In this document: in pieces, positions 1-64,000 of the stretch
Layout of the letters: the number at the start of each line of letters is the position of its first letter
Position numbering within the stretch: the first letter of the stretch is position 1
Translations under genes and position numbers: made by a program
Assembly (NCBI RefSeq): GCF_014204325.1
Contig: NZ_JACHKT010000029.1
Location: 1-64,000, forward strand
From: Arcicella rosea
GTDB lineage: Bacteria > Bacteroidota > Bacteroidia > Cytophagales > Spirosomataceae
Reading direction: 5' to 3'
DNA length: 64,000 bases
Notes under the pieces: generated by a model
What the model saw: only the letters and a program-made list of their open reading frames with translations
What the model was told of the DNA's origin: nothing
Databases searched by the model: none

Positions 1-83
1 ATATGACAGATTACTTTTTTATCCCATTTTGAAGTAAATACAAAATTGTACTTTTTTAAGCAAATAAAAATCTTTTGCAAGAT

Positions 84-119
84 ATGAGCTTTTTAGGTTA
101 TTTTAGAAAAAAAGCTCAT
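84..119. other. Hairpin upstream of the aldo/keto reductase gene
   Basis: Arms ATGAGCTTTTT (84-94) and AAAAAGCTCAT (109-119) are exact complements around a 14-nt AT-rich loop. It could end transcription from a gene left of the window or sit in the leader of the next gene. There is no clean T-run after the stem, so its role is uncertain. Confidence 0.35.
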
Positions 120-168
120 AACTCACTGCTTTTCTAATAAAAGATAAACAAAAATAACGAACCCAACA

Positions 169-1155
169 ATGCAATATAGAAAATTAGGAAAAACAGGTTT
201 CGACATCTCAGAAATCAGTTTAGGTACTTGGCAAGTAGGTGGAAAATGGGGTGCAGATTTTAGTCATGAAACAGCAGATGCTATTTTAAATACTGCCGTA
301 GATGCTGGTATTAATTTTATTGATACTGCCGATGTCTATGGCAATGGCGAAAGCGAAAAAGCAGTTGGAAGGTTTGTAAAAACTCGTTCTGAACGCCTTT
401 TTGTGGCTACAAAATGTGGACGTCAATTAAATCCTCATGTAAATCAATCTTATCAACCTGCGGTACTTCGCAAATTTGTGGAAGATAGTTTGACCAACAT
501 GGGTTTAGAAACCCTTGATTTGATTCAACTACACTGTCCGCCAACGGAAGTATATTATCGTCCAGAGATTTTTGAATTATTCGACCGTTTGAAAGATGAA
601 GGAAAAATCTTGAATCTAGGTATCAGTGTCGAGAAAGTAGAAGAAGCTTTGAAAGGAATCGAGTACGATAACGTTACTTCGGTACAAATTATCTTCAATG
701 TTTTCCGTCAGCGTCCTGCTGAATTGTTTTTTGAACAAGCCAAGAAAAAAGACATTGGTGTAATTGTAAGAGTACCTTTGGCGAGTGGTTTATTGACTGG
801 AAAATTCTCTAAAAATTCTACTTTTACCGAAGGCGACCATCGTAATTTCAACCGAAATGGCGAGCATTTCGATAAAGGTGAAACTTTTTCGGGTATCGAC
901 TACGAAACTGGCTTATCGGCTGTGGATGAATTGAAGGCTTTATTTCCAGAACACCCGAACTTAGCACCAATCGCCTTGCGTTGGATTTTACAACACGATG
1001 CCGTAAGTACAGTTATTCCGGGGGCTTCTCGTCCAGAACAAGTATTATCAAATTTAGATGTTTTCAACATTGCTGACTTAACAACACAACAAGTTTCTAG
1101 TATCAATCAAGTGTACCAACAGCGTATTAAACCATTGGTTCATCAATTGTGGTAG
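169..1155 (+). CDS. Aldo/keto reductase
   Basis: A 328-residue NAD(P)H-dependent oxidoreductase of the aldo/keto reductase superfamily, expected to be a cytosolic TIM barrel that reduces sugar-derived or other carbonyls. The catalytic tetrad is visible: Asp52 in FIDTADVYGNGESE, Tyr57 in the same motif, Lys82 in VATKCG and His122 in LIQLHCPP. The C-terminal cofactor region reads VSTVIPGASRPEQV, typical of the family. Length is normal. The start is the first ATG in frame and gives the usual MxYRxLGxTG opening. A ThuA-like gene follows 32 nt after the stop and is probably co-transcribed. The physiological substrate cannot be read from sequence; sugar dehydrogenation or reduction is an inference from the neighbouring sugar genes. 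Confidence 0.93.
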   Translation: MQYRKLGKTGFDISEISLGTWQVGGKWGADFSHETADAILNTAVDAGINFIDTADVYGNGESEKAVGRFVKTRSERLFVATKCGRQLNPHVNQSYQPAVLRKFVEDSLTNMGLETLDLIQLHCPPTEVYYRPEIFELFDRLKDEGKILNLGISVEKVEEALKGIEYDNVTSVQIIFNVFRQRPAELFFEQAKKKDIGVIVRVPLASGLLTGKFSKNSTFTEGDHRNFNRNGEHFDKGETFSGIDYETGLSAVDELKALFPEHPNLAPIALRWILQHDAVSTVIPGASRPEQVLSNLDVFNIADLTTQQVSSINQVYQQRIKPLVHQLW

Positions 1156-1187
1156 TATATTCTAACTTAATTCTTAACAATTCAAAA

Positions 1188-1952
1188 ATGAAAAATAACC
1201 TCCTTAGAAGTACGCTGATATTTTTGTTGGCTTTGTCATTTACTAGCACCACTTTCGCACAGCAATTTAAAGTGTTGCTTTACACTAAAACTGCTGGCTT
1301 TCACCATGAATCAATTCATGAAGGCGTAGCAGCGATTCGTCAATTGGCGGCTCGCCATAATTTCTCGGTTACTTGGCAAGAAAATGCTACTGTTTTCAAC
1401 GATAAAGATTTGGCAAATTTCAGTGCTGTAATTTTCTTAAACACAACTGGTGATATTTTGAATGATGAACAACAAGCAGCATTCGAGAAATTTATTCGTT
1501 CAGGAAAAGGTTATGTGGGAATTCATGCAGCATCGGATACTGAGTACGATTGGACTTGGTACACTAAAATGGTGGGTATGATGTTCAAAATTCACCCTGC
1601 ACAGCAAACGGCTTATTTGAAAGTTGAAGATAGCAACTTTCCAGGAATGGAGCGTTTCCCTAAAAAATTCCTTTGGACAGACGAATGGTATGAATTTGGC
1701 GACCTAAAATCAACAGATTTACATTATTTGATTTCGGTAGATGAAAAATCTTATGAGCCTTATGCAAAATGGGGAACAAACGAAGGAAAAGGAATGGGCA
1801 AATTCCACCCAATTTCTTGGTACCATAACTACGATGGCGGTAGAGCATTCTATACTGCTTTAGGACATATTCCATTGACGTTCTCTGACCAAACTTTCTT
1901 AGATCATATCTATGGCGGTATTTACTGGGCAGCTACTGGTAAAGGTTTGTAG
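1188..1952 (+). CDS. Exported ThuA-like domain protein
   Basis: A 254-residue protein with a signal peptide (hydrophobic LIFLLALSF, cleavage near TFAQQ) followed by a ThuA-like domain (trehalose utilisation type, class I amidotransferase-like fold). Family features seen are LLYTKTAGFHHESI near the start, VIFLNTTGD, the GKGYVGIHAASDTEYDW block, and YHNYDGGRAFYTALGH near the end. The longer frame begins at 1149 inside the preceding gene, but only the ATG at 1188 gives a proper signal peptide, so I chose it. ThuA-like proteins in Bacteroidota usually sit with sugar dehydrogenases and isomerases. The exact reaction is not established; a role in periplasmic sugar metabolism is inferred from the upstream reductase and the downstream isomerase-like gene. 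Confidence 0.9.
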   Translation: MKNNLLRSTLIFLLALSFTSTTFAQQFKVLLYTKTAGFHHESIHEGVAAIRQLAARHNFSVTWQENATVFNDKDLANFSAVIFLNTTGDILNDEQQAAFEKFIRSGKGYVGIHAASDTEYDWTWYTKMVGMMFKIHPAQQTAYLKVEDSNFPGMERFPKKFLWTDEWYEFGDLKSTDLHYLISVDEKSYEPYAKWGTNEGKGMGKFHPISWYHNYDGGRAFYTALGHIPLTFSDQTFLDHIYGGIYWAATGKGL

Positions 1953-1990
1953 AACTTATCTGTTTCAATGAATTGATTCGAGTTTATACC

Positions 1991-2031
1991 TCAAAAAAAA
2001 TCCTCATATCAACGATATGGGGATTTTTTTG
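1991..2031 (+). terminator. Rho-independent terminator after the ThuA-like gene
   Basis: An A-tract plus ATCCTCATATC pairs with GATATGGGGAT around a short AAC loop, and a run of seven T follows. One mismatch interrupts the stem. Confidence 0.75.
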
Positions 2032-2096
2032 TTTGCCCGAACAACCACAAGGCTTTGTATATACAATGATAATATGTTCCAAAATGATTGACCTAA

Positions 2097-2424
2097 TCCA
2101 CATTTGTATCTAAGCATTTCTTAACAGAAACAGATGAGATACAAGTGTTTCTAAGTATTTGTCAATAGAAATATATTAGATACATATATTTATAAAAATT
2201 TTCCCACAGAAACATAATGGATACAAATGTTTCTAAACATTTTCTAACAAAAACAGAATAGATATAAGTGTATCTGAGCATTTTCCGACAGAAATAGAAT
2301 AGATACAAGTGTTTCTAGTCATTTTCCAATATAAATAGATTAGATACAGGTATTTCTTAGCATTTTCCAACAGAAACAGATTAGATACAGATGTTTCTGA
2401 GTATTTTCCACTGAAAAATACTCA
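2097..2424. repeat. Eight-unit 41-bp tandem repeat array
   Basis: Units begin at 2097, 2138, 2179, 2220, 2261, 2302, 2343 and 2384, an exact 41-bp spacing with diverged sequence and no indels. Each unit carries a near-palindrome like AGATAC-AAGT-GTTTCT followed by a CATTTTCC-ACAGAAAC segment. The last unit turns into a perfect hairpin (CTGAGTATTTT 2397-2407 with AAAATACTCAG 2415-2425) followed by a T-run. No ORF of note spans it. It fills most of the 573-nt gap between the ThuA-like gene and the minus-strand isomerase gene. Function is unknown. Confidence 0.9.
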
Positions 2425-2525
2425 GAAACATTTTTTGATTTTCACATGAATTATGAAGGGAATGGTCATCATCATATCAATCGCTAAAAATGCTCAAAAC
2501 TGACAGCTCATCGCTGAATACTATC

Positions 2526-3383
2526 TTACAGCCCCTTTAAATAAGTAATACTCAAAGGCACATTTTCTAATTCGTGTTCGCTTTCGTCTTCAATAAAGTA
2601 ATGTTTGATACCAATCTTTTTGGCTATCTTCAAAATCGCTGGCCAATTGGCTTGTCCTGTTCCCAAAACCACATCATTCTCTGCTGGAGTATGTCCAGAA
2701 AAATCACCTACTATGCCTTTTTTCAAATCTTTCACGTGCATCAATTTCCAGCGAGAACCATATTTTTGTAACAAAGCTTCTGGATTCGCTCTGCCATGAA
2801 GTGTCCATAAAACATCCATTTCAAAAGACACATAAGCAGGATTGGTATTCTTTACCAAATAATCGAAAAGTGTTCCGTCTTCATAAGGTCTGAATTCATA
2901 ACCGTGGTCGTGATAACAGAAAGTAAGTCCGTTTTCTTTCAATACTTTTCCTGCCTTGTTGAAAACTGCTACCGCTTTTTTAATATCCTCAATGGTAAAT
3001 TCATTGCCTTTGTGGGGAATCCATGCACACATCACATATTTTGCACCCAAAGCCTTGGCATTATCCACAACCTCTTGCGTGTTGCTCTCCAATTGTTCAT
3101 AACTACAGCCCGCCGAAGGAATACTAATACCTCTGTCGTTACAAAGTTTTTTATAATCAGCATTACTCATCCCTTTTGCTCCGCTACTTTCTATCTCTGT
3201 AATGCCCATTGCTTTGATTTTATCCAAAGTATTTTCAACAGAAACAGGGAAATGATTACGAAAAGTATAAGCTTGCACACCAAATGGAAAGTTAAATAAT
3301 GGTTTTGCTTTTTGGGCAAAAGTATCGCCGATACTCACCAAGAACAGCAAAGTAAGAGCGATAGTATAAAATTGTTTTTTCAT
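2526..3383 (-). CDS. Secreted sugar phosphate isomerase/epimerase-like protein
   Basis: A 285-residue xylose-isomerase-like TIM barrel (AP endonuclease 2 superfamily) with an N-terminal signal peptide (IALTLLFLVSIGDTFAQ). Probable metal ligands occur in the usual places: the MGITEIESSG block, SFEMDVLW around the middle, LMHVKDLKKG, and Glu in HYFIEDESEH near the end. Such exported isomerase-like proteins are common in Bacteroidota beside ThuA-like and GMC genes, and are thought to act on sugars or sugar acids in the periplasm. The substrate is not determinable here. It is transcribed toward the 41-bp array and away from the ECF sigma gene. Length and start are typical. Confidence 0.88.
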   Translation of the reverse strand: MKKQFYTIALTLLFLVSIGDTFAQKAKPLFNFPFGVQAYTFRNHFPVSVENTLDKIKAMGITEIESSGAKGMSNADYKKLCNDRGISIPSAGCSYEQLESNTQEVVDNAKALGAKYVMCAWIPHKGNEFTIEDIKKAVAVFNKAGKVLKENGLTFCYHDHGYEFRPYEDGTLFDYLVKNTNPAYVSFEMDVLWTLHGRANPEALLQKYGSRWKLMHVKDLKKGIVGDFSGHTPAENDVVLGTGQANWPAILKIAKKIGIKHYFIEDESEHELENVPLSITYLKGL

Positions 3384-3518
3384 GATTTGTGAAATTTATA
3401 ATTGAATTGGATGATTGAATGCTAAAAAAATAAGAGACGTAAGCCAGATTCATTTTTGTGTAAAAACTCCGCCGTTTTAGCAATTTGTTCTTTAGTTCGA
3501 CACGAAAAACCACTAAAA

Positions 3519-3632
3519 TCAACAGCAATTACAGCAGGCTTTTGGTTTCTTGAATGGCTTTTTGTCGATTTGTGCTTGAGCAGATTCCACAAAAACAATA
3601 CAGAATAACAGAAGTACAAGTAGTTTTTGCAT
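3519..3632 (-). CDS. Candidate 37-residue exported cysteine-rich peptide
   Basis: This small frame starts with a convincing signal peptide (MQKLLVLLLFCIVFVESAQA) and leaves a mature stretch of about 17 residues, QIDKKPFKKPKACCNCC, rich in Lys and ending in four cysteines. A different frame stays open just downstream (to about 3422), so it could also be the frameshifted or decayed start of a longer secreted protein. It lies in the 446-nt gap between the isomerase gene and the ECF sigma gene. Nothing else was recognised in that gap. A CCxCC tail would suit metal binding, but that is inference only. Confidence 0.45.
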   Translation of the reverse strand: MQKLLVLLLFCIVFVESAQAQIDKKPFKKPKACCNCC

Positions 3633-3829
3633 GCTTCAAAGCTTTAAATGGAGGAGATAATAGATAATTCTTTAAAAATATTGCGTAGAAAATCAACATC
3701 TACCCTTTTCTGAATGTAAGCATACAGAATAGAAGCATAAATTGCATTTTAAAAATATTTTTTAAAATCATTTAGGGATTTTGGCGACTTGTTTGACTAT
3801 ACATCAAATATTGATTCCGGAACAATCAC

Positions 3830-4387
3830 ATGAAGCATTCACAACTAAGCGATGAACAATTGATAGACTTTCTGAAGAGGGACGATAAAAAAGCCTTTGA
3901 GGAAATCTATCATCGCTATTGGTACAAACTTTTTGGCGTTGCCTATCACGAAACAGGCACTAAAGAAGAAGCTGAAGAGCTTGTTCATGATTTGTTTGAA
4001 AGTCTTTGGTTAAAACGAGAACAGTTGAATATTCGTTTTTTGAGTGCCTACTTGGTGGTTTCGATAAAACACTTAACAACCAATTATATCAAATCCCAAA
4101 TCACGAATAGAAAATTTCAGGAGTACATCATTTTCCATGAAATCAGGCAGTCGTTCTCTACAGAAGAAATTGTACATTTTGCAGATTTATCAAAAGCAGT
4201 AGATGAAGTATTGAAAAAATTACCAGAAAAAACCTGCGAAGTATTTAAGATGAGTCGATTTGAAAATCAATCTGTCAAAGACATCGCCCAACGTTTAGCT
4301 CTAAGTGAAAAAGCGGTAGAGTATCACATTACCAAATCGCTGAAAGTACTTAGAGAAAACTTAAAAGTATATCATGCTGATAATTAA
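3830..4387 (+). CDS. ECF RNA polymerase sigma factor, Bacteroidota sigma-70 family
   Basis: A 185-residue extracytoplasmic-function sigma factor. Region 2 is visible in FEEIYHRYWYKLF through EELVHDLFESLWLKRE, and region 4 in LPEKTCEVFKMSRFE followed by the helix-turn-helix SVKDIAQRLALSEKAVEYHI. Length fits the family that pairs with FecR-type anti-sigma factors at SusC loci. The downstream FecR gene follows after 54 nt, and a SusC with an STN domain lies beyond it. The expected circuit is substrate binding at SusC, signal through STN to FecR, release of this sigma, and transcription of the locus. The circuit is known for the families and inferred here from order. Confidence 0.94.
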   Translation: MKHSQLSDEQLIDFLKRDDKKAFEEIYHRYWYKLFGVAYHETGTKEEAEELVHDLFESLWLKREQLNIRFLSAYLVVSIKHLTTNYIKSQITNRKFQEYIIFHEIRQSFSTEEIVHFADLSKAVDEVLKKLPEKTCEVFKMSRFENQSVKDIAQRLALSEKAVEYHITKSLKVLRENLKVYHADN

Positions 4388-4441
4388 TTCTTCAATGCCT
4401 ATTGTTTACAATTTCACATCAAATTCCAGCAAATACGAAAG

Positions 4442-5446
4442 ATGAACCAATACGATTTCGATAAATTACTAGAAAAATACCTTGAGGGCACTTGCACAAA
4501 AGAGGAAGAAGCGATAATAAGGGAGTGGTCGGATAATATGCTAAAACATAGCGAACTTAGGTTGAATTCAAACGAAAAAAGCAATATTGAACAACAGCTT
4601 TGGGCAAGAATTCAACAAAGTTTATTTCCTAAAAATAAAACCGTACTTCGCTTCAAATGGACGGCTGTTGCCGTGGCGGCTTCCTTGATTATAGGTATTT
4701 TTGGCATATTTTATTATCAAAAAACTACGGCATACAGCCATTCATTCACAGAAAGTATCGCCAGCAATTTAGGCGTAATTGAAGTAAAAAATACCTCTAA
4801 TAAACCACAAAAAATTAAATTAGAAGACGGCAGTGAAATCGTACTGAAAGCAGAAAGCAGCATTAGTTATCCAGAACATTTCAACGATAAAACCCGCAGT
4901 GTCTATTTAAAAGGTGAAGCATTTTTCAAAGTAAAAAGAAACCCTTCAAAACCATTTATTGTACATACCCGTGATTTAGTGACAGAAGTATTAGGCACAA
5001 GTTTCACCATCAAATCTTACGATGATTCAAAAGCGATTGAAGTCTTAGTAGCTACAGGAAGAGTATCGGTTTATGAAAATTCAGAAGATAATGTTACTCA
5101 TAAAAATGGCGTAATTCTAACCCCAAACCAGAAAATTGTTTTTGATAAAGAAACGAAAAAACTGATTCCAAGTTTGGTTGAAAATCCAGTTATCGTGAAT
5201 ATTCCTGCTACAACATTAGATTTCATTTTTGAAGAAACTCCACTTACAGAAGTATTAGAACGTTTGAAAGAAGCTTATCAAATAGAGTTTGTAGTTGAAA
5301 ATCATGAACTCAATAAATGTGTATTCACCGCAGATTTAAACGAAATTTCTTTACATAACCAGCTTGATTTAATTTGTAAATCGGTCAACGCTACTTACGA
5401 ACAGCGTGGAACGGTGATTTTTATCAACGGTACAGGATGTCAGTGA
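4442..5446 (+). CDS. FecR-type anti-sigma factor
   Basis: A 334-residue single-pass inner-membrane protein. Residues 1-70 form the cytoplasmic anti-sigma part (YLEGTCTKEEEAIIREW), one membrane span lies at about 72-92, and the periplasmic FecR domain includes the hallmark run LEDGSEIVLKAESSISYP, then VLGTSFTIKSY and VATGRVSVY. The C-terminal part carries a DUF4974-like segment with PLTEVLERLKEAYQIEF. It would hold the adjacent ECF sigma factor and sense the STN domain of the SusC encoded next. Length is normal for the family. Confidence 0.94.
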   Translation: MNQYDFDKLLEKYLEGTCTKEEEAIIREWSDNMLKHSELRLNSNEKSNIEQQLWARIQQSLFPKNKTVLRFKWTAVAVAASLIIGIFGIFYYQKTTAYSHSFTESIASNLGVIEVKNTSNKPQKIKLEDGSEIVLKAESSISYPEHFNDKTRSVYLKGEAFFKVKRNPSKPFIVHTRDLVTEVLGTSFTIKSYDDSKAIEVLVATGRVSVYENSEDNVTHKNGVILTPNQKIVFDKETKKLIPSLVENPVIVNIPATTLDFIFEETPLTEVLERLKEAYQIEFVVENHELNKCVFTADLNEISLHNQLDLICKSVNATYEQRGTVIFINGTGCQ

Positions 5447-5447
5447 A

Positions 5448-5522
5448 GAATTGTGAATGATGAGTTATGAATTGTGAATTAATAATTTTTACTCCCGATT
5501 CACAACTCATCATTCACAATTC
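5448..5522. repeat. Inverted repeat built from GAATGATGAGTT-type words
   Basis: Left arm 5448-5472 and right arm 5498-5522 are complementary over 25 positions with one mismatch. Both arms consist of short words such as AATTGTGAAT and GATGAGTT. Further right-hand copies (CATAACTCATAACTC) run to about 5558. The same words recur at about 14090-14130 and 22180-22215. Confidence 0.85.
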
Positions 5523-5612
5523 ACAACTTAAAATTCCAAATTCATAACTCATAACTCAAAACGCTTAATTCCCTTTAACTCCATGAAAACATAGTCGCTT
5601 TCAAATGAAAAA

Positions 5613-5639
5613 GCCGATAATGTTACGAGCATTACCGGC
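5613..5639 (+). promoter_or_regulatory. GC-rich hairpin in the susC leader
   Basis: GCCGATAATG (5613-5622) pairs with CATTACCGGC (5630-5639) with one mismatch around a 7-nt loop. It stands about 94 nt before the susC start in otherwise AT-rich DNA. No T-run follows, so it is not a simple terminator. It may be a leader element or RNA regulatory site for the SusC/SusD operon; the second SusC in the window lacks it. Confidence 0.5.
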
Positions 5640-5732
5640 CTAAGAAACCCCACCAAACGCCAATTCGGTGACATCAGGACGATGTTCAGGGTTTGTTTTT
5701 CCACATTTCACAGTTTAAAAACAGTTAAAAGT

Positions 5733-8700
5733 ATGAAAAAAAAATTATCATTTAAAAAGATTCTCTCCAAAGCGATGCGAATTACCATTACTCAATTATT
5801 CCTCTCGATTATTTGTTGCGGAATTTCCCTCGCCAACAATGCTTTTTCGCAAGAGGTACTCAATAAAAGTATTACGCTAAGAACTGGGACGAGTACTGTT
5901 AAAAAAGTATTATTCCTGATAGAGAAGAAAGCAGATGTAAAGTTTGTGTATAGTCCAAATGCCATTCAGGCAGAGCAAATTGTGTCTTTTGATTTTACTG
6001 ATGATAAATTATCAAAGGTTTTAGAGAAACTTCTTAGTCCATTAAATATTTCGTATGAAGTAATGGACAATCGTATTCTTCTTCGTAAAAAGACGGTTAC
6101 TGAAAAAGAAAATATTCAAACAATCATCCCAAACGAAATAATCGCCGAACAAAGTATCACGGGAACAATCACCGATGAAAAGGGACAAGTATTACCTGGC
6201 GTTTCGGTTCTGGTAAAAAATACCAACAGAGGTACTGCAACAGACAACAAAGGTCAATATAAAATTGCAGTGCCAGACGGTAACAACACCTTGGTTTTCT
6301 CATTTGTGGGTTATCAGAAACAAGAAATTGCGGTGGCTGGTCGCTCGGTAATCAACGTTTCGATGTTGGTTGAAAACCAAAGTTTGGAAGAAGTTGTAGT
6401 AGTTGGTTATGGTACGCAGTCTCGTAAAAACTTAACAAGTGCTATTACAACCATCAAACCAGAAGATATGAACAGAGGTGCCATCAGTGATGTTGGTCAG
6501 TTATTACAAGGAAAAGTACCAGGATTGAACATCACAAGAAGTGGTGACCCTAACCGTGCGGCGGCTATCATTTTACGTGGAGCTTCTTCATTACGTGATG
6601 GTGCACAATCACCCTTATTCGTTATTGACGGTGTGCCGGGTGCAGATATTTCTTTGATTGCTCCAGATGATATTGCCACAATGGATATTTTGAAAGATGC
6701 TGCTGCAACTGCAATCTATGGTAACCGTGCTGCTAATGGAGTAATCATGGTTACGACCAAACGTGCTAATAAAGGACAAATGCAGGTTTCGTATAGTTCA
6801 TATATGGCAATCGACAAAGTATCTAAGCAGTATGAAATGATGGACGCCAACCAGTTGAAAACATTTTTAACAAAAAATGGACAAGCTCTATCCCCAGAAG
6901 ATGATTTAGGTGCTAATACCAATTGGCAAGATGCCGTACAACGTAGTTCAGCCATTAGCCAAAACCATAATATTTCTTTTGGTGGTGGAAACGAGAATAC
7001 AATTTATAATGCAAGTATTAACTATTTCGACCAAGAAGGTGTCATTAAATCAAGTGCTTTAAATCGTGTTGTCGCAAGATTATCAATCGAACAAAAAGCG
7101 TTTAATGATAAGTTGAAATTGGGTTTATCAGTAACCAATTCGGTAAGTGATGCAAAATGGGTTCCTTATAGAAACACTGTTTTAGCCCAAATGTTGACTT
7201 ATTTACCGACGGCTCCTATCCATAATGAAGACGGTTCTTTTTATGATAACTTTAGTAAATCAAGTTATTATAATCCTGTTTCATTAATCGAAAACGCAGA
7301 AGAACGTTTGAAGTACAAGAGTTTAATAGGAACTTTCTTCGGACAGTTAAAACTTCCTTTAGGTTTTACTTATGATATAAAATTCTCGTACCAAAACTTT
7401 CAAACAAATTATGGAGCATACTACAACAGTTATTATACCCAATATTATAATAACATCCGTAGCACACCAGAACCTCCAGGAAACCCATCTTTCATCAATT
7501 TAGTGGGTGCAAATGGTTTGGCTACCAGAAATGCGTATCAGAATACTCAGAGTTTATTAGAAACGTATCTTACTTGGGATAAGCAAATCGGCGACCATTC
7601 ATTAAACGCCGTTGTAGGTTATTCTTGGCAAGAAAGTATCAATGGCGACGGTTTTCAAGCAACCAGCACCAACTTCCCTGTTGATGCCGTTGGTTATAAC
7701 AATTTAGGTTTAGGAAACCCTTATGCAGTCAATTCTTTCAGAGTAAACTATGGCGGTGATAATTACCAACAAGTACGTTTGATTTCAGATTTTGGTCGTT
7801 TTAACTATAACTACAAAAACAAATACCTTTTACAGGCTTCTGTACGTAGAGATGGTTCATCGGTCTTTGGTTTGAACAGACAATGGGGTTATTTCCCAGC
7901 AGTTGGTTTTGCATGGAGAATCGACCAAGAGGCATTCATGGAAAAACAAAACGCATTTAGTGAACTTAAACTCCGTATGAGCTACGGAACAACTGGAAAC
8001 TCATTAGGTTTCAGTCCATATACAACCAAATTGATTTACGGTAATGTTGGTACTTTTTATTACAATGGAAGCCAACAATCTGCTATCGGAGCTTTACAGA
8101 ATGAAAATCCAGATTTAGGATGGGAAAAAACTGCTACCGCTAACATCGGTCTTGATTTTGCCATTGCTAAAGGAAAAGTAAGCGGTACTTTAGAAGTATA
8201 TGATAAAACAACTTCTGATTTGATTTGGACCTATCCAGTAAGTACTGTGTTATATCCAAATGGTTCATTAACGGCCAATGTTGGAAAAATGAGCAATAAA
8301 GGTGTTGAATTTACCTTGAATGTTAATGCCGTAAAAACCAACAACTTTTCTTGGAATACAACCCTCAATTTAGCACATAATCAAAACAAGATTGTCAGTC
8401 TTTCAAATTCAACGCTGAAAACAGATTCTGTAAAAATTGTACAACCTGATGGCGGTGGACAAACTGGTGAAACCATTCAATTAATTGTGGCGGGTCAACC
8501 AATTGGGCAATTTTTTACTTATGAATATGCTGGAAAAGATGCTAATGGCGTTTCGCAATATTACAATGCAAAAGGTGAACTTACGACCAAACCCGTTAGC
8601 GTAAAAGACTACAAAGCTTTGGGAAATGCTCAACCAAAATTATTATTGGGTTGGTCGAACAACTTCACTTATAAAAACTTTGATTTGAATATTTTCATGA

Positions 8701-9083
8701 GAGCTGTTTTAGGTAATAAAATCATGAACGTTACTCGTGCTGATTTGTTCAGACCAAGTACTGCCAGATTTACTAACATTCCTGTTGAAGTGGCCGAAGA
8801 ATCAGCAAACGATTTCAACTCTTATCGTTACTCATCTCGTTTCTTAGAAAACGGAAGTTATTTACGTTTGGATAATGCTACATTGGGTTATTCCTTCAAA
8901 AATATTACAAAAGAAATCAAGCGTATTCGTTTGTATGCCTCTGTCAATAACTTATTTGTGATTACAGGTTACAAAGGTATCGACCCTGAAATCAATCAAG
9001 GCGGAGTAGCCCCAGGTGTTGACTCGAATAATTTTTATCCTAAAACTCGTACTTTCTTGTTTGGGTTATCAGCTTCTTTTTAA
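5733..9083 (+). CDS. SusC/RagA TonB-linked outer membrane transporter with STN domain
   Basis: About 1116 residues. The start at ATG 5733 is preferred over an upstream in-frame ATG at 5682 because it gives the family's usual Lys-rich opening. A signal peptide runs to about NNAFSQ. Next come the STN signalling domain (LFLIEKKADVKFVYSP), a carboxypeptidase-regulatory-like domain (GTITDEKGQVLPGVSVLVKN), the LEEVVVVGYGTQ segment and the plug (RGASSLRDGAQSPLFVIDGV). A long TonB-dependent barrel ends in a Phe-terminated strand. It imports oligosaccharides with the adjacent SusD. The STN domain marks it as the sensor for the upstream FecR/ECF pair. GH92 downstream suggests mannose-containing glycans as substrate, by inference. 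Confidence 0.95.
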   Translation: MKKKLSFKKILSKAMRITITQLFLSIICCGISLANNAFSQEVLNKSITLRTGTSTVKKVLFLIEKKADVKFVYSPNAIQAEQIVSFDFTDDKLSKVLEKLLSPLNISYEVMDNRILLRKKTVTEKENIQTIIPNEIIAEQSITGTITDEKGQVLPGVSVLVKNTNRGTATDNKGQYKIAVPDGNNTLVFSFVGYQKQEIAVAGRSVINVSMLVENQSLEEVVVVGYGTQSRKNLTSAITTIKPEDMNRGAISDVGQLLQGKVPGLNITRSGDPNRAAAIILRGASSLRDGAQSPLFVIDGVPGADISLIAPDDIATMDILKDAAATAIYGNRAANGVIMVTTKRANKGQMQVSYSSYMAIDKVSKQYEMMDANQLKTFLTKNGQALSPEDDLGANTNWQDAVQRSSAISQNHNISFGGGNENTIYNASINYFDQEGVIKSSALNRVVARLSIEQKAFNDKLKLGLSVTNSVSDAKWVPYRNTVLAQMLTYLPTAPIHNEDGSFYDNFSKSSYYNPVSLIENAEERLKYKSLIGTFFGQLKLPLGFTYDIKFSYQNFQTNYGAYYNSYYTQYYNNIRSTPEPPGNPSFINLVGANGLATRNAYQNTQSLLETYLTWDKQIGDHSLNAVVGYSWQESINGDGFQATSTNFPVDAVGYNNLGLGNPYAVNSFRVNYGGDNYQQVRLISDFGRFNYNYKNKYLLQASVRRDGSSVFGLNRQWGYFPAVGFAWRIDQEAFMEKQNAFSELKLRMSYGTTGNSLGFSPYTTKLIYGNVGTFYYNGSQQSAIGALQNENPDLGWEKTATANIGLDFAIAKGKVSGTLEVYDKTTSDLIWTYPVSTVLYPNGSLTANVGKMSNKGVEFTLNVNAVKTNNFSWNTTLNLAHNQNKIVSLSNSTLKTDSVKIVQPDGGGQTGETIQLIVAGQPIGQFFTYEYAGKDANGVSQYYNAKGELTTKPVSVKDYKALGNAQPKLLLGWSNNFTYKNFDLNIFMRAVLGNKIMNVTRADLFRPSTARFTNIPVEVAEESANDFNSYRYSSRFLENGSYLRLDNATLGYSFKNITKEIKRIRLYASVNNLFVITGYKGIDPEINQGGVAPGVDSNNFYPKTRTFLFGLSASF

Positions 9084-9220
9084 GAACAATAAAATTATTC
9101 AAACTGTACTTCAAGCCCTAGCGATGAGTAAGAGCTTTTTACCAAATTAACAGAAGTTTAAAAATTCTGAAAAATGGCTAATAAAGAAGTACTGTTCAAA
9201 ACTATTAATTCTAGCAACAG

Positions 9221-10804
9221 ATGAAAAAAATATTTCAATTCTTAATAACCATTGCCAGTGCAGCTGGGTTGATGTCCTGCCATGACTTAGACATCCCCGT
9301 AACGACCGCATTAACGCCAGAGATTTTTCCGCAAACGGAAACACAATTTATTCAGGCGGCTGGTCCAACTTATAATTCATTCAGACAAAGTTTTGCGGTT
9401 GAGTATTGGTTTTTACAGTCATTAAGTACCGATGAAGCTATTTTGCCCGCTCGTGGTGGAAACTGGTTTGATGGCGGACGTTATGAACAACACCATAAAC
9501 ACACTTGGAATCCTGATAATGCACACGTACAAGGTTCTTGGAACTGGTTAACAACAACAGTTAGTACAAGTAATCAAAACATTTTCTTGATTTCAAAAGC
9601 ACCAGAATCTCCTGCTAAATCAACGAGTTTGGCAGAACTAAGAACCATGCGTGCGATGTGTTATTTTATGATGATGGATTTATGGGGAAATGTACCTATT
9701 TCAACTAAATTTGGTGATACTACAACAGCAAAAACAAGCCCAAGAGCAGAGGTATTTAAGTTTATTGAGAAAGAACTACAAGAAAGTATTCCAAACCTTA
9801 GTGCTGTGGTTGGTCAAGAAACTTATGGTCGTCCGAATAAATTCACAGCTTATGCTATTTTAGCAAAAATGTATTTGAATGCTGAGGTTTATACAGGTAC
9901 TCCACGTTGGAACGATGCCATTATTGCTTGTGATAATATTATCAGTTCTGGAAAATACGCTATTGAAAGTGATTATCGTAAAATGTTTTTTATCAATAAT
10001 GGGCCGCAAATCAAGGAATTTATTTTCGCTATTCCTTATGATGCCTCCGCTCCTAACGGTTATATGTTTTATGCTAGATACTCACTACCAAGATCTTTGC
10101 GTGCGAAATACAGCTTGCCTTTTACACCAAGTTCAGCAGCAAGTACACTTCCAGAATTTTATAAGTACTTCAACGATGCAAAAGATGTAAGAAATCAGCA
10201 ATGGATTACTGGAAAACAATTTGATTACAAAGGCAATCCAGTAATGGTAAGCACAACTAAAAAAGGCTTTGACGAAGACTATCAAGGTGCAGATGCTGGA
10301 GTAGGTCTATCTTATCAAGTTGACATAACGCCAGATGTTATAATTAAAAAACCTGCAACATTCGATTTAGGTAATGATGAAAAAGCTTGGAATATGGGTT
10401 ATCGTAACAACAAATTCTATGCTGATAGTACTTCGGCAACTAGAAACCAAAATAACGATGTACCCATTTTCAGATATGCCGATGTATTGTTAATGAAAGC
10501 TGAAGCAATTGCTAGAGGTGGTTCTGCGACAAACGGACAAACAGCCATCTCATTAGTAAACGAAGTAAGAAGTAAACGTACAACTTCAGCCGCTTGGACT
10601 TCAGTTACTTTACAACAACTTTATGAAGAAAGAGCAAGAGAATTTGCTTGGGAAACTTGGCACCGCAATGATATGATTCGTTTTGGCAAATACGAAGATA
10701 CTTGGGCTGCAAAAACGGATAAAGATGTTAAAAAACGCCTTTTCCCAATTCCAACCAATGCTTTGCAATTGAACAGATCATTAACGCAAAACCCTGGTTA
10801 TTAA
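9221..10804 (+). CDS. SusD/RagB glycan-binding lipoprotein
   Basis: A 527-residue surface lipoprotein. The signal peptide ends in the lipobox LMSC, giving a mature N-terminal Cys at about residue 19. SusD features are the N-terminal RTMRAMCYFMMMDLWGNVP helix, TPR-like helices, and the C-terminal block ADVLLMKAEAIARGG and LYEERAREFAWETWHRNDMI. The protein ends LTQNPGY, typical of the family. It caps the SusC barrel encoded 137 nt upstream and binds the glycan. Length is typical. Confidence 0.95.
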   Translation: MKKIFQFLITIASAAGLMSCHDLDIPVTTALTPEIFPQTETQFIQAAGPTYNSFRQSFAVEYWFLQSLSTDEAILPARGGNWFDGGRYEQHHKHTWNPDNAHVQGSWNWLTTTVSTSNQNIFLISKAPESPAKSTSLAELRTMRAMCYFMMMDLWGNVPISTKFGDTTTAKTSPRAEVFKFIEKELQESIPNLSAVVGQETYGRPNKFTAYAILAKMYLNAEVYTGTPRWNDAIIACDNIISSGKYAIESDYRKMFFINNGPQIKEFIFAIPYDASAPNGYMFYARYSLPRSLRAKYSLPFTPSSAASTLPEFYKYFNDAKDVRNQQWITGKQFDYKGNPVMVSTTKKGFDEDYQGADAGVGLSYQVDITPDVIIKKPATFDLGNDEKAWNMGYRNNKFYADSTSATRNQNNDVPIFRYADVLLMKAEAIARGGSATNGQTAISLVNEVRSKRTTSAAWTSVTLQQLYEERAREFAWETWHRNDMIRFGKYEDTWAAKTDKDVKKRLFPIPTNALQLNRSLTQNPGY

Positions 10805-10830
10805 AATTTATTTGACTGACTAATTATCAA

Positions 10831-10873
10831 TAGCTTTGCATCAAGGAATTTTCTTGATGCAAAGCTATTTTTT
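10831..10873 (+). terminator. Strong terminator after susD
   Basis: A perfect 15-bp stem, TAGCTTTGCATCAAG (10831-10845) with its complement at 10853-10867, has a 7-nt loop and is followed by six T. It lies between susD and the GH92 gene, so full-length susCD messages would end before the glycosidase. Confidence 0.9.
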
Positions 10874-10941
10874 CAAATAATCGTTATTGTTCAAGCTGAA
10901 AAATCACCATAAAACGTATTAGTAACATATTCTAAATAAAC

Positions 10942-13185
10942 ATGAATTATAAAAAAATTCTTTTTACACTGTTATTGCCTTTCGGAAGTATAGCACAAAA
11001 ACAGCCCGCAGATTATGTCAATCCGCTGATTGGTTCAGCACCAAGTACCACAGAAAGTGCCAAGAAACACAGTGAAGCAGGTTCAGAAATGAAAGGGCAA
11101 ATTGTACCAGCCATTGGCGTGCCACAAGGTATGACTTCGTGGACTCCTCAAACCAGAGCAACCGAATTAAAATGTATTCCGCCATTTTATTATAACGATA
11201 CTAAAATTCAAGGTTTCAGAGGAACACACTGGATGAATGGCAGTTGCGTGCAAGACTACGGAAGTGTTACCATCATGCCAATGTCTGGAAAATTAAATAT
11301 AAATACGACCGACAGAGGAAGTGATTTTGATCGAAAAACAGAAATTGTAAAACCATCTTACTACCAAGTAACGCTGAAAAATGGCAACATTAAAGCGGAA
11401 ATGACGGCTCTTTCTCGTGCTGGATTTTTACAGTTTAATTTCAGTCAAAATCAAGAAAATTATATTGTTGTTGAACCAAATTCAGATGAAGGCGAAGGTT
11501 TTGTAGAAATTCATCCCGAAAAAAATGAAATCGTAGGTTATAATCCCGTTCACCGAATTTATCAAGGTGTTGGAAAACCAGCAGGTTTTAGCGGTTATTT
11601 CGTTATCCAATTCGACCAACCTTTTACTGATTTTGGCGTTTGGAAAAACAATGAAATCACTTCAAACATAACAAAAGCACAAGGAAACGGACAAAAACAA
11701 GCTGTTGGTGCTTACGCACAATTTGGCAATAAATTAGTAAAAGTACGCATCGGTACTTCTTTCACAAGTTTGGAAGGAGCCAGAAAAAATTTAGAAAGTG
11801 AAATCAATCATTGGGATTTTCCCAAAACTCGCCAAGCATCCAATAACGCTTGGAACAAAGCTTTGGGCAAAATTCAAGTAAAAGGTTCGGAGTATGATAA
11901 AACCTTGTTTTACTCAGCCCTCTATCATGCCAAACTTACTCCAAGAGTATTCTCGGATATTGATGGTACTTACACTGGTTTTGCCGATGATGATAACATT
12001 TATCAAGCCAAAGGATTTGATTATTATGAAGATTATAATCTGTGGGATACTTATCGTGCGGTACATCCTTTGCATACTTTATTAGAACCAAAAATAACGG
12101 CAGATATGATGCAATCTTTGGTTAAAAAAGCTGAACAAGGCACTTGGTTGCCCATTTTTCCATGCTGGAATAATTATACCGCTGCCATGATTGGCGACCA
12201 CGCTACCGCTGCCATTGGCGACGCCTACATCAAAGGCATCAAAGGTTTTGATATAAAAACGGCTTACCAATTCATGCGAAAAAATGCTTTTGAAGTAAAT
12301 ATAGACCAAAAAAGTTATGAAGAAGGAAAAGGCAGAAGAGGCTTATCGTCTTATTTACAGTACAATTATATTCCTTTAGAAGATTCTGTTTGGCAGGCAT
12401 TTCATAAAAGAGAACAAGTTTCACGTACTTTAGAGTACGCTTATGATGATTTTGTATTGGCACAAGTAGCCCAAAAATTAGGCGAAAAAGCGGATTATGA
12501 AACGCTGATGAAACGTTCTAAAAATTATCAAAACGTCATCGACCCACAAACTGGCTACGCTCGTGGACGTTATGCCAATGGTACTTGGATTAAACCTTTC
12601 GACCCATTTGCACAGCGTAGTAGTTTCATTACCGAAGGCTCACCAGCCCAATATACTTTCTATGTTCCACAAGATGTGGAGGGTTTGATTAAACACATTG
12701 GCGGAAAAAAACGCTTCATTGAAAAATTAGACACATTGTTCGAACAAGGTTATTATTGGCACGGAAACGAGCCGAATAATCAGATTGTATATTTGTACCC
12801 TTTTGCCAATCAGGCTTGGAAAACACAGGAAAAAGTACGCCAGATTATCAGAGAAGAATACGATATTACTGCTGGCGGAATGAGTGGAAATGAAGACGGC
12901 GGGCAAATGTCGGCTTGGTTGGTTTTCAGCATGATGGGCTATTATCCTGTTTGTCCGGGTACGCCAAATTATATCATTGGTAGCCCAACATTTGAAGAAA
13001 CGACTTTGAATTTACCAAATGGAAAAACCTTTAAAATCATCGCCAAAGGCAACTCTGCCAAAACACCTTACATTCAATCAGCAACACTCAACGGAAAACC
13101 ATTCACTCAAAATTTCTTGACGCATCAACAAATTATGGCAGGTGGAATTTTAGCATTGAAAATGAGTAGCCATAAAAGTTTATGA
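10942..13185 (+). CDS. GH92 family alpha-mannosidase
   Basis: A 747-residue glycoside hydrolase of family GH92, calcium-dependent exo-acting alpha-mannosidases. A signal peptide precedes QKQPADYVNPLIGS, the usual GH92 opening. Conserved blocks include RGTHWMNGSCVQDYG, YNLWDTYRAVHPL near residue 367, GNEPNNQIVYLY near 607, and GMSGNEDGGQMSAW near 643, which holds the acidic catalytic residues, followed by YYPVCPGTPNYIIGSP. It is expected to trim alpha-linked mannose in the periplasm after SusCD uptake. It directly follows susD, so the locus probably targets mannan or N-glycan-type material. The exact linkage is not readable from sequence. Confidence 0.93.
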   Translation: MNYKKILFTLLLPFGSIAQKQPADYVNPLIGSAPSTTESAKKHSEAGSEMKGQIVPAIGVPQGMTSWTPQTRATELKCIPPFYYNDTKIQGFRGTHWMNGSCVQDYGSVTIMPMSGKLNINTTDRGSDFDRKTEIVKPSYYQVTLKNGNIKAEMTALSRAGFLQFNFSQNQENYIVVEPNSDEGEGFVEIHPEKNEIVGYNPVHRIYQGVGKPAGFSGYFVIQFDQPFTDFGVWKNNEITSNITKAQGNGQKQAVGAYAQFGNKLVKVRIGTSFTSLEGARKNLESEINHWDFPKTRQASNNAWNKALGKIQVKGSEYDKTLFYSALYHAKLTPRVFSDIDGTYTGFADDDNIYQAKGFDYYEDYNLWDTYRAVHPLHTLLEPKITADMMQSLVKKAEQGTWLPIFPCWNNYTAAMIGDHATAAIGDAYIKGIKGFDIKTAYQFMRKNAFEVNIDQKSYEEGKGRRGLSSYLQYNYIPLEDSVWQAFHKREQVSRTLEYAYDDFVLAQVAQKLGEKADYETLMKRSKNYQNVIDPQTGYARGRYANGTWIKPFDPFAQRSSFITEGSPAQYTFYVPQDVEGLIKHIGGKKRFIEKLDTLFEQGYYWHGNEPNNQIVYLYPFANQAWKTQEKVRQIIREEYDITAGGMSGNEDGGQMSAWLVFSMMGYYPVCPGTPNYIIGSPTFEETTLNLPNGKTFKIIAKGNSAKTPYIQSATLNGKPFTQNFLTHQQIMAGGILALKMSSHKSL

Positions 13186-13260
13186 GTTTAAGGTTTATGA
13201 GTTCATGAGATTAATATTTATAGTTTCAAAACTAAACTTTGTAACCATTAAAATATACTT

Positions 13261-13376
13261 AAAACCTCATAAACCGTAAACTCATACTTAAAACCTCATA
13301 AACCGTAAACTCATACTTATGACCTCATAAACCGTAAACTCATACTTATGACCTCATAAACCGTAAACTCATAAAC
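13261..13376. repeat. Four copies of a 29-bp direct repeat, with opposing copies upstream
   Basis: Units start at 13261, 13290, 13319 and 13348. Each reads (AAA/ATG)ACCTCATAAACCGTAAACTCATACTT-like with very little divergence, and degenerate CATAAACTC words continue to about 13407. Opposing words (GTTTATGAGTTTAAGG) at about 13180-13210 allow a large stem. There are no spacers, so this is not CRISPR. It occupies most of the 367-nt gap before the next gene; nothing else was recognised in the gap. Confidence 0.85.
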
Positions 13377-13552
13377 TCCATAAACCTTAAACTCATAAAC
13401 TCCATAACAACACAGGGTAGCATTAAATTATTTCATTAAAAAGTTTAGTTCAACGTCAATTGATACTGTTTTTTTCTTTACTTTACTATCTAATAAAAAC
13501 TACTGCGTACAGCTTTCAATAAAAATCTAATAATCAATCATTTAACTAAAAT

Positions 13553-14083
13553 ATGAACCGTAGAGAAGCCGTCCAACGAGTTGCCCTTCTGATGGGAGGT
13601 GTGCTTTCAGCCCCTTTAATGGCAGGAGTAATGGGACAAATCATCAATACAGGAGACAGCGTATCCGTAAGTATTGAGCAAGAAACATTACTAGCAGAAG
13701 TAGCTGATATTATCATTCCAACAACTGACACTCCGGGTGCAAAAGCTGCTGGTGCTGAGAAATTTATTGTACGTGTAATGCGTGATTGTTACAAAAAAGA
13801 AGATCAAGATAAGTTTTATACAGGTTTGGCAAAATTAGATGCTGATAGCAAAACTAAATTTGGTAAAGGTTTTATTGAATTAGATATAGTTCAGAAAAAC
13901 GAAATGGTAAAATTGAACACTGTAAATGACAAACCTTTCTTTATGAGAATGAAAGAATTAACAGTAACTGGCTATTTTACTTCTGAAATTGGTGCAACTA
14001 AAGCGTTAGAGTACTTGCCTATTCCGGGGAAATTCCAAGGTTGTGTTCCTTTGAAACCGGGACAAAAAGCGTGGGCGTTGTAA
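13553..14083 (+). CDS. Gluconate 2-dehydrogenase subunit 3 family protein, Tat-exported
   Basis: A 176-residue small subunit of a flavin sugar or sugar-acid dehydrogenase. The N-terminus has a twin-arginine signal (MNRREAVQRVALLMGG), followed by the family opening LLAEVADIIIPTTDTPGAKAAGAEKFI. The C-terminal region GYFTSEIGATKALEYLPIPG is also family-like. The GMC oxidoreductase encoded next has no signal peptide of its own. In known FAD dehydrogenases the small subunit carries the large one through Tat, and the same is inferred here. The pair probably oxidises a sugar or sugar acid in the periplasm. Confidence 0.9.
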   Translation: MNRREAVQRVALLMGGVLSAPLMAGVMGQIINTGDSVSVSIEQETLLAEVADIIIPTTDTPGAKAAGAEKFIVRVMRDCYKKEDQDKFYTGLAKLDADSKTKFGKGFIELDIVQKNEMVKLNTVNDKPFFMRMKELTVTGYFTSEIGATKALEYLPIPGKFQGCVPLKPGQKAWAL

Positions 14084-14089
14084 AATTAT

Positions 14090-14220
14090 GAGTTAAGAGT
14101 TATGAATGATGAGTTTTAGTGTTTGTTCTCCAAATTCATCAGTTATTCCTCAAAATCATTATCTAATTTATCTTATAAAACCAAAAGCTAGTAGCTCATC
14201 GCTCACAGCTTAAAAATATC
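14090..14220. repeat. Intergenic word repeats between the dehydrogenase subunit genes
   Basis: Plus-strand words TGAGTT, AGAGTTATGAATGATGAG are partly mirrored by CCAAATTCATCAGTTATT, and a second set (AGCTAGTAGCTCATCGCTCACAGCT) follows. The symmetry is weaker than at 5448-5522 but the vocabulary is shared. Confidence 0.5.
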
Positions 14221-14225
14221 AAGAG

Positions 14226-15941
14226 ATGTCTAATTTGAATATAGATGCAGTGAAAGGAATGACTTACGATGCCATTGTAATTGGTTCGGGCGTTTCTGGT
14301 GGTTGGGCTGCTAAAGAGCTAACTGAAAAAGGTTTGAAAGTACTTATGCTCGAAAGAGGTAAGCAATTAGAACACGTTACTGGCTACGAAAATGCCATGA
14401 AAGACCCTTGGGAAATGAAATACAATGGTCGCTTAACGATAGAACAAAAAGAATCTCATCCAAAATTAGCCCGTGATTATCCATACAACGAAATGACGGA
14501 AAAATACTGGATGAACGATTCAGACTCATTGTATAAAGAAGAAAAACGTTTCGACTGGTATCGTCCCAATATTGTTGGTGGGAAATCAATCATGTGGGGT
14601 CGTCAATCTTATCGTTTAAGTGATATTGACTTTGAAGCAAATTTAAAAGATGGTATCGCAGTCGATTGGCCAATTCGTTATAAAGATATTGCTCCTTGGT
14701 ATTCTTATGTTGAAAAATTCGCTGGAATTTCAGGAGAAAAATTAGGTTTACCTCAATTGCCAGACGGCGAATTCCTTCCTCCAATGGAAATGTTCTGTGT
14801 GGAAAAAGAAGTAAAACAACGTCTTGAAAAAAACTTCCCAGGTCGTAACCTAACGATGGGACGTGTTGCCAACCTTTCGGAAGCAGCAAAAGAACAATTA
14901 GGAATTGGTCGTTCTTCTTGTCAATACCGTAACAAATGTTCTTTGGGTTGTCCATTCGGAGCTTACTTTAGTACACAATCTTGTACTTTGCCTCCAGCAG
15001 CTAAAACAGGTCGTTTAACTTTACGTCCTGATTCAATCGTAACAGAAATCATGTACGATGAAAACAAGAAAAAAGCAACAGGTGTGCGTGTTCGTGATGC
15101 AGTAACGATGCAAGACCGAGAATTCTTCGCTAAAATCATTTTCGTTTGTGGTGGAGCTATTGGCTCTACTTCATTGATGATGAATTCTACGTCAAATCGT
15201 TTTCCTGAAGGTATGGGTAATGATTCTGGTCAATTAGGACATAACTTGATGGATCATCACTTCCGTACGGGTGCTTCTGGTACTTGGGAAGGTGATTTAG
15301 ATAAATATTACTACGGTCGTAGAGCGAATGGAATTTATGTACCTCGTTACCGTAACATCGGTTCTGATAAACGTGATTACTTACGTGGTTTTGGTTACCA
15401 AGGTGGAGCAAGTCGCCAAGGCTGGCAACGCAATGTAGCAGAACTTACATTTGGTGCTGACTACAAAAACGAAGTAACACAACCGGGTAACTGGTCGATG
15501 GGCTTAGGCGGTTTCGGTGAAACTTTACCGTATTACGAAAACAAAATGTACCTTGACAAAACCACTAAAGATAAGTGGGGATTGCCAGTAGTAGTATTCG
15601 ATGCAGATTTACGTGAAAACGAAAAGAAAATGCGTGTGGATATGATGAACGATGCTAAAGAAATGCTAGAAGCATCAGGTGTGAAAAATGTAAAAACGTA
15701 TGACAATGGTTCTTACTTAGGAATGGCTATTCACGAAATGGGAACAGCTCGTATGGGACGTGACGCTAAAACTTCGATACTAAATTCGCACAACCAAGTA
15801 CACACTGTGAAAAACGTATTTATGACTGACGGTGCTGCTATGACTTCTGCTTCATGTGTAAATCCATCGCTTACTTATATGGCTTTAACAGCAAGAGCAG
15901 CAGATTTTGCTGTTAAAGAATTAAAGAAATTGAATCTTTAG
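14226..15941 (+). CDS. GMC family FAD-dependent oxidoreductase, large subunit
   Basis: A 571-residue flavoprotein. The FAD-binding Rossmann motif is IVIGSGVSGGWAAKEL near residues 17-32, ending in LMLERG. NIVGGKSIMWGRQSYRL fits the GMC signature. A cysteine cluster CQYRNKCSLGC lies near residues 232-242, as in membrane sugar dehydrogenases of the gluconate 2-dehydrogenase type. C-terminal family motifs are AIHEMGTARMG near 502 and NPSLTYMALTARAADF. It probably dehydrogenates a sugar or polyol with electrons passed to a cytochrome or quinone; the substrate is unknown. It lacks a signal peptide and is likely exported with the Tat-tagged subunit encoded upstream. Length is standard. Confidence 0.93.
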   Translation: MSNLNIDAVKGMTYDAIVIGSGVSGGWAAKELTEKGLKVLMLERGKQLEHVTGYENAMKDPWEMKYNGRLTIEQKESHPKLARDYPYNEMTEKYWMNDSDSLYKEEKRFDWYRPNIVGGKSIMWGRQSYRLSDIDFEANLKDGIAVDWPIRYKDIAPWYSYVEKFAGISGEKLGLPQLPDGEFLPPMEMFCVEKEVKQRLEKNFPGRNLTMGRVANLSEAAKEQLGIGRSSCQYRNKCSLGCPFGAYFSTQSCTLPPAAKTGRLTLRPDSIVTEIMYDENKKKATGVRVRDAVTMQDREFFAKIIFVCGGAIGSTSLMMNSTSNRFPEGMGNDSGQLGHNLMDHHFRTGASGTWEGDLDKYYYGRRANGIYVPRYRNIGSDKRDYLRGFGYQGGASRQGWQRNVAELTFGADYKNEVTQPGNWSMGLGGFGETLPYYENKMYLDKTTKDKWGLPVVVFDADLRENEKKMRVDMMNDAKEMLEASGVKNVKTYDNGSYLGMAIHEMGTARMGRDAKTSILNSHNQVHTVKNVFMTDGAAMTSASCVNPSLTYMALTARAADFAVKELKKLNL

Positions 15942-15956
15942 TAATATTCAATCCAA

Positions 15957-15998
15957 TAAAAATCCCTACAGGAATTGTTTCTTGTAGGGATTTTTTTG
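15957..15998 (+). terminator. Terminator after the GMC gene
   Basis: AAAAATCCCTACAGGAA pairs with TTCTTGTAGGGATTTTT and is followed by T-rich sequence. One bulge is present. Confidence 0.8.
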
Positions 15999-16002
15999 TT
16001 GA

Positions 16003-16068
16003 GTTGAATCCAAACTTATCACTAGGGCTGGACTTAAGTCCAGCCCTAGTGATAAGTTTGGATTCAAC
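16003..16068. repeat. Perfect 66-bp palindrome with no loop
   Basis: Arms of 33 bp (16003-16035 and 16036-16068) are exact reverse complements meeting at CTT|AAG. The centre is GGGCTGGACTTAAGTCCAGC. It sits between the convergent GMC and RmlD-like genes, directly after a terminator and 4 bp from the stop of the minus-strand gene. No ORF is involved. Confidence 0.95.
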
Positions 16069-16072
16069 AATT

Positions 16073-16978
16073 CTATTTCGTCTGCTCTGCCACAACTGCA
16101 ATACCTTCTTCAAAACTCACTGGATTGTATCCCAATTCAGCAATAGCTTTATCCAAAATAAACCCCGTTCTTGGTGGGCGTTTGGCTGGCTGAGTAAAAT
16201 TACTTGAATCGGCTTCGCTAATCAATGACTTATCTAAATGGAAAAAATCTGCTGTTTTAATCGCCATTTCATAAGGTGTTAAAAAGTCTTTTCCTGAAAT
16301 ATGAAAAATACCTTCCGCTTCTTTGTTAGTCATCAACCAACAACCTTTGGCTAAATCTTCTGCCAAAGTTGGTGTGCGAAATTGGTCGGTAACTACTTTG
16401 ATATTTTTGCCTTCTTCCAAAGATTTTTTTACCCATAAAATAATATTACTTCGGCTCATATCCGAAACGATACCATAAACCAAAACTGTTCTGGCAATAC
16501 TCCAACGACATTTGGAACGCTTCACCACTTCCTCAGCCGCATACTTTGTCCAACCATAATAACTTACTGGACTAGGTTGTGCTTCTTCAGAATATGGGCC
16601 AGCAGCTCCGTCAAATATAAAATCTGTTGAAAGATGGCAAAGGTAAATATCGTGCTTTTCACAAACTTCTACCAAATACTCCACAGCCTTTACATTCATT
16701 GCCCAACATAAATCTTTTTCAAATTCACATTGGTCAACATTCGTCATAGCGGCGGTGTGGATAATGGCATTTGGTTTTACTTGTTCAATTACTTCTGCTA
16801 CTTGTTCAGCATTTGTAATATCCATTTCCTGATATTCGTAGCCTTCTGTAAATGGTAGTCGGTTTTTGCCACGAGCCGTAGTAATTAAATGAATATCGTT
16901 TTGGTTTGCCAATAACGAAACTAGCTTTTGCCCTAGCAGACCATTTGAGCCTGTGATGAGTATTTTCTTTTCTGACAT
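16073..16978 (-). CDS. RmlD-like NAD(P)-dependent sugar reductase (extended SDR)
   Basis: A 301-residue extended short-chain dehydrogenase most like dTDP-4-dehydrorhamnose reductase. The nucleotide-binding motif is ILITGSNGLLGQKLV at the N-terminus. The catalytic YxxxK is YYGWTKYAAEE. HTAAMTNVDQCE and HLSTDFIFDG are characteristic of RmlD. No other rhamnose pathway genes are nearby, so the true substrate may be another nucleotide sugar. It forms a probable two-gene minus-strand unit with the cyclophilin gene upstream (19-nt gap). Confidence 0.88.
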   Translation of the reverse strand: MSEKKILITGSNGLLGQKLVSLLANQNDIHLITTARGKNRLPFTEGYEYQEMDITNAEQVAEVIEQVKPNAIIHTAAMTNVDQCEFEKDLCWAMNVKAVEYLVEVCEKHDIYLCHLSTDFIFDGAAGPYSEEAQPSPVSYYGWTKYAAEEVVKRSKCRWSIARTVLVYGIVSDMSRSNIILWVKKSLEEGKNIKVVTDQFRTPTLAEDLAKGCWLMTNKEAEGIFHISGKDFLTPYEMAIKTADFFHLDKSLISEADSSNFTQPAKRPPRTGFILDKAIAELGYNPVSFEEGIAVVAEQTK

Positions 16979-16997
16979 ATTATTCTCTTTTCAAGAT

Positions 16998-17708
16998 TTA
17001 CTCTTCAAAACTATAAGCGTACAGTTTCGTAATCTTCTTTTTACGCATTTTTTTATAAGTAATTTTCATCGGAATATCTTTTAAAGGACGATTATTTTTA
17101 TCTCTTGCCTGATTTGCTACCGAATCTACCACCCATAAATTATCAATTACTTGTCCGAAAACGGTATAATTTCCATCCAAATGTGGTGTTCCGCCAATGG
17201 TTTTATAAACGTTTTTTTGTTCCTCCGTATAAGTTCTCAAAGGACTTCTCGCCATTTGTTTTGTCAAACTTGAATCATTCCAAACCTGACCTTGTACGAT
17301 ATAATACTGACAACCCGAAGAAGCTTTTTCTGGATTATTGTCACGAGCAGCGGCTAAAGCTCCCTTTTTATGGAATAATTCAGGTGTAATTTCTGCTGGT
17401 ACTTTGTAGCCTACATCGCCATTTCCTAATAATTCTCCTTCTTTTGCTTTTTTAGAATTTGGGTCTCCGCCCTGAATCATAAAAGACTTAATAACACGAT
17501 GAAAAAGTAAACCATCATAGAATTTTTTATTCACCAATTTCAAGAAATTCTTTTTGTGCTGTGGTGCTTCATTGTGCAAAATTGCGTGCATTTCACCAAA
17601 AGGCGTGCTAAAAGTAACGAGGTAATCTTTTCTTTTACTTTGTGAAAAAGTTTGTAAAGAAATGAATGATGCAAGTAAGAATAAAAGCGTTTTTTTGTTT
17701 GAAATCAT
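16998..17708 (-). CDS. Periplasmic peptidyl-prolyl cis-trans isomerase, cyclophilin type
   Basis: A 236-residue cyclophilin with a signal peptide (LLFLLASFISLQTFSQ). The core has FGEMHAILHNEAPQH, the active-site run LLFHRVIKSFMIQGGDP, GALAAARDNNPEKASSGCQ and NYTVFGQVIDN. It catalyses proline isomerisation during folding of exported proteins. The C-terminal extension after the barrel is lysine-rich. Length is slightly above a minimal cyclophilin, as is common for exported Bacteroidota forms. Confidence 0.93.
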   Translation of the reverse strand: MISNKKTLLFLLASFISLQTFSQSKRKDYLVTFSTPFGEMHAILHNEAPQHKKNFLKLVNKKFYDGLLFHRVIKSFMIQGGDPNSKKAKEGELLGNGDVGYKVPAEITPELFHKKGALAAARDNNPEKASSGCQYYIVQGQVWNDSSLTKQMARSPLRTYTEEQKNVYKTIGGTPHLDGNYTVFGQVIDNLWVVDSVANQARDKNNRPLKDIPMKITYKKMRKKKITKLYAYSFEE

Positions 17709-17907
17709 GTCAAAAGAGACTATTTGAGTGAGATGAAATGTTAAAAAATAAATGTACTATTTTTTTCTTGATGCACAGAATCGCAATCATAAAAACCACT
17801 ACAGGTTTTAGAGTAGCAATGTTGATAACTCGCAAATCATGATTAACTTCAAGTATATTTTGTCAGGTCTTGAAACTGATTCAATACAATCTCAAATTTT
17901 AACAACT

Positions 17908-18494
17908 ATGAAAAAAACACATTACAGCTTACTTTTTTCATTACTCCTCAGTTCCTCTGCTTTCTCGCAGGAAGTCACCAAATTGTATTCAGGCAAAGCC
18001 CCAGGTTCTGAAAACTGTACTTGTTAGGAAGAGGCATCAGCGGGCAAACTTCTCCACAAACTTTATTGCGTTTTCGTCAGGATGTGGTGGATTTGAAACC
18101 AAAAGTAGTCATTATCAACATTGGTATCAACGACATTGCAGAAAATACGGGCGATTATATGCAAGAATATACTTTGGCAAACTATAAATCTATGATCGAA
18201 ATCGCCAAAGCAAATAATATTAAAGTGATTTTGGCTTCGGTGATGCCTGCGGCGGCTTTTCCGTGGAGAAAGGAAATTAAAGATGTACCCAGTAAGGGAA
18301 TTGCTTTGAACGAAGGCATTAAACAATTGGCGAAACAATACAACTTGGTGTACCTTGATTACTTCACGCCTTTGAAAGATGAAAGAAATGGATTGAGCAA
18401 AGAAATGGCAGAAGACGGCGTACATCCAACAATTGCTTGCTATAAAATCATGGAGAAATTGGCGAAAGAAGCTATTGCAAAGGCTTTGAAGTAG
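17908..18494 (+). pseudogene. Deletion-fused hydrolase pseudogene (alpha/beta-hydrolase start joined to SGNH hydrolase end)
   Basis: The ATG at 17908 opens a signal peptide (LLFSLLLSSSAFSQ) followed by VTKLYSGKAPGSEN, which resembles the start of Bacteroidota alpha/beta-hydrolases. The frame stops at 18027. In another frame from about 18021 the sequence continues as LGRGISGQTSPQTLLRFRQD, with INIGINDIAENTGD (block III) and EDGVHPT (block V), the C-terminal part of a GDSL/SGNH hydrolase. The SGNH block I with the catalytic Ser is missing. The simplest reading is a deletion that removed the middle of two adjacent hydrolase genes and joined the rest out of frame. Confidence 0.75.
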
Positions 18495-18518
18495 TTTTTT
18501 TAATTTGAAGATTTGAGA

Positions 18519-18600
18519 ATTTGAAGATTTGAAAATGTTTTTTTAGCAATTATCTATCAATAAGTAATTTTCAAATTACCTCATTTTCAAATCTTCAAAT
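18519..18600. repeat. Inverted repeat of ATTTGAAGATTTG words
   Basis: ATTTGAAGATTTGAAAATG (18519-18537) is perfectly complementary to 18582-18600. Extra copies of the word extend the left arm to about 18502. It lies between the broken hydrolase gene and the hemC stop. The same vocabulary recurs at 20703-20875. Confidence 0.85.
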
Positions 18601-18602
18601 CA

Positions 18603-19532
18603 CTAACTGTTTAGCCCCGCACGAATTTCTTTCAAAATTCTATCTCCGCCTAAACTTAAAATCTTTTCCGCTAAAATTTCGCCTATTTCAAGGGCATCTG
18701 TTCCTGATACTCTTTCTTTCAATACTTCCTGTCCGTCTAAACTGATGATGCCGCCTGTCATAGTCAATTCTCCATTTTCAGCAGTTTGTGCCAAGCCAAA
18801 AACTGGAATACTACAACCACCTTGCAAGCGTCTCAAGTAAGCACGTTCTGCCAATAATTGTTGTTCCGTTTCAGCATGATTACACAATTCACGAATTTTT
18901 GCTTTCTTTTCAGCATCCAACGAAACGGCACATTCTATCGCCACAGAACCTTGTCCAACGGCTGGCGTAAACTTATTTAATGAAATCAACTCTGCGATAT
19001 GTTCTTCGTAGCCCATGCGATGCACTCCTGCATAAGCCAACAACAAAGCATCGCAAACGCCACTTTCTAATTTACCCATGCGAGTTTGCAAGTTGCCACG
19101 CATATCTACGGTTTTGATGTGCGGATAAAAATGCTTCAACATCGCTACTCTTCGGGTCGAAGAAGTACCTACTACAAAAGGTTTTCCACTTTCCAGCGAT
19201 AAGCTTTTATCATAACTTACCAAAACGTCGTTTACTTTTTCACGCTCGGTAAAGGCAATTAATGCTAAATCATCCGCCAATTCCGATTGTAAATCTTTGG
19301 CTGAATGCTGTGCAATATCTATTTCGCCAGAACGAAGTTTTTCTTCTAATTCTTCCGTAAATACTCCTTTTGAGCCAATTTTCGACAAAGAACGGTCTAA
19401 GATTTGGTCTCCTTTAGTATTGATAATGACGATTTCAACAGATAAACCGCCTTTTTCTAATGTTTCTTTGATGAAGTACGCTTGCCAAAGTGCTAATTTT
19501 GACCCTCTCGTTCCTAATTTTATTGTACTCAT
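18603..19532 (-). CDS. hemC: Hydroxymethylbilane synthase (porphobilinogen deaminase)
   Basis: A 309-residue cytosolic enzyme that joins four porphobilinogen molecules into hydroxymethylbilane in haem biosynthesis. The start MSTIKLGTRGSKLALWQ and the block FTEELEEKLRSGEIDIAQHSAKDLQ are diagnostic. The dipyrromethane cofactor cysteine is in LQGGCSIPVFG. Arg-rich substrate loops (GTSSTRRVAML, VDMRGNLQTRMGKL) are present. Length is normal. No other hem genes are adjacent in this window. Confidence 0.96.
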   Translation of the reverse strand: MSTIKLGTRGSKLALWQAYFIKETLEKGGLSVEIVIINTKGDQILDRSLSKIGSKGVFTEELEEKLRSGEIDIAQHSAKDLQSELADDLALIAFTEREKVNDVLVSYDKSLSLESGKPFVVGTSSTRRVAMLKHFYPHIKTVDMRGNLQTRMGKLESGVCDALLLAYAGVHRMGYEEHIAELISLNKFTPAVGQGSVAIECAVSLDAEKKAKIRELCNHAETEQQLLAERAYLRRLQGGCSIPVFGLAQTAENGELTMTGGIISLDGQEVLKERVSGTDALEIGEILAEKILSLGGDRILKEIRAGLNS

Positions 19533-19588
19533 GGTTGGATTATTAGCCCTGAGCTGTGAGCTTTGAGCTTTTATTGTTAATGATTTTT

Positions 19589-20698
19589 CTAACTTTTAAA
19601 CAATCGGGCGATGCTTAGTGATAAATCTAAATGTAAAATCTTCGCCCTTGCGTTGCGTTCTAAATAATAATATACTTGACTGAATTCTTGTACAATCAGT
19701 TCGATGGCTTCAATTTTTACTGCTTTTGAAAAATTTTGTACAAAAGTAAGTTCCTCTCCTTCTAATCTTACCAAAGCTTCTGCTCCGTTTTTCCAAAGTA
19801 ACAAATCTCTAAAAATATTCAAGCCGTACTCCATCATGCCTTTTTGGTCTTCTTTCGACATTGCGTCAAATTCATCAGCCAATTTTATCAAAGCTTGCAC
19901 ATTTGGTTTGTACGCCATTCGCATCCAATTAGCAAACCATTCGTGCTGTACTTGTCCTTCGTGCGTAGTTAAAGCTACTGCTTTTGAAATATTTCCTTCG
20001 GATAAGTATGCAATTTGTTTGGCTCTTTCCATGCTTACTCCTGTTTTTTCGGTAAGGTATTCAACCGTATTTTCATCCGAAAAAGCAGGAATCATTACTC
20101 TTTGCGTTCTGGAGAGTATCGTTGTTAATAATTTGTTGGTATCGTTACATACGAGAATAAACAGCGTTTTGGTAGGCGGCTCTTCTAAAATTTTTAATAA
20201 AGAATTCGCCGACTCAATGTTCATTAATTCTGGTTGCCAAATAATCAAGATTTTGTACTCTGCTTCAAAAGCCTTGAGCGAGATTTTCTCAATAATATTA
20301 TGAGCTTCCTTGATAGGAATAATTCCTTGTTTGTTGCCAGTTGCACCCGTAAACTCCAACCAATCCGTTAAACTTCTATATGGACTTTCAATCAAAAACT
20401 TACGCCAAGTGGGCAATAATTCCAAAACGGTTTCCTTCGCACTCGGAGTCGGAAAAATATGGTGAATATCAGGATGCACCATTTTCGCCATTTTGATACA
20501 AGACGCACAAGACCCACAAGCATCAGTTTCGGTCTTGTCTTCGCAATTGATATAAGTAGCATAAGCCCAAGCCAAAGCCAAGTTTGCTCCGCCAATTGCT
20601 CCATGAAACAATTGTGCATGAGCCACATGGTTCATTTGCACCGAACGAATCAGCGTATTTTTAATGGCACTTAAACCTGGGATTTCCTTAAATAACAT
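19589..20698 (-). CDS. holB: DNA polymerase III delta-prime subunit
   Basis: A 369-residue clamp-loader subunit of the AAA+ type. A zinc module is visible as Cys52, Cys61, Cys64 and Cys67. The Walker A region is degenerate (GAIGGANLALAWAYA, no GKT), as expected for delta-prime, which does not hydrolyse ATP. The sensor/SRC-like region reads LLKILEEPPTKTLFILVCN followed by LLTTILSRTQR. It should act with DnaX and HolA to load the sliding clamp. It is flanked on both sides by loci carrying the same ATTTGAAGATTTG repeat words. Confidence 0.93.
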   Translation of the reverse strand: MLFKEIPGLSAIKNTLIRSVQMNHVAHAQLFHGAIGGANLALAWAYATYINCEDKTETDACGSCASCIKMAKMVHPDIHHIFPTPSAKETVLELLPTWRKFLIESPYRSLTDWLEFTGATGNKQGIIPIKEAHNIIEKISLKAFEAEYKILIIWQPELMNIESANSLLKILEEPPTKTLFILVCNDTNKLLTTILSRTQRVMIPAFSDENTVEYLTEKTGVSMERAKQIAYLSEGNISKAVALTTHEGQVQHEWFANWMRMAYKPNVQALIKLADEFDAMSKEDQKGMMEYGLNIFRDLLLWKNGAEALVRLEGEELTFVQNFSKAVKIEAIELIVQEFSQVYYYLERNARAKILHLDLSLSIARLFKS

Positions 20699-20702
20699 TT
20701 AT

Positions 20703-20875
20703 TCTTTTCAATTTGAAAATGTGGGAGAATTTGAAAATTTGAAGATTTGAAAAAGTGGAAGAATTTGGAAATTTGATGATTTGAAAATTTGAAAATAAGT
20801 AGCTTACTCAAATTTTATTTTCAAATTACCACACTTTCAAATCTTCAAATTTCCAAATTTTCAAATCATCTCAAA
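20703..20875. repeat. Long inverted repeat of AATTTGAAAATTTG words
   Basis: Left-arm copies of AATTTGAAAATTTGAAGATTTG and related words run from about 20709 to 20796. The right arm from about 20818 carries their complements (CAAATCTTCAAATTTCC, AAATTTTCAAATCATC) and runs into the last codons of the GlmU-like gene. The same word family occurs at 18502-18600. Confidence 0.85.
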
Positions 20876-22015
20876 AATTGCTTTCAAAATTTGTTCTTCA
20901 ACAGCATCAAATTCTTTTCCTCTACGTTCCAAAACAGCACGAGCTACTTGGTTTGCTTTCCGCAAATGATACGTTTTGAAAGTACCATTTCCATTACTCC
21001 ACGAAAACGAAGGAATATGTTTTGGTTGAAAATCTGCTCCGAAAATATTACAATTCACACCCACAACCGTTCCAGTGTTAAACATCGTATTGATACCACA
21101 TTTAGAATGGTCGCCCATGATTAAACCCACAAATTGCGAACCTGTATTTTCGTAGCGATTACTTACATAACTCCACAATTCTACTTTTGAATAGTCGTTT
21201 TTCAAGTTAGAATTATTGGTATCAGCTCCCCAATTACACCACTCGCCAATCACAGAATTTCCCATGAAACCTTCATGTCCTTTGTTTGAATTGCCAAAGA
21301 TAACGGAATTACTGATTTCTCCGCCTACCTTACAATGCGGGCCAATGGTTGTATTTCTACGCATTTTTGCTCCCATATTCACCACCGAATTTTCACAAAT
21401 GGCAAAAGGACCTTGAATCAAAGCTCCAATGCTTAGGCTTGCGCCTTTGCCAATATAAATCGGACCGTGCGTAGCATCGAGTACAACCGATTTTAAATCA
21501 ACACCTTCTTCAATAAAAATCTGTGATTCATTATAAAAAGCCGTAAAGCGGTCGTTGATGGGCTGCGAGGTTCTTCCTGATGTGATTCTCTGAAAATCAT
21601 TAATAATTTGCTCGCCGTTGTGTGTATAAATATCTATGGCGTGACGAATGATTCGTACAGTTCCCTCAAAAGTAATCGTATTTTCAAAAGTATCCTTGGC
21701 TTCTTTACTTCTATAAGCAAGAATGGTTTCTCTTTGAAGCAAAGCAGTATCGGGTGCTAATTGTTGAATGGCTTCAACTAAAGTTTGCGTCGGACAAACG
21801 GCACCATTAATAAATACATTGTCGTCTGCCAAAATGACGGGGAACTTGGTCTGTAAATAATCTTGCGTATAAAATGAAATTTCGCTTTGTAGGTACGCCT
21901 GCCATTTTTCGCTGATGGTTTGTATTCCGATACGAATTTCACCGACAGGACGAGTAAAAGTTAGAGGCAACAAAGACTGACGAATCTGGAGGTCATCAAA
22001 GAGTATAAAATTCAT
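20861..22015 (-). CDS. GlmU-like sugar nucleotidyltransferase/acyltransferase family protein
   Basis: A 384-residue protein of the Bacteroidota GlmU-like family. The N-terminal half begins NFILFDDLQIRQSLLPLTFTRPVGEIRIGI, a pattern seen in these divergent nucleotidyltransferase-like domains. The C-terminal half is a left-handed beta-helix with hexapeptide repeats (IYIGKGASLSIGALIQGPF, GAKMRRNTTIGPHCKVGGE). The usual GlmU N-terminal LAAGxGTRM loop is absent, so it is not a standard GlmU. It may act in amino-sugar nucleotide synthesis; the exact activity is uncertain. Its last codons lie inside the word-repeat arm downstream. Confidence 0.85.
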   Translation of the reverse strand: MNFILFDDLQIRQSLLPLTFTRPVGEIRIGIQTISEKWQAYLQSEISFYTQDYLQTKFPVILADDNVFINGAVCPTQTLVEAIQQLAPDTALLQRETILAYRSKEAKDTFENTITFEGTVRIIRHAIDIYTHNGEQIINDFQRITSGRTSQPINDRFTAFYNESQIFIEEGVDLKSVVLDATHGPIYIGKGASLSIGALIQGPFAICENSVVNMGAKMRRNTTIGPHCKVGGEISNSVIFGNSNKGHEGFMGNSVIGEWCNWGADTNNSNLKNDYSKVELWSYVSNRYENTGSQFVGLIMGDHSKCGINTMFNTGTVVGVNCNIFGADFQPKHIPSFSWSNGNGTFKTYHLRKANQVARAVLERRGKEFDAVEEQILKAIFEMI

Positions 22016-22074
22016 ACATTTAATACGGAGTATCCCATCCGCTGGGCAAGATTAGTTAAGCATTTGTAATTGTA

Positions 22075-22082
22075 CAAAATTA
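22075..22082 (-). promoter_or_regulatory. Possible -7 element of the GlmU-like gene
   Basis: On the minus strand this reads TAATTTTG, matching TAnnTTTG, about 60 nt before the start codon. No good TTG at -33 was found, so support is partial. Confidence 0.35.
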
Positions 22083-22278
22083 ATGAAAGTACTACATTTC
22101 ACTAATTTTCAGTGTTATCTGTTCATCATTAACAAATAATCGCCACAAATATAAGTTATATATTACCGATAACTAAGAGTGATGAATTAAGAATGATGAG
22201 TTACGAATTTAAAATATTAATATTTAGATTTTTAATTTACAAAACCGATTCTTTTTTCAACATTCCATGAATTAGGCA

Positions 22279-22317
22279 TAAAAAAAGCCTTTCAGATTGC
22301 TCTAAAAGGCTTTTTTT
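22279..22317 (-). terminator. Terminator of rpmE, symmetrical
   Basis: AAAAAAAGCCTTTCAGA pairs with TCTAAAAGGCTTTTTTT around a TTGC loop with one mismatch. T-runs exist on both strands, so it can work in either direction, but it directly follows rpmE on the minus strand. Confidence 0.88.
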
Positions 22318-22345
22318 CAATTTCGACACCGATTGGGTAGAAGAA

Positions 22346-22591
22346 TTATTTCTTGCCACCGAAACGCTTGTAGAATTTATCAACACGACCCGCAGTATCC
22401 AATAATACATTTTTACCTGTATAGAATGGGTGCGACTCAGAAGAAACCTCGATTTTGAATACTGGATAAGTTTCTCCTTCAAATTCAGTTGTTTCAGTTG
22501 TTTTTGCACATGATTGTGTTAAAAACTTGTAATCAGCAGACAAATCATGGAAAACCACTGGTCTGTAATCTGGATGAATTCCTTGTTTCAT
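22346..22591 (-). CDS. rpmE2: 50S ribosomal protein L31 type B
   Basis: An 81-residue ribosomal protein of the large subunit. The opening [21 protein letters not shown] and the tail [26 protein letters not shown] are diagnostic. It is the type B, zinc-free form: only Cys28 is present and the CxxC zinc pair is missing. Type B L31 often replaces the zinc form under zinc limitation in other bacteria; whether a zinc-form paralogue exists here is not visible. It has a leader of about 150 nt with a GC-rich hairpin. Confidence 0.97.
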
Positions 22592-22608
22592 GATAATATT
22601 TTGATTTT

Positions 22609-22629
22609 GAGACGATTCCCCGCCGTCTC
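22609..22629 (-). promoter_or_regulatory. Candidate L31 leader hairpin
   Basis: GAGACG (22609-22614) pairs with CGTCTC (22624-22629) around a G-rich 9-nt loop (GCGGGGAAT on the RNA). It stands 17 nt upstream of the rpmE start codon in very AT-rich DNA. Position and composition suggest an autoregulatory leader site, as known for L31 in other phyla. Confidence 0.45.
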
Positions 22630-22746
22630 TGGATTGTATATAATGAGTCGATTGCTAAATTGGGAGATACAGTATTCAAGATGTTTAGATATAATTAAAC
22701 GAATTACTGATAACAATCGACAAAAGCACTTTTCTATTTGAGGGTG

Positions 22747-22775
22747 CAAAATTACATTTTTTTTGGTGGTTTCAA
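22747..22775 (-). promoter_or_regulatory. rpmE promoter
   Basis: On the minus strand TTG (22775-22773), an 18-nt spacer, then TAATTTTG (22754-22747) match the Bacteroidota consensus. The start would fall near 22741, giving a leader of about 150 nt. Confidence 0.6.
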
Positions 22776-22954
22776 AAACTTTTTTAAGGTAATTTGATTT
22801 AACTTTTCAAGAAAAAGTATTCTGATTTTTTTGTAAAAAAATTCTTTATAATTATTCCAAGGCTGATACTTGGCTGAATGGCACTAGGCTTGAATTTCTG
22901 TTGTACATAACAAATAGTTTAATTTTTTCTTGCTTTTTAATAGCTTGTTATTCG

Positions 22955-22985
22955 TTGCGAATAGATTAAGAAATTGTTATCTTTG
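22955..22985 (+). promoter_or_regulatory. nrdA promoter
   Basis: TTG at 22955-22957, a 20-nt spacer and TATCTTTG at 22978-22985 fit the Bacteroidota consensus closely. The nearest downstream gene is nrdA, about 340 nt away. Confidence 0.65.
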
Positions 22986-22991
22986 AAGTGC

Positions 22992-23331
22992 ATACCAAAA
23001 TCATTCATTATTAACGTTTCTGTTTTATTTAAAGATCTAGCACATCGAATCAATCCTTGATTTCTTTGAGATTGCTAGTACAAAAATTCTTAAAATTTTA
23101 GCCGAATTAATTCTTAAATCATTTTTCATTTTCAAGAAAAAACAATGATTTAAGTAAAAAATAATGGATATTAAGGAATGAAAAACAAAAGCTTTGTGTT
23201 GAAGAGAACACCCACAAAATGGTTTCAACGATACACTCAAGGAATGATTATTTGATTTCTTTGAATGATTATATTCAAGCCTTCTTTCTTTATTTTAATA
23301 AAACTGAACACAATAAAAAACCCGAGTTAAT
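22992..23331 (+). promoter_or_regulatory. Long structured nrdA leader
   Basis: About 340 nt without a credible ORF. Possible hairpins include CTTAAATCA (23113-23121) with TGATTTAAG near 23146-23154, TTTGTG (23193-23198) with CACAAA (23213-23218), and TTGAAT (23261-23266) with ATTCAA (23273-23278). No palindromic NrdR box pair was recognised. A regulatory leader or a small RNA gene is possible. Confidence 0.4.
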
Positions 23332-25812
23332 ATGTACGTTATTAAAAGAGATGGCAGACGTGAGTCTGTAAAGTTTGACAAGATTACCGCCAGAATCGAA
23401 AAACTTTGCTATAGTCTCGATCCATTCTTTGTGCAGCCCCTCGAAGTAGCCAAAAAAGTTATTACTGGGCTTTATGATGGAGTAACCACGAGCGAATTAG
23501 ATAATTTGGCAGCAGAAACAGCTGCGTCGATGACGACCAAGCACCCAGACTATGCCGTGCTTGCAGCTAGAATTGCTGTTTCTAATTTGCATAAAGGGAC
23601 TTTGAAATCGTTCTCAGCAACGATGAAACGTCTTTATAACTATACAGACCCAAAAACTGGAGAAAATGCAGCACTTTTATCAAAAGAAGTGTATGATATT
23701 ATCAAAAAAAATGCAGGAGAATTAGACGCTGCTATTATTTATGACCGTGACTTCGGTTATGATTACTTTGGGTTCAAGACTTTAGAAAAATCTTATCTTC
23801 TAAAAATGGAAGGTAAAATTGCTGAACGTCCGCAACACATGTTGATGCGTGTTTCTATTGGTATCCATGGAAATGATGTTGAAAAAGCCATTGAAACTTA
23901 CAATTTATTGTCAGAACGTTGGTTTACTCATGCTACTCCTACGCTTTTCAATGCAGGAACACAAAAACCACAAATGTCATCTTGTTTCTTATTAACGATG
24001 CAAGACGATTCAATTGAAGGAATTTATGATACATTAAAACAATGTGCCAAAATTTCTCAATCGGCTGGTGGAATTGGTTTATCAATTCATAATGTTCGTG
24101 CTACGGGTTCATATATTAAAGGAACAAACGGTACTTCAAACGGTATTGTACCGATGTTGAAAGTATTTAATGATACAGCTCGCTACGTTGACCAAGGTGG
24201 TGGAAAAAGAAAAGGTTCATTTGCTATTTACTTAGAACCTTGGCATGCAGATATTTTCGATTTCTTAGAATTGAAAAAGAATCATGGTAAAGAGGAAATG
24301 CGTGCTAGAGATTTATTCTATGCGATGTGGATTCCTGATTTATTCATGAAACGTGTAAAAGATAATGATACTTGGTCATTATTTTGCCCGCACGAATGCC
24401 CAGGCTTGGCTGATACTTATGGAGACGAATTTGAAAAACTTTACACTAGCTATGAGTTAGCAGGAAAAGCACGCAAAGTAATCAAGGCTCAGGATTTATG
24501 GTTCGAGATTTTAGAATCTCAAACAGAAACTGGAACGCCTTATATGTTATTTAAAGACCACGCCAACCGTAAATCAAACCAAAAGAATTTAGGTACAATC
24601 AAGTCTTCAAACCTATGTACTGAAATTATGGAATATACTTCTAAAGATGAAGTAGCGGTTTGTAATCTAGCATCTTTAGCTTTACCAAAATTTGTAAAAA
24701 CTAACGAAAGAGGTTTCCAAGAGTTCGACCACGAAGCTTTATATAAAGTAACAAAGGTTGCAGCGAAAAACTTAAATAAAATCATCGACCGTAACTATTA
24801 TCCAGTTGAGGAAGCAAGACGTTCAAATATGCGTCATCGTCCAATTGGTTTAGGTGTTCAAGGTTTAGCAGATGTATTTATTTTGTTAAGAATGCCTTTT
24901 GAATCGGCAGGAGCAAAACAATTGAATAAAGATATTTTTGAAACCATGTACTATGCAGCCATGGAGGCTTCAATGGAATTGGCAATTCAAGAAGGTCCTT
25001 ATGAAACTTGGGCAGGTTCACCAATCTCGCAAGGTATTTTCCAATTTGATATGTGGGGAGTTACACCAGAGTCTGGTCGTTGGAATTGGGAAGAATTAAG
25101 AGAAAAAGTTAAAACACATGGCGTAAGAAACTCATTATTAGTAGCACCGATGCCAACGGCTTCGACTTCACAAATTTTGGGAAATAACGAATGTTTTGAG
25201 CCTTATACTTCAAACATTTACGCACGTAGAGTACTTTCTGGAGAATTCGCTGTAGTGAACAAACATCTTCTTCGTGACTTGGTGAAGTTGAACTTATGGA
25301 ATGATTCAATGAAAAACAAGTTGATTTCTGCCAACGGTTCGGTTCAAAACATTGCTGAAATTCCGCAAAGTTTAAAAGATCTTTATAAAACAGTTTGGGA
25401 AATCAAACAAAAAGTTATTATTGAAATGGCTGCCGACAGAGGTGCATATATTTGCCAGTCGCAATCATTAAATATTCATATTCAAGACCCGAACTTTGGT
25501 AAACTTACTTCGATGCACTTCTACGCATGGGAAAAAGGCTTGAAAACTGGGATGTACTATCTCAGAACAAAAGCTGCCGCCGATGCAATCAAGTTTACAG
25601 TCGAGAAACAAGCCGAAGTGGCCATTGAGCAAGCAAATGTTGTGCAAGAGCACGAGATGAGTTATGAAGCTTATGCCGCACAAGCAGCACAAGCGAAATC
25701 ATCAGCTGCCTCACTCGTTGTAGGAGGCTTAGACAGCGTAGTCGAACAAAATTGGTCGGCGATGCAATGCTCAATTGACGATCCAGATGGATGCGAAGCC
25801 TGCGGGTCTTAA
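23332..25812 (+). CDS. nrdA: Ribonucleoside-diphosphate reductase alpha subunit, class I
   Basis: An 826-residue catalytic subunit that reduces ribonucleotides to deoxyribonucleotides. An N-terminal ATP-cone is present ([25 protein letters not shown] cut here as [15 protein letters not shown]). Active-site features are MSSCFLLTM near residue 216, [10 protein letters not shown] near 427 and [10 protein letters not shown] near 442, plus the radical-transfer region near [16 protein letters not shown]. The C-terminal redox tail is DGCEACGS with the Cys pair that is reduced by thioredoxin-like partners. The beta subunit gene nrdB is not adjacent and not in this window. The leader is unusually long. 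Confidence 0.97.
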
Positions 25813-25825
25813 TCATTTCAGTATC

Positions 25826-25862
25826 AAAAAGCCCTCTTTCCAAAAGATTGAGGGCTTTTTTT
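25826..25862 (+). terminator. nrdA terminator
   Basis: AAAAAGCCCTC pairs with GAGGGCTTTTT around a 13-nt loop and runs into a longer T-tract. Confidence 0.88.
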
Positions 25863-25992
25863 ATAAACTTCATCTAAAATACTGAAAAGAGTAACAGAAA
25901 ATTATTAATTTAACTGTTCATTCTTTGAAGTAAATAATAATACTTTTAATGATGATTAAATCGCTTAACACAAAAACAAATCAGGTTGCCCA

Positions 25993-26457
25993 ATGAAAGC
26001 CAAAAAATACTTAACACTTTTACTCGCTTTATGCTTTTCTATTTTCTTACATATTCATGAAAGTAATGCACAATACGGACAGGGCTATGGGCAAGGAGGA
26101 TACGGAGGAGGCTTAGGAAGAAGCAGAATCCCCCAAGCAGGTGAGGGTATGCAAAGAAAGCCAGAAAGTTTAGACCCCGAAAAAATGGCTAATGAGGATA
26201 CTCGTTGGATGATAAAAAAATTAAAATTGACAGAAGAGCAAATTCCTAAAGTTGAAAATGCCAATATTAACTTTGCCTTTAAACGTTTAGATTTTTCGGA
26301 AGAAGTAAAGAAAATTGTACCTCCAATTACAGAAGAAGTACGTGCTAAAATCAGAACAAAAGCACTTGGTATCAAAGAAGAAAGAGATAAAGAAATGAAA
26401 GCGATTCTAACGGAAGAACAGTTTCAAATTTATCTGAAGAAGAAAGATAATTACTAA
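25993..26457 (+). CDS. Small exported Spy/CpxP-like helical protein
   Basis: A 154-residue protein with a signal peptide (LTLLLALCFSIFLHIHESNAQ), a Gly-rich segment (GQGYGQGGYGGGLG) and then charged helices. WMIKKLKLTEEQIPKVENAN followed by IKEERDKEMKAILTEEQFQIY matches the LTxxQ pattern of Spy/CpxP-like periplasmic proteins. Those proteins are chaperones or stress sensors; the role here is inferred. It has its own terminator and stands alone after nrdA. Confidence 0.75.
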   Translation: MKAKKYLTLLLALCFSIFLHIHESNAQYGQGYGQGGYGGGLGRSRIPQAGEGMQRKPESLDPEKMANEDTRWMIKKLKLTEEQIPKVENANINFAFKRLDFSEEVKKIVPPITEEVRAKIRTKALGIKEERDKEMKAILTEEQFQIYLKKKDNY

Positions 26458-26529
26458 ACTGGAGCCTGAAGTTGAGCAATCAGGAAGTATAAGTATCTTG
26501 ATTAAGGTAAAATATAACAAAACATCGAA

Positions 26530-26562
26530 AGTCATCAGCATATATTGTTGATGGCTTTTTTT
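26530..26562 (+). terminator. Terminator after the Spy-like gene
   Basis: AGTCATCAGC pairs with GTTGATGGCT (G-T pairs allowed) around ATATATT, followed by T-rich sequence. Confidence 0.75.
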
Positions 26563-26654
26563 AATGTTAAAAAAATAATCAAAAAAAATAAAGGTTAATT
26601 CACAAAAATACCTAAATTAGTGAATAATTCTTTACCTCCCTAAAAACGTTAATC

Positions 26655-27188
26655 ATGACAAAACTACTATCCTACTTATCCCTTGTTCTGCTATTAAGCA
26701 GTTGTTTTCACCTTGATAGTCCCCCAGAATTTCCAAAAACTAGCGAAGGTTACCGACCTATTTATGCAAATGCTGACGAAATAGAAAAAGTACTTATCAC
26801 CACTCCTCAGCCATTAAAATCTCCTGGTAAAATTTATATCAAAGACCAGTTTTTATTTGTGAATGAGCTTGGTAAAGGCGTTCATATTTTTGATAATAAA
26901 GACCCAAAAAGCCCTAAAAAAATTGCTTTTTTACAAATTCCAAGCAATGTAGATATTGCCATAAGAGGAGATATTTTGTATGCCGACAACCTGAAAGATT
27001 TGATAAGTATCAACATTAGCAAGCCTTCGGAAGCCAAGCTAGTACATCGCCTAAAAGATGTGTTTGAATCTCAGAATTATCCACCAACTACCAATGTACG
27101 TTTTGAATGCGTTGACAGTAATAAAGGAGTAGTAATTGGCTGGGAAAAAGTTTTACAAGTTGACTACACGCTAAATTGTTACAGATGA
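26655..27188 (+). CDS. LVIVD-repeat-like lipoprotein, short
   Basis: A 177-residue lipoprotein with signal peptide and lipobox LLSSC. Repeating segments such as GKIYIKDQFLFVNELGKGVHIFDNKDPKSP (cut: VHIFDNKDPKSPKKIAFLQI) and LISINISKPSEAKLVHRL resemble LVIVD beta-propeller blades. It has fewer blades than the next protein. Its stop overlaps the next start (ATGA), so the genes are translationally coupled. Function is unknown; cell-surface or periplasmic binding is a guess. Confidence 0.72.
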   Translation: MTKLLSYLSLVLLLSSCFHLDSPPEFPKTSEGYRPIYANADEIEKVLITTPQPLKSPGKIYIKDQFLFVNELGKGVHIFDNKDPKSPKKIAFLQIPSNVDIAIRGDILYADNLKDLISINISKPSEAKLVHRLKDVFESQNYPPTTNVRFECVDSNKGVVIGWEKVLQVDYTLNCYR

Positions 27189-27928
27189 AAAAGACACAAT
27201 TATTATATTGTATTTGGGGATTAATATGCCTTCAAAGTTGCCAACAAACAGCAAATGATTCGGTATCTCCCTTTGGAAATGGAACAGGCGGTTCTATGGC
27301 TCGCTTTACTTTAGGTGATGGCTATCTTTACACAGTAGGCAATAGCAATATGTCTATTTTCGATATTAAGAATACTTCTCCTCAAAAAATCAAAACTATC
27401 AATTTGGGCTTTGGGTTAGAAACCATCTATCCTTATAAAGACATGCTCTTTATTGGAAGTAATACTGGAATGAAAATTTTCAATAGCCAAGACCCAGCCA
27501 ATCCCGTTTTACTTTCTACTTATACGCATATACTTAGTTGTGACCCCGTGGTGGTGCAAGATAATTATGCTTATGTGACTTTAAGGAGTGGAACTGGCTG
27601 CCAAAGAGGAGTAAATTCTCTGGATATTGTCAACATAAGTAACCCTTCAAGTCCTATTTTGGTAAAATCTATTCCAATGAAAAATCCACATGGATTAGCA
27701 GTAGATGGAAAAAATTTATTTATTTGTGAAGGTAGTTTTGGTTTGAAATCTTTTGATTTATCAGACCCCGTAAATCCTGTTGAAAAGGAGTTTTTGACTG
27801 ATGTAGTTTCGTATGATGTTATTCTAAATCAACAAAAACTGATAGTAACTGGTCAGAATGGTATTTATCAATACGATTACAGCGACCCAAAAACATTAAA
27901 ACTTCTAAGTAAAATACCTATCGAATGA
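27185..27928 (+). CDS. LVIVD-repeat lipoprotein
   Basis: A 247-residue lipoprotein; ATG 27185 is chosen because it overlaps the previous stop and gives a signal peptide with lipobox CLQSC. Repeats of the form LYTVGNSNMSIFDIKN, MKIFNSQDPANPVLLSTY, LDIVNISNPSSPILVKSI, LKSFDLSDPVNPVEKEFL are typical LVIVD blades, at a spacing of about 40 residues, and predict a beta-propeller. It sits between a shorter paralogue-like lipoprotein and a putative barrel protein in one operon. Confidence 0.82.
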   Translation: MKKTQLLYCIWGLICLQSCQQTANDSVSPFGNGTGGSMARFTLGDGYLYTVGNSNMSIFDIKNTSPQKIKTINLGFGLETIYPYKDMLFIGSNTGMKIFNSQDPANPVLLSTYTHILSCDPVVVQDNYAYVTLRSGTGCQRGVNSLDIVNISNPSSPILVKSIPMKNPHGLAVDGKNLFICEGSFGLKSFDLSDPVNPVEKEFLTDVVSYDVILNQQKLIVTGQNGIYQYDYSDPKTLKLLSKIPIE

Positions 27929-28641
27929 AATATTCTATCTTAATAATATGCTTAGCTTTTAGCCGAATCTTCACATTTGCACAAAGCGATACCATTTCGC
28001 ATCGACACTTACTTTTCAAAATAGCACCATTGACGTACATTGGAACACATGCAGCTATTCAGCTTGGGCTTGAAACCAATATTAGCGCTAGAACTACCAT
28101 TGCATTTGATTATGCCTATGGCAATGCTGATATTTCATTAGCTGGCACAAAGGGTAGTTATGATGAAGGAGAAACATCACAACGATACAGAGTAGAATTA
28201 AGAAGATATACAAAACCATTTGCCTTGAAAAACAAGCGTATTAATTCTTTTTATGGGCTTGAACTCTTCAACCGCACCAATACTTATCCAAGTACTACAA
28301 CTATTGGTAGAGGAGGAAATTCTTGGAATAATTGGAATAATGGGTACAAGTATTATGAAAAGCTTTCTGACGATACTATTTATAACGTTTGGGGAGTTTA
28401 TGGAAAAATAGGAGTAATGGGACAAATAAGTGAGCGATTTTGGCTAGAATGGTATGGAGGAATTGGGATAGCAACTCATACAAATACAACTGGTAAATAC
28501 ACATTAGCACCAAATGATCATGTTTTCTCTGAGAATGGGCGTCCAAGGACGATATACTTTAATTTTCATAGCCCACTAAACTTTAAACTAACAGGTGTGG
28601 ATTTTTTATGGTCTTTAAAATTGAGCTATCAAATTTTATAG
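27925..28641 (+). CDS. Exported protein, probable outer-membrane beta-barrel
   Basis: A 238-residue protein with a signal peptide (LIICLAFSRIFTFAQS). The mature part alternates polar and aromatic residues and has strand-like repeats (YGNADISLAG, QRYRVELRRYTKPFALK, FWLEWYGGIGIATHT), as in small outer-membrane barrels with a DUF3575-like pattern. The start ATG overlaps the previous stop (ATGA). No family could be named with confidence. It completes a coupled three-gene operon with the two LVIVD lipoproteins. Confidence 0.68.
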   Translation: MKYSILIICLAFSRIFTFAQSDTISHRHLLFKIAPLTYIGTHAAIQLGLETNISARTTIAFDYAYGNADISLAGTKGSYDEGETSQRYRVELRRYTKPFALKNKRINSFYGLELFNRTNTYPSTTTIGRGGNSWNNWNNGYKYYEKLSDDTIYNVWGVYGKIGVMGQISERFWLEWYGGIGIATHTNTTGKYTLAPNDHVFSENGRPRTIYFNFHSPLNFKLTGVDFLWSLKLSYQIL

Positions 28642-28650
28642 AATGTCTAA

Positions 28651-28696
28651 TAACAATTGAGGCTAACAAATCCTGATTTGTTAGCCTCAATTGTTA
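28651..28696. terminator. Bidirectional terminator between convergent genes
   Basis: A perfect 21-bp stem (28651-28671 with 28676-28696) around CCTG serves the plus-strand operon and the minus-strand nadA. T-content after the stem is modest on both sides. Confidence 0.75.
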
Positions 28697-28697
28697 T

Positions 28698-29687
28698 TTA
28701 TTTACTAATTTCTAACATTGCTTTCAACGCCTTCAAAGCAGGTACTCTTACTTCTTCAGGTACTTGAATTTCTGGTAATTCATAGAACATTGCATTGTAG
28801 AGTTTTTCCATCGTATTCATTTTCATGTATGGACATTCTGAACAAGCACAAGCATTTTTTTCATTCGCTGGCGCAGGAATCAGCTTTTTATGAGGCACAG
28901 CCATTTTCATTTTGTGCAAAATACCTGCCTCTGTCGCCACAATAAATTCCTGACAATCTGATGTTTGAACAAAACTCAACAAAGCAGTAGTTGAACCTAC
29001 AAAATCCGCTTGCGATAAAATCACTTCCTTACATTCAGGATGGGCAATCAATAAAGCATTGGGATTTTCTTCTTTCGCTTTTTTCAATTTCTCCAGTGAA
29101 ATATCTATGTGAACAATACAAGCACCTTCCCACAGAATCAAATCACGACCTGTTTTTTTCGCTACATATCTTCCTAAATTAGCATCAGGAGCAAAAATAA
29201 TTTGTTTGTCGGCAGGAATTGATTCAACGACTTTCACTGCATTTGATGAAGTACAGATAATGTCGGTCATCGCCTTAATATCTGCCGTACAATTGATATA
29301 ACTCACTACAACAGCATCAGGATATTTTGCTTTGAAAGCCGCAAATTCCTCTTTCGGAGCAGCATCAGCCAAAGAACAACCAGCGTTTAAATCTGGCAAT
29401 ACTACTTTTTTATTCGGGTTAAGAATCTTAGCTGTTTCACCCATGAAGTGTACTCCACAGAAAACAATCATGTCAGCATCGGTTTGTTCTGCTGCTTGTG
29501 CCAAGCCCAAACTATCGCCTAAAAAATCCGCAATTTCCTGAATTTCAGCATCAACATAATAATGAGCCAAGATTACCGCATTTTTCTCTTTTTTAAGTTT
29601 TAAAATCTGTTCTTTTAAATCTTCTCCTTTGAACGGAACAGAGCGACTCACGTAGCCAACTCGTTGAGATTCTTCTAATAAATTCAT
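28698..29687 (-). CDS. nadA: Quinolinate synthase
   Basis: A 329-residue [4Fe-4S] enzyme that condenses iminoaspartate with dihydroxyacetone phosphate to make quinolinate in NAD synthesis. Diagnostic runs are [49 protein letters not shown] and the late cysteine segment CACSECPYM. The cluster cysteines are present in these blocks. nadC lies 102 nt upstream in the same direction, so they likely share an operon; nadB is not in the window. Confidence 0.97.
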
Positions 29688-29750
29688 TGTTAAAATTTTA
29701 TATCGTGAGAAAAGACACCTTTTTATTGAGTGAATGAGTGATTTTTGATT

Positions 29751-29790
29751 GAGTGATTAAGTAACATATTATTAAAATCACCAATCACTC
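29751..29790. repeat. Short inverted repeat of GAGTGATT words
   Basis: GAGTGATT (29751-29758) pairs with AATCACTC (29783-29790) just past the nadC stop, and related words GAGTGAATGAGTGATT precede it. The word recurs near 36023-36050. Confidence 0.5.
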
Positions 29791-30644
29791 TAGTAAGCTT
29801 TTAAGCTTAAATCCAAACTATTTACATGATGTGTTAAAGCACCGCAAGAAATATAATCTACACCACAGTCAGCATATTGTCGAACGGTTTTTTCATTAAT
29901 TCCACCAGAAGCTTCAGTTGGATATTTACCATTAATTAATCTTACAGCTTCACGTAAATCATCAAATGAAAAATTATCTAACATTATTCTGTTTACTTGT
30001 CCTATTACTAGCACTTCCCGAAGCTCTGCTAAGTTTCTTACTTCAATCTCAATGCTTAATACACGTCCTGTTTCTTTCAAATAATCATTTGCTTGTTTGA
30101 TGGCATTATGAATTCCTCTCGCATAATCCACATGATTATCTTTTATCAATATCATATCGAACAATGCGTAGCGATGATTTTCGGCACCGCCAATTTTACA
30201 AGCCCATTTTTCACAAAGGCGAAAGTTTGGCGTTGTTTTACGAGTATCCAATAATTTGGTTTTCGTTCCTTCCAACAATTTCACCATCGAATCGGTATAA
30301 GTAGCAATACCCGACATTCTTTGCATACAATTCAACACTAAGCGTTCTGCCTTTAAAATTGATTGCGAAGAACCTTCTACCGTCAAAACAATTTCTCCTT
30401 TTTTTATCGTCGTGCCGTCTTCCAGCAATACTTTTACTTCAAGGGCTTTATCAACTTCTTCAAAAATCATCGTTGCTAAAGTGACTCCCGCTAACATTCC
30501 ATCTTCTTTTACCAATAATTTTGCTCGTCCAGTGGCTGTTACAGGAATCGTCGATAATGAAGTATGATCACCGTCACCAACATCTTCGGCAAGAGCAGTT
30601 TGAATGAATTTTTTGATATATGATGGTTCTAAATAATTAAACAT
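29790..30644 (-). CDS. nadC: Nicotinate-nucleotide pyrophosphorylase (carboxylating)
   Basis: A 284-residue enzyme that converts quinolinate and PRPP to nicotinate mononucleotide. Typical blocks are AEDVGDGDHTSLSTIP, RMSGIATYTDSMV, LLDTRKTTPNFRLCEKWACKIGG with the substrate-binding Arg/Lys residues, ILIKDNHV and IMLDNFSFDDL, ending EASGGINEKTV. Length is typical. It precedes nadA in the same direction. Confidence 0.97.
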   Translation of the reverse strand: MFNYLEPSYIKKFIQTALAEDVGDGDHTSLSTIPVTATGRAKLLVKEDGMLAGVTLATMIFEEVDKALEVKVLLEDGTTIKKGEIVLTVEGSSQSILKAERLVLNCMQRMSGIATYTDSMVKLLEGTKTKLLDTRKTTPNFRLCEKWACKIGGAENHRYALFDMILIKDNHVDYARGIHNAIKQANDYLKETGRVLSIEIEVRNLAELREVLVIGQVNRIMLDNFSFDDLREAVRLINGKYPTEASGGINEKTVRQYADCGVDYISCGALTHHVNSLDLSLKAY

Positions 30645-30722
30645 TTCTACGCTGTTTATGAATGACGGCTCAAAAGTAAGAAATAATTTCTAACAGGTGG
30701 AACAATTATTTTAAGTGAGAAT

Positions 30723-30754
30723 TTGGAATTACCAAACAAAAAGTGATAGTTTTG
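30723..30754 (+). promoter_or_regulatory. Promoter very close to the following start codon
   Basis: TTG (30723-30725), a 21-nt spacer and TAGTTTTG (30747-30754) fit the consensus. The next ATG is only 9 nt beyond the box, so the transcript would be nearly leaderless if that start is real. Confidence 0.55.
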
Positions 30755-30763
30755 TAATTCAGA

Positions 30764-31126
30764 ATGCAAAAAAACACCCACATAGCTCGTTTATTCAGCG
30801 TCTTTTTGATGTCGCTCGTTATTGTTTTTACCGTTTTTGGTAAAACAATAAGTGCTACGCCGAAAAGCCAAAACTTGCTTAGTAAAGTAAAAACAGAACA
30901 AAAACAGGACAATCATACCCCTAAACAATGTTCCGTTTCTGAGCTTTCGGTAATGCAGGTTTCTGTACCTGTTAATATTGATTTTGCACAAGAATTCATT
31001 TTCCATCCTTGTGAATTTGCTTTTTTATCGTTTGAACGCACTTTTCAATCTGTTCAAAATTTAGCATTTCGCCTTCCGCATCTCGAAGTACTTTTCGAGC
31101 ATTTTATCGTTACCAACGCCCCATAA
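30764..31126 (+). CDS. Small exported protein of unknown function
   Basis: A 120-residue protein with a hydrophobic N-terminal segment (FSVFLMSLVIVFTVFG) that looks like a signal peptide ending near ISATP. The mature part has two Cys (QCSV, HPCEF), a polar Lys/Gln stretch and a C-terminal aromatic run ending PHLEVLFEHFIVTNAP. I do not recognise the family. It lies between nadC (divergent) and secDF. A later Met at residue 16 is an alternative start that would give a normal leader, but it would cut the signal peptide n-region. Confidence 0.6.
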   Translation: MQKNTHIARLFSVFLMSLVIVFTVFGKTISATPKSQNLLSKVKTEQKQDNHTPKQCSVSELSVMQVSVPVNIDFAQEFIFHPCEFAFLSFERTFQSVQNLAFRLPHLEVLFEHFIVTNAP

Positions 31127-31252
31127 TTTTTTCTTGATAAATTTTATTGATAGACATTTTCTATCAAAGCAAAGACGTTTTGCCATGTCGGCTAGAATGT
31201 TACAACCCTAATCATCCGTTTATTTACTCACAATTACTTTTTCCCTACAACA

Positions 31253-34207
31253 ATGCGTTATAAAAGTGCCATAATTTGGCTGACTGGAATTATTTCAGCC
31301 TTATGTTTATTTTTCCTTTCGTTTACTTGGAAAGCAAGCTCAGTTCGTGAAGATGCTATTAATTATGCTACTTCAAAATCTGGAGAATTAGATCCAGCAA
31401 AGAAAACTCATTACATTGACTCGCTTTGGAAGCAACCTATTTACTTAGGCTTTACTTTACAAGAAGTAACTACTTATGCACTTCATAAAGGTTTGGACTT
31501 AGAAGGTGGTCTTCATGCAGTGTTAGAAGTTTCTCCAGTAGAAATTCTTCGTGCATTGTCAGGAAAAAGCAATGATCCTAACTTTGAAAAAGCAATTCAA
31601 GCAGCATCTGAGGCACAAGCAACTTCAACAAAAACCTTCAATGAATTATTCTACGAAGCTTTTGCTAAAATTGCTCCAAATCAAAAATTAGCATCAATTT
31701 TCGCTAACTCTGTAAATCGTGAAAAATTAAATTCTAATTCTTCAGATTCACAAGTAAAGAAAGTAATCAACGATGAAATTGATGGCGCTGTTGATCGTGT
31801 TTATAAAACAGTTCAAACTCGTATTGATAAATTAGGGGTTGCCAACCCTAACATCCAACGTTTACCAGGAACAAACCGTATTCAAGTAGAATTACCGGGT
31901 ATTGATAACCCTGAGCGTGCTAGAAAATTATTATCAGCAGCATCAAAATTAGAATTTATCGAAGTAGCTGAAATTTCTGAATGGGGACCAGGCTTAAATT
32001 CTTTAGGTGAATATTTAACTGCGGAAGAAAAAGCTAAAAAAGCAAGTACTGCAACGGCGACAACTTCTACCGATACTACAAAAGCTGGCGGATTGGCTGG
32101 TCAATTATCTGGTACTGCTAAAGTAGCGAAGAAAGATTCTGCTGTAAAAGATACAACTGCTGGTTCGGCACTTACAAAATTGTTTTTGCCTTTGGATAAC
32201 CAAGGAAGATCTTGGGGTGTTTTCCGTAAAGATACTGCTCGTGTAAATGAATTATTCAGTCGTCCCGAAGTAAAAATTATGTTCCCTTCAGGTCTTCAAT
32301 TTGCTTGGAATGCCATTGGAATTCCTGCTACAAATGGTGACGAAATTATTCCTTTTGAATTCTTGAGAAAAGCAGAAGGACAAAAAGCACCATTGGATGG
32401 AGAAGTAATCACAGATGCGGCTCAAGATTTCGACCAAAACGGACGCCCAGAAGTAACCATGAATATGAATGGTACGGGTGCTAGAATTTGGAAAAACTTA
32501 ACAGCTGCTAATGTTGGAAAACGTATTGCGATTGTACTTGATGGTTATGTTTACTCTGCTCCAAATATTAACGGAGAAATCGCTGGTGGTCGTTCATCAA
32601 TTTCTGGTTCATTCACCGTTGAACAAGCAAAAGATTTAGCCAACGTAATTAAATCAGGTAAATTATCTGCTCCTACTCGTATTGTTGAAGATGCTTTTAT
32701 TGGTCCTTCATTAGGTGCTGAGGCTATCAACCAAGGTTATTTTTCAATGGCATTGGGTTTATTGTTAGTGGTTATCTTCATGATTGGTTATTATGGTAAC
32801 CCAGGTTGGATGGCTAACGCTGCACTTTTCTTTAACGTATTCTTCATTGCTGGGGTATTAGTACAAATTCAAGCAGCATTAACATTGCCAGGTATCGCAG
32901 GTATTGTGTTAACATTAGGTATGGCGGTTGATGCCAACGTATTGATTAATGAGCGTATTCGTGAAGAACTTCACCAAGGAAAAGGTTTATTAGAATCTAT
33001 CAAACTAGGTTACGAAAAAGCACTTTCGGCTATTATTGATGGTAACGTTACAACCATCATCATTGGGGTTATTTTGATTATTTTTGGTTCAGGTTCTGTA
33101 AAAGGATTTGGTGTTACTTTGTGTATCGGCTTAGTTACCTCTGTATTTACTGCTGTATTTGTTTCTCATGTTTTTGTAGATTGGATGGCAAATCGTGCAA
33201 TCAAAGCAGGAAAAGAAAAAGACGTTACTTTTGAAACATTCATTTCTAAAGACCTTTTCAAAGGACTTAACTTTGACTTTATCGGAAAACGTAAGTATTC
33301 ATACTGGTTCTCATGGGGTTTAATTGCTGTTGGAGCTATCGTATTAACAATCCAAGGTGGTTTTAACTTAGGTGTTGACTTCAAAGGTGGTCGTTCTTAC
33401 GTAGTTGAATTATCAAAACCAGTAGAAGCAGGAACTATCAAAGATGGTTTAGCAGACAGCTTTGAAGGAAAAGGTGTTGAAGTAAAAACTTTTAATGGTG
33501 ATACTAAATTAAAAATCACTACGGCATATTTAGTAGAAGACGAAACGATTCAAGCAAACCAGAAAGTTCGTAAAGCTTTAGAGAATGGTTTGAAGAAATT
33601 TGCTGATGCCAAGCCAACTATTGTTTCAGAATCTAAAGTTGGTGCTACTATTGCAGATGATATTTTAAAACAATCATTCATTTCAATTCTTTACGCTTTA
33701 GTAGGTATTTTCATTTACATTTTATTACGTTTCCGTAAATGGCAATATTCATTAGGTGGTATTATCGCCCTTTTACATGATTCATTAGTAGTGTTAGGAA
33801 TGGTTGGTATTACTCGCCTTTTCGGATTTGAATTAGAAGTTGACCAAATCTTTATTGCAGCGGTATTAACTGTAATTGGTTACTCTATTAACGATACCGT
33901 GGTAGTATTCGACCGTATTCGTGAAGAAATTGGTCTTGATGCCGATTTGAGCAACAAAGAATTGATGATAAAAACAATTAACCAGTCTATTAACCATACC
34001 ATGAGCCGTACAGTAATGACAGCTACAACAGTATTCTTGGTAGTAACGGTATTATTGATTTTTGGTGGAGATATTTTAAGAGGTTTCTCATTCGCCATGT
34101 TTATCGGTGTTATTTTCGGTGCTTACTCTTCAATTTTCGTAGCTGCGCCAATCGTTATCGATTTAGGTACAGGTAAGAAAAAAGTTGAACCTGCTGCAAA
34201 AGCTTAA
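31253..34207 (+). CDS. secDF: Protein translocase subunit SecDF, fused
   Basis: A 984-residue fusion of SecD and SecF in the inner membrane, which uses the proton gradient to help export by SecYEG. SecD features are GLDLEGGLHAVLEV and a large periplasmic part, then LPGIAGIVLTLGMAVDANVLI near residue 550. The SecF half begins near 680 (YWFSWGLIAVGAIVLTIQGG) and has TVIGYSINDTVVVFDRIREE. Both halves have six membrane spans. A Lys/Thr/Ala-rich low-complexity insertion (residues about 261-305) lies in the SecD periplasmic region. Fusion is usual in Bacteroidota. Confidence 0.97.
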   Translation: MRYKSAIIWLTGIISALCLFFLSFTWKASSVREDAINYATSKSGELDPAKKTHYIDSLWKQPIYLGFTLQEVTTYALHKGLDLEGGLHAVLEVSPVEILRALSGKSNDPNFEKAIQAASEAQATSTKTFNELFYEAFAKIAPNQKLASIFANSVNREKLNSNSSDSQVKKVINDEIDGAVDRVYKTVQTRIDKLGVANPNIQRLPGTNRIQVELPGIDNPERARKLLSAASKLEFIEVAEISEWGPGLNSLGEYLTAEEKAKKASTATATTSTDTTKAGGLAGQLSGTAKVAKKDSAVKDTTAGSALTKLFLPLDNQGRSWGVFRKDTARVNELFSRPEVKIMFPSGLQFAWNAIGIPATNGDEIIPFEFLRKAEGQKAPLDGEVITDAAQDFDQNGRPEVTMNMNGTGARIWKNLTAANVGKRIAIVLDGYVYSAPNINGEIAGGRSSISGSFTVEQAKDLANVIKSGKLSAPTRIVEDAFIGPSLGAEAINQGYFSMALGLLLVVIFMIGYYGNPGWMANAALFFNVFFIAGVLVQIQAALTLPGIAGIVLTLGMAVDANVLINERIREELHQGKGLLESIKLGYEKALSAIIDGNVTTIIIGVILIIFGSGSVKGFGVTLCIGLVTSVFTAVFVSHVFVDWMANRAIKAGKEKDVTFETFISKDLFKGLNFDFIGKRKYSYWFSWGLIAVGAIVLTIQGGFNLGVDFKGGRSYVVELSKPVEAGTIKDGLADSFEGKGVEVKTFNGDTKLKITTAYLVEDETIQANQKVRKALENGLKKFADAKPTIVSESKVGATIADDILKQSFISILYALVGIFIYILLRFRKWQYSLGGIIALLHDSLVVLGMVGITRLFGFELEVDQIFIAAVLTVIGYSINDTVVVFDRIREEIGLDADLSNKELMIKTINQSINHTMSRTVMTATTVFLVVTVLLIFGGDILRGFSFAMFIGVIFGAYSSIFVAAPIVIDLGTGKKKVEPAAKA

Positions 34208-34219
34208 ATACTATATCAA

Positions 34220-34256
34220 AAGACCTGTAAGTTGATTGACTTGCAGGTCTTTTTTT
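34220..34256 (+). terminator. secDF terminator
   Basis: AAAGACCTGTAAGT pairs with ACTTGCAGGTCTTT (one G-T), followed by a T-run. Confidence 0.88.
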
Positions 34257-34430
34257 GTTTTGAGGCAAAATATTCTGTATCTTCAAGGATGTTTCAACAA
34301 AATATACTTTCGTAGAATGAAGTATTAATAGTTTTTTATCTCGAAAGGATTTCTTTGAACAAAAAAACAGATTTATTAACTAACCAAAATCTAAAGATCA
34401 CTTCAAATTCACACAAAAAACTAAAACCCT

Positions 34431-35909
34431 ATGAGCAACAGTATTTGGCGTAAAAAACCAATGTCAGCTTATGAAGCTGATATTAAAAACAATAAATTAA
34501 ATAAAGTGCTTGGCAAATGGAGCCTCACTGCAATCGGTATCGGAGGTATCATTGGTGGAGGTATCTTCGTATTAACAGGTACTGCTGCCCACTATCATGC
34601 TGGACCTGCTTTGGCATTATCATTTGTTGTTGCCGGTATTGGTTGTGTTTTTGCTGCATTATGTTATTCTGAATTTGCCTCGATGTTACCTGTAGAAGGT
34701 TCTGCGTATGCGTATGCGTATGGTACAATGGGCGAAATTTTTGCATGGATAATTGGCTGGGGGCTAATTCTCGAATATGCAATGGGTGCAATGACTGTCG
34801 CCGTCAGCTGGTCCGGTTACTTTAATAAGCTACTGCATCTCTTTGGGATTACAATGCCATACTATTTAACGAACGACCCTTTTTCTGGAGCCCAGTATGC
34901 CATAGATAATAATATAACAGAACCCGCAGCATTTTCTTTTAACTTACCTGCTTTCTTGATTACATGGCTAGTTACTTGGATTTTAGTAAAAGGAGTTAAA
35001 GAAGCTGCCAATACAAATAACCTAATTGTAATTCTTAAATTATCAGCTATCTTATTTGTAATTATTGTAGGTGTATTCTTTGTAAATGTTGATAACTGGC
35101 ATCCATTTATTCCTGAGCCTGAAATGGTGAAACACGCAGATGGTAAAATGCAAGAAGCCTATGGTATTAAAGGTATTTTAAGTGGAGCAGCAGCTATTTT
35201 CTTTGCTTATATTGGTTTCGATGTTGTTTCTACTTCAGCAGGAGAAGCTATCAATCCTAAAAAAGATATTCCATTTGCTATTATTGCTTCATTAGCAATC
35301 TGTACGTTATTATATATTTTAGTATCGCTAGTACTTACTGGTATGCTAAATTATAAAGACATTACTGGCGATGCACTAAAAGCTCCAGTGGCTTATGCTT
35401 TCGACCAAGTAGGACAGCCTTGGGCGGTATTTATCATTACTACGGCTGCTACTGTAGGTTTGGTTTCAGTAATGTTAGTTATGATGCTTGGACAAACACG
35501 TGTTTTCTTAGGTATGGCTAAAGATGGTTTATTACCAGATTTTTTCAGTAAAATTCATCCAACTTTCCAAACTCCTTGGAAAAGTACTCTTCTAGTAGGT
35601 TTAGTTGTTTCGTTGGTAGCCTCATTTACTCCTATCGGTGTATTGAGCGATATGACTAGCTTCGGAACGCTTTTTGCCTTTGCGATGGTTTGTTTAGCGG
35701 TATTAATTTTACGTCAACGTGAACCTAATCGTGAGCGTCCTTTCAAAACTCCTTTATTGATGTTAGTTGCTCCACTTGGTATTATTACCAATGTCGCATT
35801 GATGTCTTTATTAGATAGCAAAGCTCAATTATTTGCATTCGTTTGGATGGGAATTGGTCTTGTAGTTTACTTTATTTATAGTAAAAGCAAAAGTAACCTC
35901 AACGAGTAG
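34431..35909 (+). CDS. APC-family amino acid permease
   Basis: A 492-residue inner-membrane transporter with about 12-14 hydrophobic spans. The first span has IGGIIGGGIFVLTGTAA, the substrate-binding GxG motif of the APC superfamily. ALCYSEFASMLPVEGSAYAYAY and FFAYIGFDVVSTSAGEAINP are typical of the cationic amino acid transporter branch. Likely substrates are amino acids; which ones cannot be read. It stands alone with a terminator behind it. Confidence 0.93.
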   Translation: MSNSIWRKKPMSAYEADIKNNKLNKVLGKWSLTAIGIGGIIGGGIFVLTGTAAHYHAGPALALSFVVAGIGCVFAALCYSEFASMLPVEGSAYAYAYGTMGEIFAWIIGWGLILEYAMGAMTVAVSWSGYFNKLLHLFGITMPYYLTNDPFSGAQYAIDNNITEPAAFSFNLPAFLITWLVTWILVKGVKEAANTNNLIVILKLSAILFVIIVGVFFVNVDNWHPFIPEPEMVKHADGKMQEAYGIKGILSGAAAIFFAYIGFDVVSTSAGEAINPKKDIPFAIIASLAICTLLYILVSLVLTGMLNYKDITGDALKAPVAYAFDQVGQPWAVFIITTAATVGLVSVMLVMMLGQTRVFLGMAKDGLLPDFFSKIHPTFQTPWKSTLLVGLVVSLVASFTPIGVLSDMTSFGTLFAFAMVCLAVLILRQREPNRERPFKTPLLMLVAPLGIITNVALMSLLDSKAQLFAFVWMGIGLVVYFIYSKSKSNLNE

Positions 35910-35940
35910 AATAACATATTATTCTTTTAGTTTGATTTTA

Positions 35941-35980
35941 AAACCTCACAGAAAACAAAATTCTGTGAGGTTTCTTTTTT
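35941..35980 (+). terminator. Terminator after the permease
   Basis: AAACCTCACAGAA pairs with TTCTGTGAGGTTT around an 8-nt loop, followed by C and six T. Confidence 0.88.
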
Positions 35981-36063
35981 TATGAGTAATTTTGCAAATT
36001 ATTTAAAAGATTTTCAGGATTGAGATGTATTAAAGTACTCAATCACTCATTTATAGATTGACA

Positions 36064-37665
36064 ATGGCAACCATACAAGAAGAAATACATAAACGCCGTA
36101 CTTTCGGTATTATCTCTCACCCCGATGCGGGAAAAACGACGCTTACCGAAAAATTACTTTTATTTGGTGGAGCTATCCAAACGGCTGGTGCGGTAAAATC
36201 AAACAAAATTAAAAAAGGAGCAACTTCCGATTTCATGGAGATTGAACGCCAAAGAGGTATTTCGGTGGCTACTTCTGTAATGACTTTCGAGTACAATGAC
36301 CTGAAAATCAATATTCTTGATACGCCTGGTCACAAAGATTTTGCTGAAGATACTTATAGAACTTTAACGGCTGTCGATTCGGTAATTTTGGTTATCGACT
36401 GCGTAAAAGGTGTGGAAGAGCAAACTGAACGTTTGATGGAAGTTTGTCGTATGAGAAATACGCCTGTCATTGTTTTCATTAACAAAATGGATAGAGAAGG
36501 ACAAAATCCATTTGATTTATTAGATGAATTAGAACAGAAGTTGAATATCAAAGTACGTCCGCTTACTTGGCCTATCAACATAGGTTCAAACTTCAAAGGT
36601 GTTTATAGTATTTATGACAAATCATTAAATATTTTCAATGCCAACAAAACGAAGATTGAAAAAGAAGTAGTAGCCGTTGATATTTGGTCGGAAGAATTAG
36701 ATAAAAAAGTAGGCGAAAAAGATGCCAATCAATTACGTGAAGACATCGAATTGATTGAAGGTGTTTATGGAGATTTTGACAGAAGTGTTTACCTTTCTGG
36801 CGAAGTAGCTCCTGTTTTCTTTGGTTCGGCAGTCAATAATTTTGGTGTACAAGAATTGCTAGATACTTTCACCGAAATTGCTCCAAGTACGCAAGCTCGT
36901 AAAACAGATGTAAGAATTGTAGAACCAGAAGAGAAAAAATTCACTGGTTTTATCTTTAAAATTCACGCCAACCTCGATCCAAAACACCGTGATAGAATTG
37001 CTTTCTTGAGAGTATGTTCGGGGACATTCGAGCGAAATAAATTTTATAAACACGTTCGTTTAGATAAAAATCTTCGTTTCAACAATCCATATAATTTTAT
37101 GGCACAAGAAAAAGAAGTAATCGACGAAGGTTTTCCAGGCGATGTAATTGGTTTATATGACACTGGAAATTTTAAAATTGGCGATACTTTGTCGGAAGGA
37201 GAATTAATGCAATACCAAGGTATTCCAAGTTTCTCCCCAGAGATTTTCAAGGAATTAATGAACCTTGACCCAATGAAATCAAAACAATTGGAAAAAGGCA
37301 TTCAGCAATTGACAGACGAAGGAGTTGCACAATTATTCGTTCAACCACATTTGGGAAACAGAAAAATTGTAGGAACAGTCGGTGAACTTCAATACGAAGT
37401 AATTCAATATCGTTTGGAACATGAATACGGAGCGAAATGTCGTTTTGACCACCGTGATATTGCCAAAGCTTGTTGGGTAACTTCTGATGACGAGAAAAAA
37501 CTGACAGAATTTGTTCGCTTAAAAGCACAAAACATTGCTCAAGATAAAGATGGAAACTTTGTATTCTTAGCAGAATCAGAATGGATTTTAAGAATGAATA
37601 TCCAAAATAATCCTGATATTCAATTCCACTTTACTTCAGAATTTAAGCGAGCGGTGGAAGCATAA
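36064..37665 (+). CDS. prfC: Peptide chain release factor 3
   Basis: A 533-residue translational GTPase that recycles RF1/RF2 after termination. G motifs are SHPDAGKTT (residues 19-27), [24 protein letters not shown] and NKMDREG. The C-terminal RF3 domain is visible from [20 protein letters not shown] 36064 gives the usual [20 protein letters not shown] opening; an upstream TTG in frame at 36058 is less likely. Length is normal. Confidence 0.97.
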
Positions 37666-37791
37666 TTATAACTTTTCAAAGAAAATCGACCGTATAATAA
37701 GTTTTAAAAATTTGTTAACAACACTTATCAGTATTTTAGCTATATTGTTGTCTTAAAAGATTTAGAACTCACTTAAAATCCTGTCTTTTCC

Positions 37792-38235
37792 ATGAAAAAA
37801 ATTGTCATCTTATCTTCTATGCTGTTTTTAACAGTATGTTCAAAATCATTCGCTTCTACGCCAAGTGAATATTTAGCTAATGATGCTACCATAGAAGCAA
37901 CATTAGGCAATGGTGTTGAAGTAGCAAGTTTAATACCAACTGTTAATGCCGAGACATCTAACAATGTATTGGCTACAACAAGCAGCTTACCTACAACTTC
38001 AGTAGCTGGTAGTAAAAATGCAGCAACAGCATTTATATTATCAACTTTCTTAGGAGGTTTGGGTATTCACCGTTTCTACATGGGTACAGCAACATTAACT
38101 GGAGTAGGTTATATCCTAACTTTGGGAGGTTGCGGTATTGTAGCTTTTGTTGACTGGGTAGTGTTGTTAATCGCATTAGTTAACGACGAAGGTATTTCAA
38201 AATATGAGGACAATCCTAAATTCTTTATGTGGTAG
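37792..38235 (+). CDS. TM2 domain protein with signal peptide
   Basis: A 147-residue protein. The N-terminal segment (IVILSSMLFLTVCSKSFA) is a signal peptide. A Ser/Thr/Ala-rich linker leads to a TM2 domain at about residues 77-140: AFILSTFLGGLGIHRFYMG, then GVGYILTLGGCGIVAFVDW. TM2 proteins have two membrane spans and no agreed function. It is convergent with the four-gene LolA/YidD operon, whose last two products carry a comparable glycine-rich two-span module. Confidence 0.88.
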   Translation: MKKIVILSSMLFLTVCSKSFASTPSEYLANDATIEATLGNGVEVASLIPTVNAETSNNVLATTSSLPTTSVAGSKNAATAFILSTFLGGLGIHRFYMGTATLTGVGYILTLGGCGIVAFVDWVVLLIALVNDEGISKYEDNPKFFMW

Positions 38236-38265
38236 AATTTAATAATCTTCATATTTTACTTAATA

Positions 38266-38300
38266 AAAAGCCAAGAACAAGTATTTGTCCTTGGCTTTTT
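38266..38300. terminator. Bidirectional terminator between convergent genes
   Basis: AAAAGCCAAGAACAA pairs imperfectly with TTGTCCTTGGCTTTT around a short loop, with A/T tracts on both sides. It abuts the stop codon of the minus-strand gene. Confidence 0.8.
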
Positions 38301-39172
38301 CAGTTTTCAAGTGCTATTAATGCCTTCGTTACTTTCGTTGTATATAAGTCTATCAATTGGCGATTCTTTTGTTCTGCTAATAATTCTGTACGCCTGATTC
38401 CGCCAAAATAAAAAGCTTGAAATAAGCCAAAGCCAGTAAAAAAACCAGACAAATAATATCCTTTGGAAATATTATGAAAGCCAAAACCAAGTGTGGCAAT
38501 TTGTAAGCCTAATGAAACTAAACCTTCTGTAGTATTTCCAACATAGAGCATTCCTGCTCCGGGTAAAAAAGTAGCCAATGTCGCTGCTTTTTTCACACTT
38601 TTAAATTTGTTTGATTTTTCAAATGCAAAAACGGAATCTATATTCATTTTTACATTTTTTGCACTGGCATAAGCACCAAATACTTCTTTTGCTTCTGGGT
38701 AACGTTTAAGTTGTGTTAAACAAAGTATTTCCCACAGTTTGCTATTTTGTGTTAGTAAAGAATCTTTCACAAAAAATCTTAATTGTTGAATCTGGCTAAG
38801 TGCATCCTCATAAAATCCTGATAAATAATAATTTACAATTAACTCATTTCGCAAAATAAACTGACTTGAATCTGATAAGTTTGCCAAATCGAATCTCAAA
38901 GCTGTTTTCCCAGCCTCCTCAAACTTTCCCATCGCTTTCAGGCAATGGACTTTCCTCAATAAACAAGCATTTTTCGCTTCTTGTAAGCTAATTGCTGAAA
39001 GTGTAGTATCTGGAAATTCTACTAATTCAAAGTAATTCTTTTCATAAGCCAACAGAGCAACATCATATTGTTTGTCCAACAACAAGCTATCACCTTCCCG
39101 AAAATTCTGCGTATAAGATTTAGTTGAAAATAGTACGCAAAGGAATGTGCATATCAAATAATATTTGTTCAT
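38300..39172 (-). CDS. TPR-like exported protein with LPGAG membrane module (distal paralogue)
   Basis: A 290-residue protein with a signal peptide (LICTFLCVLFSTKSYTQ). Residues about 25-200 are helical and TPR-like (LLDKQYDVALLAYEKNYFEL, ALSQIQQLRFFVKDSLL). The C-terminal third holds ATLATFLPGAGMLYVGN followed by hydrophobic stretches GLVSLGLQIATLGFGF and YLSGFFTGFGLFQAFYFGG, a glycine-rich membrane module. The same LPGAGxxYVG core occurs in the upstream gene product, so the two are paralogues. Its start lies 53 nt inside the upstream gene, which indicates translational coupling. Function unknown. Confidence 0.8.
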   Translation of the reverse strand: MNKYYLICTFLCVLFSTKSYTQNFREGDSLLLDKQYDVALLAYEKNYFELVEFPDTTLSAISLQEAKNACLLRKVHCLKAMGKFEEAGKTALRFDLANLSDSSQFILRNELIVNYYLSGFYEDALSQIQQLRFFVKDSLLTQNSKLWEILCLTQLKRYPEAKEVFGAYASAKNVKMNIDSVFAFEKSNKFKSVKKAATLATFLPGAGMLYVGNTTEGLVSLGLQIATLGFGFHNISKGYYLSGFFTGFGLFQAFYFGGIRRTELLAEQKNRQLIDLYTTKVTKALIALEN

Positions 39173-40016
39173 CTATCTTATCGTTAAATTCTTGTCTTTT
39201 GATTTTTACACTCAAAGCACTTCCCCAAATATTGCCTAAATAAAATAAGCTAAACAAACCTCCATAAATAATAAATCTAGGGCTTGATACTCCGTCTTTT
39301 CGCAAACCTTCGTAAGCTTGCAGACCCAATATAGCATTTTGTATAAATGTTGAAATGCCTTGTCCTAATTGCCCTCCTACATATATTTTCCCTGCTCCGG
39401 GTAAAATAGCAGATAGTAAAGCGGCTTTCAATGGCGACTTCCGTTGTTGTTTCTGAATAATTTCTCTGTAATCGCTAAAATTACTTTGTTGCTTTTGGAG
39501 TGGATAGTATTCCTCTGAAAAATGGTTCTTAAGAGAATCAAATACACTAAGGTTACGGTTTAGAAGATTAAGCCCCGCCAACTCAAAAGTACGAATAGCT
39601 CTAGTAAGGCTATCTTTTGCATCAACAGCCAGAAACAATTTTTGAGCCTGATTAATATTACGAAGATAACTATATGATATGCCTGACAAGAATACTGATT
39701 TTTTAAAGTATTGACTCGAAGCGTTTACTTTTGAAAAGTAAAAAGTACAGGAATCAAGTTTTTTGAGTGAGTAAAAAGCTAATCCTTTCCAATATGGAAG
39801 TTCCAATCGTTGTTGCGTAGTATCTGGATAACGAGTTTGTAATTGAGAAATTAAAGTAATAGCATCACGATGTTCATCTTTGGCTAATAAATAATGCAAA
39901 AACAAACTATCTTTTTTAATTTGAGAACAAGCGATTTTAGGCATCATAAAGACCAAAAACATTAAGATTATGCTTTTTGAGGCCGATTTTCTAAAAAGAG
40001 AATTGTGTAGTTCCAT
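39120..40016 (-). CDS. TPR-like exported protein with LPGAG membrane module (proximal paralogue)
   Basis: A 298-residue protein with an N-terminal signal segment (SIILMFLVFMMPKIACSQ; the IAC could be a lipobox). Helical TPR-like repeats follow (KDEHRDAITLISQLQTRYPD, GLAFYSLKKLDSCTFYFSKV). The C-terminal module reads KAALLSAILPGAGKIYVGGQ, with hydrophobic IYGGLFSLFYLGNIWGSAL after it. It starts on the A of the YidD-like gene's stop (TAATG) and overlaps the next gene by 53 nt. Function unknown; linkage to LolA-like and YidD-like proteins points to membrane or outer-membrane assembly, as inference. Confidence 0.8.
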   Translation of the reverse strand: MELHNSLFRKSASKSIILMFLVFMMPKIACSQIKKDSLFLHYLLAKDEHRDAITLISQLQTRYPDTTQQRLELPYWKGLAFYSLKKLDSCTFYFSKVNASSQYFKKSVFLSGISYSYLRNINQAQKLFLAVDAKDSLTRAIRTFELAGLNLLNRNLSVFDSLKNHFSEEYYPLQKQQSNFSDYREIIQKQQRKSPLKAALLSAILPGAGKIYVGGQLGQGISTFIQNAILGLQAYEGLRKDGVSSPRFIIYGGLFSLFYLGNIWGSALSVKIKRQEFNDKIDEQILFDMHIPLRTIFN

Positions 40017-40450
40017 TATTCTATTTTATACATCTTTGGAGAATCTATTACTTTACCTTGTTCGTTTACTCTGAATGGATTAATCGTAGTTCCACTTATT
40101 CTATTACATCTAGCCAAGCGGTCAGCAGTAAGAGCCAGTCCTTTTACGATACCATATTCTTGAATAGCAGATTGGCTAAACCTTGAACATGAAAGTTCGT
40201 ATAAACAATTGGCTGAAAATTGTGGAGATATTACTTTCTGATAAACCTTTAATGAACCATTCAAAAATAGTAATATCGGATTGAATGTTTTAGGTTTTTG
40301 TGTTTGAACCAAAAGTTTTGCACTACTGTCTTTTTGAATCAAATATGTTAAATCCGTTTTTAAACTTTGAGACCTAACTTCTCGAACAAGTAAAAAAAAG
40401 AAAGCTAACAAAATCACATGTACCGAAACTTTATTTAAGGACTTTTGCAT
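40016..40450 (-). CDS. YidD-family protein with N-terminal signal peptide
   Basis: A 144-residue protein whose residues about 62-118 match YidD, the membrane protein insertion efficiency factor: SLKVYQKVISPQFSANCLYE, SCSRFSQSAIQEYG, LALTADRLARCNR. The family cysteines Cys82, Cys88 and Cys115 are present. Normal YidD is 70-90 residues and cytoplasmic. Here residues 8-28 (HVILLAFFFLLVREVRSQS) look like a cleavable signal, and a C-terminal extension replaces the usual GG-DPVP tail. It overlaps the LolA-like gene by 20 nt and the next gene by 1 nt. Confidence 0.88.
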   Translation of the reverse strand: MQKSLNKVSVHVILLAFFFLLVREVRSQSLKTDLTYLIQKDSSAKLLVQTQKPKTFNPILLFLNGSLKVYQKVISPQFSANCLYELSCSRFSQSAIQEYGIVKGLALTADRLARCNRISGTTINPFRVNEQGKVIDSPKMYKIE

Positions 40451-41147
40451 TGGCAGGAATCGTAAAATCTGAAAGTTTGCTATTCACAGCTTCATTGACT
40501 TTTATGTCAGCGTATGTTGTCTTTGCAATGACAGAATCTTTAGCAGAAAAATAATCTATTTGAGTAACAGTAAGCGGGAAATCAAGTCCACCAAAGTTTT
40601 GATAGTTGTAGTAATACATCTTTTTAATTACTTGCCCATTCCCACCGATGTACTTCGTATAAATTGGATTCGCACCATCATGAACTAACTCGACAGACTT
40701 AATATCTTTCGCCAATCGTGCTGGAGCAGTCCAAGTACTTATCATTAAGTTTTTTTCGAATTTGGTATTTTTATTAATAAATCCCATCGCTCTTAAACCT
40801 AAATCTGCTTTTTGGTTATTCAGGAAATAATAAAATTGAGAAGTCTCTGTACTAAAAAGATAATTCACTTGTTGAATTACTGTATTTTTAACAGGATCGT
40901 AAATAGAAATTTCCCCTTTTGAAGTATTGATGATATACTGATTACTTGGTAGAGAATAATGACTAATCATTTTGCCCCCAGCTAATTGATAAAAAATATC
41001 AGCTTTTACAGTAACGGTTTTCCCAGCTCTCACTGAACGAGAAATCATCGATGCTCCTATTTTTTTGATATTACTAGAGGAAATAAAAGCTAGTGAGAAG
41101 AAGGTTATCAGAAACCCAAAAACGATGGTTGATTTTTTATTAAGCAT
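40431..41147 (-). CDS. LolA-like outer membrane lipoprotein carrier homologue
   Basis: A 238-residue exported protein. The N-terminal hydrophobic run (TIVFGFLITFFSLAFISSS) is a signal or anchor. The rest resembles the LolA/LolB half-barrel: TVKADIFYQLAGGKMISHY, YIINTSKGEISIYDP and FYYFLNNQKADLGL, with DFPLTVTQIDYFSAKDSV later. LolA carries lipoproteins across the periplasm. This may be a paralogue with its own client, because it heads a tight four-gene operon. The assignment is by fold pattern, not strong identity. Confidence 0.6.
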   Translation of the reverse strand: MLNKKSTIVFGFLITFFSLAFISSSNIKKIGASMISRSVRAGKTVTVKADIFYQLAGGKMISHYSLPSNQYIINTSKGEISIYDPVKNTVIQQVNYLFSTETSQFYYFLNNQKADLGLRAMGFINKNTKFEKNLMISTWTAPARLAKDIKSVELVHDGANPIYTKYIGGNGQVIKKMYYYNYQNFGGLDFPLTVTQIDYFSAKDSVIAKTTYADIKVNEAVNSKLSDFTIPANAKVLK

Positions 41148-41275
41148 AGTTAAAATGAAATAGGGATTTCAGGTTCAGTTTCTTGGTGAGAATTAAATTA
41201 GGCAAAACCTAATTTATAAAAACAATAGTGATGCAAAAACGATGGTTCTTACATCACTATTATTTTATGATTTAT

Positions 41276-43030
41276 TTACTTTAAACCCAAATCCTCTTGA
41301 ATCGCTGAAACCTTTTGTTTCAATTTCGCAAGAACAGCATCAAAATCTTCTGCTTTTTCTAAAGGCTCATTTACCGAAACATAGAATTTAATCTTAGGTT
41401 CTGTTCCTGAAGGACGAGCAGATACTTTTGTTCCATCTGCTAAAACCAATTGAATTACATTGGATGCTTCCATACCCAAGCCTGTTGGAATATTGGTAAT
41501 CGCTCCAGATTTCAAATCGGTTGAAGTAAGGTTCGTATAATCAATTACGGTTACTGGTTCTGAACCTGCTACTGTTGCTGGAACATTACTGCGTAAATCA
41601 GCCATCATTTTTTGAATTTCTTCAGCACCAGCTTTTCCTTTTTTCGTTAACGAAATCAAGCCTTCATAATAGAAATTATTTTCCATGTACATACTCGTCA
41701 AGAAATCGAATAATGATTTGCCATTATCTTTTGCATAAGCCGTCAATTCAGCAATCATTGCACAAGAAGCGATGGCATCTTTATCACGAACAGCATCACC
41801 AATTAAGTAGCCATACGATTCTTCTCCTCCACCAATAAACTTCTCTTTCCCTTCTAATTCACGAATTACCGCAGCGATAAATTTAAAGCCAGTCAAAGTG
41901 TTATAACATTTCACACCTTGTGTTTCACACATTTTATCAATGATATTCGTCGTAACGATGGTTTTTGCGATGAACTCTTTTCCTGTCAATTTACCCGCTT
42001 TTTTCCAAGCATCTAACAAGTAATAAATAATCAAGCTTGCCATTTGGTTACCGTTCAAAAGTACCCATTCGCCAGCTGGATTTTTAACCGCTGCTCCTAC
42101 TCTATCCGCATCTGGGTCGGTAGCAATTACCAAATCAGCATCTATTTCTTTTGCCAAATTCATGGCTAAAGTCATTGCTTCGGTTTCCTCAGGGTTTGGA
42201 TAAATTACTGTTGGGAAGTCTCCATTTGGTTCTGCTTGTGCTTCAACGACGTTTACATCTTCAAAACCTAACAATTTTAAAGCTTTTGGCACAAGTGTAA
42301 TTCCTGTTCCATGAATTGAAGAATAAACAATTTTTAAATCTTTCTGACGAGTAATTACATCAGGATTGATAGAATTGGACTGAATTGTTTTCAAATACTC
42401 TGCATCAATTTCTTCGCCAATTGAAGTAATCAAATCTGGATTTCCCGAAAAGTTGATTTCATCTACAGACTGAATTTTGTTTACTTCTGCAACAATATTT
42501 TTATCATGAGGAGCAACCACTTGTGAACCATCGTTCCAATAAGCTTTGTAGCCATTATATTCACGTGGGTTGTGCGATGCCGTGATTACCAAACCAGCGT
42601 TACATCCTAAATACCTAACAGCAAATGATAATTCAGGCGTTGGGCGTAATTCTTTGAATAAGTACACTTTAATACCATTTGCCGAAAAAATATCAGCCGC
42701 TACTTGAGCAAAGTATGCAGCATTATTTCTTGAATCATGAGCAATCGCTACGCTAATACTTTCGCCTGAGAAATTAGCTTTCAAATAATTGGCAAAGCCT
42801 TGTGTGGCAGAGCCAACAGTGTATTTATTCATACGGTTTGAACCTACTCCCATTTCTCCACGCATTCCACCCGTTCCAAACTCTAAGTCTTTATAGAAAG
42901 AATCTGTCAATTCTGTTTCTTTTCCTTCATCTAAAAGTTGTTGGATTTTGGATTTTGTTTCGGCATCATAATTTCCCGAAAGCCATGTGTCAACCTTTTG
43001 TTGGGTAAGTGCGTCTAAGCTAGCAATCAT
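41276..43030 (-). CDS. Phosphoglucomutase/phosphomannomutase family phosphosugar mutase
   Basis: A 584-residue cytosolic enzyme that moves phosphate between C1 and C6 of hexose phosphates. The phosphoserine loop is ITASHNPREYNGYKAYW near residue 150, the Mg site is ATDPDADRVG near 305, the sugar-binding loop is GGGEESYGYLIG, and the phosphate-binding loop is SARPSGTEPKIKFY. ATG 43030 gives the family opening; an upstream ATG at 43075 adds 15 poorly matching residues. It is transcribed away from the SusC/SusD pair to the right. Confidence 0.95.
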   Translation of the reverse strand: MIASLDALTQQKVDTWLSGNYDAETKSKIQQLLDEGKETELTDSFYKDLEFGTGGMRGEMGVGSNRMNKYTVGSATQGFANYLKANFSGESISVAIAHDSRNNAAYFAQVAADIFSANGIKVYLFKELRPTPELSFAVRYLGCNAGLVITASHNPREYNGYKAYWNDGSQVVAPHDKNIVAEVNKIQSVDEINFSGNPDLITSIGEEIDAEYLKTIQSNSINPDVITRQKDLKIVYSSIHGTGITLVPKALKLLGFEDVNVVEAQAEPNGDFPTVIYPNPEETEAMTLAMNLAKEIDADLVIATDPDADRVGAAVKNPAGEWVLLNGNQMASLIIYYLLDAWKKAGKLTGKEFIAKTIVTTNIIDKMCETQGVKCYNTLTGFKFIAAVIRELEGKEKFIGGGEESYGYLIGDAVRDKDAIASCAMIAELTAYAKDNGKSLFDFLTSMYMENNFYYEGLISLTKKGKAGAEEIQKMMADLRSNVPATVAGSEPVTVIDYTNLTSTDLKSGAITNIPTGLGMEASNVIQLVLADGTKVSARPSGTEPKIKFYVSVNEPLEKAEDFDAVLAKLKQKVSAIQEDLGLK

Positions 43031-43215
43031 AATATTATTTGTTAAGTTAAAGTCTGAGATTTTTTCTACCAACAAATATAAAAATTATTTGTTGTATTGA
43101 ATAGAGTTCCTTTGCTTTAGTGTTCTGCGATTTATTAAACGGTTTTTTTTAGGAATTACCAAATAAAAAATAGGGTTTTATAGTTTTTACATAGTTAAAT
43201 AATCACCATAAATGT

Positions 43216-43223
43216 TATCTTTG
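43216..43223 (+). promoter_or_regulatory. -7 element of the second susC
   Basis: TATCTTTG matches TAnnTTTG about 143 nt before the susC start; the -33 region has only a weak GTT. It lies in the 335-nt gap between the mutase and susC genes, where nothing else was recognised. Confidence 0.5.
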
Positions 43224-43365
43224 AGATAAATCTTCATAAAAATTCGCTAATCTATTATTAATAATTTAAGAATAGACTCTAGTTCCCATCATTATACTCT
43301 TCTAGTTTAAGATTTAAAGTTAAGATTAAAACTAATCGTTCAAATTAAACAACCAAATCAACAAC

Positions 43366-46300
43366 ATGAACAGAAAATTACTAATGATTTTTGTGCTGAT
43401 GCTGACTTTAACGCTCAAAATAGCGGCTCAAGACAGAATAATCTCAGGAAAAGTAACCTCCTCTGAGGATGGAGCAGCACTTGCAGGTGTGAGTATTTCA
43501 GTAAAAGGGACATCCAAAGGAACAACCTCTGCAGCCGATGGTTCGTATAAAATTAGCGTTCCAAACAATGCGACATTAACCTTTGGGTTTGTTGGATTTA
43601 TTAAACAAGACATTACAGTTGGAACAAAAACGATCATCAACGTTGCTTTAGTAAATGATATTACAGACATCGAAGAAGTTGTTGTGGTTGGATACGGAAC
43701 AACAAAAAAACAAAATCTTACGGCTTCTCAAGCAAATATTTCAGGAAAAGCTTTAGAAGGAAAAGCTGGGGGTTCAACATTTGACAATCTTTTGCAAGGG
43801 AAAGCGGCTGGTTTACAAATTACTTCGGTGAATGGTCGTCCTTCAGGACAAAACTTTATCCGTATCCGTGGGGAAGGTTCATTAACGGCGGGTTCTCAAC
43901 CACTAGTCGTAATCGACGGTGTGCCAGTTGCCAATAGTGAAGCACAAGGTGGTATCAATGTTTTAAATACGATTAACCCCAATGAAATTGAAGATGTTCA
44001 AGTATTGAAAGATGCTTCTTCAGCGGCAATCTATGGTTCAAGAGGTGCCAATGGCGTAATTCTGGTTACGACAAAACAAGGGAAAAAAGGTTTACCAAAA
44101 ATTACTTATTCTTTCCAAGCTGGATATTCAGAAAAAACACCTGACAATTTCAAAATGATGACTTTTGAAGAAAAGCTTCGTTATGAAAAAGACTTGGGTT
44201 ATACCAACGGTTATTTTCTGGATGATGTAAATACTATGACTGATGCAGAGTACCAAGCAGAGGTAACAAGATTATCTGCTGGTAAAACAGATTGGTTCAA
44301 AACATTACTACAGAAAGGTCAATTAAGAACACATCGTTTGGGAATTAGTGGTGCTAATGATGCTTTTTCATATAACATCGCTTTACAAACTTCTAAAGTA
44401 GGTGGTTTGGTAAATGGTTCTAACTCTGATTTGAACACAGGAAGAATCAACTTGGAATACCGTGCTAGTAAATGGTTAAAAACTGGGAGTAATTTACAGT
44501 TTGCATCAATCCAATCGAATGAACAAAGAGACCGTTATAATGTGCAAAACCCTTTTTATGCCATTTATGCTTATAATCCTTACGAACCAGAATTCAATGA
44601 CGATGGTACCTATAACCTTACCGTTAATGGATTTAGTATCTCGGAGGCAATCGTAAACAATACAGAAAAGCAAACAGTTGTCAATGGATTAGGTAGTTTT
44701 TTCATAGCCTTAACACCTATCAAAGATTTAGATATTCGTTCACAAATCGGCTTAACTTATACGGACTATTACAGAGAATATTATATCAAACCAAACTCAA
44801 TTCTAGATCAGTATGTTGGGGACCCAGCAGCGAGAGGCTCAAAAACAGATAATGGTTCACAAGGCTTTAATTATGTTTTTACTAATACTGCTACTTATTC
44901 TAAATCTTTTGATGATACTCATAATTTCAAAGTATTAGGTGGTATAGAATTTACAAGAGATAGACTAAAAACCTATACATTGTCATCAAAAGGCTTTCCA
45001 TCAGATAAAGTAAGTACTCAAGATAACTCATCAACACCAACGGGTGCATCTACTGGTAAATCAGATTGGGCATTGTATTCATTATTTGGTCGTATCAATT
45101 ATGATTTTAATCAAAAATACTTCCTTGATTTATCCGCTCGCCGTGACGGTTCTTCTCGTTTTGGTTTGAATAATCGTTATGGTTTATTTGGAGCTGTTAG
45201 TGCTGGCTGGCATTTAGATAAGGAATCATTCATTGAAGATTTAACCTTTATCAATTCCTTAAAACTCAGAGCTAGTTATGGTTTAACAGGTAACGACCGT
45301 ATCGGTAATTATACTTCATTAGGTTTATATCGCTACAATAGCTACGGTTTAACTTCTGCGACTTTTCCATCGCAAGTAGAAAACCCTGATTTAACTTGGG
45401 AAAAACTAGCAGCTACTGATATTGGGATTGACTTCTCTGTATTGAATAATCGTCTTTATGGTACGATAGACTGGTATAACAAAAACAATTCATCGTTACT
45501 GTATGACCGCCCTTTATCTTCAACAACTGGTTTTCAATCAAGAACAGAAAACGTGGGAGCAGTACAAAACAGAGGTGTTGAATTTACCCTTGGTTATAAA
45601 ATTCGTGATACAAAAGACTTGAAATGGGATGTGAATGTGAATTATTCTATCAACAACAATAAGGTTACAGCACTAACAGAAGATGGAATTATCCGTCCTG
45701 GAGGTCTTAGCAAACTTCAAATCGGACAACCAATTGATGTTTATTTTATGACTCGTTATGCAGGTGTGAATTCAGCAACGGGTGCTCAACAATTTTATAA
45801 TATCAATGGTGAAATTGTAGAAAATTATAGTCCAAGTGATGCTGTAATTTTAGAAGGGAAATCACGCTTGGCGACTCGTTTTGGTAATTTCCATACAGAT
45901 ATTAGCTATAAAGGTATTTCGTTAGGTGCTGATTTATACTATTCAGGTGGAAATTATATCTTCAACTCTATGTGGAATGACTTAACGTCTGATGGTGAAT
46001 ACATTTATAATAACCAAGCGGCAGATGCTTTGAATTATTGGAAAAAAGCTGGTGATACTGGTGTCCTTCCTGTTCCAACAGGCATTAGTTATACAACAGA
46101 CCGTTATTTACAAAAAGGTGATTTTATCCGTTTGAGAAATGTCACTTTAGGTTATACAATTCCTACAGGTATTACGAAAAAAGCAAAAATTCAATCTGTA
46201 AGAATTTATGCACAAGCTCAAAACTGGTGGTATCACGCATTTGAAGCAAAAGGTGACCCTGAAATTGGTTTCGGACAAGCAGAAAGTACAGGTGGACAAA

Positions 46301-46374
46301 CGCAAGGTTTATTCCGTGGATATAGCTATCCTGTTGCTCGTCAATTGACATTCGGTATTGATTTAACCTTCTAA
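43366..46374 (+). CDS. SusC/RagA TonB-linked outer membrane transporter, no STN domain
   Basis: A 1002-residue outer-membrane transporter. The signal peptide (IFVLMLTLTLKIAAQ) is followed directly by a carboxypeptidase-regulatory-like domain (GKVTSSEDGAALAGVSISVK), then IEEVVVVGYGTTKKQNLTAS and a plug with GSLTAGSQPLVVIDGVPV. The barrel ends GIDLTF. It lacks the N-terminal STN domain and has no sigma/FecR genes nearby, so it is regulated differently from the first SusC. It works with the SusD encoded 28 nt downstream. The substrate is not indicated by neighbours. Confidence 0.95.
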   Translation: MNRKLLMIFVLMLTLTLKIAAQDRIISGKVTSSEDGAALAGVSISVKGTSKGTTSAADGSYKISVPNNATLTFGFVGFIKQDITVGTKTIINVALVNDITDIEEVVVVGYGTTKKQNLTASQANISGKALEGKAGGSTFDNLLQGKAAGLQITSVNGRPSGQNFIRIRGEGSLTAGSQPLVVIDGVPVANSEAQGGINVLNTINPNEIEDVQVLKDASSAAIYGSRGANGVILVTTKQGKKGLPKITYSFQAGYSEKTPDNFKMMTFEEKLRYEKDLGYTNGYFLDDVNTMTDAEYQAEVTRLSAGKTDWFKTLLQKGQLRTHRLGISGANDAFSYNIALQTSKVGGLVNGSNSDLNTGRINLEYRASKWLKTGSNLQFASIQSNEQRDRYNVQNPFYAIYAYNPYEPEFNDDGTYNLTVNGFSISEAIVNNTEKQTVVNGLGSFFIALTPIKDLDIRSQIGLTYTDYYREYYIKPNSILDQYVGDPAARGSKTDNGSQGFNYVFTNTATYSKSFDDTHNFKVLGGIEFTRDRLKTYTLSSKGFPSDKVSTQDNSSTPTGASTGKSDWALYSLFGRINYDFNQKYFLDLSARRDGSSRFGLNNRYGLFGAVSAGWHLDKESFIEDLTFINSLKLRASYGLTGNDRIGNYTSLGLYRYNSYGLTSATFPSQVENPDLTWEKLAATDIGIDFSVLNNRLYGTIDWYNKNNSSLLYDRPLSSTTGFQSRTENVGAVQNRGVEFTLGYKIRDTKDLKWDVNVNYSINNNKVTALTEDGIIRPGGLSKLQIGQPIDVYFMTRYAGVNSATGAQQFYNINGEIVENYSPSDAVILEGKSRLATRFGNFHTDISYKGISLGADLYYSGGNYIFNSMWNDLTSDGEYIYNNQAADALNYWKKAGDTGVLPVPTGISYTTDRYLQKGDFIRLRNVTLGYTIPTGITKKAKIQSVRIYAQAQNWWYHAFEAKGDPEIGFGQAESTGGQTQGLFRGYSYPVARQLTFGIDLTF

Positions 46375-46402
46375 ATTCATCCACAAAATAGACTTTCAAA
46401 AT

Positions 46403-47845
46403 ATGAAAAAATATATTTTAACTCTTGGCATTTTTACTCTGATAGGAGTAACAAGTTGTAGTGATAAAGAACTTGAACTAAGTCCATACAACTCAGTAAC
46501 GGATTCACAAGCATTTGAAACTGAAACAGATTTTGGTAATGCAGCACGAGGAATGTATGCTCGTAATGTTGGTGGATTATCCGGATTATCGGGTGGTTCA
46601 TACTATGCTGGCTCATCAATTAGTCTTCCTGATGTTATGTCTGATAATGCTATCATGAGCCGTACTGGTCGTTTATCAAATCGTTTTTTTCATGAATGGC
46701 GATATAATGGCGACATCGCTTGGGATTTATGGACACAAGCATACTCTTCAATTCGTAGAGCTAATGGTATTCTTGTTAACATCAATAAATTACCTGATGG
46801 AACTGCCAAAAATAACTTCAAAGGTGAAGCCTTAGCAGTAAGAGCTCTCGCTCATTTTGACATGGTTAAATTATACGGAAAAGCTTTTACGCAAGCAAGT
46901 GATGCTGACTTAGGCGTCCCTTTCGTAACAAGTACTGACCCAACAGCCAGACCAGCTCGTGAAACTGTTAAGTCTAATTATGCAAAAATTGAAGCTGATT
47001 TAGTAGAAGCTGCAAGCTTAATCGGTAGTGGAAATGGTATTTATCGTTTCAACAAAGCCGCAGTTTATGGCTTACTTTCACGTTTGTATTTGTATGAAGC
47101 ACAATGGCAAAAAGCAGCTGATGCAGCTACTCAGTCTTTAGCATTAAGTTCAAGCCCAGGTTCTCTTGCTAACTTCTCAAGTATTTGGAAAGATGCAAGT
47201 AATGACGGGGTATTACTGAAATTACAAATTGTTGACAAAGATGGTGTATCGCCTGGCGTTGAATACAGCCAAAGTTCAGCATCGGGAGTACGTTCAGAAT
47301 ATGTTGTTGATTTTGAACTTTTTAGGTTATACAAAGACAATGATGTTCGTAAAACGGCATATATTGGTTCAAGTACTTTCGGTGGTTTCAGATATAACAA
47401 TATCATCAAATATTTTGGACGTGCTACAGGTAATGCAAACGTAGTTGACCCTAAGGTAATCAGAGTTGCAGAAGTATTATTAAATCGTGCAGAGGCATTG
47501 GCTCAATTAAATAAAGATGCTGATGCACTTAGAGATTTGAATACTTTAAGAGCAAGCCGTTACATTGGTTTTGTCGCTGATGATAACCAAGAAGGTGGTA
47601 CTGCATTGAAAACAGAAATTGATTTACAGAGACGTCTTGAATTAGCTTTTGAAGGACATCGTTTCTTTGACATTAAACGTAAAGGATTGTCTATTGCTCG
47701 TTCAAATTGGGGGGACAGATTCGACGGAACAGGAACAACTTATGGTTTCAAAACCTTGACCGCTGGCGATGCTAAATTCCAATTGCCTATTCCAACTAAT
47801 GAGATTCGTACAAATGCAAATGTTACACAAAATCCTGGTTATTAA
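46403..47845 (+). CDS. SusD/RagB lipoprotein, partner of the second SusC
   Basis: A 480-residue surface lipoprotein with lipobox GVTSC. SusD features are GEALAVRALAHFDMVKLYG, a TPR-like core (YGLLSRLYLYEAQWQKAADA), IRVAEVLLNRAEALAQL and RRLELAFEGHRFFDIKRKG near the C-terminus, ending NVTQNPGY. It lies 28 nt after susC and shares its operon. A terminator follows. Confidence 0.95.
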   Translation: MKKYILTLGIFTLIGVTSCSDKELELSPYNSVTDSQAFETETDFGNAARGMYARNVGGLSGLSGGSYYAGSSISLPDVMSDNAIMSRTGRLSNRFFHEWRYNGDIAWDLWTQAYSSIRRANGILVNINKLPDGTAKNNFKGEALAVRALAHFDMVKLYGKAFTQASDADLGVPFVTSTDPTARPARETVKSNYAKIEADLVEAASLIGSGNGIYRFNKAAVYGLLSRLYLYEAQWQKAADAATQSLALSSSPGSLANFSSIWKDASNDGVLLKLQIVDKDGVSPGVEYSQSSASGVRSEYVVDFELFRLYKDNDVRKTAYIGSSTFGGFRYNNIIKYFGRATGNANVVDPKVIRVAEVLLNRAEALAQLNKDADALRDLNTLRASRYIGFVADDNQEGGTALKTEIDLQRRLELAFEGHRFFDIKRKGLSIARSNWGDRFDGTGTTYGFKTLTAGDAKFQLPIPTNEIRTNANVTQNPGY

Positions 47846-47864
47846 TATTTAAAATAAATTTGTT

Positions 47865-47904
47865 AAAAAGGCTTTCTTGATATAAAAAGAAAGCCTTTTT
47901 TTTC
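47865..47904 (+). terminator. Terminator after the second susD
   Basis: AAAAAGGCTTTCTT pairs with AAGAAAGCCTTTTT around a short AT loop and continues into a T-run. Confidence 0.9.
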
Positions 47905-48036
47905 GTTTAAATATTGTTTACTCCTTGATTAACTACCGTTTCTAAATCCTTTATCAATTTCTATCAAAAATAGTTATTATCTTGTGTAGCAAACACTTCA
48001 ATTTCTATTTAATAAGTCTCCTAAAAACATTTGAAT

Positions 48037-50667
48037 ATGAGAAAATTATTACTTTTTACCTTCTTTATAGTGGGAAGCATTCAAGGTTTCTCTCAAAAAA
48101 TCAAAATTGAGTCTATTCCAGGTACTCAAATTGTTGATTATGCCCAAACACCAGAGCAAGCTAAAGAACGTGTTTTGCCAATGGGTTATACTGAGATGAT
48201 GAAAGCTAAATTAGAAGCCGACAAAAAGCTCGCAGCCAATACTCGTCAAGCAGCAAGCCAAACAGCCAACTTTCAAGTATTCTATGAACAAGGCTCAAAC
48301 TTGCCTACAGAAGTAAAAGCCATATTCGAAAGAGCGGCAGCTACTTGGGCAAATGCTTTAAATTCTGATGTGCCTATTAAAATATTGGTGCGATGGAGAA
48401 GTCTTGCTTCGGGTGTTTTAGGTTCGGCGGGTGCTTCTACCTACTTTCGTAATTTTCCTGGGGCGGCAAAAGCTGGAACTTGGTATCCAATTGCTCTTGC
48501 TGAAAAAATGGCGAGAAAAGATTTGAATGGAGAAGACCAAGCTGATATCGTAGCTACTTTCAATTCAGACCGTACCGACTGGTACACTGGCGAATCTACC
48601 CCAACACGATTACAGTATGACCTCTATTCAGTTGTTTTGCATGAATTTGGTCATGGACTCGGCTTTATTGGTACTTTCGGAGCTAATGAAACAGTAGCAG
48701 GTTGGGGAAGTGGAAGTTTTGTAGGTTCAGCAGGTATTTTTGATAATTATATTGTAAACAGTACAGGCGTTTCTTTAATCGACTCTACTTCAATAGAAAA
48801 CTTCTCAGAAGCCCTTCGTAAGGAAGTTGTAGGCGGAAAATTATTTTTAAATAGTCCATCAGCCACAAAAGCTAATGCTAACAAGCAAGCTAAATTGTAT
48901 GCTCCAACAACTTATAGTGCAGGTTCAAGTATTTATCACGTTGACCAAGCTACTTATCGTATCGGTGACCCAAATGCTTTGATGACACCATCCATTTCTG
49001 CGGGAGAATTAACCCGTGACCTCGGACCAATCATTTTAAATTTCTTTGCAGATATGGGTTGGAAAAGTAGCTCTATTACTCATGACCCATTCACTGATAA
49101 TGAAGATACTAATAAAGATTATGTGTTTACCGCTAAAGTATTCGGAGATACTGCTATTAAAGATGGTTCTGTAAAACTTTACATGACTACCTCCAAGTTT
49201 ATTGCAGATGCTAAGGAAGTACCTTTAACTAAAAGTGGCAATCTATATTCTTACACACTTCCAAAATCAGCGGATAGAAGACAAATTAGTTATTATTGGC
49301 AAGGAGAAGATTTGGCAGGAAGAAAATTAGCGACACCAGCCGAAGCTCCATTGAGCACCAAAGGCTTTACTAATTTCTATCAATTTACAATTGGTGCTGA
49401 TACTGTAAAACCTGTTATTGGCTATACCAACAATATTTACTCTATTTACACGACCGATACAGAAGTAAAATTACCACAAGGACAAGCCTTTGATAACATC
49501 GGGATTGATAGTGCTTATGTAGAATATTATATCAATGATGTAAAGCAAGCACCAATTTTATTGACCTACACCACTGAAGATAGAACCATTACTTTTGATG
49601 GCAGTTTTAAATTCACTTCAACACAATTCAAAGGAAATGATGTTGTAAAATATCGTATCGTCGTAAAAGATAAAGCGAAAGCCAGAAATACAAGATTCTC
49701 TCCAGAAACTGGTTTTTACGAATTCAAAGTATTGAAATTATTCCCAGCAGTGAATACCTACAATAATAATTTCGATACTTCGCCTGCTGCTCCTGAAGAT
49801 TTTTATTTGAAAGGTTTTACTTTTTCAAGACCTACCAATTTTACTAGTATAGCTTTAAATTCAGATCATCCTTATAAAAATGGTTCGGAAGAAGTATTTG
49901 AATCTGATGGAAACCTTTTCTCAAACTACATTGCTCAATTGTTAAGACCAATTACTTTGAGAAGTGATACAGCTAAAATCTATTTCGACGAAGTAGTTTT
50001 AGTAGAAACAGGTGCTGCTGGTTCTGTATTTCCAGATAGAGAGTTCTTCGACTACGTTGTTGTAGAAGGCTCTAAAGATGGTGGTAAAACTTGGCAATGG
50101 TTCCAACCAGGTTGGGATTCTAACGACGACCCTGAATGGGCTAAAGCTTGGACGGCATTGAATCTTGATAAAGACCAAAACTCTAAGACAGTCGGCAATC
50201 CTAATCTTTTCAGAAAAAGAGAAATCAATATGCTAAGTTCTGGCGATTTTAGAGCGGGTGATAATGTTCTAGTTCGTTTCAGACTTTTAGCTGACCCATT
50301 AGCTCATGGTTGGGGCTGGACTGTAGATAACTTAAATATTCAAGGGCCATCAGGTAAACCTGTTACGCCAACCAATCCTACCGTTTTGGGTAATGAAATA
50401 AGTAATGATATTGAAGTAGCAATTTCTCCAAATCCATCAACTACTGGCGAATACAAAATAAAAGCTAGTTTTGCCAAAGCTACCAAAAACGTAACAATCA
50501 ATGTAGTAAATATATTTGGATTATCTGTTTTCAACGAGCAACATAACAACTCAGGAAACGAATTCAACCATATTATTAACCTTGGTGGAATATCAAATGG
50601 TACTTATTTATTGAAACTTCAAACTGAAAATGGAGTAATCAATAAAAAGATAATTCTAGCAAAATAA
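48037..50667 (+). CDS. Secreted zinc metalloprotease-like protein with T9SS sorting domain
   Basis: An 876-residue secreted protein. ATG 48037 is preferred over a TTG at 48031. Signal peptide, then a metzincin-like region with SVVLHEFGHGLGFIGTF near residues 198-215. The HExxH pair and Glu are intact, but the third His of HExxHxxGxxH is replaced by Gly, as in some related families where another residue may serve. The middle has bacterial Ig-like or fibronectin-type segments. The C-terminus (IEVAISPNPSTTGEYKIKAS to GTYLLKLQTENGVINKK) is a type A T9SS sorting domain, so it is exported to the cell surface. Substrate unknown. Confidence 0.88.
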   Translation: MRKLLLFTFFIVGSIQGFSQKIKIESIPGTQIVDYAQTPEQAKERVLPMGYTEMMKAKLEADKKLAANTRQAASQTANFQVFYEQGSNLPTEVKAIFERAAATWANALNSDVPIKILVRWRSLASGVLGSAGASTYFRNFPGAAKAGTWYPIALAEKMARKDLNGEDQADIVATFNSDRTDWYTGESTPTRLQYDLYSVVLHEFGHGLGFIGTFGANETVAGWGSGSFVGSAGIFDNYIVNSTGVSLIDSTSIENFSEALRKEVVGGKLFLNSPSATKANANKQAKLYAPTTYSAGSSIYHVDQATYRIGDPNALMTPSISAGELTRDLGPIILNFFADMGWKSSSITHDPFTDNEDTNKDYVFTAKVFGDTAIKDGSVKLYMTTSKFIADAKEVPLTKSGNLYSYTLPKSADRRQISYYWQGEDLAGRKLATPAEAPLSTKGFTNFYQFTIGADTVKPVIGYTNNIYSIYTTDTEVKLPQGQAFDNIGIDSAYVEYYINDVKQAPILLTYTTEDRTITFDGSFKFTSTQFKGNDVVKYRIVVKDKAKARNTRFSPETGFYEFKVLKLFPAVNTYNNNFDTSPAAPEDFYLKGFTFSRPTNFTSIALNSDHPYKNGSEEVFESDGNLFSNYIAQLLRPITLRSDTAKIYFDEVVLVETGAAGSVFPDREFFDYVVVEGSKDGGKTWQWFQPGWDSNDDPEWAKAWTALNLDKDQNSKTVGNPNLFRKREINMLSSGDFRAGDNVLVRFRLLADPLAHGWGWTVDNLNIQGPSGKPVTPTNPTVLGNEISNDIEVAISPNPSTTGEYKIKASFAKATKNVTINVVNIFGLSVFNEQHNNSGNEFNHIINLGGISNGTYLLKLQTENGVINKKIILAK

Positions 50668-50685
50668 TCTTTTTGAACAAATTCA

Positions 50686-50725
50686 AACGAGCCTTTTTGT
50701 GTATTCAATCAGGCTCGTTTTTGTT
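50686..50725 (+). terminator. Terminator after the protease gene
   Basis: AACGAGCCT pairs with AGGCTCGTT around a 16-nt loop, followed by TTTG and T-rich sequence. Confidence 0.8.
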
Positions 50726-50776
50726 GTGACTTATACAATTTTTCACAAAAATGTTATAAGTCGAATCGCAATACCT

Positions 50777-50784
50777 TATCTTTG
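50777..50784 (+). promoter_or_regulatory. -7 element of accD
   Basis: TATCTTTG matches TAnnTTTG exactly, about 97 nt before the accD start; the -33 region (GTTATAAG) is weak. Confidence 0.5.
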
Positions 50785-50881
50785 CGAAGATTTTTCCATT
50801 CCTAAAATGGATAAAGCGACATCACAAACTTGGAACAAAAGGCTTTCAATCTTTAACATTTGAATTTAGCAAACATAAAAT

Positions 50882-51724
50882 ATGTCTTGGTTTACCAGAA
50901 AAGATAAGGGTATTTTAACCCCTACAGAATCAAAACGTGAAGCTCCAGATGGGCTTTGGTATCAGTGTCCATCTTGCAAAAAAGCAATGCACACTCGTGA
51001 ACATCGTTTGTTCGCTTATACATGTTCAAACTGTAATTATCATGAGAAAATTGGCTCACAAGAGTACTTCGAGCTACTTTTTGACCAAACAAAATATACA
51101 GAATTGGATGCCATGCTTTCATCAGGTGATCCTTTGAATTTTGTGGATACAAAACGATATCCAGATCGTATCAAGGCTACTGAAAAGAAAACAGGGTTGA
51201 AAGATGCCGTTAGAACTGCACACGGTAAAGTGAACGATATTGAAATCGTTGTTTCTGCAATGGACTTTTCATTTATTGGTGGTTCGATGGGTTCGGTTGT
51301 AGGTGAAAAAATTGCAAGAGGTATCGACTATGCACTTGCACACAAAATCCCATTCTTGATGATTTCAAAATCCGGTGGTGCAAGGATGATGGAAGCAGGT
51401 TTTTCTTTGATGCAAATGGCAAAAACTTCTGCAAAATTAGCCCTATTAGCTGAGGCAGGAATTCCTTACATTTCTTTATTGACAGACCCAACGACTGGTG
51501 GTGTTACAGCTTCTTATGCCATGCTTGGAGATTTCAACATCTCTGAACCCGGTGCTTTGATTGGTTTCGCTGGTCCAAGAGTAATTCGTGAAACCATTGG
51601 TAAAGATTTACCAAAAGGTTTCCAAAGTGCAGAATTTGTTTTAGAACACGGTTTCCTTGATTTTATCGTAGATAGAAAAGATTTAAAAGATAAGCTTTCT
51701 TCTTTATTGGGAATGTTAGCGTAA
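50882..51724 (+). CDS. accD: Acetyl-CoA carboxylase carboxyltransferase subunit beta
   Basis: A 280-residue cytosolic subunit that transfers the carboxyl group to acetyl-CoA to give malonyl-CoA, the first step of fatty acid synthesis. A four-Cys zinc finger is visible at Cys29, Cys32, Cys48 and Cys51. The crotonase-like core has [41 protein letters not shown] and [16 protein letters not shown]. Length is normal. The alpha subunit gene is not in this window. Confidence 0.97.
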
Positions 51725-51764
51725 TAGCTTTAAGCCTTGAGTGGTGAGCTTTTAAATTACAAAA

Positions 51765-51791
51765 GGGTTGTTGATTTTGAATCAGCAACCC
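51765..51791 (+). terminator. accD terminator
   Basis: GGGTTGTTGATT pairs with AATCAGCAACCC (one G-T) around TTG, followed by a T-rich run. Confidence 0.75.
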
Positions 51792-51832
51792 ATTTGTATT
51801 TTTAAAGCTAAATTATTTTTAATAATCAAATT

Positions 51833-51858
51833 ATGTACGGCGAATATTCGTACATTTG
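51833..51858 (+). promoter_or_regulatory. Dyad overlapping a -7 element upstream of the toxin-antitoxin pair
   Basis: ATGTACG (51833-51839) and CGTACAT (51849-51855) are exact inverted arms, with a perfect CGAATATTCG palindrome between them, and TACATTTG (51851-51858) matches the -7 consensus. The antitoxin start is about 190 nt downstream. It may be the operator bound by the antitoxin. The rest of the 323-nt gap is AT-rich with no gene recognised. Confidence 0.45.
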
Positions 51859-52047
51859 CATTGCTAATTCGAAAGTCTATTCTGAAATATTTTCAGTTTG
51901 TCATACGTCTGTCGCACAATATTGGCTAATAAAAGAAATAACTCAATCAACTTCAAACAAAAAAATATGATTAAAAAAAATTAGAAACGATAGAAAAATA
52001 AAAACTTAAACAAAAAACAAGAATTAAAGATTTAAAGATTTAAAAAA

Positions 52048-52353
52048 ATGGGAACAATAATTAACGATAGAATTGATGTTCGGATTAGCAAAGAACAAAA
52101 AGAGTTCGTTAAATACGCTTCTGAAATTAGTGGATTTAAAAATTTGTCTGAGTTTATAATTTATTGTATCAATAAACAAGCAAATGAGATAATATTAGAA
52201 AACAACTTAATTCTAAAGTCGCTTGAAGATAAAAGAGTTTTTGTTGATGCGATATTAAATCCACCACAACCTAATAGCAAATTGAAAAGAGCTCAATTAA
52301 ACTACAAAAAATTTATAGAACAAAATGCAAGCTCAGATTCAGAAATTAGCTAA
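52048..52353 (+). CDS. DUF1778-type antitoxin
   Basis: A 101-residue antitoxin of the DUF1778/TacA family. The N-terminal ribbon-helix-helix is visible in DRIDVRISKEQKEFVKYASE followed by KNLSEFIIYCINKQANEI. The C-terminal half (FVDAILNPPQPNSKLKRAQLNYKKF) is the toxin-binding arm. It overlaps the GNAT gene by 29 nt. Such proteins bind an operator upstream of their own operon and neutralise the toxin; that role is inferred from family and arrangement. Confidence 0.92.
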   Translation: MGTIINDRIDVRISKEQKEFVKYASEISGFKNLSEFIIYCINKQANEIILENNLILKSLEDKRVFVDAILNPPQPNSKLKRAQLNYKKFIEQNASSDSEIS

Positions 52354-52834
52354 TCTACATAAAAAAGACACATTTAGCTGTGGTCAACCACTGTTAGATA
52401 ATTATATAAGTAAACAAGCAAACCAAGATGTAAAAAGGAAACTATCGGTGTGCTATGTTTTAGTGGATGATGAACAGACAGTAAAAGGCTATTATACATT
52501 ATCTGCCAATGCAATCAAAAAAGACTCTTTGCCAGAAGAATTGAGCAAAAAACTACCCAAAAGCTATGAAGATTTACCTGTTATATTACTGGGTAGGTTA
52601 GCCATTGATAAGTCATTTCAAGGAAAAGGCTTTGGCGAAATTTTACTCTTAGATGCTCTCAATGAATGTTATCAATTATCTAATCAATTAGGAACAATTG
52701 CAGTGGTAGTAGATGCCATTGATACAAAAGCTCAAGCATTTTATGAATCTTACGGTTTTATTTTGCTACCAAGTTCTGGGAAAATGTTTCTTCCAATGAA
52801 AACAATTGAGGATTTGATTTTTAATGAGCATTAA
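52325..52834 (+). CDS. GNAT-family acetyltransferase toxin
   Basis: A 169-residue GCN5-related acetyltransferase of the TacT/AtaT type. The acetyl-CoA-binding motif is RLAIDKSFQGKGFGEILL (Q/RxxGxG/A). FSCGQPLLDNYISKQANQDV at the start is typical of this toxin group, and the catalytic Tyr region is ALAFYESYGFILLP-like near the end (AQAFYESYGFILLP). Members of the group acetylate aminoacyl-tRNA and stop translation. It follows its DUF1778 antitoxin with a 29-nt overlap. Activity in this organism is inferred. Confidence 0.92.
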   Translation: MQAQIQKLANLHKKDTFSCGQPLLDNYISKQANQDVKRKLSVCYVLVDDEQTVKGYYTLSANAIKKDSLPEELSKKLPKSYEDLPVILLGRLAIDKSFQGKGFGEILLLDALNECYQLSNQLGTIAVVVDAIDTKAQAFYESYGFILLPSSGKMFLPMKTIEDLIFNEH

Positions 52835-52855
52835 AATTATTTTTCCATAAAAACC

Positions 52856-52881
52856 CATTCCATGAACTTGACACATGGAAT
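52856..52881 (-). terminator. Terminator of the HMA-protein gene
   Basis: CATTCCATG pairs with CATGGAATG around an 8-nt loop; on the minus strand GGTTTTTATGG follows, a modest T-tract. It lies just past the stop of the HMA gene at 52901. Confidence 0.65.
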
Positions 52882-52900
52882 GAGTAATAACGGTAATCGC

Positions 52901-53248
52901 TTAGTGAGCTGAACCACCTTTTTTACAGCAAGAAGGTAATTTGTCATAACCTTTTGCATCAGCTGCTACTTCTTCTGCATCGTAACCTACTTCTGAAATC
53001 GCTTTCTTGATTTTGTCCACAGATGTTTTCTTTGGATTGAATGTTACTGTCACGACTTTGTCTTTACTTTCTACATTCAAATTAGATTCTGATACTCCTT
53101 TAGTAAAAGCTAATTTTTTCTCAATGCGTTCTTTGCACATTTCACAAATGGCAGAAGTTTTGATTTTTACAGTTTCTGTCTTAGGTGTTTCTGCAAAAGT
53201 GAACACTGAAACCAATAAAAGGACGAATACTAAAATGTTCTTTTTCAT
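52901..53248 (-). CDS. Exported heavy-metal-associated (HMA) domain protein
   Basis: A 115-residue protein with a signal peptide (ILVFVLLLVSVFTFAE) and an HMA fold: KIKTSAICEMCKERIEKKL with metal ligands Cys35 and Cys38, then VVTVTFNPKKTSVDKIKKAI. A C-terminal CCKKGGSAH tail adds two cysteines and a His. It probably binds copper or a similar soft metal in the periplasm. It lies downstream of the HMA-AraC regulator, separated from it by a repeat array. Confidence 0.92.
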   Translation of the reverse strand: MKKNILVFVLLLVSVFTFAETPKTETVKIKTSAICEMCKERIEKKLAFTKGVSESNLNVESKDKVVTVTFNPKKTSVDKIKKAISEVGYDAEEVAADAKGYDKLPSCCKKGGSAH

Positions 53249-53321
53249 GTTGTTGTTTGTTTAATTGTTTATTATGTTTTTTAAAATTTGTTTCTGTTTT
53301 ATCTGATGAGTTTTTATTCCC

Positions 53322-53354
53322 AGCTTTGTCAACTTTTTGAAAGTTGACAAAGCT
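53322..53354. repeat. Left flanking hairpin of the 21-bp array
   Basis: AGCTTTGTCAACTTT (53322-53336) and its exact complement (53340-53354) form a 15-bp stem with a 3-nt loop. Its core TTGTCAACTTT recurs in the right flanking hairpin. Confidence 0.9.
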
Positions 53355-53384
53355 CAAACTCAAGTATTTAAGCTACCGCTTTTA

Positions 53385-53610
53385 GAATATAAGCACCTTC
53401 TCGGAGAATATGACAACCCACTCGAAGAATGTAAGCATCCTCTCGGAGAATATGACCACCCACTCGAAGAATATAAGCACCTTCTCGGAGAATATAGCCA
53501 CCCGCTCGAAGAATATAAGCACCTCCTCGGAGAATATGACCACCCACTCGGAGAATCTAAGCACCTTCTCGGAGAATATAGCCATCCGCTCAGAGAATAT
53601 AAGCATCCGA
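53385..53610. repeat. Ten-unit 21-bp tandem repeat array (42-bp super-period)
   Basis: Ten full units of 21 bp run from 53385 to 53594, with a partial one to about 53610. They alternate between GAATATAAGCACC-type and GAATATGACCACCC-type halves. Because 21 is a multiple of 3 and the unit has few stops, four frames stay open across it (up to 105 codons) and would encode heptads such as EYKHLLG/EYDHPLE. There is no RBS or signal, so I do not call it a gene. It lies between the AraC-type regulator and the HMA gene, bounded by two hairpins. Nothing else was recognised in this 424-nt gap. Confidence 0.9.
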
Positions 53611-53615
53611 TTTCT

Positions 53616-53648
53616 AGTTTTGTCAACTTTTCAAAAGTTAACAAAACT
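53616..53648. repeat. Right flanking hairpin of the 21-bp array
   Basis: AGTTTTGTCAACTTTT (53616-53631) pairs with AAAAGTTAACAAAACT (53633-53648) with one mismatch and a 1-nt spacer. The core matches the left hairpin at 53322-53354. Confidence 0.9.
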
Positions 53649-53672
53649 TACTAACAGAGCTTGTTCAGAAAC

Positions 53673-54236
53673 CTAAATCGCATCAATGGCTTTTCTTTTA
53701 TGATTTTGCAATTCTTTAAAGCGACTGGGTGTTAGTCCCGTTACTTTTTTGAACTGATTCGATAAATGTTGAACGCTACTATAATGCAATTGGTCGGCAA
53801 TTTGGCTTAATGTCAATTCATCGTAAATTAATAATTCCTTCACTTTTTCTATCTTCTGGAAAATCAAATATTGTTCTATCGTCTTTCCTTCTACTTCCGA
53901 AAACAGCGTACTTAAATACTTATAATCTCTGCCAACACGTTCTGAAATCAGAAAAGAAGGCGTAATTTTATCAACATCCGTACCTGACTGATGCACCATT
54001 TCAATCACTACATTCTTTATCTTCTCAACAATCTTTTTACGTTTATCATCCAATAATTCAAAGCCAATACTTTCTAATTGTTTCGCTAAAGTAATTTGGA
54101 TATTTTCGTCTAAATCCTGTTTAATGCTTACTTCACCCAGTTCCATTTGTTGTACTTCTATATTTAGCTGAGTAAGTATTTGGCTAACCGCCATTTTACA
54201 GCGGTCACAAACCATATTTTTGATGTATAATTTCAT
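53673..54236 (-). CDS. AraC-type regulator with N-terminal HMA-like sensor segment
   Basis: A 187-residue regulator. The first 65 residues look like an HMA domain (LYIKNMVCDRCKMAVSQIL) with Cys10 and Cys13 as ligands and a second half ending GFELL. The C-terminal third is an AraC DNA-binding domain: VEGKTIEQYLIFQKIEKVKE, LTLSQIADQLHYSSVQHLSN, FKKVTGLTPSRFKEL. This suggests a metal-responsive regulator, copper being the likeliest metal. It lies 6 nt after the TonB receptor stop in the same operon. Confidence 0.9.
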   Translation of the reverse strand: MKLYIKNMVCDRCKMAVSQILTQLNIEVQQMELGEVSIKQDLDENIQITLAKQLESIGFELLDDKRKKIVEKIKNVVIEMVHQSGTDVDKITPSFLISERVGRDYKYLSTLFSEVEGKTIEQYLIFQKIEKVKELLIYDELTLSQIADQLHYSSVQHLSNQFKKVTGLTPSRFKELQNHKRKAIDAI

Positions 54237-54242
54237 GACAGC

Positions 54243-56501
54243 CTATTTAATTTTATAACGCATCCCCACATAAATCATTCGCCCAATAACTGGCCCCCAA
54301 ACCATTGAGGCATCGAAATTTCTACCGAAAGGGTCATTCGCCGCAATAATCGGATTGCTTTGGGTAAAGTTGTTTAGGTTTTCTCCTCCCACATACATTT
54401 CCCATTTCAAGAAAGCCTTCGTAACCTGTGCATTAATATTTGAAAAAGCAGGAGCGAAAACAGAAGGAGAAGTCGCAGAATGAACGTGTCCTTCGCTACT
54501 ATTAGGAATACGACGCTTGCCATTCCATTGCCAAGTGAAATCAAACTTCCATTTGTTATAAGGCAAGGCATACGCAATGTTGAATAATACTCTTTCACGG
54601 TTTACAAACTGTTTCGGCAACAAAGTAAGCTCGCCAGTTGGTGTCAAAACATCGTTTTGAACATCAAATAAGCGATAAGCCAATTTGGTTTCGATGCGTT
54701 TACTTGGGGCATAATTTACTTCTGCCTGAAAACTATTCGAGAATGAGCGACCTTTTAAATTATAGAAACGGACTAAATCAGCATTTTCCATATCTACGAT
54801 TAATTGGTTTTGGAAGTTGGTTCTATACACATCTAAAATGACTGTTCCTTTTTTGCCAAAGAGATAAAAATCGTTACTCAAGCTCGCCCCGAAATTCCAA
54901 GACTCTTCTGGACGAATAACTTCTGGCACAGACAGTTGTCTAGAATTGACTAACATCCCGAAGTTTTCAGCAATGGCATTGGGCATTCTCCAACCCTTTC
55001 CTGCACTTAAACGAAGATGCGTTTCAGAAGTAATATCATATTTCAAATGCACACGAGGCGTAAATCTTGTTCCATAAAGATTATGAAAATCTACTCTTCC
55101 GCCCAAAACAAGCGTTAATTTTTCAGGAATGGTTTCAGTATATTCTACAAAAGCACCCGGTACAGATTCGGTTCTTTTGAAAGTAGAATCAAGATACTTT
55201 TCATTATAATCGTCTAACAAATAACTTAAACCAGCTTTGTATTGATGATTGGTATTTCCGAAAATATTTTGATAGATTAAGTTAGCGTACAAACCCTTTT
55301 GAGTACCAGAATAGTTTTTAAAACCAAAATAAGAGACGTTATCATGATAAACTCCATTGACGATAAATCCTAAACCTTGATAAGGCTTTGTTTGATAGAG
55401 TTTGGCGGTTTTACTAAAGAATTCATAGCGTTTGGTAGTACTTCCAAAACCATAAGCTTTGGCAGTATTGCGGTCGGTATCAGGATTAAAATTTACTTGT
55501 CCGCCCAAACGATCTTCATAAAGTGCTTTAATTCCAAAAGAAGCCATCATTTTATCACTTTGGTACTTCCAACGATTGATGGCATTGTATTGTATGTAAA
55601 GTGGTAAGTCTAAGAAGCCATCTTTGTTTGGGTCTAACTTCGTTTGCAAAGTACTGGCGTGCGTCAACAAACCAACAGACCATTTTTCATTGATTTTATT
55701 GGCTAAATTCAAATTGATTTCTCCCCTACCCTGACTGTTCAAGTAAGTATTCAAGTACAATTTTTCGGCTGCATCAGGTTTAGCTAATTCCACATTCAAA
55801 GCACCCGTCATCGACTCGTAGCCACTTACTACCGAACCAGCCCCTTTACCAACATCAATCGAAGAAATCCAAGTACCGGGAATATAATTCAAACCAAAAG
55901 TGCTGTTTAATCCACGAATCGCAGGAATGTTTTCAACATTCGTTTGGATATAATTGCCCGATAAACCTAATAATTGGATTTGCTTTGCCCCTGTTACGGC
56001 ATCTGAATAACTTACAGAGACGGAAGCGTTGGTTTCAAAACTTTCGGATAAATTACAGCAAGCCGCTTTGGCAAGAGCCTTTGAAGTAATGATTTCGGTA
56101 TGAATAGGATTCATTCTATCCATAGAAGTAGCTTCGGCTTTTACAACAACTTCCGCCAAAGCCGCATTTTCTGGATTGAGATAAATCTCTAAAAATGCTA
56201 AGGAATGAACCATCAACGTATCAGTTTTATAACCTACTGAACTAACGATTAATTGATGATTTTGTGGAGCTTTTGATAAGGAGAATTCTCCTTTTTCATC
56301 AGATGAAGTACCTCTTTGTACATTCTGCCAACGGAGTGTTGCACCGATAATGGCTTCTTTTTTCCCGTCAGATTTTTTTTCTAAAACGATTCCACGAACA
56401 ATTTCTCCACTTTGAGAAAAAGTTTGAAAACTAAACACTATATTACTGATTATAAGGACAATAAATCCAGAGAGTCTTTTTAAAGCGACAGTAGAATTCA
56501 T
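54243..56501 (-). CDS. TonB-dependent outer membrane receptor, probably metal-related
   Basis: A 752-residue receptor. Signal peptide, then a carboxypeptidase-regulatory-like domain (GIVLEKKSDGKKEAIIGATL), then a plug with the unusual AKAACCNLSESFETNASVSV and GYESMTGALNVELAKPD. The barrel ends GRMIYVGMRYKIK. The Cys-Cys in the plug and the linked HMA and HMA-AraC genes point to transport or sensing of copper or another thiophilic metal. It sits between the HYC_CC_PP-like gene and the regulator. Confidence 0.92.
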   Translation of the reverse strand: MNSTVALKRLSGFIVLIISNIVFSFQTFSQSGEIVRGIVLEKKSDGKKEAIIGATLRWQNVQRGTSSDEKGEFSLSKAPQNHQLIVSSVGYKTDTLMVHSLAFLEIYLNPENAALAEVVVKAEATSMDRMNPIHTEIITSKALAKAACCNLSESFETNASVSVSYSDAVTGAKQIQLLGLSGNYIQTNVENIPAIRGLNSTFGLNYIPGTWISSIDVGKGAGSVVSGYESMTGALNVELAKPDAAEKLYLNTYLNSQGRGEINLNLANKINEKWSVGLLTHASTLQTKLDPNKDGFLDLPLYIQYNAINRWKYQSDKMMASFGIKALYEDRLGGQVNFNPDTDRNTAKAYGFGSTTKRYEFFSKTAKLYQTKPYQGLGFIVNGVYHDNVSYFGFKNYSGTQKGLYANLIYQNIFGNTNHQYKAGLSYLLDDYNEKYLDSTFKRTESVPGAFVEYTETIPEKLTLVLGGRVDFHNLYGTRFTPRVHLKYDITSETHLRLSAGKGWRMPNAIAENFGMLVNSRQLSVPEVIRPEESWNFGASLSNDFYLFGKKGTVILDVYRTNFQNQLIVDMENADLVRFYNLKGRSFSNSFQAEVNYAPSKRIETKLAYRLFDVQNDVLTPTGELTLLPKQFVNRERVLFNIAYALPYNKWKFDFTWQWNGKRRIPNSSEGHVHSATSPSVFAPAFSNINAQVTKAFLKWEMYVGGENLNNFTQSNPIIAANDPFGRNFDASMVWGPVIGRMIYVGMRYKIK

Positions 56502-56606
56502 GATTTTTTGATGTTAAAATTTTAAAACGAAGAGGCTTTTGCTTATTTATCAACAATAAGATAACACAATTACCTGAAAGATAACGTTTGAGATTCTAAC
56601 AAAAAA

Positions 56607-57038
56607 TCAGATTAAGAAAGACTGGATGAAAATAAGGCGTTCTCGCCCAAACAAAGGCGGAGCAGTATTGTAGTAATGTGGAATTTTAAAAGAAACCGAC
56701 TGTGAAGCCCAAGAAAATGTAGGTAAAACAGGCGTTTCTGCCAGCCAATCGAAAGCAGGGAAATGAAAATCTAAATGTACTCCTTGCGAAGCATTCGGCG
56801 AAATTTTATAATGCGTAACCGCATCAGAACAACACTTCGCTCTTTTGATGGTAGTCTTAGATGAATTATTGGTCATCTTAGCTTTACTGGCACAACAAGA
56901 GCGTTTGGGCTGAGTATAAGTAATTTTACTTTTGCCACTAATTTTACAAAGATGCTCATACATAGCAAATCCAACGCTTGCGAAAAGCACTTGGAACGCC
57001 ATCAAAAGGCAAAATATGCGTATGAGTATTTTTTTCAT
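56607..57038 (-). CDS. HYC_CC_PP-type small exported protein
   Basis: A 143-residue protein from ATG 57038; a longer frame begins at 57191 but only the internal Met gives a signal-like opening (ILIRIFCLLMAFQVLFASVG). Family marks are MYEHLCKISGK (HxC), SCCASK, KCCSD and a late APPLF. Such proteins occur next to metal-linked TonB receptors in Bacteroidota. Function is unknown; metal binding through the CC pairs is likely. It is the first gene of the minus-strand metal cluster. Confidence 0.82.
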   Translation of the reverse strand: MKKILIRIFCLLMAFQVLFASVGFAMYEHLCKISGKSKITYTQPKRSCCASKAKMTNNSSKTTIKRAKCCSDAVTHYKISPNASQGVHLDFHFPAFDWLAETPVLPTFSWASQSVSFKIPHYYNTAPPLFGRERLIFIQSFLI

Positions 57039-57049
57039 TTTTGGCTTTA

Positions 57050-57185
57050 AGAATAAAGCTATTAGTCGTCTGCCATAAGCTTTCGGATAAAATATAAAAA
57101 GAAAACTGCTTTTATACCTGATGCTAAATCTTACTTTTAAACTAAAACTGATAGCCGACGACTGAAATCCGAATGCTAAAAGCTT
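57050..57185. repeat. Imperfect inverted word repeats upstream of the HYC_CC_PP-type gene
   Basis: GCTATTAGTCGTCTGCC and AAGCTTTCGGAT at about 57055-57090 are answered by GATAGCCGACGACTGAAATC and CCGAATGCTAAAAGCTT at about 57150-57186. The arms are made of shuffled words and pair only in parts. Confidence 0.55.
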
Positions 57186-57369
57186 CCACAAAGATACACA
57201 TTTACAACATTACAAGTATTTATATTTGTTTCTGATAATGTTGCATAATTTTCTGATTTAAGAAGTATAAATATTTTCATCCTTAAAAACGAAGTATTCA
57301 CCCATGAAAAAGACAATTGGTGTATAATTATAGCCAATATTCAGAAAATCAATCCACCTTTGATTCACA

Positions 57370-57660
57370 ATGAAACACAAATTCAATATCGAACTAATTT
57401 TCTGGCTGGGTGCTTTAATCTGGTTGTTTTTGGATAATCCTCTGGAAAATCATTTTACGCTTTGTCCGATAAAAAATTTAGGATTTTCATTTTGTCCGGG
57501 TTGCGGAATTGGTCATGCTATTTCGTTTTTATTACACGGAAATTTCAAACAATCATTTGACAGTCATCCACTTGGCATTTTCGCATTGATTGTGATTATT
57601 CACAGAATTATTATATTAACAAAAAAATACTTACCAACATTTAAACATACAAAACTATGA
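57370..57660 (+). CDS. DUF2752 membrane protein
   Basis: A 96-residue protein with two hydrophobic spans (LIFWLGALIWLFLD and GIFALIVIIHRIIILT) and the family core LCPIKNLGFSFCPGCGIGHA (residues 31-50) followed by LLHGNFKQSFDSHPLG. No function is established for the family. It overlaps the next gene by four nt (ATGA), so the two are coupled. Confidence 0.9.
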   Translation: MKHKFNIELIFWLGALIWLFLDNPLENHFTLCPIKNLGFSFCPGCGIGHAISFLLHGNFKQSFDSHPLGIFALIVIIHRIIILTKKYLPTFKHTKL

Positions 57661-58016
57661 ATCCGAACTTAATGATGATGCTTTCTAATCTTGAAGCCGA
57701 GGAAGCCATGTTTATCCAAAATTTAATCAAAGATTACTCAGAAGACCAACAAAAAACCTTCGTGATGATGTATCAAAACAAACGCCGAGATACAACTCTT
57801 ATTTTAGTAACAACCATTGTTGGTTTCTTTTGGCTTGCAGGAATTCAACGTTTTTTAACAGGCCAAATTGGAATGGGAATACTTTATTTCTTTACTTTAG
57901 GTCTTTGTTTCATTGGTACCATCGTCGATTTAGTAAATTATAAAAGCTTGGCTTTTGAATACAATCAAAAAGCTGCTTTCGAGACATTACACATGATGAA
58001 AACTTGGAATCAATAA
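57657..58016 (+). CDS. TM2 domain protein, cytoplasmic N-terminus
   Basis: A 119-residue protein with a charged N-terminal helical segment (YSEDQQKTFVMMYQNKRRD), then a TM2 module: LVTTIVGFFWLAGIQRFLTG and GILYFFTLGLCFIGTIVDLV. It has no signal peptide, unlike the other TM2 protein in the window. Pairing of DUF2752 with TM2 genes is common in Bacteroidota. Confidence 0.88.
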   Translation: MNPNLMMMLSNLEAEEAMFIQNLIKDYSEDQQKTFVMMYQNKRRDTTLILVTTIVGFFWLAGIQRFLTGQIGMGILYFFTLGLCFIGTIVDLVNYKSLAFEYNQKAAFETLHMMKTWNQ

Positions 58017-58033
58017 ATTGATATAATTTCCAT

Positions 58034-58091
58034 AAAAGGCTTTCTATCAGGTATTAAAAACATTAATATCTTGTTAGAAAGCCTTTTTTAT
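58034..58091 (+). terminator. Terminator after the DUF2752/TM2 pair
   Basis: AAAGGCTTTCTA pairs with TAGAAAGCCTTT around a long AT loop, then a T-run. Confidence 0.8.
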
Positions 58092-58220
58092 TATTCTTTT
58101 CGTGTATCAACAGAGATTATCAGGATTGTTTTTTCAAAAAAATATCCTAAATTTCATAGAATTTGAGTATTAATTCTTTCAGCTATACTCTTTAGGTTCA
58201 AATCAGGAATAATATAAACT

Positions 58221-59123
58221 ATGGAAAAAACTTTTTCACGCCGAGCGGCTCTACAGGGAGTCGGTGCGGTAACTGCAACCATGCTTACTTCTTCGCTCAG
58301 CAATCGCATTGAAGCGGCAGACACACAGATAGGTGCCGCATTAAAGGGTAGAGTAAATCACTCAGCCTGCCGTTGGTGTTATTCATCTATTCCTTTTGAA
58401 GATTTATGTAAATCTGCGAAAGAAATAGGAATGCAAAGTCTTGAATTGACTGGGCCTTCGGAATGGGAAATCTTAAAAAAATATGGGCTTACGTCGGCCA
58501 TTGGTTGGCCAGAGGCTAACAACTGGGGAAATGGAATGGGTTTAACAAGCTGTTTCAACAATGTTAAAAATCATGATGCTTTAGTCGCTTTATACGAAGA
58601 CTTAATTCCGAAAGCAGCTAAAGCTGGTGTTAAAAACTTAATTACTTTTTCTGGAAACAGAAATGGTTTAAGTGATGAAGATGGATTGATTAATTGTAAG
58701 AAAGGTTTGCAGAGAATCATGAAAACAGCCGAAAAATATGATGTAACCATCACGATGGAGCTGTTGAACTCTAAAGTAAACCATAAAGATTATCAATGTG
58801 ACCATACTGATTGGGGTGCAGCTTTGTGCGAAATGGTTGGTTCTGATAAATTCAAATTGCTTTACGATATTTATCACATGCAAATCATGGAAGGGGACGT
58901 AATTGCAACGATTAAAAAATATCACCAATACATTTCTCATTACCACACTGGTGGCGTTCCGGGTAGAAATGAAATTGACGATAGCCAAGAATTATATTAC
59001 CCAGCCATCATGAAAGCAATTGTTGATACTGGTTACAAAGGTTTCGTTGGACAAGAGTTTATTCCAGCAAAAGCTGATAAAATTGCTTCATTAAAACAAG
59101 GTGTTTTAATTTGCGATATATAA
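58221..59123 (+). CDS. Hydroxypyruvate isomerase-like TIM barrel with Tat-type leader
   Basis: A 300-residue sugar isomerase-like protein of the hydroxypyruvate isomerase group. The leader FSRRAALQGVGAVTATML has the twin Arg of a Tat signal. Blocks such as GRVNHSACRWCYSSIPFEDL, MQSLELTGPSEW, ITMELLNSKVNHKDY, LLYDIYHMQIMEGDVI, YHTGGVPGRNEID and FVGQEFIP include the Glu, Asp and His metal ligands of the family. It should isomerise a small sugar or keto acid in the periplasm; the substrate is unknown. Related exported isomerases and GMC enzymes occur elsewhere in this window. Confidence 0.92.
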   Translation: MEKTFSRRAALQGVGAVTATMLTSSLSNRIEAADTQIGAALKGRVNHSACRWCYSSIPFEDLCKSAKEIGMQSLELTGPSEWEILKKYGLTSAIGWPEANNWGNGMGLTSCFNNVKNHDALVALYEDLIPKAAKAGVKNLITFSGNRNGLSDEDGLINCKKGLQRIMKTAEKYDVTITMELLNSKVNHKDYQCDHTDWGAALCEMVGSDKFKLLYDIYHMQIMEGDVIATIKKYHQYISHYHTGGVPGRNEIDDSQELYYPAIMKAIVDTGYKGFVGQEFIPAKADKIASLKQGVLICDI

Positions 59124-59129
59124 AAAAGG

Positions 59130-59170
59130 AAAAGCCTTTTAATTCAAATCAAGAATTGAAAGGCTTTTTT
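59130..59170 (+). terminator. Terminator after the isomerase gene
   Basis: AAAAGCCTTTTAATTC pairs with GAATTGAAAGGCTTTT around AAATCAA (one bulge), followed by T-rich sequence. Confidence 0.85.
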
Positions 59171-59187
59171 ATTTCGAGTTGCTATAC

Positions 59188-62100
59188 TTAGTTCATCACT
59201 AATACTTTCTTTACTTTTTCAAAACTATCTGTTTTTAGTTTAATATAATAAACGTTGCCGATTGAACCCGTCAGCTTTATCGTTTTCGGCGTATCAAATT
59301 TCCCAATTTTGAATTCATCAATAATTTTCCCTTCCATGGTATATACAATCAATTCAGCGCCTACTAAATCCTCCACCACTTGAATCGTAATATCGCCAGA
59401 AGCGGTTGGATTAGGATAAACATTTACTCCTTCAAAAGATAAATCTTGAACATATTTATAAACTACCGAAGGTTTTGAGTAACACATGAGTTTACCTGAA
59501 GGCAAGGCTACTTGGTTGTACAAAACACTTGATTGTACTTGATAGTCACCATCTTTCTTTACTTTGATAGTTTTTGAGAGAAAGTTTTTTTGGACGTCGT
59601 TGTTGTACTTCCAAATATAGCCTTCCTCATCGCCATTACTTTGTGCTTCTAAATAGAAAGCTCCAGCTTGCGTGATAACTGGCGTACTTGGAAGCGAACG
59701 TACATCAACCGTAATACTATTAGAAGGAGCTGAAAAACATGAATTTTTATCTTCTACCCTCGCAAAATAATTCCCTGATTTATTGATAGTAATCCTATTG
59801 TTTGAACCTGTTCCAAGAGAGTCATTCGTTGTTTTAAACCAATAAGCCTTATTTGTATTGACAGTAGATAAAGTAACGCTTTCTCCATCGCAAAAAACAG
59901 TACTTGAAACATTAACAATTTGCGGGGCAGTAGGCAATGGATAAGTATTTAAAATAATCGGTTGAGATGATTTAGAAAAACATCCAAAAGCACTTACTGC
60001 CTGAACCGTTACATTGCCAGCCGTATTTACCGTAATTGTACTGCTAGTACTTGAAGAAATACTCCATTTATAACTATTAGCCTGTACACCGATGGCAGTC
60101 AAAGAAACATTTTTATCTGCACAGAATGGGTTTGAACCTCTGATGGTTATTGATGGTGCAGATGGTAATGAATTAACAGTTGTTTTTATTGTATCGGAAC
60201 TTGCCACAGATTTACAACCATTTGTATCAATGATGGCTACGCCAATTGAATTGGCTTTTTTCCAAACAAAAGTTCGTCCATTTATATTGTTTTGTAATTG
60301 TCCGTCAACTGTCCATTGATAAATATTTTTACTGCCATTTGTTGTGGTACTTGGTAAACTTGCTTGTAATAAAGTACTGTCGCCATCACAGAAAATTTTA
60401 GGGCGAACAATTGTTAAAGTAGGTTTATTCGGCAATGGATTTACCGTAACTTTCAGTACTCTGGAATAAGCAGAGAAACAACCAAAAACATCTCTTACTT
60501 TCACAGAATATCTTCCAGAAGTATCGGTTGTAATAGATGAAGCAGTTGCTATTTCCTTTTGATTATCTTCATTTCTCCAACTGTATCGGTCAACATTTCC
60601 GTTGGCAATCAAAGCTCTTAAAGTAACATTTCCACCTTTACAGAAAGTAGCTATTGGCGATGCCAAAATACTAGCTGGCTGTGGTGCTTCACGCACATTT
60701 ACTTTTACACTTTTTGATATTTTAGAAACACATTTTTTTACACTAATAGCCTGAACAGCATACTCTCCGGGTTCTGCAATGATAACAGCTTGTGTTTTAT
60801 TGAAAACTGTGCTATTAAGCGTATTCGTCCAAATATATTCAGTTCCAATTACAGAAGATGACAAAGTAACAGTAGAATCTGGACAGAAAATTAATGGTCC
60901 ATTGGCTAAAACATTTGGCGTATTCGGTAAAGGATTAACAATAACAGTTACTGGATTTGAAGCATCTTTTGATTTACAACCTTTATCAGAAACAGCTATC
61001 ACAGAAATGATTGAGGACACTTTTACATCAATTTGAGCACTTGTTTGTCCATTACTCCATATATAACCTGAAGAAACTGATGACCTCAACGTAGTAAAAT
61101 CTTCATCACAAAACTCTAATGGTCTGGTTGCAGTAATGGTTGGTTTTGCAGGCAAAGGATTTACCGTTAATACTGTAACTAATGAAGGAGCAGAAGTACA
61201 AGTATTTCCATCAGTATAAGTTAAGCTATAATTCCCAGCAGTATTTACGGTAATACTTCTTGTTTTCTTTCCATTATTCCATGAATACACTCCGTTTCCT
61301 TTATTGTTTGCATTCAATACTGTGCTATCAAGATTACAGATACTGACTGCTGTTCCCTCTAATACAACTGGCGGACTTGGATTTGCATTTACTGTAACAA
61401 TCTGAGGTTCAGACGAAACAGAAAAACAACTATAAATATTTTTTGCCTTTACTGTGTAAGTATTACTTGTCGTTACTGTAATGCCATTTGCTCCAGAGGT
61501 TTGTATATCTGTTCCATTTATTCTACTCCAAACATTCTCATTACTGGTATAGGATGAAGATAGAACTACACTTCCTCCATCACAAAAAGTGGTAGTACTC
61601 CCAGCAATAATGGTAGGTTTGGCAGGATTGACAGAAAGTACTAAAGCTTGCACTGCTGAAGTATCAGAAGAACAACCAACGATGTTTTTTAAGGTAACTG
61701 TAAAATTGAAAGTTCCGTCTGTACTTACATCGCTTCTTGCAACAGTTATCGTATTTACTTTTGATGAAAGAATCGTTCCCCCACGTTTCCAAATATATGA
61801 ACTTCCTCCGCTGGTAGCAGTCAATATTTTAGTTTCTGAACCACAAATCAAGGTTGAACTTGGGGTAGTAATAACTGGTGTAGCTGGTTTTGGAGAAACT
61901 TTTAAACTGACAGCTACTGAAGTATCAGATAAACAACCTACAGCATTTTGTAAGACTACTTTATAAGCATAAGTACCTGCTTTTAATACATCATTCCCAG
62001 TAATAATTAAAGCATTTATTTTTGAAGACAGAGTGGTAGTATCTCGTTTCCAAATATAGGATGTACCGCCAGTTGTTGCTGTAAGTGTTTTAGTACTTAT

Positions 62101-64000
62101 ACCACAAATGGCATTGGTATCAACAGGAGCAATAACAGGTTTGACTGGCTTCGGTGAAACCTTTAAACTAAATATGACCGAAGTATCAGAAACACAACCA
62201 ATTGAATTTTTTAAAACAACTTTATAACTATAAGTACCAGCCGTTAAAACATCCGTTCCTTTAACTGATAAAGTATTAATCGCTGAAGCTAATGTAGTAG
62301 TATCTCTTTTCCAAACATAAGAAGTACCTCCACTTGTAGCTGTTAATGTTTTCACTTCTGTTCCACATACTAAATTTGGACTGACAGATGAAATCACTGG
62401 AGTAGCAGGCTTGGGAGAAACTTTTAAGCTTATCGCTAACGAAGTATCAGAAAAACAACCTGCAGCATTTTTTAGCACAACTTTGTAATTATAAGTTCCT
62501 GCCACTAAAACATCTGTCCCTTTAACTGATAAAGTATTGATGACAGTACTTAGCGTTGTTGTATCACGTTTCCAAATATAAGAAGCACCACCACTGGTAG
62601 CAGTTAAAACTTTTGTAGTAGTGCCACAAATTAAATTAGGAACAACTGGCGAAATGATTGGTGTTGTGGGTTTCGGAGAATATGTTAAATTGATTATCGC
62701 AGAAGTATCAGAAGCACAGCCAACTGCATTAATAAGTACTACTTTATACTTATAAACTCCCGCTGTAACAAGGCTAGCTCCGCTGATTGCTAAACTATTG
62801 GTCGTTGAACTAAGTACTGTGCCATCTCGCTTCCAAATATAAGACGTTCCACCCGTCGTTGCGGTTAATGTTTTTGTATCAGTTCCACAAATTAAATTGG
62901 GACTGACTGGTGAAATTACTGGCGTTGTTGGCTTAGGCGAAACCTTTAAAGTAACAGCCACCGAAGTATCAGATGCACAACCAACTGAATTTTGAAGAAC
63001 TACTTTGTAATTATAAGTCCCTGCAACTAAAACATCATTTCCTGTAACAGCTAAAGTATTTGTACTAGAACTCAATACTGTTCCATTTCGCTTCCAAAGA
63101 TAAGAAGCTCCGCCAGTTGTTGCGGTTAATGTTTTTGTATCAGTTCCACAAATTAAATTGGGACTGACTGGTGAAATTACGGGCGTTGTTGGTTTGGGAG
63201 AAACCTTTAAAGTAACAGCCACCGAAGTATCAGATGCACAACCAACTGAATTTTGAAGAACTACTTTGTAATTATAAGTGCCTGCAACTAAAACATCGTT
63301 TCCTGTAACAGCTAAAGTATTTGTACTAGAACTCAATACTGTTCCATTTCGCTTCCAAAGATAAGAAGCTCCTCCCGTCGTTGCGGTTAATGTTTTTGTA
63401 TCAGTTCCACAAATTAAATTGGGACTGACTGGTGAAATTACTGGCGTTGTTGGTTTCGGTGATACTTTTAAACTAACAGCAGTACTCGTTGATGTACAAC
63501 CTGTTGTACTATTAGTTGTTGAAACGCTATAAGAATAAGTACCCGCAGTTGTTACAGAAGTTCCTGCAACTGATAACGTTGCTGTGGCGATACTTAAAGA
63601 TGTTCCGTCTCTTTTCCAATCATAATTGGCTGCACCACTCGCTACAACGTTTCTAATACTTGAACCACAAACAGCCGTTGTAACATCTGTCGGTGGAGTA
63701 ACCGTTGGAGCAGTAGGAACAATTTGTGTAACCGTAAAAGCACTTACTGAAATATAAGAACCAATCGCAGTTTGTTTTACTTTTGCCGTATAAGTTCCGG
63801 GCGTAGCAAGATAAGTTTGTGTTGTAGCAACTAAAACATTGCTAGCATTATACCATTCATAAACAACATAACCACTTGGTAAAGTAAGTTTTGAAGTTCC
63901 CGTAGCAGTACACGTATAAACACCAGAAGCTGTAATTATTGGCGTTTGTGCAGACGATACCTTTAATGATAGGATCAACCAAATCATTAAAAGATATGAA
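59188..64000 (-). CDS. Giant Ig-repeat T9SS secreted protein, 5' end cut by the window edge
   Basis: At least 1599 residues. The frame stays open to the window's right edge (reading SYLLMIWLILSLKVSSAQ), so the Met at 63987 lies inside the signal peptide and the true start is probably just outside. About eighteen Ig-like domains follow; the N-terminal half has eight homologous domains of about 87 residues with cores like ATTGGASYLWKRNGT and NSVGCASDTS. Two adjacent copies (63168-62907 region) are identical in protein. The C-terminal half has more diverged domains. The tail GVNVYPNPTASGDITIQVVE to KKVLVMN is a T9SS sorting domain. It is likely a surface adhesin; ligand unknown. Confidence 0.9.
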   Translation of the reverse strand, partial: SYLLMIWLILSLKVSSAQTPIITASGVYTCTATGTSKLTLPSGYVVYEWYNASNVLVATTQTYLATPGTYTAKVKQTAIGSYISVSAFTVTQIVPTAPTVTPPTDVTTAVCGSSIRNVVASGAANYDWKRDGTSLSIATATLSVAGTSVTTAGTYSYSVSTTNSTTGCTSTSTAVSLKVSPKPTTPVISPVSPNLICGTDTKTLTATTGGASYLWKRNGTVLSSSTNTLAVTGNDVLVAGTYNYKVVLQNSVGCASDTSVAVTLKVSPKPTTPVISPVSPNLICGTDTKTLTATTGGASYLWKRNGTVLSSSTNTLAVTGNDVLVAGTYNYKVVLQNSVGCASDTSVAVTLKVSPKPTTPVISPVSPNLICGTDTKTLTATTGGTSYIWKRDGTVLSSTTNSLAISGASLVTAGVYKYKVVLINAVGCASDTSAIINLTYSPKPTTPIISPVVPNLICGTTTKVLTATSGGASYIWKRDTTTLSTVINTLSVKGTDVLVAGTYNYKVVLKNAAGCFSDTSLAISLKVSPKPATPVISSVSPNLVCGTEVKTLTATSGGTSYVWKRDTTTLASAINTLSVKGTDVLTAGTYSYKVVLKNSIGCVSDTSVIFSLKVSPKPVKPVIAPVDTNAICGISTKTLTATTGGTSYIWKRDTTTLSSKINALIITGNDVLKAGTYAYKVVLQNAVGCLSDTSVAVSLKVSPKPATPVITTPSSTLICGSETKILTATSGGSSYIWKRGGTILSSKVNTITVARSDVSTDGTFNFTVTLKNIVGCSSDTSAVQALVLSVNPAKPTIIAGSTTTFCDGGSVVLSSSYTSNENVWSRINGTDIQTSGANGITVTTSNTYTVKAKNIYSCFSVSSEPQIVTVNANPSPPVVLEGTAVSICNLDSTVLNANNKGNGVYSWNNGKKTRSITVNTAGNYSLTYTDGNTCTSAPSLVTVLTVNPLPAKPTITATRPLEFCDEDFTTLRSSVSSGYIWSNGQTSAQIDVKVSSIISVIAVSDKGCKSKDASNPVTVIVNPLPNTPNVLANGPLIFCPDSTVTLSSSVIGTEYIWTNTLNSTVFNKTQAVIIAEPGEYAVQAISVKKCVSKISKSVKVNVREAPQPASILASPIATFCKGGNVTLRALIANGNVDRYSWRNEDNQKEIATASSITTDTSGRYSVKVRDVFGCFSAYSRVLKVTVNPLPNKPTLTIVRPKIFCDGDSTLLQASLPSTTTNGSKNIYQWTVDGQLQNNINGRTFVWKKANSIGVAIIDTNGCKSVASSDTIKTTVNSLPSAPSITIRGSNPFCADKNVSLTAIGVQANSYKWSISSSTSSTITVNTAGNVTVQAVSAFGCFSKSSQPIILNTYPLPTAPQIVNVSSTVFCDGESVTLSTVNTNKAYWFKTTNDSLGTGSNNRITINKSGNYFARVEDKNSCFSAPSNSITVDVRSLPSTPVITQAGAFYLEAQSNGDEEGYIWKYNNDVQKNFLSKTIKVKKDGDYQVQSSVLYNQVALPSGKLMCYSKPSVVYKYVQDLSFEGVNVYPNPTASGDITIQVVEDLVGAELIVYTMEGKIIDEFKIGKFDTPKTIKLTGSIGNVYYIKLKTDSFEKVKKVLVMN
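62902..63423. repeat. Near-identical 261-bp tandem repeats inside the Ig-repeat gene
   Basis: Two successive 261-bp units (repeat landmarks GACTGACTGG at 62901 and 63162, and again near 63423) differ by only a few silent bases. Flanking units are clearly homologous but more diverged. This indicates recent duplication or gene conversion. Confidence 0.85.

Follow-up and report, generated by a model that had tools for sequence, protein, structure and literature searches.

The 21-bp tandem array of the analyzed window (the first 64,000 nucleotides of Arcicella rosea contig NZ_JACHKT010000029.1, here C29) was most plausibly one copy of a dispersed, homogenising minisatellite family, contained within a larger class of arrays of the same genome, a reading to which we assign a probability of about 0.6. 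No function of the array for the adjacent metal genes needs to be invoked, and at this place it is probably without function. The two hairpins flanking the array and the array itself were separable parts. The minisatellite account explains well the five kin arrays of the genome, and would cover the 21/42-bp build common to unrelated array sequences only on the assumption of a single ancestor.

Anatomy of the repeat element and its neighborhood

The element (53322-53648) lay between two genes on the minus strand, and had the hairpin, array and hairpin order and the coordinates given in the first-pass annotation. Its parts and the two genes were as follows:

52901..53248, minus strand: HMA-domain protein, 115 aa, the downstream gene (Pfam HMA, 3e-9)
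53322..53354, no strand assigned: left palindrome AGCTTTGTCAACTTTTTGAAAGTTGACAAAGCT, 15-bp stem; C2, C25 and C54 of the own genome carry similar palindromes, as do relatives
53363..53614, plus strand: tandem array of 12 x 21 bp, with A/B alternation forming a 42-bp higher-order unit (Tandem Repeats Finder, unit identities); kin arrays at C9, C10, C18 and C34
53616..53648, no strand assigned: right palindrome AGTTTTGTCAACTTTTCAAAAGTTAACAAAACT, 24 bp beyond the AraC stop codon; its location resembles that of a terminator
53673..54236, minus strand: AraC-family helix-turn-helix protein, 187 aa, the upstream gene (Pfam HTH_18, 9e-16)

Ten units had been counted initially, while the array in register comprised 12 (53363-53614). 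The two alternating unit types described earlier were real: A cores were 91% alike and B cores 83%, as compared with 74% between A and B, the pattern expected for homogenisation by pairs. Units were arranged head-to-tail, were imperfect and fell within the 10-100 bp size range of minisatellites, the first and the last being the most divergent. Tandem Repeats Finder scored the array 311 at period 42 and 364 at period 84, and lag-42 identity reached 0.92 across 84 bp, far above chance. A CRISPR array was discarded, since window units abut without spacers.

Both ends carried a palindrome with the core TTGTCAACTTT, in agreement with the reported pair of hairpins sharing a core, and TGTCAACTTTT was common to both flanks. 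The palindromes lay 8 bp and 1 bp away from the array, with predicted folding energies of -19.1 kcal/mol for the left hairpin (53321-53354) and -10.0 kcal/mol for the right one, which has one mismatch.

Distribution of the array family

Genome searches relied on a sequence-only model of the 21-bp unit, and a subset of first-look candidates was scored per genome. In the own genome, this model yielded 20 matches, all within five arrays (C9, C10, C18, C34 and the window array), and a pattern search likewise yielded 20 matches in the same five arrays (0 and 0 for the reversed pattern). The check for second copies proposed in the first-pass annotation was therefore positive, with four further arrays besides the window. 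The model found the unit in none of 38 relatives, seven of them from the same genus, and, with stricter filters, in none of 394 genomes from the phylum, at least three of which (G011, G015, G035) were also among the 38. A degenerate pattern gave no match in genome_contigs and viral_contigs, where records very near the window genome may be excluded.

The five arrays can be considered kin because the C34 and C10 arrays ended in window-type units, and the window array started and ended with units like theirs. Each of the five closely followed the end of a gene, in either orientation relative to it, and their flanks were unrelated, with nothing visible in common. Window-type hairpins were present at the window copy and at none of the other four. 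The earlier suggestion of a mobile repeat was thus upheld in one respect, the recurrence of the array unit at five places of the genome, and failed in another: the hairpin-array-hairpin structure was not the dispersed unit, as the remaining copies had neither these hairpins nor common flanks. A BrickBuilt-like MITE was not supported either: no common terminal inverted repeats were found, and the window hairpins were missing from the other four copies. On inspection of the window flanks by eye, no target-site duplication was seen. Cargo of phages or plasmids was discarded, as there were no matches of the window array to plasmids, of the C18 array to phages or of the degenerate pattern to viral contigs.

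A wider class of 21/42-bp arrays

Tandem alikeness was scanned at every lag from 15 to 130 over 801,553 bp of the own genome (C9, C10, C18, C34, the window contig, C25 and part of C2), and 29 arrays were detected, 17 of them with period 42, including the five of the window family. The remaining ones had periods of 41 (two arrays), 21, 63 and 126 (one each) or others (seven). The density of the class is uncertain, since these contigs were a non-random sample chosen for a window-like array or hairpin. C1:1-120000, a sample chosen by neither, had a single array, which was of 63 bp and lay 44 bp beyond a stop codon; 42-bp arrays were absent from it.

No array with a best period of 42 was found among the 30 detected in samples from other genomes: 16 in G007 (400 kb), 4 in G005 (240 kb), 3 in G001-4 plus G006 (149 kb), 0 in G012 (80 kb), 4 in 80 named Bacteroidota loci (946 kb) and 3 in ten family or order genomes (400 kb). 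One of these 30 had period 84 and two had period 21. Lag 42 or period 21 was listed by single-lag counts or Tandem Repeats Finder at two G007 loci, L262 (coding) and L269, although at both of them a shorter or different period gave the better fit.

Most of the 42-bp units were themselves built from two halves. Of 20 consensus 42-bp units, 18 (one a plain 21-bp array, and kin arrays counted apart) matched themselves best at an inner lag of 21, as did one of two further arrays. The units sorted into about ten sequence groups, and similarity between groups was at chance (19.02 vs. a null of 18.88, sd 0.14; 173 pairs). Two array groups other than that of the window were also dispersed, at three and four places, and were restricted to the own genome among 12 searched. 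There was no positive A/T phasing at 10-11 bp, and correlations at lags 10 and 11 were negative (z of -3.2 and -3.5, in 21 consensus units that were not all independent), leading us to reject helical A/T phasing at 10.5 bp. Two-copy 21-bp duplications, which could act as seeds, were not seen outside arrays, and neither were duplications of 17-22 bp.

A 41-bp family was present at three places of the own genome. Within the window, a 41-bp tandem array at 2105-2447 ended in a hairpin whose arms resembled the repeat unit, and had kin at C15:87357 and C28:37784.

Placement of arrays past gene ends

When array calling was restricted to periods 21, 41-43, 63, 84 and 126, 23 arrays were obtained, corresponding to 19 array-bearing gaps after dropping one array inside a 1.5-kb gene, merging two that formed a single locus, and excluding two more, of which one was at the edge of a contig and the other in an uncalled gap. 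Flanking genes were codirectional in 15 of these gaps (9 ++ and 6 --), convergent in four (+-) and divergent (-+) in none, the latter arrangement accounting for 29% of array-free intergenic bases (P = 0.0014). In codirectional gaps, arrays were closer to the upstream stop (-34 to 59 bp) than to the next start (-11 to 315 bp; Wilcoxon p = 0.0004). For the convergent gaps, distances between the array and the nearer of the two stops were -39, -2, 19 and 78 bp. No common theme was evident in the Pfam domains of 20 neighboring genes (three upstream genes were outside the set).

A hairpin lay between the stop and the array in several cases, that of the window included, and none was found in others. 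Matching palindromes framed three of the 22 arrays shown (the window, C34:34230 and C18:1247), and were of three different kinds. At C18 (L214, 1180-1620) a long palindrome, GTAGCACGAGTTTCCAACTCGT / ACGAGTTGGAAACTCGTGCTAC, stood at each side of the array.

Hairpins and gene 3' ends

Counts of CAACTTT-loop-AAAGTTG palindromes were obtained for 39 genomes, 21 of which had at least one; the reversed pattern served as a control. The excess was small in the own genome, where the control is weak (7 vs. 5), and the motif was above control in five of seven genomes from the same genus (32 vs. 4 in G007, 9 vs. 1 in G004, 9 vs. 0 in G005, 4 vs. 1 in G003 and 3 vs. 0 in G002), with no excess in G001 (1 vs. 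2) or G006 (3 vs. 4). Outside the genus, the strongest excess corresponded to G019 (17 vs. 1), followed by G017 (7 vs. 2).

At 35 of the listed palindrome places, 37 hairpins were read, their constant tip being the search pattern itself and hence no finding. In most of them the palindrome extended beyond this tip, often to 33-38 bp (range 20-53), with outer bases that differed among hairpins and were complementary. Based on rough ORF calls (open segments of at least 240 bases), 32 hairpins had open segments on both sides, of which 15 were convergent, 16 codirectional and one divergent, so that 31 of the 32 touched at least one 3' end; of the remaining five, one was inside an ORF and four had an open segment on one side.

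The window hairpin resembled such gene-3'-end palindromes, which several genomes of this genus and its family carried, the right one being a stem-loop at the 3' end of the AraC gene. Palindrome copies of the own genome at C2, C25 and C54 had no array within the few hundred surrounding bases. Like intrinsic terminators, the window hairpins had perfect or near-perfect stems, and the right one was just past a stop codon; unlike them, they lacked a T-run, and a T-run terminator scan of 52800-54300 returned no terminator-like sites, window hairpins included. The two hairpins would be terminator-like palindromes belonging to the neighborhood, outside the array proper, and may act in termination.

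Proposed origin and relation to known repeats

According to the minisatellite account, blocks of array would have spread by copying into the intergenic spaces immediately behind genes, where unequal exchange or slippage would extend, trim and homogenise them. Exchange in steps of the 21-bp unit or the 42-bp pair would keep the register while the sequence drifts, and arrays may then be retained wherever no coding region or promoter is damaged. The common 21/42-bp build of the unrelated arrays would be covered by this account only if all descended from one ancestor and drifted beyond recognition; with between-group similarity at chance, such a common origin is unsupported. The 41-bp and 63-bp arrays indicate that the period is not absolute.

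Alternating monomer types within a longer and more uniform unit are characteristic of the higher-order repeats of primate alpha satellite. The window monomers alternated in the same manner, in a bacterial array of about 12 monomers and from a family dispersed in gene gaps, unlike that satellite. REP/REPIN and BIME elements are extragenic and sometimes form arrays, REPs being palindromic and associated with RAYT transposases. The window genome has Y1 transposase genes and its arrays were extragenic, as in those systems; in contrast, the window unit was non-palindromic and the window contig had no Y1 match.

Within Bacteroidota, one study describes the BrickBuilt (23-bp units) and MITE464/PgRS (41-bp units) elements of Porphyromonas gingivalis as dispersed intergenic tandem arrays of imperfect units, with a narrow host range and about 10-20 copies (PMC4596501). 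The window family was likewise tandem, imperfect, intergenic, dispersed and narrow in host range. According to the same study, BrickBuilt arrays carry a leader and a tail, and 4 of 19 copies are bounded at either end by IS5-like terminal inverted repeats (PMC4596501), whereas the five copies of the window family had no common flanks or ends, and several unrelated groups of this genome shared one 2 x 21 build. With the exception of that paper, no description of such a class was found in the open-access literature (titles and abstract openings of the top matches) on 21/42-bp or intergenic bacterial arrays and on Arcicella repeats.

Dispersed minisatellites were thus already known in Bacteroidota; what differs here is the presence of around ten unrelated groups in one genome with the same period and inner 21-bp pairing, a build that samples from other genomes of the genus did not show. 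How a bacterial tandem repeat comes by its unit length is therefore a question that becomes testable in this genome, as common descent with drift vs. a length-setting process. The latter would be an active, length-locked and largely sequence-independent process that adds 21 bp at a time, mostly as 42-bp A-B pairs, to form arrays of about 12 units past gene ends, the 2 x 21 build reflecting the geometry of an enzyme rather than common descent; we regard it as possible, with a low probability.

Alternative readings of the array

The array could be an operator, bound by the adjacent AraC-type regulator and controlling the HMA gene or the cluster. A binding array for the regulator had been proposed with reference to a 21-bp unit equal to two helical turns, and the array does lie between the AraC and HMA genes. 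The regulator had been labeled HMA-AraC; the AraC helix-turn-helix was supported by Pfam in 53676-54236, while no HMA domain was recovered there at E<=0.001, and that label came from a visible CxxC near the N-terminus alone. Searching for this protein in 39 genomes resulted in matches in 28, own genome counted (i.e. 27 of the 38 relatives, none of which had the unit). Among 30 AraC loci kept, an HMA relative was found beyond the AraC gene (E<1e-30) in six besides the window. In the closest one, L067 (AraC 65% identical), the HMA match began 66 bp after the end of the AraC match, and in the other five (L070, L083, L085, L088 and L090) another open frame seemed to separate both genes. None of the stretches read between AraC and HMA at these six loci contained the array or the hairpin pair. 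Absence from relatives with the same cluster had been named in the first-pass annotation, together with a lack of binding, as an argument against regulation; the absence seen here makes a conserved operator of this regulator improbable. In addition, the remaining four copies of the family adjoined genes of other kinds. The operator reading is consequently very improbable, and arrays of this kind should not be taken as operators of whichever gene they flank.

A gene for a heptad-repeat protein or a structured RNA appeared least credible. The earlier count of four open frames was about right and several frames are indeed open; since 21 is a multiple of 3, any stop-free unit yields an open array. 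The statement that there were no start signals did not hold, as two short ATG-started ORFs were present (53410-53676, plus strand, 88 aa; 53382-53606, minus strand, 74 aa). Two other frames running through the array had no Pfam match, mismatches between units showed no evident codon-phase bias or consistent pattern, and the C34 copy had stops in the frame open in the window. The last two results led us to discard a coding repeat. With regard to RNA, some other arrays of the class folded better than their shuffled units. Self-complementarity had a z of 2.5-3.0 in some other groups, a slightly raised class mean of 0.66 (s.e. 0.27) and a z of -0.69 in the window unit. Folding of the window array was no better than that of shuffled sequences on either strand (z of +1.04 and +0.57), and the best Rfam hit (21.5 bits) was nowhere near the gathering score of 111. 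The structured RNA suggested in the first-pass annotation was rejected on these grounds.

Arrays may also serve as docking sites behind genes, where supercoils pile up, for a protein that binds or wraps DNA, either a nucleoid protein or an enzyme of the gyrase type, with the 21/42-bp step keeping sites on the same helix face. The gyrase-binding BIMEs of Escherichia coli are a parallel, and both the period common to unrelated sequences and the placement past gene ends are consistent with such a role; the lack of a motif common to the groups, of positive 10-11-bp phasing of A/T content and of best-period-42 arrays in the same-genus samples makes it rather unlikely. Alternatively, arrays could be moved by a single-strand (HUH, Y1/IS200-like) transposase that leaves no inverted ends or target duplications, in the way proposed for RAYTs and REP/REPIN elements. 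The missing common ends would fit, and of the eight Y1_Tnp matches in the genome (six over the cut-off), three, including one below the cut-off, had a 42-bp array within flanks of about 1.5 kb, one such array lying between REP-like palindromes beside its Y1 gene and none of the three belonging to the window family. However, two of these three arrays followed the end of the next gene and not that of the Y1 gene, and resembled groups with members on Y1-free contigs, and the unit of the window family had no hairpin, so that transposition by this route is unlikely as well, if anything a shade more so.

Additional observations

The acetyl-CoA carboxylase beta protein encoded in the window shared 94% identity with that of an Arcicella MAG and 88% with that of Pseudarcicella, as befits an Arcicella-like genome. 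At C34 (L256, 14080-15330), an IS200-like (Y1) transposase gene was located between REP-like palindromes (GTCGTAGG/CCTACGAC with GAGCGTCTCGCTC), two of which enclosed a 42-bp array. In the window itself, genes for a TacA1-type antitoxin and, after it, a GNAT acetyltransferase (52048-52834) formed a TacA-TacT-like toxin-antitoxin pair, and tandem repeats of 261 bp were found at 62146-63480, within the ORF of a 1599-aa protein.
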